A stretch of 64,000 nt of DNA from Bacillus sp. ISL-37 (GTDB lineage Bacteria > Bacillota > Bacilli > Bacillales > Cytobacillaceae), in assembly GCF_018613315.1 (NCBI RefSeq), contig NZ_JAGGQL010000015.1:1-64000 (forward strand), given 5' to 3'. Below the pieces are notes generated by a model that ran no database searches, was not told the DNA's origin, and worked only from the letters and a program-made list of their open reading frames with translations. Positions within the stretch are counted from its first letter, which is position 1, and every line of letters begins with the position of its first letter. Both the position numbers and the translations under genes were made by a program. Positions 1 to 64,000 of this stretch are shown here, piece after piece.

Positions 1-88
1 AGGAGATAGACCTTTCAGAAGCACTCAAAACATTGGGATTCTTCTCAAGCTCTTTAATTTGGAATTCGTTATAAATATTCTTACTCAT
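1..88 (-). CDS. Transposase OrfA N-terminus (IS3 family), cut by window edge
   Basis: The minus strand reads MSKNIYNEFQIKELEKNPNV and continues LSASERSIS to the window edge. This matches my memory of the N-terminus of helix-turn-helix OrfA proteins of Bacillaceae IS3-group elements. The ATG at 88 is preceded by a GGAGGATT ribosome site (92-99). OrfA binds the element's ends and, through a programmed frameshift with OrfB, makes the transposase. Only 29 codons are visible, so intactness cannot be judged. Confidence 0.6.
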   Translation of the reverse strand, partial: MSKNIYNEFQIKELEKNPNVLSASERSIS

Positions 89-186
89 GATAATCCTCCG
101 CCCATATTCATTAAATCTATTGAAACACAAAAAACCCCAGATAGGGGCACTTTTTTACCAGTGTCCGCTATCCGGGGTATAGTTCA
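1..186 (-). mobile_element. End of an IS3-family (IS150-like) insertion sequence
   Basis: Only the promoter-proximal end of the element is inside the window. On the minus strand it would begin with TGAACTATACCCCGGATAGC (reading from 186), an IS150-type TG...CCCC terminus, and run through an imperfect inverted repeat (136-180) into the transposase OrfA start at 88. The boundary at 186 is inferred from the TG/CA terminus; the other end and any target duplication lie outside. It abuts the 3' end of the SNF2 gene, leaving 23 bp between element and stop codon. Confidence 0.6.
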
Positions 187-209
187 TGTCCAAGGTACTG
201 GTCCCATTT

Positions 210-3035
210 TTACGACAAAAACACCAAATCATGCAATTCATCAGTTGACAGCTCGGTAATCCAGCTGTCGCTCTGGATGATCTGGTCGTTCAGCGACTGC
301 TTCTTCTCGAGCATGGCATCGATTTTTTCCTCTAGCGTTCCGGTGCTGATCAGCTTGTGTACATGCACGAAGCGGCTTTGCCCGATACGGTATGCACGAT
401 CGGTTGCCTGGTTCTCGACGGCTGGATTCCACCAGCGGTCGTAGTGGACAACATGGTTTGCCGCGGTCAGGTTGAGCCCTGTTCCGCCGGCCTTCAATGA
501 CAGCAGGAACACAGGGAACTCTCGGTTCTGGAATTTCGTGATCAGCTCATCACGCTTCGTCTTCGGAAGACTGCCGTTCAAGAACGGAACATCAATGCCG
601 AATTTCTTTTTCAGAGCGGACTGAATCATCTCGCCCATGCCGATATACTGGGTGAAAATGATGCAGCTTTCTTCCTGTTCGAGCACAGCGCTCACCAGTT
701 CGACCATCTTCTCCATCTTGGAAGAACGGTCGACAAGCTGCTTTGGGTTTTCCTCTTTCAAATACAATGCAGGATGGTTGCACAGCTGCTTCAGTCTGCT
801 CAATAGCTGCAGGATCAGCCCCTTGCGCTCAAAACTCGATAAGGTTTCAATCTGCGCGAAGGTATCCTTGACGAGCTGCTCGTATAATGAAGCCTGCTCG
901 GCTGACAGCGGGCAATATTCCTTCTGCTCAACCTTATCAGGCAGGTTCAATGCGACATCCTCGTCTTTTTTAGTCCTTCTCAGCAGGAATGGCTTGATCA
1001 GCGACTGAAGGTGGGTGATTTTTTCCTTCTTGTCTTCTTTTTCAATTGGCAGGATGAACTGCTTCTGAAATTGTCCGGCGCTGCCAAGATAGCCGCGGTT
1101 CGTAAAGTCGAAAATCGACCACAGCTCAGACAGGCGGTTTTCCATCGGCGTTCCTGTCAGGGCAATATGATGCTTGCCCTTCAGTTTCCTCACCGCACGT
1201 GACTGCTTCGTATCGGCATTCTTAATATTTTGCGCCTCATCAATTGCAACGCTGCTCCATTCAATGCTTTCAAGTTCATCGAAATCGAGGTGCGTCAGGC
1301 CATAAGATGTCAGTACAATATCAGATCCATTAGCTTCTTCGGTAAAAGAGCTGCCTTTCAGGCGGTTCGGTCCGTAATGCAGATGGACTCGCAATTCTGG
1401 AGCAAATCGCTCGATTTCTTTTTGCCAGTTTCCGAGAACGGAAGTAGGGCAGATGATCAACGACGGGTGGTCATCGTTTTCCTGCTCTTTTACCGCCAAA
1501 ATATAAGAGATCAGCTGAATCGTTTTCCCGAGACCCATGTCATCAGCAAGCAGTGCACCAAATCCATATTTCCGTAAAAACAGCAGCCAGTTCATGCCGA
1601 GCTTCTGATACGGACGCAGTTCACCATGCAAGCCAGCTGGAACCGGTAAGTCCGGGATTTCCTTCGTTTCCGACAGCTGCTTCATCATCTGCTTCCAGTG
1701 ACGATTCAGCTCAATCTGGATTTTCGCGAAAGCCCGAGGATCATCAAGTCCCTCTCCGTCTTCTTCTTCATCGGAAAGCTCCTGCTGAAGCAGGTCACGG
1801 ATATGCAAGCCTTCCTTATCAGCCTTCTTCATCAAATCCTGGATCTGACGAATGAATCCATGGTCAAGCTTAATCCAGCGGCCCTTCAGATACACAAGCC
1901 GGCGCTTCTCATTCACCAGGCGCTGAAAATCATCCTCGCTAAGGTCAACACCGTTCATGGAAAAACGCCAGTCATAATCGAGCATTGCATTCAAACCGAC
2001 AAACGAGCGGCGGTAGCCGGTCTGTCCCTTCAAGCGTGCCTTTACCTTTAAGTTCGCATTCTTGATCGCTTCCCACCAAGAAGGGAGAAGAATCTCGATG
2101 CCTAGCGCAATCAGTGTTTCACTCGCTTCGGTTAAAAACATCCACGCTTCATCCTCGGTAAGGGTAGACTTTAGACGGCCATCTTCCTCAATCCATGGAA
2201 AAATCGTAGCCAATCGCTTTTCTTCATCCTCAATCTTATCGCTGAAAAAGTCCCAGCCAGCAGGATAGCTTTCATAGTCACGGGCTTCAATTAGCATTGG
2301 TTCATCCTTGCCACGCAAAAATAACCCCAGCTTCCAGTCACCGAGATCATCGATTGGCTCCTCGAGTCGCATCCCAATCGAAAATGGTGCCGAATTTTCT
2401 TTGAGGCCAATCCACTCAAGCCATCGGTCTTCATCAAAGTAAGCGGCCAGCTGTGATGCGGATAGCTGCTTATTTCGCAATACATCAAGCTTGTCGCCAA
2501 GAAGATACTTCATCGTCTCATTTTCATGGAAATAGGACTCCAGAGAATGATGGAAAAGGTCGGCCACAAAATCCCTTACAGCCAGCTTCTCATCATTGAC
2601 CTTCAGAGTTTCCTCCCAAAATGGCTCATGGAACTCATCAAGCACACTCTCAGGAAGCTTCCAGCGGAAATCCTCGCCATCAAGCTGGGTAAAATCAGGA
2701 TGCCACTCCTTCGCGAGGATCGCATCATAAATCGCATGGGCAGTCGACAGGCAGATATCGCCAAGGTCATCCCATTCCCACTCAACAAGCCGGTTGAAGC
2801 TCTCCTCGCCAAACAGCGTCACAAGCTGCCAGGCACTTAACGTTACACCCTCAGAAGGACCCCATTTGTCCGAATCCAGCATCGTCCCATAATAACTTTC
2901 CTTATGGCGGAAAAAGAGCAGCTTCTTCCATTCAGAGGTCTTCAAGTCAAACCCATCAAAATCCTCCGCACTCAAAAAATACCGCCCGCCCGCAACCGGC
3001 ATCACATCTATATGAATCTGCTTAATCTCCAGCAT
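210..3035 (-). CDS. ywqA: SNF2-family DEAD/DEAH-box helicase (YwqA-like)
   Basis: A 941-residue cytoplasmic ATPase of the Swi2/Snf2 family. The N-terminal half is the acidic, tryptophan-rich bacterial SNF2-associated region. The helicase core begins near residue 480 with PYQKLGMNWL, followed by Walker A DDMGLGKTIQ (about 500), the DEAQ box (about 598), LTGTPMENRLSELWSIFDF, and the C-terminal helicase motifs GGTGLNLTAANHVVHYDRWWNP and ATDRAYRIGQ. I chose the ATG at 3035 over the GTG at 3044 because AAAGGAGG sits 8 nt upstream. It follows the SWIM protein, the same pairing as B. subtilis ywqB-ywqA. Its cellular role (nucleic-acid remodelling or repair) is inferred. The insertion sequence starts just beyond its stop but the core is intact. 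Confidence 0.93.
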   Translation of the reverse strand: MLEIKQIHIDVMPVAGGRYFLSAEDFDGFDLKTSEWKKLLFFRHKESYYGTMLDSDKWGPSEGVTLSAWQLVTLFGEESFNRLVEWEWDDLGDICLSTAHAIYDAILAKEWHPDFTQLDGEDFRWKLPESVLDEFHEPFWEETLKVNDEKLAVRDFVADLFHHSLESYFHENETMKYLLGDKLDVLRNKQLSASQLAAYFDEDRWLEWIGLKENSAPFSIGMRLEEPIDDLGDWKLGLFLRGKDEPMLIEARDYESYPAGWDFFSDKIEDEEKRLATIFPWIEEDGRLKSTLTEDEAWMFLTEASETLIALGIEILLPSWWEAIKNANLKVKARLKGQTGYRRSFVGLNAMLDYDWRFSMNGVDLSEDDFQRLVNEKRRLVYLKGRWIKLDHGFIRQIQDLMKKADKEGLHIRDLLQQELSDEEEDGEGLDDPRAFAKIQIELNRHWKQMMKQLSETKEIPDLPVPAGLHGELRPYQKLGMNWLLFLRKYGFGALLADDMGLGKTIQLISYILAVKEQENDDHPSLIICPTSVLGNWQKEIERFAPELRVHLHYGPNRLKGSSFTEEANGSDIVLTSYGLTHLDFDELESIEWSSVAIDEAQNIKNADTKQSRAVRKLKGKHHIALTGTPMENRLSELWSIFDFTNRGYLGSAGQFQKQFILPIEKEDKKEKITHLQSLIKPFLLRRTKKDEDVALNLPDKVEQKEYCPLSAEQASLYEQLVKDTFAQIETLSSFERKGLILQLLSRLKQLCNHPALYLKEENPKQLVDRSSKMEKMVELVSAVLEQEESCIIFTQYIGMGEMIQSALKKKFGIDVPFLNGSLPKTKRDELITKFQNREFPVFLLSLKAGGTGLNLTAANHVVHYDRWWNPAVENQATDRAYRIGQSRFVHVHKLISTGTLEEKIDAMLEKKQSLNDQIIQSDSWITELSTDELHDLVFLS

Positions 3036-3079
3036 CAAAAGCACCTCCTTTAATTGGGAAGTTTGTTTGAAGGAGCAGG

Positions 3080-3137
3080 GGGACGTACCCTGCGCTTCCT
3101 TCGTTTCGCTAAACTAAAGGAGCAAAAGGTACGTCCC
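3080..3137. repeat. Inverted repeat GGGACGTACC / GGTACGTCCC
   Basis: A perfect 10-bp inverted repeat (3080-3089 and 3128-3137) around a 38-nt loop fills the gap between ywqB and ywqA and touches the ywqB stop codon. It lacks a T-tract, so it is more likely an intercistronic processing or attenuation hairpin than a classic terminator. Confidence 0.5.
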
Positions 3138-4771
3138 TATGCTTCCTCCACCTCAATCAACTTGCTCCGTGTACACTCTTCATGAAATGCCCGCAGTCGT
3201 TTCGTCCGCACAAGCAGTTTCCCGAAAAACTCTTCCCACTCTGGTACGCGCTTCATTTTTTTATAAACCGTGCGCAGTTTTTTCAGCAAGCGTGCGGCCT
3301 GCTTGTAGCTGCTGCGGTTTTTCATCTCAATTAAATCGCCGACCATCTGGTGATACAGCGGAATCAAGACTTCAGGAGCTTCTTTCTGTAAAACTTTAAT
3401 CCGCTCGCTTGAAATCGAATTATATTCAAAGCCAAAGTAGGACTGCAATTCGCCCCATTGTTCGAACTGGCCTTTTTCAAACAAAGAATCTTCATATTCG
3501 TAAAAGCTGTATGGCATCGCCTGTGCCAGTGCCCGGTCGTACAGCTCGCCGCGGCCAATCTCACGCGTATACGTACCAACCAGCTTCAACGCATAACGCG
3601 TGAATTTTTTACAAGCATAATAATCACCCAGGAGCTTCAAGTAATTCCGCAGCTGCTGGACGAGGTATTCAATGAATGGTCCCATCCTGTTCCACTCGCG
3701 CTGTACGCGAAAGCCGTCAAGCCAATAAAACATATATGGAAGGGAACTCACAGGGAGAGCAATAAATCGCTTCAATGCTTCTCCGTCCTGCTTCGCTAAA
3801 ACTAGCTGGTGAATCAAAGCGACTTCTTCAATCTGATCCCGCTTGTCATCGGCAAACGCTTCGAGTCGTGTCCGCTCGGCATCACGCCAGCTCCCATTTT
3901 TAAAAAGTTTTTCCCATAACAGTCGATACAAATCAATCCGGTCATAGCCAACAGATGCATCGGGCATCGTCAATCCAATCGTTTCATCTTTTAGCCGTTC
4001 CAAAAAAGTATCAAACGAAAACGGCATTGTCCCATAAGCAAGCCGTTCGATGTACTCCTCGGCATCATTGAACAGGTCCTCAAACAGCGGCCGGTAATAC
4101 CGGTCCATTGTCGGCTCATCATCGTGTCCGAGTTCATGGGCCAATTCAGTAAGCAGATTAAAGGAATGTACCGATGCTGCGATCAGATAGAGGTTTTTCC
4201 AAACGGCCTCCAGCGGAGCAGAAACCTCAACCCGTCGAACATAGGAACGGAACAATCCGGGCACAACATAAGCCCTCGGTTCTCCCTGGCCCTCGACGAT
4301 TTCCTCGAAGCTCTCACGGAAAGAGGCGGCCCAGCTATCGTAATCATGTCCCGCCCGGGTATCCTTCTTAACCAGATCCTTCGCCCGCTGCAAGCCCCAT
4401 TTTTCAGCATTCATCTGCTCCTTCGCAGGCTTGCGCCAGGCTTCGACCCAGTCGGAAACACTGGCCACATCACTATAAGCCTGAAAAAACGCAGCTAGAC
4501 GATGGCGGCAGAAGGAATTAGCAGGGCAAGTGCAGCTGCTCTCTTCGGGATCTGATACATTTATGTACACACGAACCGGTGTCACGTCCTGGACCGTCGC
4601 CCAGATTGACTTCACCATATATTTCAGATGGTGGACTGTCCCCTGGCGATAAAGCATCAGCCCTTTCTGCACAAGGCGCGCGTCCTCCTCGACCTCGGAT
4701 CTTAGCATCGTATTCAGTTTTGCCCCAGCTTCTTTAAAAATCGGTGCCTGGTGATCGTGTATGACAGCCAC
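3137..4771 (-). CDS. ywqB: SWIM zinc-finger protein (YwqB-like)
   Basis: A 544-residue protein with a SWIM zinc-binding motif CxCx5CxH formed by Cys80, Cys82, Cys88 and His90 (CTCPANSFCRH). The rest is a long alpha-helical region without recognised motifs. SWIM domains are predicted DNA- or protein-binding modules and in bacteria often sit next to SNF2 helicases. The GTG start at 4771 has GGAGGA 8-9 nt upstream. It is the upstream partner of the SNF2 helicase gene in a probable two-gene operon, so a joint role in DNA metabolism is the natural inference. Confidence 0.9.
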   Translation of the reverse strand: MAVIHDHQAPIFKEAGAKLNTMLRSEVEEDARLVQKGLMLYRQGTVHHLKYMVKSIWATVQDVTPVRVYINVSDPEESSCTCPANSFCRHRLAAFFQAYSDVASVSDWVEAWRKPAKEQMNAEKWGLQRAKDLVKKDTRAGHDYDSWAASFRESFEEIVEGQGEPRAYVVPGLFRSYVRRVEVSAPLEAVWKNLYLIAASVHSFNLLTELAHELGHDDEPTMDRYYRPLFEDLFNDAEEYIERLAYGTMPFSFDTFLERLKDETIGLTMPDASVGYDRIDLYRLLWEKLFKNGSWRDAERTRLEAFADDKRDQIEEVALIHQLVLAKQDGEALKRFIALPVSSLPYMFYWLDGFRVQREWNRMGPFIEYLVQQLRNYLKLLGDYYACKKFTRYALKLVGTYTREIGRGELYDRALAQAMPYSFYEYEDSLFEKGQFEQWGELQSYFGFEYNSISSERIKVLQKEAPEVLIPLYHQMVGDLIEMKNRSSYKQAARLLKKLRTVYKKMKRVPEWEEFFGKLLVRTKRLRAFHEECTRSKLIEVEEA

Positions 4772-5077
4772 AGCGATTCCTCCGTTCCCAAAACATCAAT
4801 CGATCCTTTTTTACAAACATGTCAAAATTCGACAAGTTGGTCATACAAGTTTTGTTAAAATTACATATAAATTCGAAGCGAAAAAAACATATTCTTCTAT
4901 TATACCCAAAAAAGATTCATTCGAGGAGAGGGGATATGTGTTTTCAGAAGCTGAAAAAACAAAATGACAAGAACGACCAGTGAATGAGTGGACAAAATTC
5001 GCGATATTAATTTAATAATTGAACCTTTTCATATAAAATAAAGGGAGAATAAGACTTAACCATCTGGGGGACAAACG
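4772..5077. other. Divergent intergenic region
   Basis: AT-rich spacer between the minus-strand ywqB and the plus-strand yknW-like gene; it must contain both promoters. No convincing coding sequence or hairpin seen; the 68-codon open frame beginning at 4761 lacks a ribosome site and coding character. Confidence 0.5.
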
Positions 5078-5740
5078 ATGAATAACCGAGTAGAAGTGCT
5101 TCGCGGCCTGTTTAATTATCCATACTATACATATAAATTGAAGGATGCCGAGCATGTGCCGGGAGTCGGGAAAAATGCCACGCTACTAATCTTACTGAGC
5201 GGGCTGGTATTTGGGCTAAGTGCCTATTTCGGAATCGGCTCTGAATACCTTTCAAAAAAGCTGACATCGGTATCCAGGGAAGAATATGAGATGCACAAAC
5301 TACTCTTCATGGCAGGCCAAACTATTCTTGGTCTCGTTTTCGGTGCCATAATGATTTTCCTACCGGCATTATTTTTCTGGACGCTGTCAGATCTTGAACT
5401 AAGAAAACTGCTGACAATCCAATTTTTTGTTCTGCCAATCTTTCTTTTTGAAAAATTAATCTGGATCCCGCTCGCACTTTCGATCGGACTGACTCAAGTT
5501 TCGTCACCGTTCGCGCTAGGCACGATTGCACAATACCTAACCGGAAATGATTTCATTATCTATTTCTTTGCGACTATTTCAATGTTTAAGGTATGGGTTA
5601 TTTTCATAGAGTACAAATATTTGAAAATGCTGACGGAAAAAAATCCAAAAGTCGTCATGCTGATGGTTGTTGGATTCAACCTTATCATCTGGCTATTTTC
5701 AGCACTCATCTCATTCATTCAATTCGATAAGATTTTATAA
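5078..5740 (+). CDS. Yip1-family membrane protein (YknW-like)
   Basis: A 220-residue polytopic membrane protein with about five hydrophobic segments (roughly residues 35-55, 85-115, 122-145, 160-175, 195-218) and the early pattern NYPYYTYKLKDAEHVPG typical of bacterial Yip1-type proteins. In B. subtilis YknW belongs to the YknWXYZ efflux complex that protects against the SDP toxin. A GGGGGA site precedes the ATG. The next gene starts 14 nt downstream and encodes a YknX-like adaptor, which supports the assignment. The ABC subunits YknY and YknZ are not present here. Confidence 0.75.
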   Translation: MNNRVEVLRGLFNYPYYTYKLKDAEHVPGVGKNATLLILLSGLVFGLSAYFGIGSEYLSKKLTSVSREEYEMHKLLFMAGQTILGLVFGAIMIFLPALFFWTLSDLELRKLLTIQFFVLPIFLFEKLIWIPLALSIGLTQVSSPFALGTIAQYLTGNDFIIYFFATISMFKVWVIFIEYKYLKMLTEKNPKVVMLMVVGFNLIIWLFSALISFIQFDKIL

Positions 5741-5754
5741 GGGAGGTGCACCAC

Positions 5755-6990
5755 TTGAAAAAAAAGACAGCGATTCTACTATCCGCCGGCGTTATTTTTG
5801 TTTCCGGAAATCTATATTTGGCTTTGAAGGAAGACAGCAAGGCGCTGCGCTCCTCCTATATCAATAAATGGACTGCCGTCGGTAAGGACAACCTGACCGA
5901 GACGCTTCATGCATCCGGGGTTGTCACGCCTGAGGAGGAGCATCAGGTGTACTATAATGCAGAGGATGGGGACTTCAAGGGCTTCCTGGTAAAAGAAGGC
6001 GATAAAATTGACAGTGGAACACCACTGTACGAATATTCATCAAATAATATCGATGAAGACCTGGCAAGGCTTAAGGCAGAAAAAAGCCAGCTCGTCACAG
6101 AAGCGAATTTGATTGAAGACCAGATCAAGCAGCTGACCTATCTTCAAAGTGTCTCTGCTTCTACATCCGCGGCAAGTACTCCTGTTTTTGGTGATGGATC
6201 CGGCAGCAGTAATGATTCCAATGACCTGATGAACATCTCGATTGAAAAAGAAATCTATGACAAGCAGCGAGAAAAAGGCCGTGTAGAAGCCGAGATTGAG
6301 AAATATGAGGATTTGATAGATTCATACGAGGGCAGCGATGAATTTGGCAAGAACAGTGAAGTCTCAGGTACAATAAAACAGATTAGCTACGAGTTGAAAA
6401 ATCCAATCATCACGATCATTTCTGAAAAACCTAAGGTGGAAGGGAATTTCAGTGAGCGAGATTTGAAGGCTGTTGGGGAAGGTATGGAAGTATATGTACA
6501 GTCTGATCTTTTCAAGGGGAGGGTTGCTGGGACATTGGCCAAGATTGCCGACTACCCGGAAACAGAACCTTCTGTAAAAAAAGAGAGCTACTATCCATTC
6601 GAAATCACACTTAGTGAAGAAACCGAAGAACAGATCCTAAAGGGAGCGCATGTCGAAGTCAGTGTCATCACCTCACAGGTGCTAAACGCTGCCACGGTAC
6701 CGGAAAGATCCGTCGAAAAAGGCAAGAAAAATAGCTATGTTTTCGTCATCAATCATAAAGGTTTGGTCGAAAAACGTAAGATCACTAAAGGCCTAGAGTT
6801 GGGCGGCAAAACTGAAGTGAAAAAGGGTGTCAAACCAGGCGAACTCATCGTCAAACACACAAAAAACGTTCAGCAAATAAATAGCCCATTCTTCAGCAAA
6901 TTGAATCCTGATAAATTGGCAAAAAAAACTTTCAAAGAAGAAGGGAAGCGCAACATATTCAAACAAATAATGGTCGGTTTCTTCAGATGA
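5755..6990 (+). CDS. HlyD/RND-type membrane-fusion adaptor (YknX-like)
   Basis: A 411-residue adaptor with a short N-terminal anchor (about residues 5-22), a first lipoyl/barrel half-motif around GVVTPEEEHQVYYNAEDGDF, a coiled-coil hairpin (about 100-200), the second lipoyl half and a C-terminal beta-barrel domain (PERSVEKGKKNSYVFVINHK). Such proteins couple a cytoplasmic-membrane transporter to the cell exterior. The TTG start at 5755 is chosen because GGGAGG (5741-5746) lies 8 nt upstream; the GTG at 5746 overlaps that site. The last ~45 residues are basic. A terminator follows, with no ATPase or permease gene in between. Confidence 0.82.
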   Translation: MKKKTAILLSAGVIFVSGNLYLALKEDSKALRSSYINKWTAVGKDNLTETLHASGVVTPEEEHQVYYNAEDGDFKGFLVKEGDKIDSGTPLYEYSSNNIDEDLARLKAEKSQLVTEANLIEDQIKQLTYLQSVSASTSAASTPVFGDGSGSSNDSNDLMNISIEKEIYDKQREKGRVEAEIEKYEDLIDSYEGSDEFGKNSEVSGTIKQISYELKNPIITIISEKPKVEGNFSERDLKAVGEGMEVYVQSDLFKGRVAGTLAKIADYPETEPSVKKESYYPFEITLSEETEEQILKGAHVEVSVITSQVLNAATVPERSVEKGKKNSYVFVINHKGLVEKRKITKGLELGGKTEVKKGVKPGELIVKHTKNVQQINSPFFSKLNPDKLAKKTFKEEGKRNIFKQIMVGFFR

Positions 6991-6992
6991 TT

Positions 6993-7008
6993 TGACAGGT
7001 GCCTGTCA
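6993..7008. repeat. Short palindrome TGACAGG-TG-CCTGTCA
   Basis: A 7+7 bp inverted repeat straight after the adaptor stop codon. The sequence TGCCTGTCAC recurs at 7111-7120, beyond the terminator. The two copies suggest a dispersed intergenic element, but two instances are not proof. Confidence 0.4.
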
Positions 7009-7070
7009 CCGTCCATCATTTTCACAGAAACTATATATATGTAAAAAATGAAGAGAAATATAGAAAATCA

Positions 7071-7099
7071 GAGGAACGTTTTCAGAACGTTCCTTTTTT
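7071..7099 (+). terminator. Intrinsic terminator after the yknWX-like pair
   Basis: AGGAACGTT and AACGTTCCT form a 9-bp stem with a 5-nt loop, followed by a run of T (7095-7099). Confidence 0.85.
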
Positions 7100-7857
7100 A
7101 GTTGGACGAGTGCCTGTCACGATGTGTATGTTTTTTTGACGTAGCCGTCAGGAATATATGGCGGAGCCATGAGTTCGTCTCTATGTTTCCATGATTTCAG
7201 CTGCTGGTATTTCCCTTGGGTTCACCGTAGGGAGGGCTTTAATAACTAAGAATACAGATCGAACATGATGGCAGCAGCATACAAAAAAAATTATGGAAAC
7301 TAAAATGTTTAGTGTTTATGTTCCTAACCAAGTGGTAAAACAAAACAGGCACTAGTATCACTTGCATGGATAACTAATTATTAAAACTAGGTAAATTCCT
7401 ATATAGGTTATCCCGCAATGGTTATTCCACTCCGTATGGCAGTCCTAATATTAACCGATTGCTCAGCCGGAGCAAAAAGGGCTTTTCAATTGTGATGTGG
7501 CACGCACTGTAAGTAACTGCTGCACATAAATTAAGTCAAAGGATAATTTATTCAATTTCTTTAATTCAACAACTCGTTTAACTAAGTATATAAAGTAGAC
7601 CTGTTTTTTAACAGTATATGTATCTGCTGATGAGTTTCAGGGACGACGGAAGTCAATATAGGAGATGTGAAGCCACTTTTTCTTCCTCAATTCAAAACTT
7701 GTAAATTGTATACATTGGAATTAATAGGGATATAAAGGTGACCAATTTTTCACATAGTATACGAGGACTAGTACGTTTTTTCTGGAAATCTATTTACAAA
7801 TGTCTGCGATTTTAATAGAATATTGTCATTGCAGACAGAAAACAGGAGGATCATGCA
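7100..7857. other. Gene-poor region of about 760 bp
   Basis: No intact gene recognised. Short coding-looking fragments occur on the plus strand, for example around 7195-7265 (reading ISAAGISLGFTVGRALI) and 7395-7510 (two overlapping frames open to stops near 7494 and 7513). They have no ribosome sites and no family I can name, so they may be gene remnants or chance. AT-rich compared with the flanking carbon-metabolism genes. Confidence 0.4.
7793..7821 (+). promoter_or_regulatory. Sigma-A promoter of the 51-residue ORF
   Basis: TTTACA (7793-7798), a 17-bp spacer and TAGAAT (7816-7821), 37 bp before the GTG start. Confidence 0.55.
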
Positions 7858-8013
7858 GTGAGACCATCTGAGATAAAAACAACGGAAATAAATCAAGAAC
7901 TCTTTTTTGACGTCATTAGAAAGACCTATGAAAAAGGGAAAAACACTGATGAGCTTACAATACAGAAACTTATGGAAGATTTAATCATAGATTTAAAGAC
8001 ATGCACAGAATAA
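7858..8013 (+). CDS. Small 51-residue protein of unknown function
   Basis: GTG start at 7858 with a strong AGGAGGA site (7844-7850) 7 nt upstream. It encodes a 51-residue acidic/amphipathic helix-rich protein beginning MRPSEIKTTEINQELFFDVI and ending LKTCTE. The ATG at 7853 in another frame stops at once, so GTG is the only sensible start. It has its own sigma-A promoter and its own terminator, so it is a complete monocistronic unit. No family recognised; size and composition would suit a small regulatory or antagonist protein, but that is a guess. Confidence 0.7.
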   Translation: MRPSEIKTTEINQELFFDVIRKTYEKGKNTDELTIQKLMEDLIIDLKTCTE

Positions 8014-8051
8014 AAAACTGGCTTCCTCTAGATGAGGCTGCCAGTTTTTTT
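8013..8051 (+). terminator. Intrinsic terminator of the small ORF
   Basis: AAAAACTGGC and GCCAGTTTTT pair around a second short stem; a T-run follows. The A-rich left arm would let it work in both directions. Confidence 0.88.
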
Positions 8052-8145
8052 GTTTCGAAATATCTATTAAAATACTTCTCCGTCATATTGTTTAGAAAGC
8101 TTCGTATATTTATATCAAGAGGAAAGTGAAAAGGGGGTAAACAAT

Positions 8146-9021
8146 TTGAAAAAGGTACGGAAAGCAATCATTCCTGCTGCTGGATTGGGAACACGCTTCC
8201 TCCCGGCAACAAAGGCGATGCCAAAAGAAATGCTGCCAATAGTGGATAAGCCGGCAATCCAGTATATTGTTGAAGAAGCGGTAGCGTCGGGTATTGAAGA
8301 GATAATGATTGTAACAGGAAAAGGAAAACGTGCCATAGAGGATCATTTTGATTTCTCCCCTGAGCTTGAACGGAATCTAGAGAGTAAAGGGAAGTTTGCC
8401 CTCCTTGAGCAGGTACGCTATTCTACCAATCTTGCTGATATACATTATATTCGACAAAAAGAGCCAAAAGGCCTGGGGCATGCAATTTGGTGTGCACGAA
8501 ATTTTATTGGGGATGAGCCATTTGCTGTATTGTTGGGCGATGATATCGTTCAGAGTGAAATACCTTGCTTAAAGCAGCTGATAGACCAATATGAAAAAAT
8601 CCTTTCATCGGTAATTGGAGTAAAATCTGTTCCTTCCAAAGAAACCTACAAATATGGCGTCATAGAACCGTCGATTCAGGAAGGCCGTCGCTATAAGGTC
8701 GAGAGGCTCGTTGAAAAACCTGAGCCAGGAACTGCTCCATCAAATCTTGCCATAATGGGAAGATATATACTTACACCAGAAATATTTATGTTTCTTAAAG
8801 ATATGGAGCCTGGAGCAGGAGGCGAAATACAACTTACGGATGCTATACAAAAACTTAATGATATCCAGAGAGTTTTTGCCTACGAATTTGAGGGGAACCG
8901 GTATGATATAGGTGATAAATTGGGCTTTATCAAAACAACTATTGAATTTGCTTTACAGGATGAAACATTACGTGATGAAATAGTGAGCTATTTAGACTTA
9001 ATCTTGCATCAAGAACGTTAA
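8146..9021 (+). CDS. galU: UTP--glucose-1-phosphate uridylyltransferase
   Basis: A 291-residue nucleotidyltransferase that makes UDP-glucose from UTP and glucose-1-phosphate in the cytoplasm. The N-terminal signature [20 protein letters not shown] (residues 5-24) is diagnostic, with [25 protein letters not shown] and LVEKPEPG following in order. Length is normal for Bacillus GalU/GtaB. The TTG start at 8146 is set by AAGGGGG 9 nt upstream. UDP-glucose feeds teichoic-acid glycosylation and, through GalE/GalT, galactose metabolism; the gal genes lie 30 kb away in this window. Confidence 0.96.
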
Positions 9022-9050
9022 AAAATATAATGAATAATCAAAAAACTATA

Positions 9051-9079
9051 TTGACTAGGACTTTTTTCCTGTATACCAT
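9051..9079 (+). promoter_or_regulatory. Putative sigma-A promoter
   Basis: TTGACT (9051-9056), 17-bp spacer, TACCAT (9074-9079). The -35 box is good and the -10 weak; it faces the unknown gene at 9118. Confidence 0.4.
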
Positions 9080-9117
9080 AGTAAGTAACTAAATTTATTT
9101 GGATGGATGGCGTACAA

Positions 9118-9489
9118 ATGAAAGTGGAAACTGTTATTTATGTTATTAACAATTTTGTGGGTAAAGGGCACTATGGGAATGCAAGGGATTTAATAAAAAA
9201 AGAGTTTAAACGAATTACTGAGCCTTCCTATTTTTCCTTGTTAAACAACGAAGCAAAGGAATTTGTGAAACTAATAGCAAAAGAACAAGAGGATGGCGCT
9301 TTTAGCTTGTTAAGTGAAAAGGATAAAAAGATCCTTACTCTGCTAAATGAAGCAGTACGTGAAGTTAAGCTTCCGTATGCAAGGAAATTATATTTTGAAC
9401 ACAAGGAGTTATTCACCAAAAATTATTCCCAAAAATGGCTGACAGATGATGCAAGATTTATGTGTTTTGCCTGGGAGAAAAATGTTTAA
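9118..9489 (+). CDS. Unknown 123-residue protein
   Basis: I do not recognise the family. The product is a soluble, lysine- and glutamate-rich, mainly helical protein with the segment NFVGKGHYGNARDLIKKEF near the N-terminus and WLTDDARFMCFAWEKN at the C-terminus. An upstream in-frame ATG at 9103 has no ribosome site; the ATG at 9118 has GGATGG (9105-9110) 7 nt upstream and is preferred. It has a putative promoter of its own and ends before a bidirectional terminator, so it is probably monocistronic. Confidence 0.6.
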   Translation: MKVETVIYVINNFVGKGHYGNARDLIKKEFKRITEPSYFSLLNNEAKEFVKLIAKEQEDGAFSLLSEKDKKILTLLNEAVREVKLPYARKLYFEHKELFTKNYSQKWLTDDARFMCFAWEKNV

Positions 9490-9578
9490 TGATGGACTAA
9501 TTATATAATTTGGACAAAGTAGTCCTTATTATTAATTTTGGAATTTAATTTGACCTTATTCCACACTAAACGGATTAG

Positions 9579-9638
9579 AATGATTAAAAAAGGCATGATG
9601 AGCAGATTATTTTATGCTCATCATGCCTTTTAATCATT
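9579..9638. terminator. Long bidirectional terminator
   Basis: Arms of about 24-26 nt (9579-9604 and 9615-9638) pair almost perfectly around a 10-nt loop with A/T-rich ends. It lies between convergent genes. Confidence 0.85.
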
Positions 9639-9699
9639 CCTCAAAAAAGCCAAGTCTATTTTTTACGCATTTGTAACTAAAAAACGTCTTCTTAAGTCA

Positions 9700-10164
9700 C
9701 TATCTCTTTGTCCGGTCGCTGACAATTTCTTTCAGTGTCTGGAGGATTACTGGATAGTCTTTTTTTGAAATCACATAAAAAGTTGGTATGTAGATACGTT
9801 CTCCGCCTGCAGCATTCAGGACGTAAGCAGGAGTCTTGATTCCCAGGTATCCCGTCGGAATATTGTTTTCCTCCTCAACATCCTTGATCGTGTCCAGCTT
9901 AAATGATTTGTCTCTGATTGTGATGGTTTCTTTGTCGTAGCAGAACATCTGTTTATCTTTAAATAATAGAATGATGAGCATAATAGCCATCCTGCCAAAA
10001 AAGGCAATTCCGAGAACTCCTGCTGTAACGGAAATTACCTTCCTGAGTGTAGGCGCCTCCAAATACGTGCTCGCGAGAATCAGGGCGACCCCTGTCAGGA
10101 TAAAACCAACACATAACATTATGCGTCCAATAATTGTTTTCGTACGATAATTTACTGTTTTCAT
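9700..10164 (-). CDS. Two-TM membrane protein (STM3941-like), possible immunity protein
   Basis: A 154-residue protein with two N-terminal transmembrane segments (about residues 13-33 and 43-68) and a cytoplasmic C-terminal domain (DKETITIRDKSFKLDTIKDV) resembling a PH-like fold of the STM3941 type; I am fairly but not fully sure of that family. It overlaps the upstream gene by 4 nt, so the two are translationally coupled. As the last gene behind a putative membrane-active type VII effector, a small membrane protein is a reasonable immunity candidate. That role is inference. Confidence 0.65.
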   Translation of the reverse strand: MKTVNYRTKTIIGRIMLCVGFILTGVALILASTYLEAPTLRKVISVTAGVLGIAFFGRMAIMLIILLFKDKQMFCYDKETITIRDKSFKLDTIKDVEEENNIPTGYLGIKTPAYVLNAAGGERIYIPTFYVISKKDYPVILQTLKEIVSDRTKR

Positions 10165-10976
10165 GTTTTCACCTTATATTCTTTAATCAAAGATATTTGA
10201 TTGGTTGCCATGCTAGAAAGGACTTTCTTTAATAATTCATCCCATTCTATTTTATGAAGTGTTTTAATGATGATTGTTTTCTTGCCATCAAAATGTTCTT
10301 CCGTAATAGTCCATGTGTGTTCCTTGCCTGTGAGCAGCAAGACTACTTCTAGGAAACTGGGCAGTCCATCATCTTCTGTTCGGATCAGTGAAAAGTTTAC
10401 GATATTGCCCTCATTCTCGTAATAATCACTGGCAAACTGTTCCGCTGCTAAACCAGGTTCAATAGGTTTCTTGGATTGAAGCGCTTGAATGAATGATTGA
10501 AAGTTTTCTTCTTCCATGGAGAATTGCAATGAATCCCACGAATTGAATCGTGGTTGGAAGAACGCGGTGATTTCCTCTATCATATCATTCAATTCCATTT
10601 CACATAAAACGTGAATGATTTGATTGGAGACGATATGAAATATGAATCCATTTCTGCTGCTATGTGATGTAAGAACAAACTGTCCATTTTCATTTTCATT
10701 ATAAGCACGGAACATGTTATTAGAACTTGCAAGATCATCTAACAGGTCTTTAAAACCTTCTGTAAATGCTTTGTCTGGTCGCTCTTCTACTAGGTTAAGC
10801 AAGATTCCTTTTGAAAATAGACTTCTGGAAGCAGTTTGAAGAATCAGTTCAATCCCTTCTTCTGCTACCTCTCCTGTACTTTCTTTTAGTACGGAAGACG
10901 CAAGTCCGTCATGCCTGCAAAAAGCCAGAGCGAAACTTAGTTCCTCTGATGATAGTACGTATTCCCTTCGCTTCAT
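10161..10976 (-). CDS. 271-residue protein, possible type VII effector chaperone
   Basis: A soluble alpha/beta protein starting MKRREYVLSSEELSFALAFC, with the layout of an N-terminal small domain, a central mixed region and a C-terminal helix that resembles EspG/EsaE-like (DUF5081-type) proteins of type VII secretion loci. The resemblance is one of length, opening pattern and context and needs a profile search. It lies 15 bp after the effector-like gene and overlaps the next by 4 nt, forming a three-gene operon. An alternative is a plain immunity protein. Confidence 0.55.
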   Translation of the reverse strand: MKRREYVLSSEELSFALAFCRHDGLASSVLKESTGEVAEEGIELILQTASRSLFSKGILLNLVEERPDKAFTEGFKDLLDDLASSNNMFRAYNENENGQFVLTSHSSRNGFIFHIVSNQIIHVLCEMELNDMIEEITAFFQPRFNSWDSLQFSMEEENFQSFIQALQSKKPIEPGLAAEQFASDYYENEGNIVNFSLIRTEDDGLPSFLEVVLLLTGKEHTWTITEEHFDGKKTIIIKTLHKIEWDELLKKVLSSMATNQISLIKEYKVKT

Positions 10977-10991
10977 TTTTTTAGCTCTCCC

Positions 10992-12101
10992 TTATTTGAA
11001 AAGGTCCTTTGCCCAATTGAACCCTTTACCCAATCCTTTTTTTATACTGCTTCCAGTGTCTTTTAAAGTTTCTATAGGGCCATCACGAATAATACTTTCC
11101 GTAAACTTGGCAGTTGCATCCCCAAGCCAAACGCCAGCGGATCCACCCAGAAATGCTCCAACAGCAGCACCGCCTGGTCCAAGTGCCATGCCCAGGGTGC
11201 CCCCGATGATGGCGCCTGCAGCTGTGGCTCCAGATTTAATGATTACATTTGAGGCTGCAACTGCTACATCTTTTCCATCCAAAGTGCCCTTCTTATGTTC
11301 TCTATATAGACCTATGCCTTCTTCAGCTGTAGAAAAGACTGCATCCACAGCATATACTCGCTTTGCAATCATCCTAGGAATTTTGGATGTTTCAATCCCA
11401 TGAACCCCATCATCTATCCCGGTAATTACGGTCTTCATGAAGTGTGGAAAACTCTTTGCTTTAGATAGGCCAATTAATTGTGTTCTGGTCACTTTCTCTA
11501 ACAGTCCATCCGCGGTTTTTAATCCTTTCATGAATAGTCCAGGATTCCGTATGGATTTATCCATTCTCCTCGCCAGCTTATTTAATAACTCAATGTTTCC
11601 CTTTCCCTTAATCCACTTTGCGGTATGGATTACCGCTCTCCCAGGGTGCCCTCGTTTCTCGTCAATATTAATTTGTTTACTTAAAACAAATAGAGCAGCT
11701 ATTGCACTTTGAGCTAGAACTGCGCTGTTTCCAAGCTCGTCAAGGAAATCGAATATTGATTCATCCATTTGCTTTTTCTGTTTGTTGTCCTTTCCGCCAA
11801 CATCTTTTGCGCCAGGATCTTTTAAATGATGTGAATTAATCTTTCTCTCAGTTGCAGAGTATTTTTCAATTGAATTGTCAATAAAGCGTTCAAGCTGAGA
11901 TAAGTGAAGTTCAATTTTATTCCCCTTTTCGATTGAACGGGCCAATCTGCTTGCAATCTGCTGTCGGGATTTGATTTTAGGATCTACAGAGTTCTTTAAC
12001 GTCATCAGATTCCTTGTAAGATTGTCTAGGGCATAAATTTGCCGTGCCAAACCCTGATTTGTAATCTTAATATGTCCGGGGTTAATTTTTATTGAGTTCA
12101 C
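10992..12101 (-). CDS. Putative type VII (LXG/WXG-like) effector with glycine-zipper C-terminus
   Basis: A 369-residue protein. Residues 1-100 form an LXG/WXG100-like helical domain (INPGHIKITNQGLARQIYAL, ending near LSQLERFIDNSIEKYSATER). A charged linker follows, then a helical middle, and a C-terminal hydrophobic glycine-rich hairpin (GATAAGAIIGGTLGMALGPG and following, about residues 290-330) like the glycine zippers of membrane-depolarising T7b toxins such as TelE and TspA. The GTG at 12101 is preferred over GTGs at 12110/12113 because AAAGGTGG lies at the right distance. First gene of a minus-strand operon with chaperone- and immunity-like genes. Toxicity is inferred. Confidence 0.6.
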   Translation of the reverse strand: MNSIKINPGHIKITNQGLARQIYALDNLTRNLMTLKNSVDPKIKSRQQIASRLARSIEKGNKIELHLSQLERFIDNSIEKYSATERKINSHHLKDPGAKDVGGKDNKQKKQMDESIFDFLDELGNSAVLAQSAIAALFVLSKQINIDEKRGHPGRAVIHTAKWIKGKGNIELLNKLARRMDKSIRNPGLFMKGLKTADGLLEKVTRTQLIGLSKAKSFPHFMKTVITGIDDGVHGIETSKIPRMIAKRVYAVDAVFSTAEEGIGLYREHKKGTLDGKDVAVAASNVIIKSGATAAGAIIGGTLGMALGPGGAAVGAFLGGSAGVWLGDATAKFTESIIRDGPIETLKDTGSSIKKGLGKGFNWAKDLFK

Positions 12102-12311
12102 TTTTATCACCACCTTTTGAATTGTAGTAAATGAACAATTATAATTAAGTATTATTATATAAAATTGTTATAAAAATTGTAAAACTTTACCTAAACTTGA
12201 GGAAAACTGAATCTTATTATCATTACAATAGATCTATAAGTATTAACATCTTCTTTTTTGACAGTCTGTCTTGGATTGAATTAATATACATTTTTTATAT
12301 AGGGGACCATT

Positions 12312-13045
12312 ATGAAGAAAATAATGAAGCAGACTTTTTTAAAATTAAAGAAGCAGCGTATGATCGCTTGCGCCCTGACGGAATTTCAGTTTGGTTTTGG
12401 GCGAGTTTGGTATTAAGTGCTATTATGACCTTGATCCCGAATTACGTTCTTACAAAAAGTGGATTCGATGGGAGCCCATTCTTAACAATGACTATTGATA
12501 TAGCTAAGATCTTTTTAGCTATTCAGTTAGGCCTTGCTATCTTTTTCACACTAGAACCGATAGCTTATAGTCTTCAAAAACTTCAATCTAATATCGTCAG
12601 TATAGTAGTTATTAAAGTATCTCTTGATATGTATTTATTTTACTTTACTGTTACGGAGACAACTTTTGGTACACCAGATTACTTAACCAATACAGGTTTA
12701 ATTTTAATGGCTGGAGGCTTTGTTTTCTTGGCATTATCTACGATCCGTGCGATCAAAAGGGTTAAACAAGGAGAATTAAGGAAAGAAGGAAAAGGTCTTT
12801 ATAATTTCCGAAAATCTAAAGGTTATGTCAGTCTTCCAATTATATTTGCTGCGACGATGATTGTGGGGGCGTTTGCCAGATCTTTTTCAGATGCAGCTGG
12901 CAACATGACCATGTTTCTGATTCTTCTTCTTTGTGTAGTGTTGCAATATGGAATAGCGATGGCATGGCCAGAATTTTTACTGTTAACTTATGGCAAATTT
13001 AAATTTGAGTCTTTCATTGTTCCTAGGCGTAAACGTAGGAAGTAA
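12312..13045 (+). CDS. Polytopic membrane protein, N-terminus possibly frameshifted
   Basis: The body of the protein (from YDRLRPDGISVWFWASLVL, about 12358 on) has five or six transmembrane segments and a basic C-terminal tail. The open frame can be extended upstream to 12197, but that extension reads like non-coding sequence. A good ribosome site (AGGGG, 12301-12305) and ATG at 12312 start a different frame reading MKKIMKQTFLKLKKQR that would join the body if one nucleotide were missing near 12358. So either a one-base deletion (mutation or assembly error) or an unusual start. It is transcribed away from the effector operon; a membrane immunity or accessory role is possible. Family not recognised. 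Confidence 0.55.
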
Positions 13046-13059
13046 AGGAGTGGGTAGAC

Positions 13060-13521
13060 ATGAGAATAAAGCGATGTCCCATTGTATTTAATAATGTCAT
13101 TAGTACGAAAAGCATCTGTAAAGTAAATGAGTGGCCTTCAATTGCTAAGGAATTAAGAAATGCAGTAATAATGAACGGTTTATATGGTACAGGGCCAATC
13201 ATCTATCAAGTTGAAAAAGTGACTGATACCATTGGAGAAGCAGAGTATACATTTTATTTACCAGTCAATGAACCAATTCAAATGTCCGAGAATGATAAAT
13301 ATAAATTTTATGAGACTTTCAGAATTGAAGATGGATTGACCTTTAGGCATGCCGATCTGGATGAAGACATAGAGGACGCTTACGAATTGTTGCGAATGGC
13401 TGCAAAAGACAACCAGTTAGAACTCATTGAACCATTCTACAATATTTATCTGGACGTTTATGGAGAAGGAATCATTGATATCTATGCTCCTATTAAAAAA
13501 GAGGAGGTTTGGCGTGATTAA
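13060..13521 (+). CDS. DUF5085-like protein of type VII effector loci
   Basis: A 153-residue soluble protein starting MRIKRCPIVFNNVISTKSIC with a mid-protein TFYLPVNEPIQM segment, the pattern I associate with DUF5085 proteins found beside LXG-type genes in Bacillus and relatives. AAAGGAG lies about 10 nt before the ATG. The following homologous frame starts 8 nt inside its end. Function unknown; the family is suspected to act as an adaptor or accessory for type VII substrates. Confidence 0.65.
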   Translation: MRIKRCPIVFNNVISTKSICKVNEWPSIAKELRNAVIMNGLYGTGPIIYQVEKVTDTIGEAEYTFYLPVNEPIQMSENDKYKFYETFRIEDGLTFRHADLDEDIEDAYELLRMAAKDNQLELIEPFYNIYLDVYGEGIIDIYAPIKKEEVWRD

Positions 13522-13956
13522 TCCTCAAGACCATATTAGGTACAAAAATGTCATCTCAAGAAAATACCGTTTTCATTATCAGGAAATGGACGAAGTGATG
13601 AAGGACTTTATTAATGATATAGCACAGCAAAAAGTATCCATAAGGGGACCGTTATTTTATTCAATAAATAATGTTCCTTTAGATGAAGTGATCAGTGGCG
13701 AATTCTTTATTCCTATTAGAGAGGATTCCATTGATCTTTGGAAGATCAATTCTTTCATAGTTACTTCAGTATTGAAAATATGGCATCTGTAACTATACAT
13801 AATCGGTTCGAGGAGAATACACAGGTGGCATACGCCATATTGCTGGAGTTCCTCGAACAAAATAAAATGGAACAAGCAACGCCATTCTTTCAGTTGATTT
13901 CAGGAGATGATACATTGCAATATATGAATGTTATGGTTGGATATCTTTCTAAATAA
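13514..13956 (+). pseudogene. Second DUF5085-like gene, frameshifted
   Basis: GTG start at 13514 behind GAGGAGG, overlapping the previous gene. The frame reads INPQDHIRYKNVISRKYRFH and then FFIPIREDSIDLWK, equivalent to the neighbour's architecture, but hits a stop at 13790. The rest (DQFFHSYFSIENMASVTIHN to VGYLSK, stop 13956) is in another frame. Adding one A near 13741-13744 restores one protein of about 147 residues. Hence a single-base deletion, real or from sequencing. It probably arose by duplication of the neighbour. Confidence 0.65.
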
Positions 13957-13969
13957 ATCTGTTTTACCC

Positions 13970-14008
13970 GAAAGGCACCCTCCAAATTGGGGGTGCCTTT
14001 CTTCTTTT
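13970..14008. terminator. Bidirectional terminator
   Basis: AAAGGCACCC and GGGTGCCTTT form a strong stem (13971-13980, 13991-14000) followed by CTTCTTTT; it lies between convergent genes. Confidence 0.85.
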
Positions 14009-14019
14009 GGTGTTAATTT

Positions 14020-15231
14020 TTATATTCCAGGTCGGTAAGCGGTCTTTGGAATATGGTCATATTCCGAAGCATCCAGTTGTTCAACGCTGCCATCCACGAC
14101 ACCATTAATGATTCCATATAGTCCGGTTTCGACCGCTTTGACCAGCTGGCCCTTTTTCTTATGGCCTAGTGTATGAGATTGACCGCGTACTTCGAATAGG
14201 ACGGTTCCGCTGCCATTCAATGCGAAGCTGCCGAGCGCAGTGCCGGGAAGGTCAAGGTTCTGGCTGTATAGGCTGATGTTATTGAAAGGTGAGTTTTCAC
14301 CCAGTGATTGCAACGCATTGTATGCTGCGAGATTCAATTGCTTGGAGAACTCGAAATTGTAGTTGTCCGCATACTGAGCATACTTGGCTCCTTCCGAAGT
14401 GTTTGGATCCGGAACGAAGTCAGCTGAAAGGGACATGGTGACAAGATCATCTGATCCTTCTACGTAATATTGGCCCTGGTGATGAAGGTCAATGAATACA
14501 TCTACCTTTCCGAACTCTGCTTGCAGTGACTTGTAAACATCGCGTACAGTTTGTGACTCAGGTGTGATATACCAGCCCGCCTTGCTCGAATTTCCAGGGA
14601 AGTCGGATGCCTGTGGGACATAGTTCAAATCTGGATTGAAGTCGCGGTTTACATCAAATCCAGGTCTGCCATTGTAGTCCCTGTCCTGGATAATGCGGTT
14701 GTTATAATAATTCCATGCGGGGCCAGCAGCATCAGCAAGTTGAGGGAAATCCTCGACAACCTCTTCCCATGACATATCATTTCCTCGTCGATCCAGTTCC
14801 GAAGCATCTGGGTTCATTTTTGGCAGCGTGACGAGTGTGATTTCCTCACGGATCTTTTGCGCATCAGGTGAATTGCTTGATCCTAGATATTGAAGGATGC
14901 TTAACAGCGCTTCGGTACCAGTGCTTTCATTCCCGTGAATCTCACTTTCAATTAAAACCACTTTTTCTCCGGTGCCGACTTTTGCCTGGTAAATGTCTCT
15001 GCCCTGGTTAGACTGGCCAACCACCTCTAAAGAAACTCTCCCCTGGCTATTAGCCTCAATTTGCTCAAGACGCTTCACCATCTGAGCATAGTCGGTATAA
15101 CCTTTTACGGAGTACACCTGATTGTCATTGTAAAGGTTACCGTCAGGAGAGTTGGTAGCTAGTGTCGGTGTAGCAAGAGCTGTGCATAAAGCGAGAACAC
15201 TTAAACCGGTAATTACTTTGTTATTTTTCAT
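14020..15231 (-). CDS. Secreted M14-family zinc carboxypeptidase
   Basis: A 403-residue exported metallopeptidase. Residues 1-26 form a Sec signal peptide (KVITGLSVLALCTALATPTL, cleavage about ATLA). The zinc site shows the M14 HxxE motif in ESEIHGNESTGTEA and the distal histidine in FIDLHHQGQYY; the C-terminal FEVRGQS carries the catalytic Glu region. It should remove C-terminal residues from peptides outside the cell. The ATG at 15231 is preferred over the GTG at 15243, which directly abuts the AAGGAG site. Monocistronic and divergent from the uronate operon; no functional link seen. Confidence 0.88.
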   Translation of the reverse strand: MKNNKVITGLSVLALCTALATPTLATNSPDGNLYNDNQVYSVKGYTDYAQMVKRLEQIEANSQGRVSLEVVGQSNQGRDIYQAKVGTGEKVVLIESEIHGNESTGTEALLSILQYLGSSNSPDAQKIREEITLVTLPKMNPDASELDRRGNDMSWEEVVEDFPQLADAAGPAWNYYNNRIIQDRDYNGRPGFDVNRDFNPDLNYVPQASDFPGNSSKAGWYITPESQTVRDVYKSLQAEFGKVDVFIDLHHQGQYYVEGSDDLVTMSLSADFVPDPNTSEGAKYAQYADNYNFEFSKQLNLAAYNALQSLGENSPFNNISLYSQNLDLPGTALGSFALNGSGTVLFEVRGQSHTLGHKKKGQLVKAVETGLYGIINGVVDGSVEQLDASEYDHIPKTAYRPGI

Positions 15232-15561
15232 AGATTCTTTCACTCCTTAAACTAGTAAAGTAATTTCATAACTATATTAAAATGTTTAATAGAGAAAAGT
15301 TGCTGTAATTTGTCGAATATTTCGTTTTACGAAATAAATGAGAGAAAGGCACTAGAGTGAATTGGCGTATTGGTAGTTTTGGTATAGATGATTGAAAGAA
15401 TCACAGTAATTCTATTTTCCTGTCTTGTGATTTGTGAAGACTTATGATTTTCTCTTCACTGCATCACGGGTTCAATTTATATAAAAACCTATTAGGAACG
15501 GGGATAATAAACCGTTCTTTTTGATGGAAAAAGATGTTTATAAGTTTTTAAAAATTTCTGA
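15232..15561. other. Divergent intergenic region
   Basis: Spacer between the carboxypeptidase and the LacI-headed operon. AT-rich; no gene, riboswitch or strong hairpin recognised. The carboxypeptidase promoter must be here. Confidence 0.4.
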
Positions 15562-15591
15562 TTGATTTTTGAAAGGGGTTTCATTTATACT
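15562..15591 (+). promoter_or_regulatory. Promoter of the uronate operon
   Basis: TTGATT (15562-15567), 18-bp spacer, TATACT (15586-15591), directly followed by two operator-like palindromes. Confidence 0.55.
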
Positions 15592-15596
15592 GTTAC

Positions 15597-15621
15597 TAAA
15601 CCGGTTTACTAAATCGGTTTA
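15597..15621 (+). promoter_or_regulatory. Tandem LacI-family operators
   Basis: TAAACCGGTTTA (15597-15608) is a perfect 12-bp palindrome with the central CG typical of LacI-family sites; TAAATCGGTTTA (15610-15621) is a near copy, 13 bp on. Both cover the expected transcription start, so a repressor bound here would block the operon. The adjacent LacI gene is the obvious ligand. Confidence 0.75.
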
Positions 15622-15646
15622 GAGGATTCACAAAGAAGGGATTCTT

Positions 15647-16687
15647 ATGAAAAAAGTAACCATGCAGGATGTTGCTGTTAAAGCGGGCGTTTCTAAAAGC
15701 ACGGTTTCTCAGTACATAAATAATCGTTATGAGTTTATGGCGGAGCCGACAAGGGTCCGCATCCAGGAAGCGATTCGTGAGCTTGGGTATATTCCTAATT
15801 TTGTCGCGAAGAGCTTGAAGCAGAAAAAGTCATCGACCATCGGTGTGATCGTGGCGAATATTCTTCATACATTCTCAACGGAGATTATAAGAGCGATAGA
15901 AGATGCCTGTGAGGAAAGCCAGTTTCATATGTTTGTCTGTAATGCCGATGAAAATCGGGAGAAGGAACGGGCGTATATAAACATGCTGCTCGCGAAGCAG
16001 GTTGATGGTCTGATTATCTTCCCGACGGCTGATAATATGTGTTTGTATGAAGATCTGAAGCGGTCGAATTTTCCGGTTGTTTTCGTTGACAGAAAAGTGG
16101 AGCAGTCGATTTACCCGACTCTGATGCTGAACAATGAAAGGGCGGCAGAGATTGCAGTAAGGGAGCTTCTGAAAAAAGGCCACACAAAAATCGGGACTGT
16201 ATCGATGTCCATCACCCAGAAAGTATCACCAAGGGTGGAGCGCATCACCGGAGCAAAGAAAACGCTTACCGAAAATGGTATCACTCCGAACGAAAGCTGG
16301 ATTATCGCCGCTGAGCGCAAGGAGATTGTGCCGGCACTTGAAAAGCTTTGGCAGCACGAAGACCGCCCGGATGCATTTTTTGCAACGAATGATCTTTCTC
16401 TGATTGAAATGCTCAAGTTCTTAAGAAAAAAGAAACTTCAGATTGGCAAAGATGTAAGCGTTATCGCAGTGGATGATTCTGATTTCCTTGAAATCGCCGC
16501 CACTCCGATTTCGGCAATCAAGCAGCCAACCTTCCAAATTGGCAAGGATGCTGCCGAAACGCTTTTCAACCTGATTGCCGAGGGAAAAATAGAAGATTCA
16601 TATGATATAAGAAGGTACGACCCCGTATTGGTAGAACGGGAGTCAGTGCAAGTGTTGGGAGAGAAGAATAATGCCAGATCGATATAA
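15647..16687 (+). CDS. LacI-family regulator of the uronate operon (KdgR-like)
   Basis: A 346-residue regulator. The helix-turn-helix is at residues 3-25 (VTMQDVAVKAGVSKSTVSQY), then a hinge helix (AKSLKQKKSSTIGV) and a periplasmic-binding-protein-like effector domain (FFATNDLSLIEML, IAVDDSDFLEIAATPISAIK). First gene of the operon, so probably autoregulated through the two palindromes upstream. A pathway intermediate such as KDG is a likely inducer (inference). Its end overlaps the KDG kinase start by 17 nt. Confidence 0.88.
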   Translation: MKKVTMQDVAVKAGVSKSTVSQYINNRYEFMAEPTRVRIQEAIRELGYIPNFVAKSLKQKKSSTIGVIVANILHTFSTEIIRAIEDACEESQFHMFVCNADENREKERAYINMLLAKQVDGLIIFPTADNMCLYEDLKRSNFPVVFVDRKVEQSIYPTLMLNNERAAEIAVRELLKKGHTKIGTVSMSITQKVSPRVERITGAKKTLTENGITPNESWIIAAERKEIVPALEKLWQHEDRPDAFFATNDLSLIEMLKFLRKKKLQIGKDVSVIAVDDSDFLEIAATPISAIKQPTFQIGKDAAETLFNLIAEGKIEDSYDIRRYDPVLVERESVQVLGEKNNARSI

Positions 16688-17627
16688 GGTTATGACCATC
16701 GGAGATGCAATGATTACATTCAATCCATCTGTGCAAGGCCCCCTGCGCTTTGTAGAAAGCTTTAACCGAAAAGTAGGTGGAGCGGAACTTAATTTCGCGA
16801 TTGGCTGTGCACGGCTTGGCTTGGAGAGCAAGTGGGTCAGCAGGCTGGGCAAGGATGAGTTCGGCAGGGTGATTTACAACTTCACTCGCGGAGAGGGTGT
16901 TGATGTCTCTGAAGTGGAGTTGGTGGAAGGCTATCCGACCTCGCTTAACTTTAAGGAAATTAATGGTGACGGTTCGGGAAAGACCTTTTACTACAGATAT
17001 CAATCACCGATTACAACGCTGACACCTGAAAAGGTAAAGGAAGAATGGCTTGAAGACGTTGACTTGCTGCATTTGACAGGTGTATTCATGGCTGTTGACC
17101 CTAACAATGTGAAGGTTGTTAAAAGACTGGTCGAAATCGCGAAAGACAAAGGCGTTCCGGTCTCATTCGATCCGAATATCAGGCTCAAGCTTTGGAGTAT
17201 TGAAGAAGCGCGCAAGGCTTACAACGAAATTTTCCCTTATGTTGATATTCTTCTTACTGGACTGGATGAAATCCGCCTGATTATTGGCAAGGATTCGAAT
17301 GAGGAACTTGGAAAGTTTGCTGATGAATTCGGGATTAAGGATTTGGTGATCAAGGATGGAGCGAACGGATCACGAATGTACCGTGACGGTGAATGGATTG
17401 AAGCTCCAGGGTTCAAGGTCAACCCAATTGATACGGTAGGAGCGGGAGATGGCTTTGATTCCGGCTATGTGTACGGATGGCTCAATGACTTCAACCCTGA
17501 GCAGCTTCTCCGTTTTGCGAATGGAGTCGGCGCCCTCGTCACCACGGTTTCAGGAGATAATGAAGGTCTCCCTTATCTTGAAGAAGTAAGCGCTTTTATA
17601 AACAATGAATCGATCATTGAGCGCTGA
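16671..17627 (+). CDS. kdgK: 2-dehydro-3-deoxygluconate (KDG) kinase, PfkB family
   Basis: A 318-residue sugar kinase. The N-terminal VGGAELNFAIGCARLGL and the C-terminal anion-hole signature DTVGAGDGFDSG, with its catalytic Asp, place it in the PfkB/ribokinase family; length and sequence fit KDG kinase. It would phosphorylate KDG made by mannonate dehydratase to KDPG, the aldolase substrate, both encoded downstream. Starts inside the regulator's 3' end, so translation is coupled. Confidence 0.85.
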   Translation: MPDRYKVMTIGDAMITFNPSVQGPLRFVESFNRKVGGAELNFAIGCARLGLESKWVSRLGKDEFGRVIYNFTRGEGVDVSEVELVEGYPTSLNFKEINGDGSGKTFYYRYQSPITTLTPEKVKEEWLEDVDLLHLTGVFMAVDPNNVKVVKRLVEIAKDKGVPVSFDPNIRLKLWSIEEARKAYNEIFPYVDILLTGLDEIRLIIGKDSNEELGKFADEFGIKDLVIKDGANGSRMYRDGEWIEAPGFKVNPIDTVGAGDGFDSGYVYGWLNDFNPEQLLRFANGVGALVTTVSGDNEGLPYLEEVSAFINNESIIER

Positions 17628-17639
17628 TTGGAGGGGACC

Positions 17640-18185
17640 ATGAAGACAATTTCAACGATTTTAAAAGAAATGCAGACAGTCTGCATGGATGTGGATTCTG
17701 AAGAATACGATTCCTTCGTTCATTTGCTAAAAGAAGAAAGGCGTTTCTTTTTTACAGGAGAAGGGCGTTCGGGCTTTGTGGCAAAAGCCGTCGCTATGAG
17801 ACTGATGCATAGCGGGAAGACGGTCTATGTTGTCGGGGAAACGACAACTCCGGCGATTCAGGAGAATGATAATTTAATAGTCCTATCAGGCTCAGGAAAG
17901 ACGGCTCAAGCCTTGAATATCTCCGAGAGCGCCCATCGCTCCGGAGCAGCAGTATTCATGATCACGACGAATGAGGAAGCACTCCAGCTGCCATTTATAT
18001 CAGGCGGGATGAGAATACCGGCTGCAACGAAATATCGCCTGGCGGGTGAACCGGAAACTGTCCAGCCGCTTGGAAACCAGTTCGACCAGGCAGCACATCT
18101 TGTTATGGATGCTGCAATCATTGATAGCCTGGCGGAAGGAAAGACGAACGAGGAATTGAGAAAGAAGCATTCCAATCTGGAATAG
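17640..18185 (+). CDS. SIS-domain protein, 6-phospho-3-hexuloisomerase (HxlB)-like
   Basis: A 181-residue SIS-domain sugar-phosphate isomerase-like protein. FFFTGEGRSGFVAKAVAMRL, LIVLSGSGKT and TVQPLGNQFDQ match the order of motifs in HxlB/PHI, which turns arabino-hexulose-6-phosphate into fructose-6-phosphate. The PHI loop is normally SGSGET; here it is SGSGKT, a Glu-to-Lys change in the sugar-phosphate site. ATG 17640 has GGAGGGG about 6 nt upstream and is preferred over the TTG at 17628. Its usual partner HPS is the last gene of this operon, 7.5 kb downstream. Substrate uncertain. Confidence 0.7.
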   Translation: MKTISTILKEMQTVCMDVDSEEYDSFVHLLKEERRFFFTGEGRSGFVAKAVAMRLMHSGKTVYVVGETTTPAIQENDNLIVLSGSGKTAQALNISESAHRSGAAVFMITTNEEALQLPFISGGMRIPAATKYRLAGEPETVQPLGNQFDQAAHLVMDAAIIDSLAEGKTNEELRKKHSNLE

Positions 18186-18197
18186 GGGGGAAGAGGA

Positions 18198-19208
18198 ATG
18201 TCAACAGTAACCATTCCGCATCAAGAAGCGAAAGAACTAGCAGTAAATAAGCTTACCGAGGCAGGACTGAACAAGGAGCATGCAGAGAAAGTAGCGGAAA
18301 TCCTTGTGCACGCCGACCTCAGAAATGTTAACTCACACGGGGTTTTGCGCACAGAGCATTATGTGAACCGTCTGAACGCCGGGGGAATCAACCCTAACGC
18401 GAATATCCAATTCAATAAAACAGGCCCTGTAACAGGCGTAGTCGACGGGGATGATGGTTTTGGCCACGTCATCGCAGATGTTGCGATGAAACAGGCGATC
18501 GAAATGGCGAAGGAAAACGGCATCGGCATGGTGACAGCGATTAACAGCAGCCACTGCGGCGCACTAAGCTATTTTGTCCAGGAAGCTGCTGAGCAGAACG
18601 TGATTGGAATCGCAATGACCCATACGGATAAAATCGTCGTTCCGTTTGGCGGCAAGGAAGCATTCCTCGGAACGAACCCAATCGCCTATGGAGTGCCTGC
18701 TAAAACAAGCAAGCCGTTCATTTTGGATATGGCTACATCAAATGTAGCGCTGGGTAAAATCCTTCAATACAAAGAAGAGGGCAAGGAAATTCCGCCTGGC
18801 TGGGGTGTGGATGAGAATGGTGAAACTGTAACGGATCCAGCTAAAGTAGTTGCACTTCAGACATTTGGCGGCCCTAAAGGATATGGCCTATCGATGATTG
18901 TGGACATCTTCTCTGGATTGCTTGCAGGGGCAGCATTCGGACCTCATATCTCCAAGATGTATGGCAATCTCGATAAGAAGCGAAAACTTGGGCATTACTT
19001 CTGTGCCATCAATCCAGCATTCTTTACTGATGCCGATGCATTCCTGGAAAACATGGACCAGATGATGGCTGAAATTCGCCAGGCACCACCTGCACCAGGA
19101 TTCTCACAGGTATTCGTTCCGGGTGAGATTGAGCAACTGAATGAAGAGAAAAACCTTGAAAATGGCATTACCATTGCTTCTACTGTGCATCAATTTTTAA
19201 CAAAATAA
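18198..19208 (+). CDS. Ldh-family NAD(P)-dependent 2-hydroxyacid dehydrogenase (AllD/YiaK-like)
   Basis: A 336-residue member of the malate/L-lactate dehydrogenase type-2 family, typified by the segments [53 protein letters not shown] and [16 protein letters not shown]. From memory it resembles ureidoglycolate dehydrogenase AllD and 2,3-diketo-L-gulonate reductase YiaK. In E. coli yiaK is also linked to a TRAP transporter (yiaMNO), so oxidation or reduction of an imported sugar acid is a good guess. Exact substrate unknown. GGGGGGAAGAGG precedes the ATG. Confidence 0.8.
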
Positions 19209-19238
19209 ATATTTGGACTTAAGGGGAGGAACTTTTTC

Positions 19239-20243
19239 ATGAAGAAAGCAAAATTTTTATCAGGTATTTTAGCAGCATCACTTCTTTTAACTGCATGTGG
19301 CTCAGGGGATTCTGAAAAAGCTGGCGGGGAAAGCAAAGGGGAAGTAATCAAGTGGAAGTTTGGCCATCTTGCTGATGAGAATCACATCTGGCATAAAACT
19401 GCACAAAAATTCGAGGAGCTTGTTGAGGACAAAACTGACGGCAGCATTGATATCACAATTTATCCTAACAACTCACTTGGCGGAGAAACAGATACAATCA
19501 ACGCAATCCAATCTGGAACTGCTGACATGGTAATCTCAGGTGAGACATTGCAAAACTGGGCTCCAAAAGCGGCATTAATGGCTGTTCCTTATGCATTCCG
19601 TGATTTGGACCATGTTAAGACAGTTGTCGAAGGCGAAATCGGTGAGCAAATTGAAGCCGAAATCACTGAAAAGGCTAGCTTGACACCTTTGTACTATCAT
19701 ACTCGCGCACCGCGTAACCTGACATCCAACAAAGAAATCACATCTCCAGAAGATCTTAAAGGGTTCAGCATGCGTGTACCTAACGTTCCATTGTTCCTGA
19801 AGGTTTGGGAAGCTGCTGGCGCTAAGCCACAGGTAATGGACTTCAACGAAGTGTTTACTGGTCTTCAGCAAGGTGTTATCGATGGACAGGAAAACCCGGT
19901 TGACCTAATCAAGAGTGGTGCTCTATATGAAGTTCAGGACTATGTGAACCGTACTGAACACGTTTACTCTTGGATCTACATCCTTGTTGGCAACAAGCAG
20001 TTTGACGCGTTAAATGACGATCAGAAGAAAGCTGTAACTGAAGCAGCTGCAGAAGCACAGAAGTTTGGCGCAGACCTGTATGACAAGGAGATCTCGCAGA
20101 TTGAAAAAGACCTTGAAGGCGAAGGCATGAAGTTTGTGGATGTGGATCAGGATGCTTTCCGCGAAGCTATGATTCCTGCAATTAAAGCAACTTTGAAGCC
20201 TGAACAGTTCGAACTATACGAAAAGATTCTTGAAACGAAGTAA
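19239..20243 (+). CDS. TRAP transporter solute-binding lipoprotein (DctP family)
   Basis: A 334-residue exported binding protein with a lipoprotein signal (LLLTAC, Cys20), then the DctP fold: FGHLADENHIWHKTAQKFEE, YPNNSLGGETDTINAIQSGT and FTGLQQGVIDGQENPV with the conserved Arg/Asn pair region APRNLTSNKEI. It captures a sugar acid outside the membrane and hands it to the DctQ-DctM channel. The operon's catabolic genes suggest a hexuronate or aldonate ligand. A hairpin separates it from dctQ. Confidence 0.92.
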   Translation: MKKAKFLSGILAASLLLTACGSGDSEKAGGESKGEVIKWKFGHLADENHIWHKTAQKFEELVEDKTDGSIDITIYPNNSLGGETDTINAIQSGTADMVISGETLQNWAPKAALMAVPYAFRDLDHVKTVVEGEIGEQIEAEITEKASLTPLYYHTRAPRNLTSNKEITSPEDLKGFSMRVPNVPLFLKVWEAAGAKPQVMDFNEVFTGLQQGVIDGQENPVDLIKSGALYEVQDYVNRTEHVYSWIYILVGNKQFDALNDDQKKAVTEAAAEAQKFGADLYDKEISQIEKDLEGEGMKFVDVDQDAFREAMIPAIKATLKPEQFELYEKILETK

Positions 20244-20251
20244 TTCTGATG

Positions 20252-20294
20252 AAGGCACTGTCCGGCGATTCAAGCCGGCTGTGCCTTTCCTTTG
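20252..20294 (+). terminator. Intercistronic hairpin between DctP and DctQ genes
   Basis: AAGGCAC...GTGCCTT with an inner TCCGGC...GCCGGC stem, then TTCCTTT. Probably an attenuator or 3' stabiliser that gives more binding protein than permease. Confidence 0.65.
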
Positions 20295-20310
20295 AGGAAG
20301 GGATGAAACC

Positions 20311-20802
20311 ATGAAAATACGTAAATGGCTGGAAACACTACTTTCCATTTTGACTGTTGTCAGCTTTGCTGGTGTCATCGTTGTCGTGCTGGTTCAAATC
20401 ATGTCCCGTTATCTGCCTTATACAGCCATCTGGACCGAGGAACTGACACGATACTTATTCATTTATGCCATTTGCTTTGGTGCTCCGCTGGCATTGCTCC
20501 GTGGAGAATTTATCAATGTCGATATGATTCTTGCGAAAATGTCTCATAATTTCAGACGTTTTTACGAAATCGGGATTTATGTTGTGTTAATCGTGCTATT
20601 CGGAGTGATGATCAAGACTGGCTATGACTTCACGCTGGTCGGGACACAAACTTCAGCGACGATGCCGTTCACAATGTCTGTGATCCATGCGGCAATCTTG
20701 ATTATGTCAGTGCTTTTAGCATTTTATTCTATTGTGAACATCGTTAAGTTGCTTCGTAACGAAGTAGACTTCAAGTCAGACATCGATGGAGGAGAGTTAT
20801 AA
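20311..20802 (+). CDS. TRAP transporter small permease (DctQ family)
   Basis: A 163-residue protein with four transmembrane helices (about 13-35, 49-66, 87-107, 127-149) and the DctQ signature YTAIWTEELTRYLFIYAICFG. It forms the membrane complex with the large subunit encoded immediately downstream, the stop overlapping the next start. Part of a Na+-coupled TRAP importer for the operon's sugar acid. Confidence 0.92.
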   Translation: MKIRKWLETLLSILTVVSFAGVIVVVLVQIMSRYLPYTAIWTEELTRYLFIYAICFGAPLALLRGEFINVDMILAKMSHNFRRFYEIGIYVVLIVLFGVMIKTGYDFTLVGTQTSATMPFTMSVIHAAILIMSVLLAFYSIVNIVKLLRNEVDFKSDIDGGEL

Positions 20803-22073
20803 TGGCGGCCGTTTTATTCATTTCATTCATAGTGCTGATCTTTTTGGGCGTGCCGGTTGCTTTTAGCCTCGGTTTGTCTTCCTTGGTCTATTTATTCCTG
20901 GCAGATATTCCTCTGACCATCATTCCTCAAAAAATGTTTGCCGGACTAAATTCCTTTGTATTGCTTTGTATCCCTGGATTTATCCTGGCGGGTAACCTAA
21001 TGAACGCCGGCGGAATCACTGACCGGATTATCAAATTTGCGAATAACCTCTTCGGACATGTCCGTGGAGGTCTGGGGTTGGCGAATGTCGGTTCTTCAAT
21101 GGGCTTTGCCGGTATTTCAGGAACGGCGCTTGCAGATACGGCAAGCATCGGTGCCATCATGATTCCTGCGATGAAAAAAGAAGGCTATGGAGCTGGTTTT
21201 TCGGCGGCAGTCACTGCATCTTCATCGACAGTCGGCCCGATCATTCCTCCGTCCCTGCCAATGATCATCGTTGGTACATTAGCTTCAGTTTCGATCGGTG
21301 ACCTATTTTTAGCAGGAGCGCTTCCGGGACTAATGCTTGGAATCGGATTGATGATTCCTACTTATATCATTTCAGTTAGGCGTAACTATCCAAAAGGAGA
21401 GAGAAAATCCTTAAAAGTGATTTTCGAAAGCTTCATGGGCTCCTTCTGGGCATTGTTCATGACAGTCATCATTCTTTGGGGCATTCTTGGCGGTTACTTC
21501 ACGCCAACAGAGGCATCCATAATTGCGGTAATCTACGCACTTGTCATCGGAATTTTTGTTTATAAAGAATTGCCGATCAAAAAGATTCCTGGAATTATGC
21601 TTTCTACCATGACAACGACGGCTTCCATCATGCTTCTCGTCGGTTTCGCGAACCTGTTTGGCTGGATCATGGTCAGCGAACAGATTCCACAGCTTGTTGC
21701 TGATACTATTCTTGGAATCTCTGGAAATCCAATTGTTGTCATCTTGTTGATCAACCTGCTGCTATTGTTCGTGGGTACGTTTATGGAAACGATCGCTGCA
21801 CTTGTCATCTTGTTCCCTGTATTGATGCCAGTCGCTTCACAGGTTGGAATGGATCCAGTCCAATTCGGAGTCATGATGGTCCTTAACCTGGTAATCGGTC
21901 TGGTTACACCGCCAGTTGGTGTGTGTTTGTTCGTGGCATCCCAGATTGGAAAGGTGCCGATCGGAAGAGCAGCAAGAGAGCTTATACCTTTCATCGGAGT
22001 AAGCCTTGCTATATTGATGCTGGTTGCGTTTGTACCTCAAATAACGCTTTATTTACCAAGTCTATTTGAATAG
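20802..22073 (+). CDS. TRAP transporter large permease (DctM family)
   Basis: A 423-residue protein with about 11-12 transmembrane segments; typical DctM stretches are [59 protein letters not shown] and [20 protein letters not shown]. It is the ion-coupled channel subunit of the TRAP transporter. Translationally coupled to dctQ by a 1-nt overlap (TAATG). Confidence 0.95.
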
Positions 22074-22084
22074 GTGGTTTTAGA

Positions 22085-23104
22085 ATGAAGGCAGTACAAA
22101 TTCCTCAAGCAATGGAACTCGTAATTCAAGAATTAGAACAGCCCGCGATTAAAAACCCTGATGATGTCCTTGTCAAAGTTAAGCGCGTTGGTATTTGCGG
22201 TTCTGATATGCATATCTACCATGGTACGAACCCTCTCGCCACATATCCACGCATCCCTGGCCATGAAGTTGCCGGGGAAGTGGTTGAAGTGGGTGCTGCT
22301 GTTAAAAATGTAAAACCCGGAGACCATGTGGTTGTCGAACCAATCCGCTATTGCGGCGAGTGCTACGCCTGCCGCAAAGGCCGCCCGAATGTGTGTAAGT
22401 CATTGTCCGTTTTTGGTGTCCACGAAGATGGCGGCATGCGCGAATCGTTCGTGCTGCCTGAAAAGCAGCTTCATGTAGTCGATCCATCCCTTGATTGGAA
22501 TGAAGCGGTTTTAGCCGAGCCATTAACGATTGGTGCCCAGGCCGTTTGGCGCGGCGGGGTTGAAGAAGGAGATACAGTATTGATTCAGGGATCAGGCCCG
22601 ATTGGAATCTGTATTTTAAAAATGGCAAAGCTCCAAGGTGCCAAGGTCATCATGACAGACCTTGAGCAGGAAAGATTAGCATTTGCGAAGGAAAATGGTG
22701 CGGATGAAGTCATTAATGCCCGTGAAGTTTCTGTAGAAGAAAGGGTAATGGAGCTTACAGATGGAGAAGGACCGAATGTGGTAATCGATGCTGTCTGCCT
22801 GCCTATGACTTTTGAGTTAGGTGTAAATGTAGTTTCTCCAGCAGGAACAGTTGTAGTGCTCGGCTTTGATGAGCGCCCATCCCAAATTCCTCAGCTGCCA
22901 ATCACGAAAAAAGAAGTGACGATTGTCGGCTCTCGTCTGCAGACGAACCAGTTTGGCAAGGTCGTTTCCTTACTTAATGAACGAAAACTGAAGGGGAATG
23001 GTTTTATCACCCACCAATTCCCGCTTGAGCAGGTAAAAGAAGCTTTTACATTTGTAGAAAAGAACCCGGGTGAAGTACGGAAAGCAGTGATTGTTTTTGA
23101 ATAG
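22085..23104 (+). CDS. Zn-dependent sugar-acid dehydrogenase (L-gulonate/L-galactonate 5-dehydrogenase-like)
   Basis: A 339-residue medium-chain dehydrogenase. The catalytic zinc site is Cys/His in [13 protein letters not shown] and GHEVAGEV; the structural zinc cysteines are in [17 protein letters not shown]; the NAD-binding motif is [20 protein letters not shown]. It resembles RspB/YjjN-type enzymes that oxidise L-gulonate or L-galactonate at C5. In this operon the product would be D-fructuronate or D-tagaturonate, which UxuB reduces. The operon has no uronate isomerase (UxaC), so this enzyme may be an entry step. Confidence 0.78.
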
Positions 23105-23114
23105 GGGCGATTTG

Positions 23115-23750
23115 ATGAACTTGAAAATAGAAACACTACAGCAATTGTCAGAATCCAAGGTCGTCGCTGTCGTTCGCGGCGGAACAGCAGAAGAGGCCAT
23201 TCAAATTTCGGAAGCTGCCATTGAAGGTGGCTTCCGGGCCATTGAATTAACATATACGACTCCGGATGTTGCCAAAGTATTCGAGGCACTTTCAGGATCG
23301 AATGCAATTTTAGGAGCAGGAACAGTCCTGGACCCGGAAACCGCGCGTCATGCTATTTTAAGCGGGGCAAAATTCGTGGTCAGTCCGAATTTTAACAAGG
23401 ACATCGCTGTGTTGTGCAACCGTTACTCTGTTGCCTATCTGCCAGGCTGCATGACGATTACCGAAATCGTTACGGCGATTGAAAGCGGCTGTGACATCGT
23501 GAAGCTATTCCCGGCAAATCGTTTCGACCCATCTTTCATTGGTGCGGTCAATGGTCCCCTGCCACATGTGCGAGTTATGCCGACAGGCGGTGTCAATCTC
23601 GATAATGTCAACGATTGGCTAGGTGCTGGCGCAGTCGCGGCTGGAATCGGCAGTGACCTGAACAAGGCTTACCGTTCTGCTGGAAAAGAAGGCGTAACAG
23701 AGCTCTGCCGTAAGTACACCGAAGCAGTAACAGGAGGGAATGCATCATGA
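23115..23750 (+). CDS. kdgA: KDPG/KHG aldolase
   Basis: A 211-residue class I aldolase that cleaves 2-keto-3-deoxy-6-phosphogluconate to pyruvate and glyceraldehyde-3-phosphate. The motifs VVRGGTAEEAIQISEAAIEG, IELTYTTPD, GAGTVLDPE, and IVKLFPANRF with the Schiff-base Lys are clear, with MPTGGVNLDNVNDWLGAGA at the phosphate site. The ATG at 23115 is preferred (GGGGCGA upstream) over the TTG at 23091, inside the dehydrogenase gene. Its stop overlaps the uxuA start by 4 nt. Confidence 0.92.
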   Translation: MNLKIETLQQLSESKVVAVVRGGTAEEAIQISEAAIEGGFRAIELTYTTPDVAKVFEALSGSNAILGAGTVLDPETARHAILSGAKFVVSPNFNKDIAVLCNRYSVAYLPGCMTITEIVTAIESGCDIVKLFPANRFDPSFIGAVNGPLPHVRVMPTGGVNLDNVNDWLGAGAVAAGIGSDLNKAYRSAGKEGVTELCRKYTEAVTGGNAS

Positions 23751-24808
23751 ATATGACGTTTCGCTGGTATGGTCGTGATAATGATACTGTCACCCTCGAC
23801 CATGTAAAACAAATTCCCGGCGTAAAAGGCATCGTATGGGCATTGCACCAAAAGCCTGTCGGTGAAGTATGGGAAAAAGAAGAAGTCAAGGCGGAGATGG
23901 ACTATATTCAATCATTTGGCTTTCATGGTGACGTAGTTGAAAGTGTCAATATCCATGAAGCGATTAAACTTGGGAATGAAGACCGTGACCGTTACATCAA
24001 GAATTACAAGCAAACAATCAGGAATCTGGGTGAAGTTGGAGTAAAGGTCATTTGCTACAATTTCATGCCGATCTTCGACTGGACGCGTACCGAAATGTAT
24101 AAGGAACTTCCTGATGGGTCAACTGCTTTATTTTTCGAAAAAGCTAAAGTGGAAAACCAGGATCCCCAGGAATTGATCGACACAGTCGCTTCTGCTTCGG
24201 ATTTAACGCTGCCTGGCTGGGAGCCTGAAAAAATGGCCCGCATCAAGGAATTATTTGTGGCATATGAAAGTGTATCAGAGGAAGACCTATGGGAGAACCT
24301 GGGCTATTTCCTGAATGAAATTTTGCCGGTTGCAGAAGAGGCTGGTATCAAAATGGCTATCCATCCAGATGATCCACCATGGACGATTTTTGGACTGCCA
24401 CGCATTATGACAGGCAGAGAGAGTCTGGAGAAGCTTCTATCAATCTCTGATTCTCCATCCAATGGGATTACCTTCTGTACAGGATCACTCGGGGCAAGCC
24501 CTAAAAATGATATGGTGGCACTTGCAGCTGAGTTTGCTCATAAGTCACCTTTTGCGCACATCCGTAATGTGAAAATCTTTGAAAATGGCGATTTTATCGA
24601 AACATCGCATTTAACAACAGATGGTTCGATCAATATCAAAGGCGTTGTAAAAGAGTTATCTGATATCCAGTACGAAGGATATGTTCGTCCGGACCATGGC
24701 AGACACCTTTGGGGAGAGGTTTGCAGGCCTGGATACGGATTATACGACAGGGCGCTTGGCATCATGTATCTTCATGGGTTGTGGGATGCATACCAGGCTT
24801 CAAAATAG
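23747..24808 (+). CDS. uxuA: D-mannonate dehydratase
   Basis: A 353-residue enzyme converting D-mannonate to KDG with a divalent metal. Starts MNMTFRWYGRDNDTVTLDHV followed by GVKGIVWALHQKPVGEVW, both typical of UxuA. Metal-site segments ICYNFMPIFDWTRT, MAIHPDDPPW, FCTGSLG and YVRPDHGRHLWGE are present in order. Normal length. Coupled to the aldolase (ATGA overlap) and followed 10 nt later by uxuB. Confidence 0.96.
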   Translation: MNMTFRWYGRDNDTVTLDHVKQIPGVKGIVWALHQKPVGEVWEKEEVKAEMDYIQSFGFHGDVVESVNIHEAIKLGNEDRDRYIKNYKQTIRNLGEVGVKVICYNFMPIFDWTRTEMYKELPDGSTALFFEKAKVENQDPQELIDTVASASDLTLPGWEPEKMARIKELFVAYESVSEEDLWENLGYFLNEILPVAEEAGIKMAIHPDDPPWTIFGLPRIMTGRESLEKLLSISDSPSNGITFCTGSLGASPKNDMVALAAEFAHKSPFAHIRNVKIFENGDFIETSHLTTDGSINIKGVVKELSDIQYEGYVRPDHGRHLWGEVCRPGYGLYDRALGIMYLHGLWDAYQASK

Positions 24809-24818
24809 GAGGGATACA

Positions 24819-25655
24819 ATGTTTCCGATCCATGAAAATTTAAAGGGTAAGACAGCCGTCATTACCGGTGGTAGTGGAGTGCTTTGCTCCGAAATGGCAC
24901 GTGAGCTGTCAAGGCATGGCGTGAATGTCGCAATCCTGAACCGTACGGTGGAAAAAGGAGAAGCAATCGCAGCAGAAATCACCGGAGCTGGCGGATCAGC
25001 AATCGCAGTTGCTGCTGATGTGCTGGACCAGCATTCACTTGAAGGTGCAAAAGCTACGGTTGTCAAGGCATTTGGACGTGTAGACATCTTAATCAATGGA
25101 GCAGGCGGAAATCATCCTGACGCAATCACAGCAGTGGAGACATATGAAGAAGAATCAACAGAGAAATCTTTTTTCGATATGGATGCTTCCGGATTCTCCA
25201 AAGTGTTTGACACGAACTTTATCGGCACCTTTTTAACGTGCCAGGTTTTCGGCAAGGAACTGCTGAAACAGGAGGCTCCGGTCATCATCAACGTTTCATC
25301 TATGAGCGCCTATTCACCGATGACAAAGGTGCCGGCATACAGTGCGGCCAAGTCTGCGATTAACAACTTCACGATGTGGATGGCTGTCCATTTCGCTGAA
25401 ACTGGTATGCGTGTTAATGCGATTGCGCCAGGATTCTTCCTGACATCGCAAAACCGCAACCTGTTGCTGAACGAAGACGGAACGCATACAGATCGTTCCA
25501 AGAAAATCATCGCCCATACTCCAATGAAGCGCTTCGGGCAGCCAAAGGACCTGTTAGGCGCACTGCTGTGGCTGACAGATGAAGAGTACTCCGGATTTGT
25601 GACCGGTGTTACTGTGCCTGTAGATGGCGGGTTTATGGCTTATTCAGGAGTTTAA
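24819..25655 (+). CDS. uxuB: D-mannonate oxidoreductase (fructuronate reductase), SDR type
   Basis: A 278-residue short-chain dehydrogenase. NAD(P) motif TGGSGVLCSEMARELSRHG, NGAGGNHPDA, catalytic Ser in INVSSMSAYSP and YSAAKSA with Tyr/Lys. Length and the N-terminus FPIHENLKGKTAVITGG fit the Bacillus UxuB/YjmF type, unlike the larger polyol-dehydrogenase-type UxuB of E. coli. It interconverts fructuronate and mannonate. ATG 24819 with AGGAGGG is preferred; the longer frame to 24681 lies inside uxuA. Confidence 0.9.
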   Translation: MFPIHENLKGKTAVITGGSGVLCSEMARELSRHGVNVAILNRTVEKGEAIAAEITGAGGSAIAVAADVLDQHSLEGAKATVVKAFGRVDILINGAGGNHPDAITAVETYEEESTEKSFFDMDASGFSKVFDTNFIGTFLTCQVFGKELLKQEAPVIINVSSMSAYSPMTKVPAYSAAKSAINNFTMWMAVHFAETGMRVNAIAPGFFLTSQNRNLLLNEDGTHTDRSKKIIAHTPMKRFGQPKDLLGALLWLTDEEYSGFVTGVTVPVDGGFMAYSGV

Positions 25656-25665
25656 TTATTTAGTG

Positions 25666-25694
25666 ACATCCACGGGACACGTTCCAGTGGATGT
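25666..25694 (+). promoter_or_regulatory. Hairpin before the HPS-like gene
   Basis: ACATCCAC and GTGGATGT pair around a 13-nt loop, followed by TTTGCTATTTT. It could be a leaky terminator or an mRNA processing site that lowers expression of the last gene. Confidence 0.55.
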
Positions 25695-25715
25695 TTGCTA
25701 TTTTAGGAGGCAGCT

Positions 25716-26324
25716 ATGAAAATTCAGCTTGCATTAGATCGATTAACAAGCGAACAGTGTTTTTCTATTTTGGAAGAGACGGCAGAAAATATCGATTGGA
25801 TTGAAATAGGTACAGGTGTAATTAAAGAATATGGAATGGCGATTGTTCGGGAGATTAGCGAAGCTTATCCACATAAAGCGATTGTAGCCGATATGAAAAC
25901 CTGTGATGCAGGGAGGCATGAAGCAAAGCAGGCTTTTGAAGCAGGAGCAGATATCATCACTGTTATGGCTTTTTCCCATAACAAGACAATTGAAGAAACG
26001 CTGGCGGTGGCTCAGCAGTTCGGTAAAAGGGTTATGGTCGATTTACTGGGCGTTGATTCTAAAGAGAGGACAGAAGAGTTGCACGGATTGGGTGTTGATC
26101 TTTTTTGTCTTCATATCGGAAAGGACATGCAAAAGGAGGGCACCCTGGCTGATTCTTCATTATACCATCTGGTTGAGGGGCTGGAGGATGTAGAGGTCGC
26201 CATCGCAGGCGGGATAAACGAGAAAACAATTGGGCTGCTTAAAGGGATCGATATCGCAATCGTGGGGAGTGCAATCACAGCCAGCAGCAACCTGGGGGAA
26301 GTAAGCAAAAGATTGAGAAAGTAA
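25716..26324 (+). CDS. 3-hexulose-6-phosphate synthase (HxlA)-like, OMPDC superfamily
   Basis: A 202-residue TIM-barrel. MKIQLALDRL, the metal-binding DMKTCDAG (superfamily DxKxxD), AFEAGADIITVM, VDLLGV and the phosphate-binding VAIAGGIN and AIVGSAIT are in the order seen in HPS. HPS condenses formaldehyde with ribulose-5-phosphate (reversible). The related UlaD/SgbH (3-keto-L-gulonate-6-P decarboxylase) is the main alternative, but KTCDAGRHEA is closer to HPS. A strong AGGAGG site precedes it. It is the last gene of the uronate operon, whose third gene is a PHI-like protein. Confidence 0.75.
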   Translation: MKIQLALDRLTSEQCFSILEETAENIDWIEIGTGVIKEYGMAIVREISEAYPHKAIVADMKTCDAGRHEAKQAFEAGADIITVMAFSHNKTIEETLAVAQQFGKRVMVDLLGVDSKERTEELHGLGVDLFCLHIGKDMQKEGTLADSSLYHLVEGLEDVEVAIAGGINEKTIGLLKGIDIAIVGSAITASSNLGEVSKRLRK

Positions 26325-26331
26325 GACATGG

Positions 26332-26366
26332 GGACGGTTGTGAATTGAATAACCGTCCAAATGTTT
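26332..26366. terminator. Terminator hairpin at the end of the uronate operon
   Basis: GGACGGTT and AACCGTCC (26332-26339, 26351-26358) with an 11-nt loop, then AAATGTTTTT. It lies between convergent units. Confidence 0.75.
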
Positions 26367-26735
26367 TTAATTTCGTTCAATATAGCTGTCAATTTGGATA
26401 ATTTCCAGTTCATTTTCTGACACCTGAAAATACTCAGCCAGTTCTTTTCTGTTAGTCTGCGGCGGGAATGTTCTTCTTTTAAGATGGCCAAACCTGCGTT
26501 TGTTGTATGAACTCCACCAGCTCAAGGCAGCAACACTTGTGATGACGACAAGGATGGTGATGAGCAGGATTGAGTTGGCATTGGCTAAATTCAATTCGTG
26601 AAATTTGAAATCAATGTTACGTTCAAATTGAGAGATGAAGTTGTACAGGAACACGGTGAGAAATAGCCAGCCGAAAAAGGTGAAGAGCAGGTCTATGATT
26701 TTACGCGGCTTCGACTGTTTGCTGTTTATGATCAT
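26367..26735 (-). CDS. pgaD: PgaD-like subunit of poly-N-acetylglucosamine synthase
   Basis: A 122-residue protein with two transmembrane segments (about 14-35 and 53-73) and a C-terminal RRTFPPQTNRKELAEYFQVS, very like the conserved tail of PgaD (PP...EELA.YF). PgaD binds the glycosyltransferase PgaC and in Gram-negatives makes synthesis depend on c-di-GMP. It starts 9 nt after the GT2 gene, in the same operon. Small and divergent family, so moderate certainty. Confidence 0.75.
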   Translation of the reverse strand: MIINSKQSKPRKIIDLLFTFFGWLFLTVFLYNFISQFERNIDFKFHELNLANANSILLITILVVITSVAALSWWSSYNKRRFGHLKRRTFPPQTNRKELAEYFQVSENELEIIQIDSYIERN

Positions 26736-26744
26736 TCTTTCTCC

Positions 26745-27983
26745 TTATAGATGAAGTCCGCGGTCTGGACTCTCCCATGTTGCGAATTGGTTTTTGTTTT
26801 TTTTGAGGATTTTTAGTCCTCTTGGAAGTGCCCTGATGACAAGCAGGGCATTGATATGCCAGTAGAGGACTGGGTACCAGATTCCCCAGAGCATGTATTT
26901 CAGTATTCCTTTTTCATACTTCCTCTCTATATAAAGGGCGACCAGGAATTGCAGCAGACAAATAATAGATAGATAGTTTCCAATCCATAATGTTGGCATG
27001 ATGAATTCCTGATGGAAAAAGAATTTATAAAGCATAATGAGCAATGAGACGAACCAGGTGATCGACCAGAGGACGCTGAGTACCTGCTCGAGATAGACCG
27101 GGTACAATCTTCGCTGGCGCCAGTCGAGAAAAATATCCATATGGCGGAGGATGACTTCTATGCCACCCTGGGTCCAACGCAAACGCTGCTTCCAAATTCC
27201 CCTCAAAGTTTCGGGAACAAGCATCCAGCAAAGTGCCTTTGGTTCGTACCGGACATCCCAGAATCTTCTTTGCAGCTTCCAGGTGATCCCGATATCGTCG
27301 GTGATCAGGTCGGTATCCCACATCCCCGCGTCCAGCAGGGCTTTTTTCCGAAAAACGACAAAAACACCAGAAACCGTCATGACTTTGCCGAGCACTCTTT
27401 GCGTCCTTTTTATCAAGCCAATAATACTTGCGTATTCCACCAGCTGGATTTTCGCCAGCAGGCTGGTCCGGTTGCGGATCCTTGGGTTGCCTGTAACGGC
27501 GCCAACTCTTTCCCCATTGTTTGGTGTGGTGAAGTGAGGAACAATATGTTTTAATGCATCCTTGTCGAGAATGGCGTCACTATCAATCGTTGCGATCAGT
27601 TCGCCCTTTGAAGCCAATACACCCTGTTTCAGCGCATTCGCTTTGCCCTTATTGTTCACGACATTGACAACACGCAGTTTCGGATACAGATCCCGCAACG
27701 ACTTGAGTATAGCCATCGTTCGATCTTTGCTGCCATCATTGATGACGATCACTTCATAATTCGGATAATTAAGCTCTGAGGCATACTTCACCGTCTCCTC
27801 GATCGTCTGTTCCTCATTGTATGCCGGAATCAGCAAGGAAACAAAGGGGAGATCCTCCATCCTGTGTTCGAGGAAGAGATCCCGTTTCTCTTTTTTTACA
27901 TAATAAATCAAACTTCCCGTAATCCAAACAATTCCCATGACAAGTGGATAATAAAACAGAAACAGCACCAAGAAGTTGATCAA
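26745..27983 (-). CDS. pgaC: Poly-beta-1,6-N-acetylglucosamine synthase-type GT2 glycosyltransferase
   Basis: A 412-residue membrane glycosyltransferase. One N-terminal helix (about 4-27), then the GT-A domain with SLLIPAYNEEQTIEETVKYA, VINDGSKDRTM, ATIDSDAILD and the acceptor motif KQRLRWTQGG (QxxRW), then three or four C-terminal membrane helices. This matches PgaC/IcaA processive synthases that polymerise and export PNAG for biofilm. TTG start at 27983 with AGGTG 7 nt upstream. A PgaD-like gene follows; no PgaB/IcaB deacetylase gene is adjacent. Confidence 0.86.
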   Translation of the reverse strand: MINFLVLFLFYYPLVMGIVWITGSLIYYVKKEKRDLFLEHRMEDLPFVSLLIPAYNEEQTIEETVKYASELNYPNYEVIVINDGSKDRTMAILKSLRDLYPKLRVVNVVNNKGKANALKQGVLASKGELIATIDSDAILDKDALKHIVPHFTTPNNGERVGAVTGNPRIRNRTSLLAKIQLVEYASIIGLIKRTQRVLGKVMTVSGVFVVFRKKALLDAGMWDTDLITDDIGITWKLQRRFWDVRYEPKALCWMLVPETLRGIWKQRLRWTQGGIEVILRHMDIFLDWRQRRLYPVYLEQVLSVLWSITWFVSLLIMLYKFFFHQEFIMPTLWIGNYLSIICLLQFLVALYIERKYEKGILKYMLWGIWYPVLYWHINALLVIRALPRGLKILKKNKNQFATWESPDRGLHL

Positions 27984-28225
27984 ATTTTCGCACCTATCCT
28001 ATTAAAAATGTGAGTTGTATTAAGAAGATATTACTTTGCGGATGGTAGGATAGCAATCTATTTTGGTGGTAAGTGTGCTGCCAAATTATGGTGTGTTGTG
28101 CTTGCTTCCAACTAATAACATACTGGGGTTAAATAAAGGGGGGATTTTCCCCATTTGGTTCCTGCGTGAGCCTAAGAGCCTGGGGAATATTGAAGGATTT
28201 AATATGGAAAGAATATCATTCTGAA
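27984..28225. other. Upstream region of pgaCD
   Basis: Spacer of about 240 bp, presumably holding the minus-strand pgaC promoter. A GGGGATTTTCCCC hairpin occurs near 28141-28153. I looked for a c-di-GMP riboswitch here and did not find one. Confidence 0.4.
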
Positions 28226-28260
28226 TAAAAAGCCCAGCAACCTTACTAGGTATGCTGGGC
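28226..28260 (-). terminator. Terminator of the nucleotidase gene
   Basis: On the minus strand GCCCAGCA pairs with TGCTGGGC (28232-28239, 28253-28260), followed by TTTTTAT. Confidence 0.88.
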
Positions 28261-28270
28261 ACTATCTGTA

Positions 28271-29905
28271 TTAGTTTGCTACATCGACAATACGACCTTC
28301 AACAACAGGACTTACTGTGTTGTTTTCTTGTTGATTCACATATTCAGTGAAGATTTCCCAATCGACGAAACCAGGTTCGCTCACACGGCCTTCATTGTAA
28401 GCATTTCCGAACACTTCGTAGCCGTCCCCGCCTTTAGCGGTGAAAGTGTTTGTTGCCACTGCGTATGTTTTGTTAGGATCCAGACTTACGTAGTTGACGC
28501 CATCTTCTTTTACTTCAACTAACTGGACACGCTGGCCAGCTGGAAGGGAGCTGTCGAATGTGAATTTCAACCCTGATACTTGCAGGAAACCTCCTGAAGC
28601 TGTAGGGGCATCCTTGACGCTATGCTCCAATGCTTCTTTAATTTCGGCACCTGTCAGCTGCATGATGGCCAATGAGTTCCCGAATGGCATGACTTCAAGT
28701 ACTTTTGCCATCGTAATGTCTCCTGCATTCACAGATGTACGGATACCGCCGCCGTTTTGAACTGCGATTACTGTATCAGGATTGATGGTTTTTGCTTTTG
28801 CGAGCATCCCATCGGTGATCAGGTTACCAAGATTTGTTTCACCTGTTCTTGCGGCAGGGCTCCCACCAATTAAATCGACAGTTGTTGATCCAATTACTGT
28901 GTTCTTCATTTCATCAACAGCTGGTTTGTATTTTGTATTCAAGATTTCTGCGGCTTCTTCATCCTCTGAAAAGCTACTAACTTCCAATAATTCACCCGCA
29001 TATTCAATTACTCGGCCATTTTTGTTGAATTTTACATCCAAAGTGCCCAGGAATTTACCGTACTCATTTGCCTGGACGATGACTGTCGGCTCTTTGCCAG
29101 TCTCTACAAATACTGGTTCGGTCAATTTAACGTGAGTGTGGCCGCCTACGATCACATCAATACCTTCTACTTCTTCTGCTAACGTCAGGTCATTGTCTCC
29201 ACCGCCGTCGTTCAATCCGATATGAGTAAGGGCGATGATTTTATTGACTCCTTGTTTTTCAAATGCTTTTACAGCTTCTCTTGCTTCTTTAATGTAATCA
29301 GTGAATTCGACATCCTCTCCAGGGCTGGAGATGTCTACTGTTTCAGCCGTTGTGAGGCCAAAGATCCCGACCTTCTCCCCATTTACCTCTTTAACGATGC
29401 CTTTATAAACTTCTCCATCATTTGCTTTTGATGAAAACTCACTATTTGCAAGCATATTCATATTTTGGTCATTTTCAAAGTTTACGTTTGCGCTGACAAA
29501 TGGGAAATCCGCTTCTTTTACAAAGTTTGCTAGAGTGGCGGTTCCTTTATCAAATTCATGATTGCCAAATGTCATAGCATCATAGCCTACTAGATTCATG
29601 AACTCCAAATCAGCTAGTCCTTGAAATTCGTTAAAATACAGGGTTCCAGCAAAAACATCTCCAGCATCTAATAAAAGTGTGTTAGCGTTTTCTGCGCGGA
29701 CCTGGTTAATGGCGGAAACGCGTTTTGCGACAGTATCTAAATGTGCATGTGTATCATTTGTATGCATGATTGTTAGTTCATAAGGTTTACCAGGTTTTAC
29801 ACCCTTCATGTTTGCAGAGACTGCAGGAACAGCTAGTGAGGTCAAAAGAACAGCAGAGGCAGTTACTGACAAAAGTTTGCGATAGAACTTGGTACGATAG
29901 TTCAT
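28271..29905 (-). CDS. Secreted 5'-nucleotidase / UDP-sugar hydrolase family protein
   Basis: A 544-residue exported protein: signal peptide 1-31 (LLSVTASAVLLTSLAVPAVS), metallophosphatase domain with MHTNDTHAHLD, LDAGDVFAGTLY, GNHEFD, LTHIG and GGHTH (about 40-300), and the 5'-nucleotidase C-terminal domain (ALGxx-type NLGNLITDGML, VQNGGGIRTSVNAGDITMAK, GGDGYEVF). It removes phosphate from nucleotides outside the cell. The ATG at 29905 has AAGGAGG 9 nt upstream; the longer frame to 29968 runs through that site. No cell-wall anchor motif at the end. Monocistronic. Confidence 0.92.
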   Translation of the reverse strand: MNYRTKFYRKLLSVTASAVLLTSLAVPAVSANMKGVKPGKPYELTIMHTNDTHAHLDTVAKRVSAINQVRAENANTLLLDAGDVFAGTLYFNEFQGLADLEFMNLVGYDAMTFGNHEFDKGTATLANFVKEADFPFVSANVNFENDQNMNMLANSEFSSKANDGEVYKGIVKEVNGEKVGIFGLTTAETVDISSPGEDVEFTDYIKEAREAVKAFEKQGVNKIIALTHIGLNDGGGDNDLTLAEEVEGIDVIVGGHTHVKLTEPVFVETGKEPTVIVQANEYGKFLGTLDVKFNKNGRVIEYAGELLEVSSFSEDEEAAEILNTKYKPAVDEMKNTVIGSTTVDLIGGSPAARTGETNLGNLITDGMLAKAKTINPDTVIAVQNGGGIRTSVNAGDITMAKVLEVMPFGNSLAIMQLTGAEIKEALEHSVKDAPTASGGFLQVSGLKFTFDSSLPAGQRVQLVEVKEDGVNYVSLDPNKTYAVATNTFTAKGGDGYEVFGNAYNEGRVSEPGFVDWEIFTEYVNQQENNTVSPVVEGRIVDVAN

Positions 29906-30189
29906 TAACATTTTCCTCCTTGTAAACAAAATAGTAATGCTATTAAGCATGGTATCTCGCTCAAACACTTCAATTCTATCAAAGTTACCATACAGAAATA
30001 TTAAAAAACTGAATATTTGTTATTTTAATAAAATAGTCGCGGTAATAAAGAACTAATTGTCATTGTCATAATTGAAATAAATAGGAGTAAAGTCTTCTAT
30101 CGCTTTTGAGAAAAAAACCAATTGATTACAAAGGACTTTGAAGAAATTTAGCGAATTATTTTGAAATATAGATAGAACGTTGGAGGAAC
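29906..30189. other. Divergent intergenic region
   Basis: AT-rich spacer holding the promoters of the nucleotidase and of the amidase; no other feature seen. Confidence 0.4.
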
Positions 30190-30894
30190 ATGATGAAAAA
30201 GAGGGGAATACTAGTTAAGCTAGGAATCTTAATTGGACTAATCCTTACTGGATGCTCAGATAGGAACCAAGAGGAAATGGTGGTCATGGCAGAGGTGAAA
30301 AAGAAAACCAAACCTCCTGCCGAAGTAATGATACCTGTAACTAAAGACTTTATGCCAAACATGAATTTTGTGCCACGAAGCAATATACCAACCCATATCG
30401 TGTTGCATTTTATAAGCAATGCTGCGAATAAACCTGAAAACCCTTATATGTATGAAGATATCAGGGGAGTCTTCATTGATTACGATGTCTCCCCTCACTA
30501 TATGATTGATCGCGATGGAGAAATTTATTTCCTGCTGCCGGAAAGCCGGGCTGCACGTCATGCAGGTAAGGGGGGAATTGAAGGGTTTCCTGAATACGAG
30601 GATCATTTAAATAAATATTCAATCGGCATTGAGTTAATGGCCATTGGGACAGAAGAAGAAATGCAGCTGATCATGTCCCCGGATCATTACAGAGAAATAC
30701 CTGCAGAACATATTGGCTACACAGAAGCACAGTATCAAGCTCTTAATCTGTTGATTGATGATATACTCGCTAGAAACAAACAAATTAAAAGGGACAGAGT
30801 TCATATCATAGGCCACGATGAATACGCTCCGGACCGAAAAACAGATCCCGGAGATTTGTTTGAATGGGACAAAGTCTTCTTCACCGAAGAGTAA
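30190..30894 (+). CDS. N-acetylmuramoyl-L-alanine amidase lipoprotein (Amidase_2)
   Basis: A 234-residue lipoprotein with the lipobox LTGC (Cys22) and a basic linker, then an Amidase_2/PGRP-type domain: IVLHFISNAA, SPHYMIDRDGEIYFLLPESR, AARHAGKGG, IGIELMAIG and the zinc site RVHIIGHDEYAPDRKTDPGD. It would cleave the amide between muramic acid and the stem peptide from the outer face of the membrane. TGGAGGA precedes the tandem ATGs. Stand-alone gene; perhaps wall turnover or sporulation/germination linked, but nothing nearby says so. Confidence 0.88.
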   Translation: MMKKRGILVKLGILIGLILTGCSDRNQEEMVVMAEVKKKTKPPAEVMIPVTKDFMPNMNFVPRSNIPTHIVLHFISNAANKPENPYMYEDIRGVFIDYDVSPHYMIDRDGEIYFLLPESRAARHAGKGGIEGFPEYEDHLNKYSIGIELMAIGTEEEMQLIMSPDHYREIPAEHIGYTEAQYQALNLLIDDILARNKQIKRDRVHIIGHDEYAPDRKTDPGDLFEWDKVFFTEE

Positions 30895-31200
30895 TGCTTG
30901 TCCTGGTATATTTACTTGTTAATATATTCGAAATGAAAGTCGCGGAAACTTGAAAATAACATGCCCTGCAATCCCGAGACATGGGACTGAAATATCCTAT
31001 GTCTCCAATCTCCTCTTTTTTCTCCTTTATTTTCTTTGTTAAGACAAACAAACCATCTCCTGTTAAACTCTTCTGTATCAATCCTCTATCTCGTTAGTTT
31101 TTACATGACATTAGAATTTTCCTTAGTAATATATTCCCAAATCTATTCTATTTTTGTCGAAATTATTACGCTAGTCTAATTATTCGTGCTATAATCCGTT
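30895..31200. other. Intergenic region upstream of the tandem esterase
   Basis: Includes a hairpin GAGACATGGGA/TCCTATGTCTC (30976-31005) that may end the amidase transcript, then AT-rich promoter DNA. Confidence 0.5.
30976..31005 (+). terminator. Probable terminator of the amidase gene
   Basis: An 11-bp stem with one G-U pair and an 8-nt loop. T-rich sequence follows only after about 9 nt, so confidence is moderate. Confidence 0.5.
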
Positions 31201-31215
31201 TTGTAAGCGTTTACT
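31201..31215 (+). promoter_or_regulatory. cre-like catabolite-repression site
   Basis: TTGTAAGCGTTTACT matches the Bacillus cre consensus WTGNAARCGNWWWCA except for the last base. It overlaps the first copy of the AGTAAAA-type operator motif. Confidence 0.6.
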
Positions 31216-31252
31216 AAAATTAACTAATTTTACATGAATAATTTAGTAAAAT
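31210..31252 (+). promoter_or_regulatory. Inverted pair of TTTACTAAAAT / ATTTAGTAAAAT motifs
   Basis: TTTACTAAAAT (31210-31220) and its inverted partner ATTTAGTAAAAT (31241-31252). The same motif occurs before galE and before the galactoside-binding protein gene, so it is a candidate shared operator for the LacI-family regulator encoded at 52143. Confidence 0.55.
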
Positions 31253-31298
31253 TTTTACGATATTAGTAGCGCTTTTAAAATCCAGGGGGAGGGTATTT

Positions 31299-34200
31299 AT
31301 GAAGAAGAAGAAATTCGTTTCATGGTTGTCGATTGCTATTTTGCTATGTTCATTGATTCCGTCAAGTGTTGTTGCATTTGGTGGTGAATCCGATGAGAAT
31401 GGCAAGCTTGATCTGTCAGGAGATTGGTTTTTTACCCTCGGAGATAATGTAGAGGAATATTCAAAAATGGATTATGATCATTCGAATTGGAAGACCTTAA
31501 AACCTGGTACAGGCTTTTTGAGCGGCAAAGACTTCCCGGAGAATTCCTTTGCCTGGTACCGGACTGAGTTTGTGGTTCCAAAAGACTTTTCTAAGGATGT
31601 ATTAACACTTGCACTTGGGAAGATAGACGATGGAGATGAAGTGTACCTGAACGGCAAGCTTCTTGCTTCGACTGGTATTGAAGATGGGCAGTTCAACGAA
31701 TCCTTCTGGTCGCAAAGCAGAGAGTACAAGCTTCCCGCTTCAAAGCTTAAATATGGGAAAGAGAATGTATTGGCTGTAAGAGTTTATAATGCCGGCGGTG
31801 GCGGAGGAATCTATGAAGGGCCGTTGGGAATCTTCAATGAAACTGCTTTAAGAGGGGAAAAAGGGCTTCCGAATCAACTTGCTGATAAAGACGAAACAAA
31901 GCAGCTCTTGAAATTTGTTAAGACTCAACAGCGTTTCCTTGAAACGAAGAAGCTCGACTCATATATTAAAACTTTTTCAGATGCATTTTTTCATGACGGA
32001 TATGACAAAGAGAGACAGCTTAGTCTTGTAGAACGCTGGACGGATGAATACGATGTGATTAATCAAAGGGATGAACGTACAGTCGTTTTTAAGGACGGAG
32101 ATACTTATATTTTATCAACCTATCGAACGATTTCCGGAAAGAAAACTGGCCAGAATGAAACTCTAGTGGATGAAAAACAGGAACGAATTTTTACTAAAAA
32201 AGATGGAAAGTTTTACGAAACTGGAAATCAAAGCCGATTCTATCAGGATACTTATTACTCTGAATCGTTCCAAAAGGAAATGAGTTACCGAGTCTATTTG
32301 CCAGACGGATATCTGCAGTCCAAGGAACAGTATCCTGTTGTATACCTTTTACATCAATATGGAAGCTCTAGCCAGCAGTATGAAGTCGATCAGCTTAATC
32401 AGAAGCTCGACAAGTGGATGGAAGAAGGCAAAATGCAAAAGATGATCGTTGTAATGCCGGATACATCCGGAAATAGCTGGTATATCAACAAACACAATGA
32501 GCCATGGATGGACTTGATCACCGAGGACTTCGTACCGCATGTCGACAGCATGTACCGCAGTATTGATGATCCAGATTTCCGTGCCATTTCCGGTGTATCT
32601 ATGGGTGGGTTTGGTGCCTATGTGATCGGTCTGAACCATCCTGAGCTTTTCCGTTCGATAGCAAGCCATATGGGTGCATTGAGTTTTGAGTTTGAAGGGC
32701 AGAATCCTCTTGAGCTAATTAGGAGTTTAAATGAGAAAGAGACGGATCCAAATGCCGCAATTACAAAACTAAAACAGTTTTCTTTCTATCTTGATGGCGG
32801 TACGGAAGATGCTTTGACATCGAGGGCAAATTCAACGAATGATATCCATAAGTATTTTAGGAATTATAATATTCCGCATCAGTACAGCACGCGCGCGGGC
32901 GGGCATGACAGCGAGTTTTATTTAGCCTCGATGGATAAGTCCTTTGCGATGCATAGCAGCCATTTTACCAAATCGCTTGCCAGCGGCAGTTTGAAGGTTA
33001 GCCCCCAGGCTGTAAGCAGTGATCAAACCGAAGTAACAGCACAATATACAGTTACAGTCAGTGAGGATATTGAGAAGTATTCTGGGGAAAGTGCGAAGAT
33101 TCCGATGGCTATTTCCCTGCAGGTTGATGACCCTCAAGGACAGGTGGTTTATAAAGAGACCAAAGAGGTCAAGGAAGCTCAGGCAAAAGGATATACGGGA
33201 GAGTTTTCAATCCCGACAGAACAGTTAAAAGAATCTCAGAATTTCACAGTAAATCTATCTCTATCGCTTCTCGGAAAAAATATCGATATCTCCAGCAGGC
33301 CGCTGATCATGGTCAGCCCGGTCGTGATTGGAGATGGTGAGGCTCATTTAGACTTGCTTGGTGATTGGAAGTTCAAGCTTGATGATGATCTCAATAACCC
33401 GATAGATGGAAATTCTGCTGATACGAATGGATGGTCAGTAGTTCAGCCAGGGCTTGAATGGTGGAAAAACGGTTTCGGCGGATACGAAAACATCCAAAGC
33501 TATAACGGTGGTGCCTGGTATGTAAGGGAATTTGAGCTGACGGAACAGTTCCCGGCCAGCGGTTTGACGCTGCTAGGCGGGAAAATTGATGATGCAGACG
33601 AAATCTATATTAACGGCCAATTGGTTGGAAGCACAGGAATGGAAAATGGTGAGTTTAAGCAATCTCATTGGGCAGAGCTGAGAGAATATAAAATTGCTGA
33701 TTCTGTTTTAAAACCAGGAGAGACTAACAAGATTGCGATCAGACTCTTTGATAACAATGGGGATGGCGGCTTATACTCGGGTCCAATCGGGCTTTATTCC
33801 GAAAAATCCCTGCGGAAAGCCAAAGGCCTTCCGTATGAAAAGCCTGCTGCAGAGGTCGAGCAGCAAGTCAGGGAGCTTTTCACAAAACAAATTACAGCTT
33901 TGAATAAAAAGGACCTTGAAGAATTCAGCAAGACGATATCAGGAAACTACTTCAATGATGGCAAAAAGAAGGAGGGCCTTGTCAGCGAAATACAAGAATG
34001 GTTTGCTAGAAATGAGGTAATTGCAGAAGCGGATCATGTCCAGGTCTATATCGAAGGCGAGCGTTTATTGCTTGAAGGCAATCTGGTTGTAAAAGGAAGA
34101 AATGCCGATGGGTCCACAGAGATTCTAAAAGAGGAAGGCCTGTCGAACTATTTTGCCATTGAAAATGGAGCTATCTTGGAGACGGGGAACCAAAAGAGAT

Positions 34201-34910
34201 TTTTCGTGGACAGTTATTATTCTGAAAGTCTGGGTACAGAAAAGACAGCACGGGTTTATTTGCCTGAAGGCTATGAAAACAGTGATAAGCAGTATCCAGT
34301 TGTTTATCTGCTGCATCAATTCCAGAGTGACAGTTCGGCGTTCGAATTGGATAAGGTTGACCTGATCCTTGACCAGGCAATAGCCGGAAAAGAAGTTGAT
34401 GAAATGATCGTCGTCATGCCTGACTCTGACGGTATGAGCTGGTGGGTCAATCAGCTAAACGGCAGCCAGTGGATGGATATGGTCACAAAGGATTTGGTCC
34501 CATACATCGATCAAACTTACAGAACCATCGCTGATAAGGATCATCGCGGAATTTCAGGAGTTTCAATGGGCGGTTTCGGAGCATATGTGATTGGTATGCA
34601 AAACACAGATTTGTTCACATCGTTCGCCAGCCATATGGGAGCGTTAAGCAGCACAGTCGCAGGCAAAAACCCGATTCAGCTCGTAAAGGATGCTGATCCA
34701 GAGAAACTACGTGAACTATCATTCTATTTTGATAGCGGAGACGAGGACTTCTACAAGTTCGACATACCGGCAATTGACCTGCATCACTACTTGAAATCAG
34801 TAGGGGTACCGCATGAATTCGAAATAAGAAGCGGAAATCACAATAGCGAATTCTACACTGGATCACTTGTGAAGTCATTTAAGCATCATAGTGAACATTT
34901 TAGAAATTAG
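31299..34910 (+). CDS. Secreted tandem-duplicated CE1-type esterase
   Basis: A 1203-residue exported protein: signal peptide 1-27 (LSIAILLCSLIPSSVVA), then two homologous halves (about 35-560 and 680-1203). Each half has a beta-galactosidase-like jelly-roll (GDWFFTLGDN / GDWKFKLDDD), a SnoaL-like ~110-residue domain and an esterase-D/feruloyl-esterase alpha/beta-hydrolase. Nucleophile serines are Ser434 and Ser1089, both in SGVSMGGFGAYVIG; likely histidines are His536 (GGHDSEFY) and His1181 (NHNSEFY). Both active sites look intact. A beta-rich linker (about 565-680) joins them. Shared operator motifs tie it to the galactose genes; pectic galactan with ferulate or acetate esters is a guess for the substrate. 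Confidence 0.85.
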   Translation: MKKKKFVSWLSIAILLCSLIPSSVVAFGGESDENGKLDLSGDWFFTLGDNVEEYSKMDYDHSNWKTLKPGTGFLSGKDFPENSFAWYRTEFVVPKDFSKDVLTLALGKIDDGDEVYLNGKLLASTGIEDGQFNESFWSQSREYKLPASKLKYGKENVLAVRVYNAGGGGGIYEGPLGIFNETALRGEKGLPNQLADKDETKQLLKFVKTQQRFLETKKLDSYIKTFSDAFFHDGYDKERQLSLVERWTDEYDVINQRDERTVVFKDGDTYILSTYRTISGKKTGQNETLVDEKQERIFTKKDGKFYETGNQSRFYQDTYYSESFQKEMSYRVYLPDGYLQSKEQYPVVYLLHQYGSSSQQYEVDQLNQKLDKWMEEGKMQKMIVVMPDTSGNSWYINKHNEPWMDLITEDFVPHVDSMYRSIDDPDFRAISGVSMGGFGAYVIGLNHPELFRSIASHMGALSFEFEGQNPLELIRSLNEKETDPNAAITKLKQFSFYLDGGTEDALTSRANSTNDIHKYFRNYNIPHQYSTRAGGHDSEFYLASMDKSFAMHSSHFTKSLASGSLKVSPQAVSSDQTEVTAQYTVTVSEDIEKYSGESAKIPMAISLQVDDPQGQVVYKETKEVKEAQAKGYTGEFSIPTEQLKESQNFTVNLSLSLLGKNIDISSRPLIMVSPVVIGDGEAHLDLLGDWKFKLDDDLNNPIDGNSADTNGWSVVQPGLEWWKNGFGGYENIQSYNGGAWYVREFELTEQFPASGLTLLGGKIDDADEIYINGQLVGSTGMENGEFKQSHWAELREYKIADSVLKPGETNKIAIRLFDNNGDGGLYSGPIGLYSEKSLRKAKGLPYEKPAAEVEQQVRELFTKQITALNKKDLEEFSKTISGNYFNDGKKKEGLVSEIQEWFARNEVIAEADHVQVYIEGERLLLEGNLVVKGRNADGSTEILKEEGLSNYFAIENGAILETGNQKRFFVDSYYSESLGTEKTARVYLPEGYENSDKQYPVVYLLHQFQSDSSAFELDKVDLILDQAIAGKEVDEMIVVMPDSDGMSWWVNQLNGSQWMDMVTKDLVPYIDQTYRTIADKDHRGISGVSMGGFGAYVIGMQNTDLFTSFASHMGALSSTVAGKNPIQLVKDADPEKLRELSFYFDSGDEDFYKFDIPAIDLHHYLKSVGVPHEFEIRSGNHNSEFYTGSLVKSFKHHSEHFRN

Positions 34911-34930
34911 AGACATCCATATTATCTTTA

Positions 34931-34973
34931 GGCAAAACAACCATTTACCTTTTAGGGTGATGGTTGTTTTGCC
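34931..34973. terminator. Hairpin after the esterase gene
   Basis: GGCAAAACAACCAT and ATGGTTGTTTTGCC pair over 14 bp around a 15-nt loop. There is no T-run after it, but the right arm is T-rich. Confidence 0.7.
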
Positions 34974-35087
34974 ATGAGCCTCAAAAGCTTCTCGGTTAAC
35001 ATCACATTTTGTTCTAATAAGTTATTTTTCCTTAAAACCGGGTAAATACTAACTAACAACCAAACCCAACAGAAGGCAGGGATTGAA

Positions 35088-35354
35088 ATGAAAAATGACA
35101 AGAACTCTAACTTTTATAAACAAGAAGTAGACTTGAATACGTATATGGATGCTATACATGATACTGATAATACGGAGCTAATTCTGCTGCGGGAAAAGAC
35201 TAGGTATACGGATGGAGCAAATAAGATCATCGAAAAAGTTCAGAATGACTTTTTAGAGAAAAGAAGAGTAGAAGAAATCGATTTTGCTCTAGCCAATAAG
35301 GATAAGGAAAGATTCATGGAATTGACTTCAGAGAACTGGAAGGATGCTTTGTAA
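35088..35354 (+). CDS. IDEAL-domain protein
   Basis: An 88-residue acidic protein whose C-terminal half carries the IDEAL domain (RRVEEIDFALANKDKERFME), a short helical module named after its consensus and found in several small Bacillaceae proteins. Its molecular role is unknown; IDEAL proteins are thought to be regulators. GGCAGGGA precedes the ATG. Monocistronic with its own terminator, next to a sigma factor and comK. Confidence 0.82.
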   Translation: MKNDKNSNFYKQEVDLNTYMDAIHDTDNTELILLREKTRYTDGANKIIEKVQNDFLEKRRVEEIDFALANKDKERFMELTSENWKDAL

Positions 35355-35387
35355 GGTGAAATGGATGAGTATTTGGATAATATAGAA

Positions 35388-35429
35388 AGCCTGAAACCAA
35401 GTGAAATGTATGGTTTCAGGCTTTTATTT
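35388..35429 (+). terminator. Terminator of the IDEAL-domain gene
   Basis: AGCCTGAAACCA and TGGTTTCAGGCT (35388-35399, 35411-35422) followed by TTTATTTTT. Confidence 0.92.
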
Positions 35430-35496
35430 TTAGATAGAGTCTAGATGTTTTCCCCAGAAGTAGTTCTTGCTATTGTTTTCTTCATCTTTATTTATT

Positions 35497-35527
35497 AACT
35501 GGAAAAAATCATTAGGAATTTCCAGTT
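35497..35527 (-). terminator. Hairpin between the sigma gene and IDEAL gene
   Basis: AACTGGAAA and TTTCCAGTT pair around a 13-nt loop at the end of the keyword array, 3' to the minus-strand sigma gene. Confidence 0.45.
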
Positions 35528-35640
35528 CGCCAATATAATTTGCTTTTTCGCCAATAAAGAGGAGGGTTTCGCCAATAAAATCTGAAAATCGCCAATAAAT
35601 TTTTATTATCGCCAATAAAATTGTGAACTTCGCCAATAAA
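35526..35640. repeat. Array of six TCGCCAATAAA keywords, 20-21 bp apart
   Basis: TCGCCAAT starts at 35527, 35548, 35569, 35589, 35609 and 35630, so spacings are 21, 21, 20, 20 and 21 bp. All copies are in the same orientation; the DNA between them is not conserved. It lies just 3' of the sigma-factor gene. Read on the minus strand it gives a spurious FIGE-repeat peptide. Confidence 0.85.
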
Positions 35641-35670
35641 AGGATTTTCTCAGCAGTTCAGCAGCCTTAA

Positions 35671-36168
35671 TTAATCTACAATCTCCAATAATTGCTCCTT
35701 TAGCTTTTTTTTAGCTCCGTTCCGCCACTGTTTGACTGCTGACAAGGACACATGCTCTTTTTCAGCGATTTCTCTGACAGATAGTAAATCAACGCAAGTG
35801 TAGATGACCCACTTTGTTTCTTTTTCTGTTAAATCATGACAATAGCTGCGGAGAAACTCTATTTCAAGCGGCTGGTTTGCATTTGTCTCCTCGACCGTTT
35901 CCCAGTATTCCTCTTTTGGGTGAATAATCCGCTCTTCAAACCGGTTGTTTCGGTTCATTTCATTCAGGATTTGTCCTTTAATATAACTATAGGCATAATT
36001 TGAGAATTCCCCTTTAACCGGATCAAAAGCTTCAGCTGCTTCCCAAAGCCCCACCAGTCCAATATGGAAATAATCTTTCTGATTTTTATAGATATGCAGG
36101 GTCCGAATAATTTTGTGAATCATTGGTTCAAACTGTTTAGCTAACTGATCGAAATTGTCCATTTGCAA
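35671..36168 (-). CDS. Sigma-70 family RNA polymerase sigma factor
   Basis: A 165-residue alternative sigma factor. Region 2 is at about residues 10-85 (YFHIGLVGLWEAAEAFDPVK, FSNYAYSYIKGQILNEMNR: the -10 recognition and melting helix) and region 4 at about 110-160 (LTEKETKWVIYTCVDLLSVR then EIAEKEHVSLSAVKQWRNGA, a helix-turn-helix for the -35). It is short and lacks regions 1 and 3, like competence/stress-type sigma factors. It is divergently placed from comK, with 624 bp between them. Target genes unknown; a link to competence is suggested by position only. Confidence 0.88.
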   Translation of the reverse strand: MQMDNFDQLAKQFEPMIHKIIRTLHIYKNQKDYFHIGLVGLWEAAEAFDPVKGEFSNYAYSYIKGQILNEMNRNNRFEERIIHPKEEYWETVEETNANQPLEIEFLRSYCHDLTEKETKWVIYTCVDLLSVREIAEKEHVSLSAVKQWRNGAKKKLKEQLLEIVD

Positions 36169-36594
36169 TCCTTCCTGGATCGCGCGCGACTGACTTGTAA
36201 TTCCCGGGTAGCTTTAAGATACCTTTGAAGGCGGGGGCTGAGCCAATCCTGAAAAATCATTTTTGGGTACAAAAAAGCTCAATAAAGAGCCTGTTAAGCA
36301 TCCAAAAATCAATTATCAAGAGTTATTAGACAATTTCATAAATTAGAAGTATAAAAATGATTTTTCTATTAAATTGTGAATATTGTTTGTCTAGCAAAGA
36401 AAAAATTTTTTATAGGTTGGCAGGGAATGTTAGCACTATTCCTGGGTAAGAAATGATTAGTTTCCAGAGGAGATTTAAAGAAATATACCGATAATAGAAG
36501 AGATTTTTTAAAAATAACATATATTATACTGAAAAAACATTCTCTTTGCAATATTCCATAAGATCTAATGTTGTTTGGATAGGAACAATGCGGA
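36169..36594. other. Long AT-rich upstream region of comK and the sigma gene
   Basis: No gene recognised in about 430 bp. Very AT-rich, with tracts such as GAAAAAATTTTTTAT (around 36398) that resemble but do not exactly match the ComK box AAAA-N5-TTTT. AT-rich comK promoter regions are bound by several regulators in B. subtilis. Confidence 0.5.
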
Positions 36595-36624
36595 TTTACT
36601 TATAAAAGGAAAAATTTATATAAT
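36595..36624 (+). promoter_or_regulatory. Candidate comK promoter
   Basis: TTTACT (36595-36600), 18-bp spacer, TATAAT (36619-36624). Initiation near 36631 would give a leader of about 160 nt. Confidence 0.55.
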
Positions 36625-36678
36625 AATACCAGCGGGGGTTAATGGGGGTGACGAGAGAAACTCAATAAAAATAAAGAT

Positions 36679-36754
36679 GCCCTCGGGGAAAATGTCTTGG
36701 CGGACTCCCGAGGACGGGTGTTGGGTATACCAACTAGGTTAGTATACCTTTTCT
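36679..36754 (+). promoter_or_regulatory. Structured comK leader with alternative hairpins
   Basis: CCTCGGG/CCCGAGG (36681-36687, 36707-36713) forms a first stem. Then two mutually exclusive hairpins share one segment: GTTGG-GTATA-CCAAC (36720-36734), and GGTATAC...GTATACC (36724-36730, 36742-36748) with inner AAC-TAG-GTT, followed by TTTTCT like a terminator. This looks like an attenuator; I match it to no known riboswitch. Confidence 0.5.
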
Positions 36755-36792
36755 AATCAAATAATCAATAGATTTTATGAGGAGAGGAAAGA

Positions 36793-37341
36793 ATGGACGT
36801 GCTAACGAATTACATACTCAACGAAGAATCAGTGCTATTGACTGGAGAATATAATGTGAATGGAAAGCTATATGCCAGGGTAATCCATGGTGAAGACACC
36901 TTCCTGGTTGATATGAAACCTTTAAAAATCATCAATGAAACGATGATTGGGCTTGGTTCTGATTTTAAAACAGGCCGTAAAAGTGCAAGAAGACTGCTGG
37001 GCGATGTCAGTATGTGCCCGATTAAGGTTAACTGTAATCTGGGAATCTGGTTATTTCCCACTAAGTCATACAATGATGATTTCTGTATATGGTTCTCTTT
37101 GATGCATGTAAAAGGCACAAAAACTCTGGGAATACGCAGAACAGAAGTAGAATTGAGTTATGGTCATAAGGTTGTCATCCAAATGAAAGAATCCGCCTTT
37201 AATCAAAAAAGGAAAAAAGCAGAAGAATTAAGAGAAAAGATGACCAAGAACGCAAAAGGCCCTCTAACCTTTTATGTAGAATCAAAGAAAGGGATCGAGA
37301 TGATCGAGGGTGAAGGGATTAAGCGGTATACGCTTAAATAG
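36793..37341 (+). CDS. comK: Competence transcription factor ComK
   Basis: A 182-residue ComK-family DNA-binding protein. Family landmarks are TFLVDMKPLKIINETMIGLG (near residues 37-56), GRKSARRLLG, CPIKVNCNLGIWLFPTKSYN, HVKG and the C-terminal basic stretch NQKRKKAEELREKM. ComK activates the DNA-uptake genes by binding paired AAAA-N5-TTTT boxes. It is slightly shorter than B. subtilis ComK (192), differing at both ends. GAGGAGAGG precedes the ATG. A long structured leader is upstream, a sigma factor is divergent, and glpK is downstream under its own leader. Confidence 0.85.
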   Translation: MDVLTNYILNEESVLLTGEYNVNGKLYARVIHGEDTFLVDMKPLKIINETMIGLGSDFKTGRKSARRLLGDVSMCPIKVNCNLGIWLFPTKSYNDDFCIWFSLMHVKGTKTLGIRRTEVELSYGHKVVIQMKESAFNQKRKKAEELREKMTKNAKGPLTFYVESKKGIEMIEGEGIKRYTLK

Positions 37342-37474
37342 AAGTAACATTTAAGGGCTAATCGTACCCTTATGCAGCAGTATCTCATCCCATAAGTTTT
37401 TTTAATAGACCTTTATGTTTCATGAGAGAACATCCATAGAGTGGATGAAAAAATGTTGTCCAAGACAAAAATCA

Positions 37475-37489
37475 TTGAAAGCGATTTCT
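37475..37489 (+). promoter_or_regulatory. cre-like site upstream of glpK
   Basis: TTGAAAGCGATTTCT matches WTGNAARCGNWWWCA except the last base, as at the other two cre-like sites in the window. Confidence 0.55.
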
Positions 37490-37521
37490 GTGTACGGTAT
37501 ACTGCTAGTAAGTTAATAATC

Positions 37522-39106
<1,585 letters not shown>

Positions 39107-39133
39107 CTTGTGATGAAGAATAATGAGAGAGGC

Positions 39134-39176
39134 AGAGGGGATTGCTGTTTGTTTGGCAATCACCTCTTATTTTTTA
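39134..39176 (+). terminator. Terminator of glpK
   Basis: AGAGGGGATTGC and GCAATCACCTCT pair with small mismatches, followed by TATTTTTT. Confidence 0.85.
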
Positions 39177-39246
39177 GAAACATTTTGTGGAGGGGTAATG
39201 ACCCTCATTAGTTTTAGAGACTGTGGTAGATAATTTTACGAAAAGA

Positions 39247-39267
39247 TAGTAAAATTTTTAGTAAAAT
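39247..39267 (+). promoter_or_regulatory. Two AGTAAAAT operator-like motifs before galE
   Basis: TAGTAAAATT (39247-39256) and TTTTTAGTAAAAT (39255-39267) are direct repeats of the motif seen before the esterase and the galactoside-binding protein, about 30 bp from the galE start. Confidence 0.55.
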
Positions 39268-39296
39268 CAAAAGAATTATTTTTGGAGGGATTTTTC

Positions 39297-40280
39297 ATGG
39301 CGGTGTTGGTTACTGGCGGTGCCGGTTATATAGGCAGTCATACGGTATTGGAGCTTTTAAAGCGTGAGGAAGAAGTAGTTGTCATTGATAATTTGCAAAA
39401 AGGCCATAAGGCAGCCTTATTGAGTGAAGCTAAATTTTTTGAAGGTGATTTAAGGGATCCTGACTTCCTCGATCAGGTCTTCACTGAAAATAAAATTAAT
39501 GCAGTCGTGCATTTTGCAGCAGACTCGCTTGTGGGTGAAAGTGTTGAAAATCCACTTAAGTATTACGACAACAATGTCGGAGGCGCAATCTCCCTTCTGA
39601 AAGCTATGTCAAAACATAATGTGAAGAAAATTGTATTCTCATCGACTGCAGCGGTTTATGGTGAACCTGACCAGGTGCCGATTCCAGAGACGCTGCAGAC
39701 GAATCCGACTAACCCTTATGGAGAAACAAAGCTGGCAATTGAGAAGATGCTGAAATGGTCTGAGGAAGCATATGGTATCCAGCATGTTGTACTCAGGTAT
39801 TTTAACGTTGCCGGTGCAGACCTCGACGGCAAACTGGGGGAAGACCATCAGCCAGAGACACATCTGATTCCAATCGTGTTGCAGGTGGCACTTGGCAAGC
39901 GTGAAAAAATCATGATTTTTGGTGATGATTATGACACTCCAGATGGATCATGCATTCGTGATTATATCCATGTGACGGACCTGGCGGATGCCCATATCCT
40001 TGCTATCAAGAGATTGCGTGAAGGTGGCTCGAGCTCTGTTTATAATTTGGGGAATGGCAACGGCTTCTCTGTGAAGGAAGTAATTGAGATTTCTCGTAAG
40101 GTAACTGGCAAGAGTATTCCGGATGAAGTAGCGCCTAGACGAGCGGGAGACCCGGCAAGGCTTGTAGCTTCTTCGGAAAAAGCAGCGAAAGAACTCGGCT
40201 GGAAACCAAAATATGCTTCGCTTGAAACAATGATTGAAAGCGCCTGGAATTGGTTCCAAAAGCATCCGGACGGCTACTAA
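39297..40280 (+). CDS. galE: UDP-glucose 4-epimerase
   Basis: A 327-residue extended short-chain dehydrogenase that interconverts UDP-galactose and UDP-glucose. NAD motif VTGGAGYIGSHTVLELL, catalytic Ser/Tyr/Lys in FSSTAAVYG and NPYGETKLAIEKM, sugar-site segment RYFNVAGAD and IRDYIHVTDLADAH. ATG 39297 follows GGAGGG by 7 nt; the TTG at 39282 lies upstream of that site. First gene of galE-galT-galM. Confidence 0.96.
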   Translation: MAVLVTGGAGYIGSHTVLELLKREEEVVVIDNLQKGHKAALLSEAKFFEGDLRDPDFLDQVFTENKINAVVHFAADSLVGESVENPLKYYDNNVGGAISLLKAMSKHNVKKIVFSSTAAVYGEPDQVPIPETLQTNPTNPYGETKLAIEKMLKWSEEAYGIQHVVLRYFNVAGADLDGKLGEDHQPETHLIPIVLQVALGKREKIMIFGDDYDTPDGSCIRDYIHVTDLADAHILAIKRLREGGSSSVYNLGNGNGFSVKEVIEISRKVTGKSIPDEVAPRRAGDPARLVASSEKAAKELGWKPKYASLETMIESAWNWFQKHPDGY

Positions 40281-40307
40281 ACTTCGTTGGAAAGGACTGG
40301 TGATGAC

Positions 40308-41834
40308 ATGGCAATCAATATTTTTACAGAGATAGAGCGGCTGCTTCAATATGGACTGCAAAAGCAATTAATCGAAAAATGGGATGTCGATTTTGCGCGC
40401 AACCAGATTCTTGATGTCCTAGGACTGATTGAGTGGGAAGAAACGCCAGCCCCTTCTGAAGAGGCGGATTCACCTGTTGAAATTCTTGGTGAGATGCTTG
40501 ATTGGGCGGAAGAGCAGGGATTGATCCCGGCAGGTTCCGTCACTTACCGCGACTTGCTGGATACAAAAATCATGGGCTGCCTCGTTCCCAGGCCATCATC
40601 GATGATTAAGGAATTTTACAGCAGATACAATGAAAAAGATCCAGAGCACGCAACGGATTACTTCTATCAACTATCCAAGAATACTCTGTACATCCGTACC
40701 GACCGGATCGCCAAAAATCAGCAATGGTTTAGTGATACGGATTATGGGCAGTTGGAGATTACCATCAATCTATCCAAGCCAGAAAAGGATCCGACGGCGA
40801 TTGCGGCTTCTAAAAATCTGCAAAGCTCCGATTATCCTAAATGCCTTCTCTGCAAGGAAAATGTTGGCTACGCGGGACGGATCAATCATCCTGCCCGTCA
40901 AAGTCACCGCATCATCCCTGTAGAGACGAATGGTGAGACATGGTATCTTCAGTATTCGCCGTACTTATATTACAATGAACATTCCATTTTACTATCTGAA
41001 GAACATCGGCCAATGAAGATTTCGAAGGGCAGTTTTGACCGGCTATTGCATTTTGTCGAACAATTTCCGCACTACTTTATCGGATCCAATGCAGATTTGC
41101 CGATTGTCGGCGGCTCGATCTTAAGCCATGATCACTTCCAGGCAGGAAGGCATGAGTTCCCGATGGCCAATGCGCCTTATGAGGAAAAAATCAGCTTGCC
41201 TGAATATCCTGTGGTGGAAGCAGGTCTTGTCCGATGGCCGATGTCGGTGATCAGGCTAAGAGGTGAGGATCGTCATGCTCTTTCCGAGGCAGGTGGCAAA
41301 ATACTCGAGTCATGGAAGGTATACAGTGATGAAGAAGTTGGTATCTTCGCCGAAAGTAATGGCGAGCGGCATAATACCGTTACACCGATTGCCCGCTTTC
41401 GGGATGGCAAATTCGAGCTTGATCTCGTATTAAGGAACAATCGGACAAGCGAAGAGCATCCGCTGGGAATTTTCCACCCTCATCAAGATGTGCATCATAT
41501 CAAAAAAGAAAATATCGGCCTGATTGAAGTAATGGGGCTTGCCGTGTTGCCGGGCAGATTGAAAGAAGAGATGTCATTGCTGGCAGATTATCTGCGTGAA
41601 GAGAATCCATTGGAAAAAATAAAAGCAGATGAATTCACCGAAAAGCATGCGCATTGGGCTGCTTCTTTATTGGAGACAAATCCGAAGCTTGCCGAAATTG
41701 ATCAAATTTTAAAAGAAGAGATTGGCAGGATTTTTGCCCGTGTCCTTGAAGACGCTGGAGTATTCAAGCGGAATGAACAAGGAAAAGCGGCATTCCTGCG
41801 TTTTGTCCGGTCACTTGAGGAGGTCCGATCTTAA
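40308..41834 (+). CDS. galT: UDP-glucose--hexose-1-phosphate uridylyltransferase (type 2 GalT)
   Basis: A 508-residue class II GalT typical of Firmicutes. CLLCKENVGYAGRINHPARQ and the active-site region GGSILSHDHFQAGRHEFPM (the nucleophilic His lies in the HDHFQ context) are present, followed by LRNNRTSEEHPLGIFHPHQ. It transfers UMP from UDP-glucose to galactose-1-phosphate. The ATG at 40308 is preferred to the TTG at 40287 because AAAGGA falls between them. Its stop overlaps the next start by one base. Confidence 0.94.
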   Translation: MAINIFTEIERLLQYGLQKQLIEKWDVDFARNQILDVLGLIEWEETPAPSEEADSPVEILGEMLDWAEEQGLIPAGSVTYRDLLDTKIMGCLVPRPSSMIKEFYSRYNEKDPEHATDYFYQLSKNTLYIRTDRIAKNQQWFSDTDYGQLEITINLSKPEKDPTAIAASKNLQSSDYPKCLLCKENVGYAGRINHPARQSHRIIPVETNGETWYLQYSPYLYYNEHSILLSEEHRPMKISKGSFDRLLHFVEQFPHYFIGSNADLPIVGGSILSHDHFQAGRHEFPMANAPYEEKISLPEYPVVEAGLVRWPMSVIRLRGEDRHALSEAGGKILESWKVYSDEEVGIFAESNGERHNTVTPIARFRDGKFELDLVLRNNRTSEEHPLGIFHPHQDVHHIKKENIGLIEVMGLAVLPGRLKEEMSLLADYLREENPLEKIKADEFTEKHAHWAASLLETNPKLAEIDQILKEEIGRIFARVLEDAGVFKRNEQGKAAFLRFVRSLEEVRS

Positions 41835-42769
41835 TGGAAAAGACCGTCTTTAAAGGCCTAGAAGCCATTGTCCTTGAAAATGACCAGTTGAGGTGTACAT
41901 TCCTGCCTGAATACGGCGGGAAGCTGGCAAGCTTTTACGATAAAAAAGCTTCATATGAATGGCTTTTCCAAGCTAAGGAAGAAATCCTCCGTGTCCCGGA
42001 ATACGGAGCGGATTTTTCCCAGTATGATTCCAGCGGATTTGATGAAGTTTTTCCAAGCATCGACCGCAGTTTCCATCCATTAAACGGCAAGGTGGTGCCC
42101 GACCATGGCGAGGTTTGGGCGCTACCGTGGAAAGTGGAAGCAGATGGAGAAGGCTTGCGAATGGAAGTGGACAGTCTGGTATTTCCTTATAAACTCGTAA
42201 AAACCGTCCGCCTTGAAGGAGATACGCTGGAATTTAACTATAAGGCTATCAATCTGGGTGGAGAGGACTTTGCCTTTCTATGGACCCCACACTCGCTGTT
42301 GAATTTTAATGATGAAACTTATATTAAGGTACCTGATGGACTGAATGAAATCATGACCGTTGAACATCAAACCGTCCATTTAGGTGAATGGGGAAATCGG
42401 CATCATTATCCTGTGACACAGTCGAATTCAGGTGAAAAGCTGGATTTATCCAGGATGCAGGGGCCGACAGACAAAACCAGTGAAAAGTTTTACTTCACTT
42501 CGAAACTACCCGAGGGCTGGTGTGCCGCGGTCCAGCCGGATCAAGGTACGCAGCTTGAATACCGATTCCCGGAAGACAAAGTGCCGTACCTGGGTTTATG
42601 GAAGACACAGGGAGGTTATCGTGGTGATTACAACTTCGCCCTTGAACCATGCACAGGTATTTATGATGACGTGTATACTGCGGATAAAATCAGGAAAGTT
42701 TCCAAAATCCCTGCGAATGGGGAATCAAATTGGTGGTTCGAGATGAAAGTTTCGACGCTGGACAAATAG
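41834..42769 (+). CDS. Aldose 1-epimerase (galactose mutarotase) family protein
   Basis: A 311-residue GalM-superfamily protein with a beta-sandwich pattern: FLPEYGGKLASFYDKKASYE, GFDEVFPSIDRSFH, DHGEVWALPWKVEADGEG, FLWTPHSLLNF and LGLWKTQGGYRGDYNFALEP, which includes the conserved His and the final Glu. It would interconvert sugar anomers before GalK. It is more distant from classical GalM than the neighbours are from their families, so the exact sugar is open. Translationally coupled to galT; last gene before a terminator. Confidence 0.8.
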   Translation: MEKTVFKGLEAIVLENDQLRCTFLPEYGGKLASFYDKKASYEWLFQAKEEILRVPEYGADFSQYDSSGFDEVFPSIDRSFHPLNGKVVPDHGEVWALPWKVEADGEGLRMEVDSLVFPYKLVKTVRLEGDTLEFNYKAINLGGEDFAFLWTPHSLLNFNDETYIKVPDGLNEIMTVEHQTVHLGEWGNRHHYPVTQSNSGEKLDLSRMQGPTDKTSEKFYFTSKLPEGWCAAVQPDQGTQLEYRFPEDKVPYLGLWKTQGGYRGDYNFALEPCTGIYDDVYTADKIRKVSKIPANGESNWWFEMKVSTLDK

Positions 42770-42788
42770 AGAAGCTTTAGTTAATCCC

Positions 42789-42824
42789 TAAAAAGCCAGA
42801 ATCACCCGTATTCTGGCTTTTTTT
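42789..42824 (+). terminator. Terminator of galE-galT-galM
   Basis: AAAAAGCCAGAAT and ATTCTGGCTTTTT form a strong stem with a T-run. Confidence 0.92.
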
Positions 42825-42875
42825 GTGGCTTTATCAAAGGTGATTTATCGGCTGGAAAATTTATTCTCTTAAAAA

Positions 42876-42952
42876 GTGCAAAATTGCTCGATTATCAGCG
42901 ATAATTGCACAAACCTTCATGATAATTGCACGAAAAACACGCATCATTGCAC
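42876..42952. repeat. Array of ATAATTGCAC keywords, 21 bp apart
   Basis: Inverted copy GTGCAAAATT (42876-42885), then ATAATTGCAC at 42901 and 42922 and ATCATTGCAC at 42943: forward copies exactly 21 bp apart. It lies just beyond the galM terminator. Confidence 0.8.
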
Positions 42953-43006
42953 ATTTATCCTAAATATGAAAGCCTCTAATACTAAACTAGTTAAAATCCG
43001 ACAAAA

Positions 43007-43052
43007 ATTTTAGTAAAAAACATTTGACTAAACGGTGAAATTTTACTAAAAT
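43007..43052 (+). promoter_or_regulatory. Inverted pair of ATTTTAGTAAAA / TTTTACTAAAAT motifs
   Basis: ATTTTAGTAAAA (43007-43018) and its exact reverse complement TTTTACTAAAAT (43041-43052). Same inverted arrangement as before the esterase, spaced 34 bp centre to centre; candidate operator of the LacI-family regulator at the end of this gene cluster. Confidence 0.6.
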
Positions 43053-43064
43053 CTTAACTAAGAT

Positions 43065-43079
43065 ATGTAAACGCTTTCT
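43065..43079 (+). promoter_or_regulatory. cre-like site before the galactoside-binding protein
   Basis: ATGTAAACGCTTTCT fits WTGNAARCGNWWWCA except the last base. Confidence 0.6.
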
Positions 43080-43166
43080 GTATTCCGAAAAAATAGAATA
43101 GTAACTTATTAGAAAGCTGCTGCATATGGGGGAAATTAAATTTAATCGGTTGAGGGGGAAAAATGC

Positions 43167-44462
43167 ATGAAAAAGCTTTTTACTATTTTTAGTCTCGTTG
43201 CCGCATTTGTATTAGTGATTTCTGGCTGTTCTAGCGATAGTTCAGACGGCAAAGGGGAAGATGGCAAAGTAACACTCACGGCTTGGGCGTGGAACGTTAA
43301 CGTCGGAGCTTTGAACGAGGCTGCTGAGAAGTTCAAAAAAGAAAATCCTAATGTTGAACTTAAAGTAGAAGATATTGGACGTCTTGATGTATATGACAAG
43401 CTTTCAACTGGTCTTGCTGCAGGCGGTGTCGGCCTTCCGGACATCGTGCTTGTAGAGGATGATAGGATCCATGGCTATGTTGAATCATTCCCTAAAGGGT
43501 TTTTAGATCTATCAAAGGAAGGCTTCGACAAGCATAGCGAATCTTTCCCTCAGTTCAAGAACGATATGGCAAAGGTAAATGACACTTACTACGCAATGCC
43601 GTTTGATGCTGGCCCAACAGGTATGTTCTACCGCCGCAGCGTATTCGAAAAAGCTGGCGTGAACCCTGATGATATCCAGACTTGGGATGACTTCCTAGAA
43701 GCTGGAAAAACTATTAAAGATAAGACAGGCGCATTCGCAATGCCGCTTGATAAGTTCAAAGATGACCCTACATTCCGTATGATGCTGAACCAGCTTGGTG
43801 TTTACTATTACGATGAAGAAGGCAATATTGACCTGACTCATCCGAAAGCAGTCCAGGCAATGGAAATGCAGAAGAAATTCGATGAAGCTGGCCTGATCAA
43901 AGATGTTGACGGCTGGAATGGTGTCGTTTCTGCAACGGTTGATGGATCTGTAGCAACAATTCCTTTCGGTGCATGGTACTACGGTACAATCATCGACCAG
44001 GCAAAAGATTCAAAAGGTGACTGGGGCGTATTCCAGCTTCCTGCATTTGAAGAAGGCGGAAACCGCGCAGCGAACCTTGGAGGTTCAAGCTGGATGATTC
44101 CTGCTGCAACCAAGAATGCGAAAGAAGCATATGAATTCCTTGAGTACTTCTCAACAACTCCTGAGATCCAGACAATGGCAATGGAAAAGCACGGCTTATT
44201 CCCATCATTGAACACAGCATACGAGAGCGAATTGTTCACAGCTGAAGACGAGTTCTTCGGAGGCCAGGCAATCTGGAAGCTGTTCACTGAGGAAATGGCT
44301 GATGTTCCAACAGCTTATTACACAAAGGATTACTCACTTGGACTTGACGAAGCAATCAAGGCACAAGCTGATACGTTCAACGGCAAAGATGCCAAGAAGG
44401 CTCTTGAAGAGGCAGCGAACCGTCTGAAAGACCGCACAAAGCGTGAAGTCAACAAACACTAA
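43167..44462 (+). CDS. ABC sugar-binding lipoprotein (galactoside transporter)
   Basis: A 431-residue family 1 extracellular solute-binding protein with lipobox VISGC (Cys19-21 region). Typical segments: LTAWAWNVNVGALNEAAEKF, DIVLVEDDRIHGYVESFPKG, AMPFDAGPTGMFYRRSVFEK and GGSSWMIPAATKNAKEAYEF. It captures an oligosaccharide outside the membrane for the two permeases encoded downstream. Adjacent alpha- and beta-galactosidase genes suggest galactosides. GAGGGGGA precedes the ATG. A terminator and a 400-bp hairpin array separate it from the permeases. Confidence 0.93.
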   Translation: MKKLFTIFSLVAAFVLVISGCSSDSSDGKGEDGKVTLTAWAWNVNVGALNEAAEKFKKENPNVELKVEDIGRLDVYDKLSTGLAAGGVGLPDIVLVEDDRIHGYVESFPKGFLDLSKEGFDKHSESFPQFKNDMAKVNDTYYAMPFDAGPTGMFYRRSVFEKAGVNPDDIQTWDDFLEAGKTIKDKTGAFAMPLDKFKDDPTFRMMLNQLGVYYYDEEGNIDLTHPKAVQAMEMQKKFDEAGLIKDVDGWNGVVSATVDGSVATIPFGAWYYGTIIDQAKDSKGDWGVFQLPAFEEGGNRAANLGGSSWMIPAATKNAKEAYEFLEYFSTTPEIQTMAMEKHGLFPSLNTAYESELFTAEDEFFGGQAIWKLFTEEMADVPTAYYTKDYSLGLDEAIKAQADTFNGKDAKKALEEAANRLKDRTKREVNKH

Positions 44463-44478
44463 TCATGAATAACAAAAT

Positions 44479-44527
44479 GAGAGATTTAGAGGCAGAAGGT
44501 CGGGGCTTTCTAAGTCTCTCGTTTTTT
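44479..44527 (+). terminator. Terminator after the sugar-binding protein gene
   Basis: GAGAGATTTAGA and TCTAAGTCTCTC pair almost fully around an 18-nt loop; GTTTTTT follows. It should make the binding-protein mRNA more abundant than the downstream part. Confidence 0.85.
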
Positions 44528-44548
44528 ATAAAGGTTCTCCAGGAATCT

Positions 44549-44960
44549 TTTAATGGACATTTCGGAGAGTGTGAAAGCTCAAAAGGTCTAAGAAAGCGTG
44601 TTTAATAGACATTTCAGAGTGTGTATGCGGCCAAAATGTCTAAGAAATCAGGTTTAATGGACATTTTGGAGAGTATGAAAGCTCAAAATGTCTAAAAAAG
44701 CGTGTTTAATAGACATTTCAGAGTGTGGATGCGTTCAAAATGTCTAAGAAATCAGGTTTAGTGGACATTTCGGAGAGTGTGAACGCTCAAAAGGTCTAAG
44801 AAAGCGTGTTTAATAGACATTTCAGAGTGTGTATGCGGCCAAAATGTCTAAGAAATCAGGTTTAATGGACATTTTGGAGAGTGTGACCGCTCAAAATGTC
44901 TAAGAAAGTGATTTTAATAGACATTTCTCAGTGTAAATGCGTTCAAATGTCTAAAAGCAT
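44549..44960. repeat. Eight 52-bp tandem hairpin units (four 104-bp dimers)
   Basis: Units start at 44549, 44601, 44653, 44705, 44757, 44809, 44861 and 44913, exactly 52 bp apart; the last is slightly shortened. Two types alternate: A (TTTAATGGACATTT... ending AAGCGTG) and B (TTTAATAGACATTTCAGAGT... ending AAATCAGG). Each unit has (A/G)GACATTT near its start and AAA(A)TGTCT near its end, so each can fold into an 8-9 bp stem with a loop of about 20-25 nt. Not CRISPR: there are no unique spacers and no cas genes. Confidence 0.95.
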
Positions 44961-45038
44961 CTTCTACAAAAAATCTCAATGCTCTCTTCCATCGCCACAC
45001 ACGGAAAGGGCCTTACCAAAAAGAAAGAAGGATGATCG

Positions 45039-45893
45039 ATGAAGACGAAAGCATATGTACCATACCTATTCATCGCACCTGCTGTGATATTCTTCAGCAT
45101 CTTTATGCTTTATCCAATCATTTCTTCATTCATACTAAGCTTCCAAACGAGTGCAGGCGGTGTGATGGAGTTTTCTGGATTAGATAATTACAAGCGGCTG
45201 TTTTCGGATGAAATCTTTTTAACCGCGCTTAAAAACACCTTTATTCTATTAATTATTCAAGTTCCTCTTATGTTATTTTTGGCTATCGTGATTGCGACTT
45301 TGCTGAACTCGGCTCTCCTTAAGCTAAAAGGATTATTCCGGGTTACGTTTTTCTTGCCGGCAGTCACTTCACTGGTAGCGTACTCAATCATTTTCTCCAT
45401 CATGCTTATGAATGACGGGATCTTTAATCAGGTGCTGAACGTTTTCGGCATTGACTCGATTCCATGGCTTTCAAACCCTTTCTGGGCAAAAGCGTCCTTG
45501 ATCATTGCGATGACTTGGCGCTGGGTTGGCTACAATATGGTCATTTACCTGGCTGGATTGCAGAATATCCCGGAAGAGCTTTATGAAGCGGCAAGCATGG
45601 ACGGTGCATCGAAGATCAGGCAGTTCTTCTCGATCACCATTCCGCAGCTTAAGCCGGTCATTCTTTTCACAGCGGTACTATCGACTATTGGAACGCTGCA
45701 ATTGTTTGACGAGCCATACACATTGACAAAAGGCGGACCGAGTGACTCGACGTTGACAATCGGGATGTACCTGTACCAGACAGGTTTCCGTTACTTTGAA
45801 TTCGGTTATGCTTCAACCATTGCTTATGTAATCGTGGTGCTGATCGGCATCCTGACATTCATCCAATTTAAGGTGACAGGTGATCAAGAATGA
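45039..45893 (+). CDS. ABC sugar permease, MalF type
   Basis: A 284-residue permease with six transmembrane helices; the EAA loop (EELYEAASMDGASKIRQFFS) is at about residues 180-200. PYLFIAPAVIFFSIFMLYPI at the N-terminus is typical of carbohydrate-uptake type 1 permeases. It pairs with the next gene (4-nt overlap). No ATPase gene is in this operon; the nearest is ugpC at 54260. Confidence 0.93.
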   Translation: MKTKAYVPYLFIAPAVIFFSIFMLYPIISSFILSFQTSAGGVMEFSGLDNYKRLFSDEIFLTALKNTFILLIIQVPLMLFLAIVIATLLNSALLKLKGLFRVTFFLPAVTSLVAYSIIFSIMLMNDGIFNQVLNVFGIDSIPWLSNPFWAKASLIIAMTWRWVGYNMVIYLAGLQNIPEELYEAASMDGASKIRQFFSITIPQLKPVILFTAVLSTIGTLQLFDEPYTLTKGGPSDSTLTIGMYLYQTGFRYFEFGYASTIAYVIVVLIGILTFIQFKVTGDQE

Positions 45894-46714
45894 AAAAACA
45901 AACTTCGATAAAAAAAATATTCCTATATGTTGCTTTAGCCATTGGCGCATTGATCTCCCTTTTCCCTTTCTACTGGGCCGCAATCGGTGCGACAAATGAG
46001 AGCGGAAAAATGTTCTCCAAGCCGCCGGTTCTGACTCCGGGCACTAAGCTGATGGAGAACTTGACGAACCTCAACGAGTCGATCGATATCGGCCGTGTCA
46101 TGTTCAACTCGCTGTTCACAGCAAGCATCTATACGGCTCTCGCGCTGTTAATTTCAACAATGGCAGCTTATGCATTTGCAAAGTTTGAATTCAAAGGCCG
46201 CAATGTGATTTTTGGGATTTTCCTTCTATCAATGATGATTCCTTATCATGCAACGATCATTCCTTTGTTTAAAATGATGGCGGCATTAGGCTGGTTGAAC
46301 ACTTACTGGGCATTGATCTTGCCTAACCTTGCTTATCCGTTCGCGATTTTCTTGATGAGACAGAACATGCTCGCATTCCCGACTTCCTTGATTGAGGCAG
46401 CAAGAATGGACGGAGCAGGCGAGTGGAAAATTTTCTACAGCATCGTCTTGCCATCAATGAAGCCTGCGCTGGCAGCAACAGCGATCTTCCTGTTCATGTT
46501 CCAGTGGAATAGCTTCCTATGGCCATTGGTCGCTCTGTCATCAACAGATATGTACACATTCCCTGTCGCTCTTTCCAGCTTATTTGGTCTTTCCAGGATT
46601 GACTACGGACAGGTAATGGCAGGTGTAACACTTGCGACTGTTCCAATCATCATTTTCTTCCTGGTCCTTCAGCGCCAGTTCATCTCAGGCATGCTCGGCA
46701 GCGCCGTGAAGTAA
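45890..46714 (+). CDS. ABC sugar permease, MalG type
   Basis: A 274-residue permease with six transmembrane helices; EAA loop TSLIEAARMDGAGEWKIFYS at about residues 165-185 and the C-terminal QRQFISGMLGSAVK typical of the MalG/UgpE branch. Coupled to the MalF-type gene by ATGA overlap and followed 11 nt later by the alpha-galactosidase gene. Confidence 0.93.
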   Translation: MKKQTSIKKIFLYVALAIGALISLFPFYWAAIGATNESGKMFSKPPVLTPGTKLMENLTNLNESIDIGRVMFNSLFTASIYTALALLISTMAAYAFAKFEFKGRNVIFGIFLLSMMIPYHATIIPLFKMMAALGWLNTYWALILPNLAYPFAIFLMRQNMLAFPTSLIEAARMDGAGEWKIFYSIVLPSMKPALAATAIFLFMFQWNSFLWPLVALSSTDMYTFPVALSSLFGLSRIDYGQVMAGVTLATVPIIIFFLVLQRQFISGMLGSAVK

Positions 46715-46725
46715 GGAGGAAAACG

Positions 46726-48960
46726 ATGTCGATTTTTATCAATGAAGAGAAGAAGCAATTTCATTTACAAGGTAAAAACACCAGCTATATTTTTCGGATC
46801 ATGGAAAACGGCCAGCCTGGGCACCTCTATTTCGGAAAAAAGGTAGCCAATCGTGAGGACTTTTCCTACTTATTTCAGCTCCCTAATGAACCACTGGGAA
46901 ATGCGACTTTCACATTTGAGGACGATCAGCATTTTTCTCTTGAGTTCCTGAAGCAGGAATATCCTGTCTACGGAACAGGTGACTTCAGGGAGCCTGCCAT
47001 CCAGGTGTCGCAGCCTGATGGCAGCCGGGTTACTCTTTTTGAATACGATTCATTTAAGCTGGTAAAAGGAAAGCCGGCATTGGATGGCTTTCCAGCTGTT
47101 TATACTGAAAGCGATGATGAAGCCGAAACACTGGTAATAAAGCTGGTTGATCGGAAGCTAAAAGCAGAATTGACGCTTTCCTACACAGCCTTCCATGAAC
47201 GGAATGTGATTCTACGAAATGCAAAGCTAAAAAATAACGGCACAGAAGAACTGAAAATCAACAGAATGCTCAGCACGTCCGTCGATTTTCCCGATGCCGA
47301 TTTTGATTTAGTGCACTTGAGCGGTGCCTGGATTCGTGAACGGAATATCGAAAGCAATCGTTTGCACAAAGGAATACAGCAAATCGACAGCAAGCGCGGT
47401 ACAAGCAGTTCACAGAATAATCCCTTTCTGGCTCTAAAAGCGATGAATGCGGATGAGCATACAGGAGATGTTTATGGCTTCAATCTTGTCTACAGCGGGA
47501 ACTTCACAGCTGGAGTCCAGGTTGACCATTATGATACATCACGGGTATTCATGGGAATCAATCCCTTCGATTTCAGCTGGAGGCTGGAGCCTGGTGAGGC
47601 ATTCCAAACCCCTGAGGCAGTGATGGTCTATTCTGATGCCGGCCTAAACGGCATGAGCCACAGCTTCCACGACCTCTATCAAAATAGGCTTGTCAGGGGT
47701 GTGTGGCGTGACAAGGAACGGCCGGTGCTGATCAATAACTGGGAAGCCACTTACTTTGATTTTAACGAGGAAAAAATCCTCTCAATCTCTGATGAAGCCA
47801 ATCGCCTCGGAGTCGAGCTGTTTGTTCTGGACGACGGCTGGTTCGAGGAACGTAACAATGATACAACATCCCTTGGCGACTGGACACCGGATCTGAAAAA
47901 ACTGCCAAACGGTATCGAAGGTCTTGCTGAAAAAGTCAGCCGGGACGGCATGAAGTTCGGGATCTGGGTCGAACCAGAAATGATTTCGAAGAAAAGTGCT
48001 CTATATGAGAACCACCCGGAATGGGTGCTTGGAGTCCAGGGTCGTCATCTTAGCCATGGACGAAATCAGTTCATCCTTGACCTGACAAGGCGAGATGTCA
48101 GGGACTATCTGTTTGATTCCCTTTCAAAGGTGTTTAGTTCCGGTCCGATTGCTTATGTGAAGTGGGATATGAACCGCGTCATGACAGAGATTGGTTCAGC
48201 TCAGCTGCCACCAGAGCGACAGGAGGAAACAGCCCACCGCTATATCCTTGGTTTATATGAATTACTGGAGAGGCTCGTTTCTGCCTTCCCGGATATTTTG
48301 TTCGAATCATGCGCAAGCGGCGGAAATCGTTTTGATCCAGGCATGCTGTACTATATGCCGCAAACGTGGACCAGCGATAACACCGACGCAATTGAACGGC
48401 TGAAGATACAGTATGGCACTTCACTTGTCTATCCGCTAAGCACGATGGGCGCCCATGTATCAAGCGTGCCGAACCACCAGACGGGAAGAACAACTCCGCT
48501 GGAAACCAGATTCCACACTGCCTTGTTTGGCATGTTTGGATATGAACTAGATGTAACAAAGATGACGGATGCAGAAAAAGAAGAAATGAAGAAGCAGATC
48601 ATCTTTTACAAAGAAAATCGATCTTTGATCCAAAAGGGTGATTTTTATAGGCTCCTAAGCCCGTTTGAAGGCAATGACACTTCATGGGCAGTGGTGGCAA
48701 AGGATCAATCAGAAGCACTTGTTGCTTATTACCGTACACTGGCAAAACCCAATCCGGGTCTGAAGCGAATAAAGGTATACGGACTTGATGCAAAAACATT
48801 CTATAGATTCAGTGAAACCGGGCTTGAAATGACCGGAGAGGAATTAATGAACATCGGATTGCTGCTGCCTCCTTTTTACTCCGGGACGGTCCATACTCCA
48901 CGAACATTCTTGGCAGGAGATTTCCGTTCGGTAGTCTGGAAACTGGAAGCAGTAAAGTAG
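46726..48960 (+). CDS. Alpha-galactosidase, GH36
   Basis: A 744-residue cytoplasmic glycosidase. N-terminal beta-supersandwich (1-330), catalytic barrel from VLINNWEATYFDFNEEKILS, then LDDGWFEERN. The nucleophile is Asp481 in YVKWDMNR and the acid/base is Asp551 in TWTSDNTDA, within the CASGGNRFDPGMLYYMPQ region. These positions are close to those of Geobacillus AgaA/AgaB. It releases galactose from melibiose, raffinose-type sugars or galactomannan fragments. No signal peptide, so substrates must be imported. AAGGAGG precedes the ATG. Confidence 0.96.
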   Translation: MSIFINEEKKQFHLQGKNTSYIFRIMENGQPGHLYFGKKVANREDFSYLFQLPNEPLGNATFTFEDDQHFSLEFLKQEYPVYGTGDFREPAIQVSQPDGSRVTLFEYDSFKLVKGKPALDGFPAVYTESDDEAETLVIKLVDRKLKAELTLSYTAFHERNVILRNAKLKNNGTEELKINRMLSTSVDFPDADFDLVHLSGAWIRERNIESNRLHKGIQQIDSKRGTSSSQNNPFLALKAMNADEHTGDVYGFNLVYSGNFTAGVQVDHYDTSRVFMGINPFDFSWRLEPGEAFQTPEAVMVYSDAGLNGMSHSFHDLYQNRLVRGVWRDKERPVLINNWEATYFDFNEEKILSISDEANRLGVELFVLDDGWFEERNNDTTSLGDWTPDLKKLPNGIEGLAEKVSRDGMKFGIWVEPEMISKKSALYENHPEWVLGVQGRHLSHGRNQFILDLTRRDVRDYLFDSLSKVFSSGPIAYVKWDMNRVMTEIGSAQLPPERQEETAHRYILGLYELLERLVSAFPDILFESCASGGNRFDPGMLYYMPQTWTSDNTDAIERLKIQYGTSLVYPLSTMGAHVSSVPNHQTGRTTPLETRFHTALFGMFGYELDVTKMTDAEKEEMKKQIIFYKENRSLIQKGDFYRLLSPFEGNDTSWAVVAKDQSEALVAYYRTLAKPNPGLKRIKVYGLDAKTFYRFSETGLEMTGEELMNIGLLLPPFYSGTVHTPRTFLAGDFRSVVWKLEAVK

Positions 48961-48975
48961 AGGGGGAAGTCATCA

Positions 48976-50148
48976 GTGGAAGAAAGAACAGCGCAATTTA
49001 TCGAGATATTTGGCGAAAGCCGAGAACAGCTTCGTTCCTTTTTTGCTCCCGGACGAGTGAATATGATTGGCGAGCATATTGATTATAATGGCGGCCATGT
49101 CTTACCGGTGGCGCTTGAGATCGGAACATATGCGATTGCAAGGAAGAGAAGCGACAAGAAGCTTAAACTCTATTCTAGCAATTTTTCCGATAAAGGAATG
49201 ATTGAAGCAGATCTAGAGAATCTAAACTATAAAAAAGACCAGGACTGGGCCAACTTCCCGATCGGAGTCTTTAACTACATGCAGACAGAGACTGGCTTCG
49301 AGCACGGCCTGGACATCTTTTTTGGAGGAAATATCCCGAACGGGGCAGGCCTGTCGTCTTCAGCATCCATCGAACTCGTTACGGCGGTGCTCGTCAATGA
49401 AATCTATCAGCTTGGCGTTTCCATGCTTGATTTAGTGAAGTTGAGCCAGAATGTTGAAAACCAGTTCATCGGAGTGAATTGCGGCATCATGGATCAGTTT
49501 GCTGTCGGCTTCGGCAAGGAGGGAAATGCCATCTTGCTGGATTGCGAGACTCTGGATTACCGGTACACTCCGTTTGAACTGACCGACAGTGCCATCGTCA
49601 TTGCTAATACGAATAAGAAAAGAGGGCTCGCCGATTCTGCCTATAATGAGCGCAGAAGTACATGCGAGGCCGCTTTGGAAAAACTGCAGCAGAAATTGCC
49701 GATTTCCAATCTTGCCGAGATGTCCCCGGAACAATTTGAGGAACACAAAGGCTTGCTGACAGAGGAAGAAGTGAAACGCGTCCGACACGTGGTAACGGAA
49801 AACCACCGGACAGTAAAAGCGATTGCAATTCTCGAGCAAGGGAACCTGGATGCATTTGGCGAATTGATGAAGGCTTCCCATCTTTCCTTAAGAGATGATT
49901 ATGAAGTCAGCGGCAAGGAGCTGGATGCCCTTGCGGAAGCAGCATGGGAGCAGGAAGGCACTGTCGGCGCACGGATGACAGGAGCAGGCTTCGGCGGCTG
50001 CACAGTCAATATCGTGAAAAACGAGCATGTTGATGCTTTTATCGAACAAGTAGGAAAGAAATACAAAGACAAAATCGGCTATGAAGCAACATTTTACATC
50101 GTAAATGCCGGCGGCGGTGCCAGGGAAATCACCGCTTCACAGGAATAG
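48976..50148 (+). CDS. galK: Galactokinase
   Basis: A 390-residue GHMP kinase. APGRVNMIGEHIDYNGGHVL is the galactokinase signature, PNGAGLSSSASIELVTAVL the ATP-binding GHMP motif, CGIMDQFAVGFGKEGNAILL the catalytic Asp region and MTGAGFGGCTVNIV motif 3. It makes galactose-1-phosphate for GalT. Starts with GTG at 48976, preceded by AGAGGGGGAAG. It sits between the two galactosidase genes, so liberated galactose enters the Leloir pathway directly. Confidence 0.96.
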   Translation: MEERTAQFIEIFGESREQLRSFFAPGRVNMIGEHIDYNGGHVLPVALEIGTYAIARKRSDKKLKLYSSNFSDKGMIEADLENLNYKKDQDWANFPIGVFNYMQTETGFEHGLDIFFGGNIPNGAGLSSSASIELVTAVLVNEIYQLGVSMLDLVKLSQNVENQFIGVNCGIMDQFAVGFGKEGNAILLDCETLDYRYTPFELTDSAIVIANTNKKRGLADSAYNERRSTCEAALEKLQQKLPISNLAEMSPEQFEEHKGLLTEEEVKRVRHVVTENHRTVKAIAILEQGNLDAFGELMKASHLSLRDDYEVSGKELDALAEAAWEQEGTVGARMTGAGFGGCTVNIVKNEHVDAFIEQVGKKYKDKIGYEATFYIVNAGGGAREITASQE

Positions 50149-50159
50149 GAGGGGCGACC

Positions 50160-52109
50160 ATGTACCTTGGTGTAGATTACTATCCAGAGCATTGGCCAAA
50201 GGAAATGATGAAGCAGGACATCCAGGGCATCAAAGGTCTTGGAGCCAATATGGTCAGGATCGGGGAATTTGCGTGGCATCTTATGGAGAAGGAAGAGGGG
50301 CAGTTTGACTTCTCCTTCTTCGACGAAGTCATCGCCGAGCTGAAGAAGGAAGGCTTTTCGGTCATGTTCGGAACGCCGACAGCAACCTTCCCGGCATGGC
50401 TTGCGAATAAATACCCTGACATCCTTTCCGAGGACGAAAATGGACATGTCCGCGTATTTGGCGGCAGAAGACAGTACTGCTTCAATTCAGATGTCTACCG
50501 CAAATACAGTGCCATCATCACGCAAAAGCTTGTTGAGCATTACAGGGATGAAGAAGCCATCGTTGCCTGGCAGATCGACAATGAGTTCGGTCATGAAGGC
50601 AGTGATATGTGCTATTGTGAGCAATGCCACCTTGGGTTCCAAAAGTTCCTTGAAAAGAAATACCCCAGTATTGATGAACTGAACGAGCGCTGGGGAACAA
50701 TTTTCTGGGGCCAGACATATAACAAGTTTTCGGAAATCCCAATACCAAAACCGACGATCACGACACACAATCCAGCACTGAAGCTGGACTGGGCAAGATT
50801 CCGTTCAGAGTCTGTCAACAGCTATGCGCACGAAATGACGGCCATCGTCCATGAAGCTAAAGGTGACCATCAGCAGGTAACAACCAATGTTTCCGGAGGT
50901 TTCTTTGGAAAATGGTTTGACCACGCGGAAAATGTAAAAACAATGGACTTTGTTTCATACGATAACTATCCGGTCTGGGGCGGCCTTGAAAAGCCGATCG
51001 CTCCTGCAGCCATTGCGATGGCACATGATTTCAACCGCGGCCTTTTAGATAAAAATTATTGGATCGTTGAGGAATTGATGGGGGCCCAGGGACATGATGT
51101 CATCGGCTATCTGCCAAGGCCGAATCAGGCTAAAATGTGGTCATACCAGGCATTTGCCCATGGCTGCACGGACATGCTGTACTTCCGCTGGCGCGGGATG
51201 ACGAAGGGTGCTGAGCAATTTTGCTTCGGTGTCGTCGACCATGATAACCGCTATGGAAGGAAGTATGAAGAAGTAAAATCTGTCTTCACGGATATCTCCC
51301 AATACGAAAATGTCCTGAATTCGGAAATACAGGCTGAAATCGCTGTCATTTACGATTATAATAATATATGGTCATGGCGTTCGCAGCAGCAAAGCGCAGG
51401 ATTTGATTTCACTGCTGAGCTGCTTCGCCTGTATGAACCATTTTTCAACCAGAATGCATCGATTGATGTCATCCCTGCGGACCGTGATTTTGCAAAGTAT
51501 AAAGTCATCGTCGTCCCGGTTCTTCAATTGATTGATGAAAAGCTTGCAGCAAGATTCAGAGAGTTTGCTGAAAACGGCGGAACACTTATTTTTTCTTATC
51601 GAGCAGGCTTGAAGGACAGCGATAACAATATCTATCTTGGAAAGACATTGCCTGGGCATATTGCCGATCTAACAGGAATTGAAATCTATGAAACGGAATC
51701 CCTATCGTCTACACAGACCGTAGAAATTGTAAACGATGAAACAGGGAACCGTGCTGAACTGTCAGTTTGGCGCGATTTAATCACACCAAAAACGGCAAGT
51801 GTCCTGTACCGCTATAATGATGAGTTTTACAAGTCCAGCGCGGCAGTTACGAAAAATGACTTTGGCAAAGGAACCGTATACTATATCGGCGGCGGTGCCG
51901 GAAGTGATGTAATGAAAGAAATCGCTTCCGAAATCCTTGAAACACAAGAAATTTGGCATCTTGAGACGAGCGAAGATCTTGAAGTATACAGAAGAATTCT
52001 CGATGGCGAGGAGTATTTCTTTGTGATGAACCACTCCTCAGAGGAAATGACTTTTAGGGAGGAGTTGCTTCCTCCTTTTGCATCGAAGGTTATAAAAGGA
52101 AGCTTATAG
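50160..52109 (+). CDS. Beta-galactosidase, GH42
   Basis: A 649-residue cytoplasmic enzyme. YLGVDYYPEHWPKEMMKQDI opens the GH42 barrel; the acid/base is Glu142 in QIDNEFGHEG and the nucleophile is probably Glu304 in WIVEELMGAQG. Four cysteines in the CYCEQC neighbourhood may hold zinc as in Thermus A4 GH42. A trimerisation domain and a short C-terminal beta domain follow. GH42 enzymes usually prefer beta-galactooligosaccharides from galactan to lactose. AGGAGGGG precedes the ATG. Confidence 0.95.
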   Translation: MYLGVDYYPEHWPKEMMKQDIQGIKGLGANMVRIGEFAWHLMEKEEGQFDFSFFDEVIAELKKEGFSVMFGTPTATFPAWLANKYPDILSEDENGHVRVFGGRRQYCFNSDVYRKYSAIITQKLVEHYRDEEAIVAWQIDNEFGHEGSDMCYCEQCHLGFQKFLEKKYPSIDELNERWGTIFWGQTYNKFSEIPIPKPTITTHNPALKLDWARFRSESVNSYAHEMTAIVHEAKGDHQQVTTNVSGGFFGKWFDHAENVKTMDFVSYDNYPVWGGLEKPIAPAAIAMAHDFNRGLLDKNYWIVEELMGAQGHDVIGYLPRPNQAKMWSYQAFAHGCTDMLYFRWRGMTKGAEQFCFGVVDHDNRYGRKYEEVKSVFTDISQYENVLNSEIQAEIAVIYDYNNIWSWRSQQQSAGFDFTAELLRLYEPFFNQNASIDVIPADRDFAKYKVIVVPVLQLIDEKLAARFREFAENGGTLIFSYRAGLKDSDNNIYLGKTLPGHIADLTGIEIYETESLSSTQTVEIVNDETGNRAELSVWRDLITPKTASVLYRYNDEFYKSSAAVTKNDFGKGTVYYIGGGAGSDVMKEIASEILETQEIWHLETSEDLEVYRRILDGEEYFFVMNHSSEEMTFREELLPPFASKVIKGSL

Positions 52110-52112
52110 TGA

Positions 52113-53171
<1,059 letters not shown>

Positions 53172-53175
53172 ATAA

Positions 53176-53219
53176 GAACCCAGGAGTGTTCCTCAAACAC
53201 CCCTGGGTTTTATTTTTTC
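53176..53219. terminator. Bidirectional terminator
   Basis: AACCCAGGAGTGTT pairs with AACACCCCTGGGTT around CCTCA (one mismatch), then TTATTTTTT. It lies between convergent genes and overlaps the end of the phosphodiesterase gene. Confidence 0.88.
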
Positions 53220-54058
53220 ATTCTTATTCGAGGCCTTTTTTCAGGATAATCGGTAAACACTCCATCTGCTCCGATTTCATACGCTTGCTGAATGTCCTCG
53301 TCTGTATTGACGGTAAAAAGGTGGACGGCCAACCCATGACAATGGGCTTTTTTAATATAATCTTCATCCACCTTCCCAAAATTGGCTCCGATTCCTGCTG
53401 CATATTTTTTCAGTGACATTAGCTCCCGGTCTGTCAATCTTGCCTTATCTGAATATCTATAAAGCTGGATCAGTGGAATTCCCGGTTCAAGCTGGTTGAT
53501 TTTCCTCAGGCTTTTGCTGTGAAAAGATTGAATGATGACTTTGGATTCAGAGTGAACCAACGAATACTTTCTCAGCAGATTTATTAATTTCATTTCCATA
53601 CCTGGTGATTTGGTTTCGATGTAGTAGTTTACGCTTTTCCCATAATGCTGAAAGATTTCCTCGAGTGTAGGGATTTCGACACTTTCATATGCACGGTCGG
53701 CGAGTTGCGGATACTGCTCATTGAACCACGATCCGGCGTCCAGCGTCTTGATTTTATCAAGAGTTTGCATTTTTGACAGACCAGAACCATTCGTCGTCCG
53801 GTCTACCTCCGCATCATGTAGGGCAATCAATTCGCCCTCTTTTGTCATCTGCAAATCGATTTCGATATAATCGGCACCCGACTTCACCGCCAGGTCATAT
53901 GCAGGCAATGTATGTTCAGGCGCGTAGGCCGATGCTCCTCTATGAGCGATGATGATGAAATCCTCCGTTAAAACAAAAGCAGTTGCTGTCTTTTGATTCT
54001 CACAACCGGCACTTGCCACCAAAATCAAACAGAAGAATAATAGCGATATATTTCTCAT
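53210..54058 (-). CDS. glpQ: Glycerophosphodiester phosphodiesterase lipoprotein
   Basis: A 282-residue GDPD-family enzyme with a lipobox (SAGC, Cys about 19). Motifs: IIAHRGASAYAPEHTLPAYD, DYIEIDLQMTKEGELIALHD, VDRTTNGSG, YIETKSPG and VFTDYPEKRP. It hydrolyses glycerophosphodiesters (deacylated lipids, teichoic-acid fragments) to glycerol-3-phosphate outside the cell; the ugp importer is encoded divergently. ATG 54058 is preferred over GTG 54070, which overlaps the GAGGG site. Confidence 0.9.
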   Translation of the reverse strand: MRNISLLFFCLILVASAGCENQKTATAFVLTEDFIIIAHRGASAYAPEHTLPAYDLAVKSGADYIEIDLQMTKEGELIALHDAEVDRTTNGSGLSKMQTLDKIKTLDAGSWFNEQYPQLADRAYESVEIPTLEEIFQHYGKSVNYYIETKSPGMEMKLINLLRKYSLVHSESKVIIQSFHSKSLRKINQLEPGIPLIQLYRYSDKARLTDRELMSLKKYAAGIGANFGKVDEDYIKKAHCHGLAVHLFTVNTDEDIQQAYEIGADGVFTDYPEKRPRIRMKK

Positions 54059-54159
54059 GATTTCCCTCACCTATATTTGAAATGTAAATTCCTAACATAC
54101 TAGCAAAATATAAAACATATACTCCCAATATATATGCAAACTTTACAAGTTAATACTTT

Positions 54160-54225
54160 GTGACGGAGACCAGGAGACCACAGCTACTGCCTGTTTGGAT
54201 AGGCATTATTTGTGGTCTCTTTTTT
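54160..54225 (+). promoter_or_regulatory. ugp leader: GlpP-type antiterminator element with terminator
   Basis: The 5' element GTGACGGAGACCAGGAGA (then CCACA) aligns with the glpK leader (GTGAYGGAGNCNRGGAGA, then CACA a few bases on). GAGACCACA (54174-54182) pairs with TGTGGTCTC (54211-54219), followed by TTTTTT: a strong terminator inside the leader. Suggests antitermination by GlpP when glycerol-3-phosphate is present. Confidence 0.75.
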
Positions 54226-54259
54226 CAGGAAAAGGATTTATAGAGAAAGGGTGGCGAGC

Positions 54260-55393
54260 ATGAAAAAAGTAGAATTGGTTGGTGTTTCGAAATCATACGA
54301 TAAAAAAACAGAAGTCATTTCAGATATTACTGTCACGATTGAACCAGGAGAGTTTTTTGTGCTTGTCGGTCCTTCAGGCTGCGGGAAAAGCACGATGCTG
54401 CGGATGATTGCCGGCTTGGAAGAGATCACGGGCGGTGTGCTGAAAATCGGCGATGTCGAGTCGAACTGGCTCCCTCCTAGCAAAAGGGATATTTCGATGG
54501 TCTTCCAGAACTATGCCTTATACCCTCATTTAACGGTTGAAGAGAATATCGTTTTCGGACTCCATGTAAAAAAAGTGCCAAAGACTGAACGAAAAAAGCG
54601 ATGCGAAGATGTGGCAGAAATGCTCGGATTGACTCCTTATTTGAAAAGGAAACCCCGTGAGCTGTCCGGCGGCCAGAGACAGCGTGTCGCCCTGGCCAGG
54701 GCCATCGTCAACCAGGCACCGATTTGCCTGATGGATGAACCGCTATCCAATCTGGACGCGAAATTGCGCGCGCATATGCGGTCGGAAATCCGGCAAATCC
54801 AGAGGCGGCTTGGTATTACGATGATTTATGTCACCCACGACCAGGTGGAGGCGATGACGATGGGAGACAGAATCATGATTCTCCATGATGGAAAAATCCA
54901 GCAGATTGGCCAGCCAATCGATATATATAATAACCCGGCCAATCCTTTCGTCGCGACATTCATTGGTTCGCCGCCGATGAATATTGGCGAAGGGAAGGTC
55001 GACACAGAAAAAAATGAGATTGTTTTCAGCGAGGACGCAAAAATAGCTGTTCCGGAAAAAGATCGGCCATTATTAAAATCCGACACAATCATCATCGGCG
55101 TCCGTCCTGAGCATTTAAAGGCAGCGACAAAAGAGACGAAAGCAGAAGATAAAGTTTATGTAAAAACAACCAATGTAGAGGTCCTTGGAAATGAGACGAT
55201 TTTCTCCTTCGATATGGGAGGCAGGGAATGGATGGCGAAATGGACCGGCCAATGGCGGATTGATGTTGGGGACATGGTCCCGATTGTCATCAATTACGAC
55301 TCCGTTTGTTTCTTTGACAGTGAGACGGAAAAAATCATCAAAACTCCATCGGATATCGAGAACCATGTTTTTGATAAAGAGGTGTTCATATGA
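54260..55393 (+). CDS. ugpC: ABC transporter ATP-binding protein, UgpC/MsmX type
   Basis: A 377-residue carbohydrate-type ATPase: Walker A GPSGCGKST, Q-loop VFQNYALYPHLTVEENI, signature LSGGQRQRVALARAIV, Walker B ICLMDEPLSNLDAK, switch VTHDQVEAMTMGDR, then a C-terminal MOP/OB regulatory domain (IIGVRPEHLK). ATG 54260 follows AAAGGGTGG; the longer frame begins inside the leader terminator. First gene of the ugp operon, coupled to ugpA. It could also energise the ATPase-less galactoside transporter, as MsmX does for several importers in B. subtilis. Confidence 0.93.
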   Translation: MKKVELVGVSKSYDKKTEVISDITVTIEPGEFFVLVGPSGCGKSTMLRMIAGLEEITGGVLKIGDVESNWLPPSKRDISMVFQNYALYPHLTVEENIVFGLHVKKVPKTERKKRCEDVAEMLGLTPYLKRKPRELSGGQRQRVALARAIVNQAPICLMDEPLSNLDAKLRAHMRSEIRQIQRRLGITMIYVTHDQVEAMTMGDRIMILHDGKIQQIGQPIDIYNNPANPFVATFIGSPPMNIGEGKVDTEKNEIVFSEDAKIAVPEKDRPLLKSDTIIIGVRPEHLKAATKETKAEDKVYVKTTNVEVLGNETIFSFDMGGREWMAKWTGQWRIDVGDMVPIVINYDSVCFFDSETEKIIKTPSDIENHVFDKEVFI

Positions 55394-56298
55394 AGGCAGA
55401 CGCTCCACGAAATCTCGGTTTTTGGAGGAAGTCGCTAAACGCTCGGACAGCTCTTTTATACCTGTTTCCGTCGATCCTCCTGTTTGCGGTGTTCATCTTT
55501 TATCCGATGTTCCGGACGATTTATCTGAGCTTTTTTTTGACTGACCAGCAGGGTGCTGCAGCTTTGTTTGTCGGCTTTGAAAATTATGCCTATTTATTCG
55601 AGTCAAGGGAATTCCGGAACAGTATCAAGGCAACGGTGCTGTTTGTTCTCTACACGGTTCCGACAGGGGTCATCATTGCGCTCTTTTTGGCGCTGATCGC
55701 GAATGAAAAACTTAAAGGAATTGGCTTTTTTCGGACTGTTTATTCCTCGACAATGGGCATTTCAGTTGCGGCTTCCTCTGTTGTCTGGCTGTTCCTGTTC
55801 CATCCAAGCATCGGCATGTTCAACAGGCTTCTCAATGTCATGAATTTGCCGGGAGTCCAGTGGCTGCTTGATCCGGATTGGGCGCTTGTGTCGATTTCGA
55901 TCTCGACGATCTGGATGAATATCGGGTTCTCGTTCCTCATCCTGCTCGGCGGGCTGCAGAACATCGATGAATATTTATATGAAAGCGCCAGGATCGACGG
56001 TGCCGGATACTGGTATCAGCTGCGCAGGATCACGATTCCGATGCTGTCGCCGACATTATTTTTCATCATCACGATTTCCCTGATCAATGCCTTTCAGACA
56101 TTCGGGCAGGTCGATATTTTAACGAAAGGCGGGCCTTCCCAGGCGACAAACCTGATTGTTTACTCTATTTACCGGGAGGCATTCATCAACTACCAGTTCG
56201 GTACGGCAAGCGCGCAGGCTGTCTTTTTGTTCATCTGCATTTTAATCGTGACGATCCTGCAATTTAAGCTCGGAGAAAAGAAGGTGCACTATCAATGA
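55390..56298 (+). CDS. ugpA: sn-glycerol-3-phosphate ABC permease UgpA
   Basis: A 302-residue six-helix permease with LYLFPSILLFAVFIFYPMFR and the EAA loop YLYESARIDGAGYWYQLRRI (about residues 197-216). It overlaps ugpC and ugpE by 4 nt on both sides. Assigned to glycerol-3-phosphate by gene order, GlpP-type leader and the neighbouring glpQ; by sequence alone it could serve another sugar. Confidence 0.85.
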   Translation: MKADAPRNLGFWRKSLNARTALLYLFPSILLFAVFIFYPMFRTIYLSFFLTDQQGAAALFVGFENYAYLFESREFRNSIKATVLFVLYTVPTGVIIALFLALIANEKLKGIGFFRTVYSSTMGISVAASSVVWLFLFHPSIGMFNRLLNVMNLPGVQWLLDPDWALVSISISTIWMNIGFSFLILLGGLQNIDEYLYESARIDGAGYWYQLRRITIPMLSPTLFFIITISLINAFQTFGQVDILTKGGPSQATNLIVYSIYREAFINYQFGTASAQAVFLFICILIVTILQFKLGEKKVHYQ

Positions 56299-57113
56299 TG
56301 ATGTCGACACCGAAAAAAATCCTGTTTTATATATTACTGGTCATTTCGGCCTTCCTGGTGTTCTTCCCGGTTCTATACGCGTTCATGATCAGCTTCATGT
56401 CAGGAGGGGAAATCCTCCAGGGCAAGTTCTTCCCTGAGTCGATCCACTTTGATAACTATGTAAAAGTGTTCGATCGCCTGCCGCTGATGAATTACTTGAT
56501 CAATAGCTTCGTTGTTTCGTTCGGGGTCATGCTCGGCCAGCTGGTTGTCTGCAGTCTGGCGGCCTATGCTTTTGTGTTTATTCCGTTTAAGGGAAGGGAT
56601 TTCATCTTCTTCCTCTTCATTTCAACAATGATGATTCCATGGGAAGCGACGATGATCCCTAACTTTTTTACCATCCAAAAGCTTGATTGGATGAACACTT
56701 ATCAAGGTTTGACAGTGCCGTTTTTCGCGCTGGCCTTCGGAACCTTTCTGCTGCGCCAGCATTTCAAGACGATTCCAAAAGAGCTGCATGAAGCGGCAGA
56801 GGTGGCAGGGATCGGTAAGTTCGCCTTCTTTTGGAGAGTGATCCTTCCTGTGTCAAAAACCAGCCTTGTCACGCTCGGTGCCTACGGTTTCCTGACGACA
56901 TGGAATATGTACTTATGGCCATTGCTTGTCACAAGCACGGGCCAGGTAAGGACAGTTCAAATTGGCTTGAAGCAGCTCCAGTCCCAGGAAGTCGCGACAG
57001 AATGGGGCGTCGTCATGGCGGGAGTGATCGTGGTCATCATCCCGACACTGCTCTTGCTTTTTGCAGGACAGAAGCAGCTCCAAAAAGGCCTGACCCAGGG
57101 AGCGCTGAAGTAA
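56295..57113 (+). CDS. ugpE: sn-glycerol-3-phosphate ABC permease UgpE
   Basis: A 272-residue six-helix permease. The EAA loop is KELHEAAEVAGIGKFAFFWR (about 162-181) and the C-terminal GQKQLQKGLTQGALK is typical of UgpE. Coupled to ugpA; the binding-protein gene follows after 49 nt. Confidence 0.87.
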   Translation: MMMSTPKKILFYILLVISAFLVFFPVLYAFMISFMSGGEILQGKFFPESIHFDNYVKVFDRLPLMNYLINSFVVSFGVMLGQLVVCSLAAYAFVFIPFKGRDFIFFLFISTMMIPWEATMIPNFFTIQKLDWMNTYQGLTVPFFALAFGTFLLRQHFKTIPKELHEAAEVAGIGKFAFFWRVILPVSKTSLVTLGAYGFLTTWNMYLWPLLVTSTGQVRTVQIGLKQLQSQEVATEWGVVMAGVIVVIIPTLLLLFAGQKQLQKGLTQGALK

Positions 57114-57162
57114 TTCAATTCGGGTTTAACTTCTGGTATCCAGAAGCATTTTAATAAAAGGG

Positions 57163-58536
57163 GTGTTCAGCAAGATGATGAAAAAGTTTCGATGGTTCCT
57201 CGTGATCAGTGCAATTTTCAGCTTAATAGTCATGTCGGCATGCTCCAATGATGCAAGCAAGGGAGATGACAAAGACAAGGAGAAGGATGGCGGCACGAAG
57301 CCTGGCGAGAAAACAGAAATCTCGTTCTGGCATGCGATGTCCGGACCGGGACAAGAAGCACTTGATGGCATTGTCGCGGATTTCAACAATTCTCAGGATA
57401 AAGTCGTGGTCAATGCGGAATTCCAGGGTACCTATGAAGAGGCGTTGACAAAGCTTCGCAGTGTTGGCGGCACTGATAATGCCCCGGCGATCATGCAGGT
57501 GTTTGAAGTTGGGACTAAGTACATGATTGAAAGCGGATTCATCGAGCCGATGCAGACATTCATTGATAAGGACAATTACGACCTTTCCCAGCTTGAAGAA
57601 AACATCCTGAACTATTACAAGGTCGATGGCAAGCTGTATTCGATGCCATTCAACTCTTCGACACCGGTGATGATCTATAACAAGGATGCTTTTAAGGAAG
57701 TAGGTCTTGATCCGGAAAAAGCTCCGCAAACATTCAGCGAAGTAAAAGCGGCTGCTGAAAAACTGACGAAGAAAAACGAACGCTTTGGATTCTCGATGCT
57801 GACATATGGCTGGTTCTTTGAACAGCTTGTAGCGACACAAGGCGGTCTGTATGTCGACAATGATAATGGCCGTTCTGACGACGCAACAAAAGCTGTGTTC
57901 AATGGGGAAGAAGGACTGCGAGTCTTCAAGTTCCTTGACGACATGAACAAAGCAGGAACATTCGGCAACTATGGAACGAACTGGGATGACATCCGTGCCG
58001 CTTTCCAGACAGGAAAAGTCGCCATGTACATGGATTCATCCGCAGGTGTAGCCGGCGCGATCAATAACTCTTCATTCGATGTCGGAGTTGCCTATATCCC
58101 TTATCCGGATGAAGTCGAAAGACAAGGCGTCGCGATAGGTGGAGCGTCATTATGGATGAGCAAAGGAATCGGCGAAGATAAGCAGCAGGCAGCTTGGGAA
58201 TTCATGAAGTTCCTCGCTTCACCAGAAAGCCAGGCGAAATGGCATATCGGCACAGGCTACTTCGCCATCAACCCAGCTGCATATGAAGAGGAAATCGTAA
58301 AGAAAGAGTGGGAGAAATATCCGCAGTTCAAGGTAACCGTAGACCAGCTGCAGGATACAAAACCATCCTTTGCGACACAGGGTGCATTGATCTCCGTCTT
58401 CCCGGAATCACGCCAGCAAGTCGTGACCGCACTTGAAAACATGTACCAGGGAACACCGCCGCAGGAAGCATTGGACCAGGCAGCTGAAGGAACAGACAGG
58501 GCGATTGAGATCGCTAATAAGACGAAGAAGAAGTAA
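57163..58536 (+). CDS. ugpB: sn-glycerol-3-phosphate-binding lipoprotein UgpB
   Basis: A 457-residue family 1 binding protein with lipobox VMSACS. Segments ISFWHAMSGPGQEALDGIVA, GTYEEALTKLR, YSMPFNSSTPVMIYNKDAFK, GWFFEQLVATQGGL and MYMDSSAGVAG match the UgpB pattern, including the WHAM...G start and SMPFN..T ligand loop. In-frame starts at 57163, 57175 and 57178 compete; AAAAGGGGTG (57158-57166) favours the ATG at 57175 or 57178, giving about 453 residues. Last gene of the ugp operon. Confidence 0.88.
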   Translation: MFSKMMKKFRWFLVISAIFSLIVMSACSNDASKGDDKDKEKDGGTKPGEKTEISFWHAMSGPGQEALDGIVADFNNSQDKVVVNAEFQGTYEEALTKLRSVGGTDNAPAIMQVFEVGTKYMIESGFIEPMQTFIDKDNYDLSQLEENILNYYKVDGKLYSMPFNSSTPVMIYNKDAFKEVGLDPEKAPQTFSEVKAAAEKLTKKNERFGFSMLTYGWFFEQLVATQGGLYVDNDNGRSDDATKAVFNGEEGLRVFKFLDDMNKAGTFGNYGTNWDDIRAAFQTGKVAMYMDSSAGVAGAINNSSFDVGVAYIPYPDEVERQGVAIGGASLWMSKGIGEDKQQAAWEFMKFLASPESQAKWHIGTGYFAINPAAYEEEIVKKEWEKYPQFKVTVDQLQDTKPSFATQGALISVFPESRQQVVTALENMYQGTPPQEALDQAAEGTDRAIEIANKTKKK

Positions 58537-58548
58537 GTGTCTGATCAG

Positions 58549-58590
58549 GCAAGCAACTGGATCACATTGTGAACCGTGGCTTGCTTTTTA
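58549..58590 (+). terminator. Terminator of the ugp operon
   Basis: GCAAGC and GCTTGC (58549-58554, 58579-58584) close a larger hairpin with inner pairing, followed by TTTTTAT. Confidence 0.75.
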
Positions 58591-58631
58591 TAAGGAAGGC
58601 TCTATGTTCATTTTCGTGTAGGTATTGAGAA

Positions 58632-58822
58632 TTTATTAGCGGAGAAATTCCCGCTATTGTATATAGAGGACACTTTTGAAGCAGAAATAGGAGGAGATAT
58701 TCCGGTTAAATGCTAAAAATAAGACAAAATCCAACGATTTGGATGAAATAAACGGAAAAACGACCCTTATTCTCAAGGAATTAAGGGTCGTTTCCAATTT
58801 AAACGGAATTTTTCCGTTTATC
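58632..58822. repeat. CGGAAA/TTTCCG-rich hairpin array
   Basis: TTAGCGGAGAAATTCCCGCTA (58632-58652) is a hairpin. Then a nested structure: outer ATAAACGGAAAAA (58748-58760) with TTTTTCCGTTTAT (58809-58821), inner AACGACCCTTA with TAAGGGTCGTT (58759-58769, 58782-58792). The CGGAA motif recurs (58674-58698, 58753, 58803). No coding potential. It fills the gap after the ugp terminator. Confidence 0.7.
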
Positions 58823-58865
58823 CTTCAACCACTATGAAATCAACATTCAGTTTTATTAAAGAAAG

Positions 58866-58892
58866 AAAAAAACTCCGTACGAACGGAGCTTT
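58866..58892 (-). terminator. Terminator of the small membrane-protein gene
   Basis: On the minus strand AGCTCCGT pairs with ACGGAGTT around TCGT, followed by a T-run (58866-58872). Confidence 0.9.
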
Positions 58893-58904
58893 TGTTGCAA
58901 AGGT

Positions 58905-59042
58905 TTAAATCTGGTTAGCAAGTATAGTTACAGCAGCGCTGAGCAATACAGTGGCTAATAATAATCCTGCATATAAGAAATTCTTTTGTCTCGCTTTTTT
59001 CCTTTGCATTTCCTCTGGTGTTAGCCAATTCTGGTTTGACAT
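58905..59042 (-). CDS. 45-residue single-pass membrane protein under riboswitch control
   Basis: Minus strand, ATG 59042 with an AAAGGAG site (59050-59056) 7 nt upstream; stop at 58905. The protein begins MSNQNWLTPEEMQRKKARQK and has one transmembrane helix (about 22-42, FLYAGLLLATVLLSAAVTIL), ending ANQI. The short polar N-terminus is rich in lysine and arginine near the membrane, so it probably faces the cytoplasm. It is the only gene between a GEMM-I riboswitch and a terminator, so it appears to be the riboswitch's sole target. No family recognised. Confidence 0.8.
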   Translation of the reverse strand: MSNQNWLTPEEMQRKKARQKNFLYAGLLLATVLLSAAVTILANQI

Positions 59043-59066
59043 CAATTTACTCCTTTAAGATTGATG
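59040..59066 (-). promoter_or_regulatory. Hairpin enclosing the ribosome site of the small gene
   Basis: CATCAAT (59066-59060) pairs with ATTGATG (59046-59040, including the start codon), with the AAAGGAG site in the loop. The upstream arm overlaps the 3' end of the riboswitch aptamer, so ligand binding could open or close translation. Confidence 0.5.
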
Positions 59067-59142
59067 GTAGCTGGCAGACTTTTTCCAATAGAAAGAGGTC
59101 CCTGTAGCTTTGCGTCATCATTTTTCAATGATTTTGCCCTAT
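59063..59142 (-). ncRNA. GEMM-I (class I c-di-GMP) riboswitch
   Basis: The minus strand reads GGGCAAAATCATTGAAAAAT, then GATGACGCAAAGCTACAGGG, ACCT, a variable stem, and GCCAGCTACCATC. This fits the class I aptamer: GGCAAA, stem ATCATT capped by a GAAA tetraloop, GACGCAAAGC tetraloop receptor side, ACAGGG, and closing GCCAGCTACC. A 3',3'-cGAMP-selective variant cannot be ruled out by eye. It ends about 20 nt before the start codon of a 45-residue membrane protein. Confidence 0.87.
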
Positions 59143-59145
59143 ATA

Positions 59146-59175
59146 AAAATATCCTATTTATGAAAATGCTTTCAA
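59146..59175 (-). promoter_or_regulatory. Candidate promoter of the riboswitch transcript
   Basis: On the minus strand TTGAAA (59175-59170), 18-bp spacer, TATTTT (59151-59146), ending a few bases before the aptamer. Confidence 0.45.
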
Positions 59176-59393
59176 TAGGTCTTTTTTCCTAAATGTCGAA
59201 ATATGGTACTTTATCGAACGCTAACAAATTTTTTTAGTGATAAATGTAGAATTTAGTATTTCAGTTAGGTACGTGAAAAAACACCGATTATTGATGTCTA
59301 AGATTGATACACCCCTTGAAGTGTAGAAGAGTGGATCATTTGACCATTCGATATACATTGCAACGTGGGGGAAGTATTTCTAGGGAAAGCAAA
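59176..59393. other. Spacer between HupE-like gene and riboswitch
   Basis: About 220 bp of AT-rich DNA; no gene or strong structure recognised. Confidence 0.35.
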
Positions 59394-59417
59394 ACCTCCA
59401 CCCAACAGGGCAGAGGT
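59394..59417 (-). terminator. Terminator of the HupE-like gene
   Basis: On the minus strand ACCTCTGCCC pairs with GGGTGGAGGT around TGTT (one mismatch), followed by TTTGCTTT. Confidence 0.8.
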
Positions 59418-59431
59418 ATTTGCATTCGATA

Positions 59432-60601
59432 CTATAAGAATAGCCTTTCGACGAGCCAGTAGGCCCCAAAGACAATGATTACTGTTGAACCATATTTGAT
59501 ATATTTGCTCGAATCCTTAAGACGATGAAGATATGTCAGCAAAGGAAGTAACAGCAGCACGATTAAAATCTGTACAACCTCGATTCCAATGTTGAAGCTC
59601 ACAAGTGCTGATGCAAGATTCCCCTTTGAGAGGTTCATCTCCTGAAGGATATTCGCGAAACCCAGGCCGTGAATCAACCCAAAGACAAAGGTTAGTCCCC
59701 ACCGATGGTTCACTTCTTTTCTGAAAATATTCTCCACTGCCACATAGATGATACTCAGTGCAATCACGGACTCCACAAATTTAGAAGGTAAATCCATAAT
59801 CCCCAGTACTGCAAGACTCAAGGTAATGCTGTGGGCAATCGTAAAAGAAGTAACAATCAGCGCATATTGCTTAAATGTTTGCTTACGCAGTAATAGTGCG
59901 AATAGGAACAAAAGGTGATCATAACCAGTTAAAATATGCGACATCCCCAGCTTGAAAAAGGACAGCCAGGAAGATGTGGGTTTAGTAACAGGTTTGGAAT
60001 CTTGCTCAGTGGCAGAGCCACCAGCCTGCTCACCACCAGCTTCTTGCTCCTGCTGATCCTCGGTCAGCAGAATCGTCCAGGACCGGTTCTCTCCCTGCAA
60101 TGCAGCCTGGCTTGAACCACCTGCATAAGTTGCGGTTAATAAATTCACATAATTGGTTTCAGCGTCGTTAAAATAAAGTCCATCATTGAGGGTTAGGGTA
60201 TCCCCTGGCTGATAAGCAGGGTATTTTAATGTAAGAGTAAGGAATTCCTTGTTTTCTTTTTTCTCTATTTTAATATCAACGAATTCTGGTTCTTGTTGTT
60301 CATTGCCTTTATCAAGAATAACTGTATGGGTAAGGAATTCGATAAGATGGTCTTGTTCCTCTTCTATTTCACTCATTTCAAGAACGTTATTCTCATTGAT
60401 ATCCATGTCCTCTTGAAGCTCGATGATTGACAAGGCATCGATGGAGAATTCAAAACTTGTTTCATCTTCTAAAAACTGAATAGTTGTGAAGCTGGCGCTG
60501 TAAGGGTGTGCAGTCGCCATGGAAGGAAATGCAGATAGAAAAATAGCGGAAATCACAAAGTATATCCCCAATTTAGAGCCTCTCTTGTTAAACATCTTCA
60601 C
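59432..60601 (-). CDS. HupE/UreJ-like membrane protein with extracytoplasmic EF-hand-like domain
   Basis: A 389-residue protein: signal peptide (about 1-31, ISAIFLSAFPSMATA), an extracytoplasmic domain (32-200) with an EF-hand-like loop DINENNVLEMSE (67-78), a Gln/Glu/Gly-rich linker, and a C-terminal HupE/UreJ_2 membrane domain of about six helices with GMSHILTGYDHLLFLFALLL, SFTIAHSITLSLA and FGLIHGLGFA, whose conserved His/Asp suit metal transport (Ni, Co or Cu). GTG start 60601 with GGAGG 7 nt upstream. Monocistronic. Metal specificity is not visible from the sequence. Confidence 0.82.
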   Translation of the reverse strand: MKMFNKRGSKLGIYFVISAIFLSAFPSMATAHPYSASFTTIQFLEDETSFEFSIDALSIIELQEDMDINENNVLEMSEIEEEQDHLIEFLTHTVILDKGNEQQEPEFVDIKIEKKENKEFLTLTLKYPAYQPGDTLTLNDGLYFNDAETNYVNLLTATYAGGSSQAALQGENRSWTILLTEDQQEQEAGGEQAGGSATEQDSKPVTKPTSSWLSFFKLGMSHILTGYDHLLFLFALLLRKQTFKQYALIVTSFTIAHSITLSLAVLGIMDLPSKFVESVIALSIIYVAVENIFRKEVNHRWGLTFVFGLIHGLGFANILQEMNLSKGNLASALVSFNIGIEVVQILIVLLLLPLLTYLHRLKDSSKYIKYGSTVIIVFGAYWLVERLFL

Positions 60602-60851
60602 CAGTTGTCCTCCCCAATTCTTCTAATCTATTAACATCTAAATCTAATCACATTTTCCTATTCGTGTATAGGTGATAAGAAAAGTTATGTTATTACTTAT
60701 TAAAATTATTTATTTCCAGTTATATCAATAGCAAAAAGAATTTTGTAGAATTATAGATGTACTACTACCACTTAGGAAAGGGTGTCGATAGCCTTTCGGG
60801 GATTATTGTTGTTTTGGGGTCCGCAAAAAATTAAATAAGGGTGGAAGATGA
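60602..60851. other. Divergent intergenic region
   Basis: AT-rich spacer with the promoters of the HupE-like gene and of the giant secreted protein; no riboswitch recognised. Confidence 0.4.
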
Positions 60852-63800
60852 ATGGACAGAAATAAGAGAAGCTTCAAAAGATGGACTAGTTTGTTGACAG
60901 CAGTATTATTACTTATTACGACATTTTTGCCAGCAGGTTTGGTCCAAAAAGCAAACGCTTACATAGCGGAGCATGTTGTCATCAGCCAGGCCTATGGTGG
61001 TGGAGGAAACAGCGGAGCGGTGTTTTCTAGTGATTTCGTAGAATTATATAATCCAACTAATAAAGAGATATCTTTAGAAGGTTGGTCTGTCCAAAAAGCC
61101 AGCAGTACAGGTACTGGTTGGCAAAAAGTTGCACTAACAGGATCTATAAAACCTTATGGTTACTATTTGATAAAAGGCAAATCTGGTACATCGGTTACAG
61201 ATAAACCGTTGCCACAGGCAGATGCAGAAGATTCCACTTTAGACCTTGCAGGAACGGGAGGAAAAGTGGCGCTAGTGCCTCATGCAGATCTTTTAAATGG
61301 TCAATTCCCAGCAAACACTGTGGACTTCGTAGGGCTTGGCAAAGGGGCTGTTGGCTTTGAGGGAACTGGACCAACACCAGCCTTGAGCAACTCCACAAGT
61401 GCCCAAAGACGACCATACGCGAATGTAGAACCTGCTATTGGTCTAGGAAATGCATGGGATTCTGATGATAACTCATTGGATTTCGTGTCAGCAACGCCTG
61501 TTCCTAAGAACAGTGCAAGCCCAGCTGAACCGCCAATGGAATCAGATACTAGCCTTCAGCCGGTAGGAAATAACATTCAGTTCACTTTACAGGATGGTAA
61601 GGCAAAAGTGACTGGATTTGTTGCAGCAGCCGCAGAACAATCTGTCATCAGTGTCTATGAAACATCGGCAAAAGGAACGGCACTCGGCATTGCCAATGCA
61701 GCAGCAGATGGATCATTCGAAGTGAATTTTGAAACATCGGAAGCTTTAAAAGTCGTTTACGTTACGGCAACTCAGGAAGGCAAAGACGAAAGCGATGCCG
61801 TCCAAATTAATCTAGCTCAGAACAGCAAAAATGTAGTGGCTGACAAACTGAGCTACAGCGTTGATAACAAGGGCATAGGTACGTTGATCGGCAATGCCGG
61901 AGCAGGTGTAGCAAGATCAACGATTTTTGTTTATCCTGACTCTTCAGCAAACCAAGCAGAGAGACTGAACGGAGAAGGAACAGAAGTACTTGGAACTGGC
62001 GCATTCAATGCGATCACATTCAACAATGCTCCTGCAACAGTCTACATTACACAGCAATCAAGTGACGCTAATGGAGTCATGCTTGAAAGCGTCCCTGTTT
62101 CTGTTGAGAAAGCAGCAACAGATGTTGTCACTCCTTTGAACGAAGTGAAAGAGACGGATTCAAAGGGTCTTCTTTCCAATCTCAATCAGTTCTTCACTGT
62201 TGAGGGTGTAGTCACAGTTGATAATGGCGTGATGGGCACACAGAAGAATAACTTCTATATCCAGGATGAAACAGCCGGAATCAATATTTTCGGATTTTAT
62301 GATTCAGGACTGAAAATTGTCCGCGGAGATAAATTAAGAATCACAGGAAAACTCATTCAATACAACGGTTTAACGGAATTAGAAGCAACAGCTATCACAA
62401 GAGAAGACGAAGGCCAAGCAATTCCTGCACCTAAATCTGTGTCGATTATGGACCTTAACACTTTCACGGTTGCGGAACCGCTTGAAGGCAGTCTTGTCCG
62501 CCTTGAAGGCAAGGTTTCATCTGTAGCCACATCTGGAACAAACTGGAATGTTACTTTAGTGGACGAAAATAATAAGTCCACGACTGTTCGAGTGATGGAT
62601 AAAACAGGCATCAAGGCTGATGAAGTTTTTGAAAACGGCAAGAGTTACGCTGTAACTGGTATCGTCGGCCAATACACAACGAACGTGAGCCATCTCAGCG
62701 GATACCAGATCTTCCCTCGCGATATGATGGATATTACTGCGCAATTGGCAATTGACCACGAGCCTTTAGTAGAGGTTTATCAAGATACTAATGTTGAATT
62801 TGTGGCAAAAGCAAGCGGGGCAGAATCTGTAACAGTCTACTACCGTGCAACAGGGAATGCAGACTATATTGCTTTGCCGATGACAGCAGGAAGCGAATCC
62901 CGTTATACAGCAATCCTGCAATCTGAAAATGTACCAGCTGCTGGCTTTGACTACTATATAGAAGCGAAGGCTGGAGAGAAAGTTCAGATTTCAGGCACAA
63001 AAGAAACTCCTCATCAGGTTACACTGAGGGAAGACAAGGATGGACCACGTATCTATGGTGAAGCACCTGTAGGCGGAACGAAGGTTGAAAGTCCTCGTCC
63101 GGAGATTTCTGTTTTACTGGAAGATCCAAGCGGCGTTGATCAGGAAAGTGTAAGAATCTGGCTTGACGGTGAGGAGCTTACTAACGCTCAAATCAGCCAA
63201 AGTCAGGTGAAGTTCGCTCCTGAGGAAGATTTAGCACTTGGAGACCATACAGTAAAAGTTACTGCAATGGATTCAAAAGAAAACAGCAATGAATATGAAT
63301 GGACATTTACTGTAGTCCCTCGTTTTGAAGGTGGAAACCACTACCGAGGAACAACTCATAACCATACGAATATTTCTCATGATGGTGCCGGAAACCCAGA
63401 AGATGCACTAAAAGCTGGCCAAAGGTATGGGTACGACTGGTTCGCATTCTCTGACCATTCCCATGATATCGATCCTACATTGCTTGGCCAGGATACGGTA
63501 GAACGTGATGGAATGTTGGAACGAAGCGGCGCGGAAGACTGGCAGCTGACAAAGGATTTGGCTGCACAATATACTGAAAATGGAGATTATGTCGTATTCC
63601 CGGCATTTGAAATGACCTCAACAACATGGGGGCACTCCAATATCTTCGGTACTGAAAACTTCATTGATCGAAACATCAATGGAAAAATGTATCAGGATTT
63701 GAATAAGTACTACGCATGGGTCATGACTTATGACGATGTGGTAGGACAGTTCAACCACCCTGATATGTCAAAGGATGCGTTCAACAACTTTAAACCATAC

Positions 63801-64000
63801 AACAAAGATATGGATAAGCTTTTCACCATGCTTGAAGTCGGAAACGGATCCGGCCATTATGGTTATGCGAATGCTGAGAGAAAATTCTTCTCTGTTTTGG
63901 ATTTAGGGTGGCATGTTGCACCGACTTACGGTGAGGACAACCATGAAGGTACATGGGGACAAACTAGGGCCCGTACGATTATCGTAGCGGACGACCTGTC
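60852..64000 (+). CDS. Giant secreted LTD / PHP-domain phosphoesterase, cut by window edge
   Basis: At least 1049 residues, open to the window end. Signal peptide 1-37 (SLLTAVLLLITTFLPAG, cleavage about KANA). Lamin-tail domain (about 39-165: HVVISQAYGGGGNSG, FVELYNPTNKEISLEGWSV). Two Ig/Big-like repeats (about 245-420). An OB-fold-like region (LNQFFTVEGVVTVDNGV, about 440-630). Further beta domains. Then a PHP-type metal domain from about 830 with His836-x-His838 (GTTHNHTNISHDG), FSDHSHDID, VFPAFEMTS and GEDNHEG. It is probably a wall-bound or secreted phosphoesterase or nuclease. ATG 60852 follows AAGGGTGG. No stop within the window. Confidence 0.82.
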   Translation, partial: MDRNKRSFKRWTSLLTAVLLLITTFLPAGLVQKANAYIAEHVVISQAYGGGGNSGAVFSSDFVELYNPTNKEISLEGWSVQKASSTGTGWQKVALTGSIKPYGYYLIKGKSGTSVTDKPLPQADAEDSTLDLAGTGGKVALVPHADLLNGQFPANTVDFVGLGKGAVGFEGTGPTPALSNSTSAQRRPYANVEPAIGLGNAWDSDDNSLDFVSATPVPKNSASPAEPPMESDTSLQPVGNNIQFTLQDGKAKVTGFVAAAAEQSVISVYETSAKGTALGIANAAADGSFEVNFETSEALKVVYVTATQEGKDESDAVQINLAQNSKNVVADKLSYSVDNKGIGTLIGNAGAGVARSTIFVYPDSSANQAERLNGEGTEVLGTGAFNAITFNNAPATVYITQQSSDANGVMLESVPVSVEKAATDVVTPLNEVKETDSKGLLSNLNQFFTVEGVVTVDNGVMGTQKNNFYIQDETAGINIFGFYDSGLKIVRGDKLRITGKLIQYNGLTELEATAITREDEGQAIPAPKSVSIMDLNTFTVAEPLEGSLVRLEGKVSSVATSGTNWNVTLVDENNKSTTVRVMDKTGIKADEVFENGKSYAVTGIVGQYTTNVSHLSGYQIFPRDMMDITAQLAIDHEPLVEVYQDTNVEFVAKASGAESVTVYYRATGNADYIALPMTAGSESRYTAILQSENVPAAGFDYYIEAKAGEKVQISGTKETPHQVTLREDKDGPRIYGEAPVGGTKVESPRPEISVLLEDPSGVDQESVRIWLDGEELTNAQISQSQVKFAPEEDLALGDHTVKVTAMDSKENSNEYEWTFTVVPRFEGGNHYRGTTHNHTNISHDGAGNPEDALKAGQRYGYDWFAFSDHSHDIDPTLLGQDTVERDGMLERSGAEDWQLTKDLAAQYTENGDYVVFPAFEMTSTTWGHSNIFGTENFIDRNINGKMYQDLNKYYAWVMTYDDVVGQFNHPDMSKDAFNNFKPYNKDMDKLFTMLEVGNGSGHYGYANAERKFFSVLDLGWHVAPTYGEDNHEGTWGQTRARTIIVADDL

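What the first reader, a model, noticed from the sequence alone, without database searches (positions are those of the whole stretch)
58905..59145. GEMM-I (c-di-GMP) riboswitch whose only visible target is a 45-residue membrane protein
The minus strand carries a near-textbook class I aptamer (GGCAAA, GAAA-capped stem, GACGCAAAGC, ACAGGG, GCCAGCTACC). It is followed by a 45-residue single-helix protein with a strong ribosome site and then a terminator. A hairpin that hides the ribosome site overlaps the aptamer's 3' end, suggesting translational control. A second-messenger switch devoted to one tiny membrane protein suggests an undescribed small effector of the motile/sessile decision. pgaCD in the same window makes c-di-GMP signalling plausible.
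Basis: partly seen in the sequence, partly recalled or inferred. Interest (0 to 1): 0.82.

Follow-up and report, generated by a model that had tools for sequence, protein, structure and literature searches.

The report
Riboswitch-controlled tiny membrane protein family
A c-di-GMP-sensing RNA sits directly in front of a 45-residue membrane protein, the pair recurs in many Bacillus-like genera, and the start codon is folded into the place where the sensor normally has its first helix, which points to an undescribed small player in the switch between swimming and settling.

Summary
An Rfam c-di-GMP-I aptamer (65.2 bits; cut-off 35) lies at 59063-59148(-), 20 nt before a 45-codon single-helix protein gene with its own terminator. 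The protein family has no Pfam or NCBIfam model and occurs in 86 of 193 genomes of the window's family and 97 of 397 sampled from its order. Of 142 distinct instances held, 86 have an aptamer 16-48 nt before the start; the others lack one there, some with remnants. In 61 of 86 the aptamer's second terminal C and the bases after it (usually AUCAA) pair with the start codon region, and ordinary P1 is missing (2 or more bp in 1 of 61, against 26 of 33 other aptamers): the start-codon stem seems to stand in for P1. Upstream regions are enriched for Spo0A-box cores (42 of 142; 2.3 expected) and sigma-D-like sites (43 of 142; 4.1 expected), which ties the protein to the motile/biofilm decision.

The parts
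59063..59148 (-). c-di-GMP-I (GEMM-I) riboswitch aptamer
   Evidence: Rfam RF01051, 65.2 bits, gathering 35; also found by model R1, built from 24 aptamers not near the small ORF (54.4 bits, locus L006)
59040..59066 (-). start-codon stem CAUCAAUCUUAAAGGAGUAAAUUGAUG, read as stand-in for the missing P1 helix
   Evidence: position; 0.71 of cells pair in register against 0.20-0.45 when slid (76 leaders, 28 distinct arm sets at register 0); shuffle test; P1 absent
59050..59056 (-). Shine-Dalgarno AAAGGAG, between the two arms of the start-codon stem
58905..59042 (-). small ORF, 45 codons plus stop; N-terminal W-L-T-P-E-E motif, basic stretch, one membrane helix
   Evidence: median dN/dS 0.46 over 614 non-independent pairs of family members
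58917..58979 (-). predicted membrane helix (about residues 22-42)
   Evidence: hydropathy; limits set by eye, coordinates computed from the ORF
58868..58893 (-). intrinsic-terminator-like hairpin after the small ORF
   Evidence: 3 found in 58700-59450 against 0.5 expected; one of the 3 is the same hairpin read on the other strand
59194..59200 (-). Spo0A-box core TTCGACA (reverse complement of TGTCGAA)
   Evidence: family-wide 42 of 142 against 2.3 shuffled
59148..59175 (-). weak promoter-like site TTGAAA-16-GATATT
   Evidence: 2 sites found, shuffles give 2.8; the window has no clean sigma-D site next to the aptamer (one search scores a TAAA-15-TCGATA about 69 nt upstream)

Best explanation
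A c-di-GMP-I riboswitch variant controls translation of a conserved, so far undescribed 42-46-residue single-helix membrane protein. Shown by sequence: the aptamer, the ORF, their conserved adjacency, the start-codon stem that begins at the aptamer's second terminal C, and the near absence of ordinary P1 where that stem exists. Inferred: the start-codon stem replaces P1, so that c-di-GMP docking in the junction stacks on it and holds the AUG shut (OFF at high c-di-GMP about 0.5; ON about 0.35; no effect about 0.15); transcription is controlled by Spo0A and, in many genera, by sigma-D. Inferred function: a small membrane adaptor, N-terminus inside by the positive-inside rule, made in a narrow window of the motile-to-sessile transition and acting on a membrane machine such as the flagellar stator or the exopolysaccharide apparatus.
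For: Aptamer over the Rfam cut-off; seven GEMM-I and 17 GGDEF matches in the genome. 86 of 142 distinct members have an aptamer 16-48 nt before the start, 89 within 100 nt; by hand-mapped labels the 89 fall in 7 families of the order. Stem of 5 or more bp in 61 of 86; P1 of 2 or more bp in 1 of those 61, against 26 of 33 non-sORF aptamers and 17 of 25 sORF aptamers scored as stemless, and 23 of 25 non-sORF aptamers of the window's own family. A stem of 6 or more bp is seen in 12 of 56 copies without a near aptamer, ten of them with aptamer remnants or a displaced aptamer (remnants judged by eye). 0A-box cores 42 of 142 against 2.3 shuffled and 3 of 33 at other aptamers; sigma-D-like score 9 or more 43 of 142 against 4.1 and 1 of 33 at other aptamers. 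Neighbours in 130 loci include MotA and MotB (7 each), LytR-CpsA-Psr (19) and Wzz (11).
Against: No binding or expression data. Folding does not decide the sign: with both terminal Cs blocked, P(AUG unpaired) rises from 0.20 to 0.46 on average over 69 leaders (an ON tendency), but only from 0.01 to 0.15 in the window. 56 of 142 members have no aptamer within 60 nt. The window copy lacks a clean sigma-D site. Stem covariation comes from pairs 4, 6 and 7; pair 5 does not exceed shuffles and pairs 1-3 say nothing. Two of the 25 stemless leaders (L020, L190) were misplaced by the script and two (L104, L193) have a start codon chosen too far downstream. Neighbour counts have no background control. 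Many rows are close relatives, so counts are not independent.
Confidence: 0.6

Rival explanations
1. Same unit, opposite sign: c-di-GMP binding draws the terminal Cs into the junction, weakens the start-codon stem and turns translation ON, so that the protein is made when c-di-GMP rises.
For: Blocking the two Cs lowers the stem from 0.62 to 0.28 and raises AUG accessibility from 0.20 to 0.46 over 69 leaders. A stem is mostly absent where the aptamer is absent (12 of 56), as expected if an unaided stem would lock the gene off. Bc2 upstream of cap is reported as an ON c-di-GMP-I switch (PMC11218506, passages).
Against: In the related cGAMP riboswitch the ligand contacts C75 while P1 starts at C76 (PMC6274999, passages; that these are the two Cs of the terminal CC is recalled), so ligand need not take the C used by the stem. 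The window RNA hardly opens in the calculation.
Confidence: 0.35
2. The aptamer is a relic with little or no ligand response, and regulation is by the promoter only.
For: Remnants of aptamers are visible by eye in several copies. The Bc1 aptamer of B. thuringiensis binds c-di-GMP but does not change downstream expression (PMC11218506 abstract).
Against: The junction is strongly kept: GACGCAAAGC exact in 74 of 86 and GGC in 80 of 86. Spacing to the start is 16-29 nt in 77 of 86.
Confidence: 0.12
3. The small ORF is a membrane-active peptide toxin or a leader peptide rather than an adaptor.
For: Size, single helix and basic N-terminus resemble such peptides.
Against: Found in many genera's genomes, with no match to the window protein in 72,556 plasmid records at E 0.01 and no confirmed relative of alignment A2 in viral contigs; conserved T-P-E motif in all 27 aligned rows; own terminator and a next large gene on the opposite strand, so no downstream target for a leader peptide here.
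Confidence: 0.1

Closest known systems
c-di-GMP-I (GEMM-I) riboswitch, Rfam RF01051
   Same: Junction core, GAAA-capped P2, GACGCAAAGC, terminal CC; scores above cut-off
   Different: P1 helix missing and apparently replaced by a start-codon stem; the word CUAAR of the usual P3 receptor occurs in 30 of 86 sORF-linked aptamers (some of these by chance in the loop) against 32 of 33 others
c-di-GMP-I-GGC riboswitch, Rfam RF03167
   Same: One relative (L037) of the same small-protein family is listed with this model (63 bits)
   Different: The window RNA matches RF01051; at the L037-type loci the start lies 43-48 nt away and no start-codon stem is scored
Bc1 (mcpE) and Bc2 (cap) riboswitches of B. 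thuringiensis
   Same: c-di-GMP-I aptamers in a Bacillus in front of single target genes (PMC11218506, passages)
   Different: Bc1 has up to 220 bases between aptamer and start codon, with two terminators; here the start codon is 20 nt away and no terminator lies between
c-di-GMP riboswitches of Bacillus methanolicus MGA3
   Same: Listed in front of sinI, of a c-di-GMP turnover operon and of two single genes of unknown function (PMC4342826, passages); one of these two might be this gene, not tested
   Different: No small-protein family, stem or promoter analysis in the passages seen

Membership tests
c-di-GMP-I riboswitch (RF01051) | Covariance-model score above the curated cut-off | tested here: met
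   65.2 bits against 35
c-di-GMP-I riboswitch (RF01051) | Residues equivalent to Vc2 G20, A47, C92 | tested here: met
   GGC core, GACGCAAAGC and terminal CC in the window; equivalence from passages of PMC11218506 and PMC6274999, mapping to Rfam columns partly recalled
c-di-GMP-I riboswitch (RF01051) | P1 helix formed by the two flanks of the aptamer | tested here: not met
   0 pairs in the window copy; 1 of 61 relatives with the start-codon stem has 2 or more bp. I treat it as a variant feature and not as exclusion, because the Rfam model leaves these flanks unpaired
c-di-GMP-I riboswitch (RF01051) | GAAA tetraloop with its usual P3 receptor (type I) | tested here: inconclusive
   GAAA loop present; usual receptor word absent in the window (ACCUCUUUC instead) and in 56 of 86 sORF-linked aptamers; the replacement may be another receptor
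c-di-GMP-I riboswitch (RF01051) | c-di-GMP binding and ligand-dependent expression | not testable with these tools
   needs in-line probing and reporters
Known small-protein families (Pfam, NCBIfam, PHROGs, PDB) | Profile match above cut-off | tested here: not met
   4 members, none above cut-off; 27 members; one hit at E 0.0075; alignment; best E 0.58

The most novel reading that the evidence does not exclude
A previously unrecognised family of about 45-residue membrane proteins is a dedicated effector of the motile-to-sessile decision in Bacillales. It is gated at once by Spo0A, sigma-D and c-di-GMP, and the gating RNA is a P1-less GEMM-I riboswitch in which the start-codon stem itself completes the ligand junction, so that the messenger holds or frees the AUG directly.
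Probability: 0.35. Interest if true: 0.82.

Novelty: new variant of a known kind. Interest (0 to 1): 0.64.

Why it matters
The c-di-GMP riboswitch targets named in the papers seen here are chemotaxis receptors, an adhesin, sinI and turnover enzymes. A widespread unnamed membrane protein that carries its own c-di-GMP switch plus Spo0A and sigma-D control would give Bacillales a direct, testable link between second messenger and membrane machinery. The leader would also show how an aptamer can do without its closing helix by borrowing the start codon.

Tried and rejected
An extended-P1 model (5' flank UUGAU pairing with AUCAA, seen by eye in L030) was dropped: in the stem-bearing set P1 of 2 or more bp occurs in 1 of 61, fewer than shuffled flanks give (6.4), and in 13 of the 22 aptamer-linked leaders with an exact CCGATA (22 of 89) this element ends only 8-13 nt before the core. 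SD pairing with the P3 strand (CUCUUU) was considered for the window only and not pursued. Flagellin does not separate genomes with and without the protein (59 of 61 have it). Position 11 is A in 5 of 86 aptamers, which could mean cGAMP preference there (a G20A change in a GEMM-I RNA binds cGAMP, PMC6274999 passages); the window has G.

Literature: searches listed 0, 4, 3 and 2 papers; none of their titles or abstract starts describes this unit, and I read none of these. Of the papers opened, PMC11218506 was seen as abstract, outline and passages; PMC4342826, PMC7793685, PMC6274999 and PMC4744006 as passages only.

Limits of the counts: the 142 instances are distinct upstream-plus-ORF sequences in the loci held. 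All but six places are covered; of the longer list I took 22 new loci and 19 regions. The start was chosen as the nearest ATG, which is too far downstream in L104, L123, L191-L194 and L201; the second copy in L097 is truncated. In one search the second C was misplaced in L020 and L190. Genus and family labels were typed by hand. The 33 control aptamers are five and 28 of the 29 new loci, which lists the best-scoring aptamers first; L047 was left out.

Full report
What is there. On the minus strand of the window, RF01051 (c-di-GMP-I) matches 59148-59063 with 65.2 bits against a cut-off of 35. The ORF starts at 59042, codes 45 residues and stops at 58905. A terminator-like hairpin follows at 58893-58868 and another closes the upstream gene at 59417-59394, so the small gene looks like a unit of its own. 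The upstream gene is HupE/UreJ-like; the next large ORF downstream lies on the other strand. The leader does not fold better than shuffled sequence (z -0.21), so the case rests on the covariance model and on comparison.

The protein is a family. Among 61 genomes (own plus relatives) 25 have a match by single sequence. With a 27-row profile, 86 of 193 genomes of the family and 97 of 397 sampled from the order match at E 0.001. Of 18 named loci, 4 are Mesobacillus, 5 Neobacillus, 7 unplaced Bacillus, and two bear other genus names (Chryseobacterium, Pseudomonas), which I take for mislabelled entries. M1, T8, P9 and E10 are invariant in the 27 rows and Y24 nearly so. No Pfam or NCBIfam model reaches its cut-off (four members), PHROGs give one hit at E 0.0075 among 27 members and the PDB nothing better than E 0.58. 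Among 84 ORFs of 45 codons, 614 pairs with moderate synonymous divergence show a median dN/dS of 0.46, 86% below 1 (pairs are not independent): moderate purifying selection on a real protein.

The RNA and the ORF travel together. I collected 142 distinct instances and searched their 130 loci with a covariance model built from 24 aptamers that are not near the small ORF. 86 have an aptamer ending 16-48 nt before the start, 68 of them at 20-24 nt; 89 lie within 100 nt. With seven aptamers in a 4.74 Mb genome the chance for one ORF is below 1 in 10,000 (my arithmetic). By hand-mapped labels the 89 fall in the window's family (70 of 94) and in six other families (19 of 48). Against: 53 of 142 lack an aptamer within 100 nt. 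Some of these keep remnants, judged by eye: eight B. cereus-group-like copies keep the P3 half and the stem but have lost the core. In L185 a complete aptamer between two such copies precedes a SinI-like ORF.

An unusual leader. In most relatives the terminal CC of the aptamer is followed at once by AUCAA, and the start codon is preceded by UUG, giving C-AUCAA / UUGAU-G with the start codon in the stem. Over 76 leaders, pairs 4-7 give 247 paired cells against a shuffle mean of 215 and a maximum of 232 in 2000 shuffles; the excess comes from pairs 4, 6 and 7, while pair 5 (63 against 61.4, maximum 64) does not exceed shuffles. In register 0.71 of cells pair over 28 distinct arm sets, against 0.20-0.45 when slid by 1 to 3 (the number of distinct sets differs between slides). 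Changes on both sides exist but are few in kind (A-U to U-A at pair 6, A-U to U-A or C-G at pair 7).

P1 is missing where this stem exists. In the cGAMP relative the ligand contacts C75 and P1 starts at C76 (PMC6274999 passages), which by recalled alignment are the two Cs of the terminal CC. P1 of 2 or more bp from the 5' flank is found in 26 of 33 aptamers elsewhere (shuffled flanks 2.5), in 17 of 25 small-ORF aptamers scored as stemless (4.5), but in 1 of 61 with a stem of 5 or more bp (6.4); among non-sORF aptamers of the window's own family it is 23 of 25. Two of the 25 (L020, L190) were misplaced by the script and two (L104, L193) have a badly chosen start, which does not touch the 1 of 61. 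A stem of 6 or more bp to the start codon occurs in 61 of 86 copies with a near aptamer and in 12 of 56 without; ten of the 12 carry remnants or a displaced aptamer. The simplest reading is that the start-codon stem stands in for P1. The P3 receptor also differs: the word CUAAR occurs in 30 of 86 against 32 of 33, and some of the 30 lie in the P3 loop by chance.

Sign of control. If ligand stabilises P1, it should stabilise its stand-in and shut the AUG (OFF). If ligand takes the shared C, it should open it (ON): blocking both terminal Cs raises mean AUG accessibility from 0.20 to 0.46 over 69 leaders, but only from 0.01 to 0.15 in the window. I lean to OFF with little confidence.

Promoters. 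Upstream regions hold the Spo0A-box core TGTCGAA, on either strand, in 42 of 142 cases; shuffles give 2.3 (maximum 5), the controls 3 of 33; of 200 same-composition 7-mers one reached this count, presumably the box or its complement itself. The window has one at 59200-59194. A sigma-D-like site (TAAA, 14-17 nt, CCGATA) scores 9 or 10 of 10 in 43 of 142 against 4.1 expected, and 10 of 10 in 21 against 0.12; controls 1 of 33. The window copy is among the 43 only through a TAAA-15-TCGATA about 69 nt upstream of the aptamer, so it has no convincing site of its own. Consensus words for Spo0A and sigma-D are recalled. Together these tie the protein to the decision between swimming, matrix and sporulation.

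Neighbourhood. In 130 loci with flanks of unequal length the commonest neighbour clusters are LytR-CpsA-Psr (19 loci), a family without Pfam match (15), LysM/NlpC (14), Wzz (11), VanZ (11), an AAA_31 ATPase of the tyrosine-kinase kind (9), two clusters not identified (8 each), MotA and MotB (7 each) and UDP-glucose dehydrogenase (7); a cluster of 12, nearly all ORFs overlapping the small gene itself, is left out (Pfam on one member each). In five loci the small gene follows motAB on the same strand; in two it faces them. There is no background count, so this is only a lead.

Position among known things. The RNA is a c-di-GMP-I riboswitch by core and score, in a variant form. c-di-GMP riboswitches before sinI and before single genes of unknown function were listed for B. 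methanolicus (PMC4342826 passages); one of those genes may be a member, which I did not test. The listings show no description of the family.

Noticed in passing
L003 (G000:C24:40575-40660, minus): GEMM-I aptamer directly in front of a SinI-like anti-repressor (Pfam SinI, E 8.7e-13) near SinR-like genes in the window's own genome; a c-di-GMP riboswitch before sinI is in print for B. methanolicus (PMC4342826).
   Followed up: partly
L185:3659-3742: GEMM-I aptamer before a SinI-like ORF (Pfam E 5.9e-12) between two copies of the small-protein gene with decayed aptamers, in a B. cereus-group-like genome.
   Followed up: partly
L002, L005, L007: Other GEMM-I aptamers of this genome precede, judged by eye, a STAS-like plus phosphatase-like pair, a long surface-protein-like ORF, and a membrane protein whose position holds the GGDEF match G000:C26:135492-135944.
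   Followed up: no
L033, L104, L106, L107, L117: Position equivalent to Vc2 G20 is A in these five small-ORF aptamers, which could mean cGAMP preference.
   Followed up: no
L185, L186, L187, L188, L189 upstream of the small ORFs: In six of the eight aptamer relics a different 9-10 bp pairing, 39 nt upstream, between the old P3 strand and the start-codon region is possible, perhaps a new hairpin after loss of the switch.
   Followed up: no
L185:4027-4140: Another small ORF with one hydrophobic stretch (37 residues, translated by eye) downstream of the SinI-like gene.
   Followed up: no
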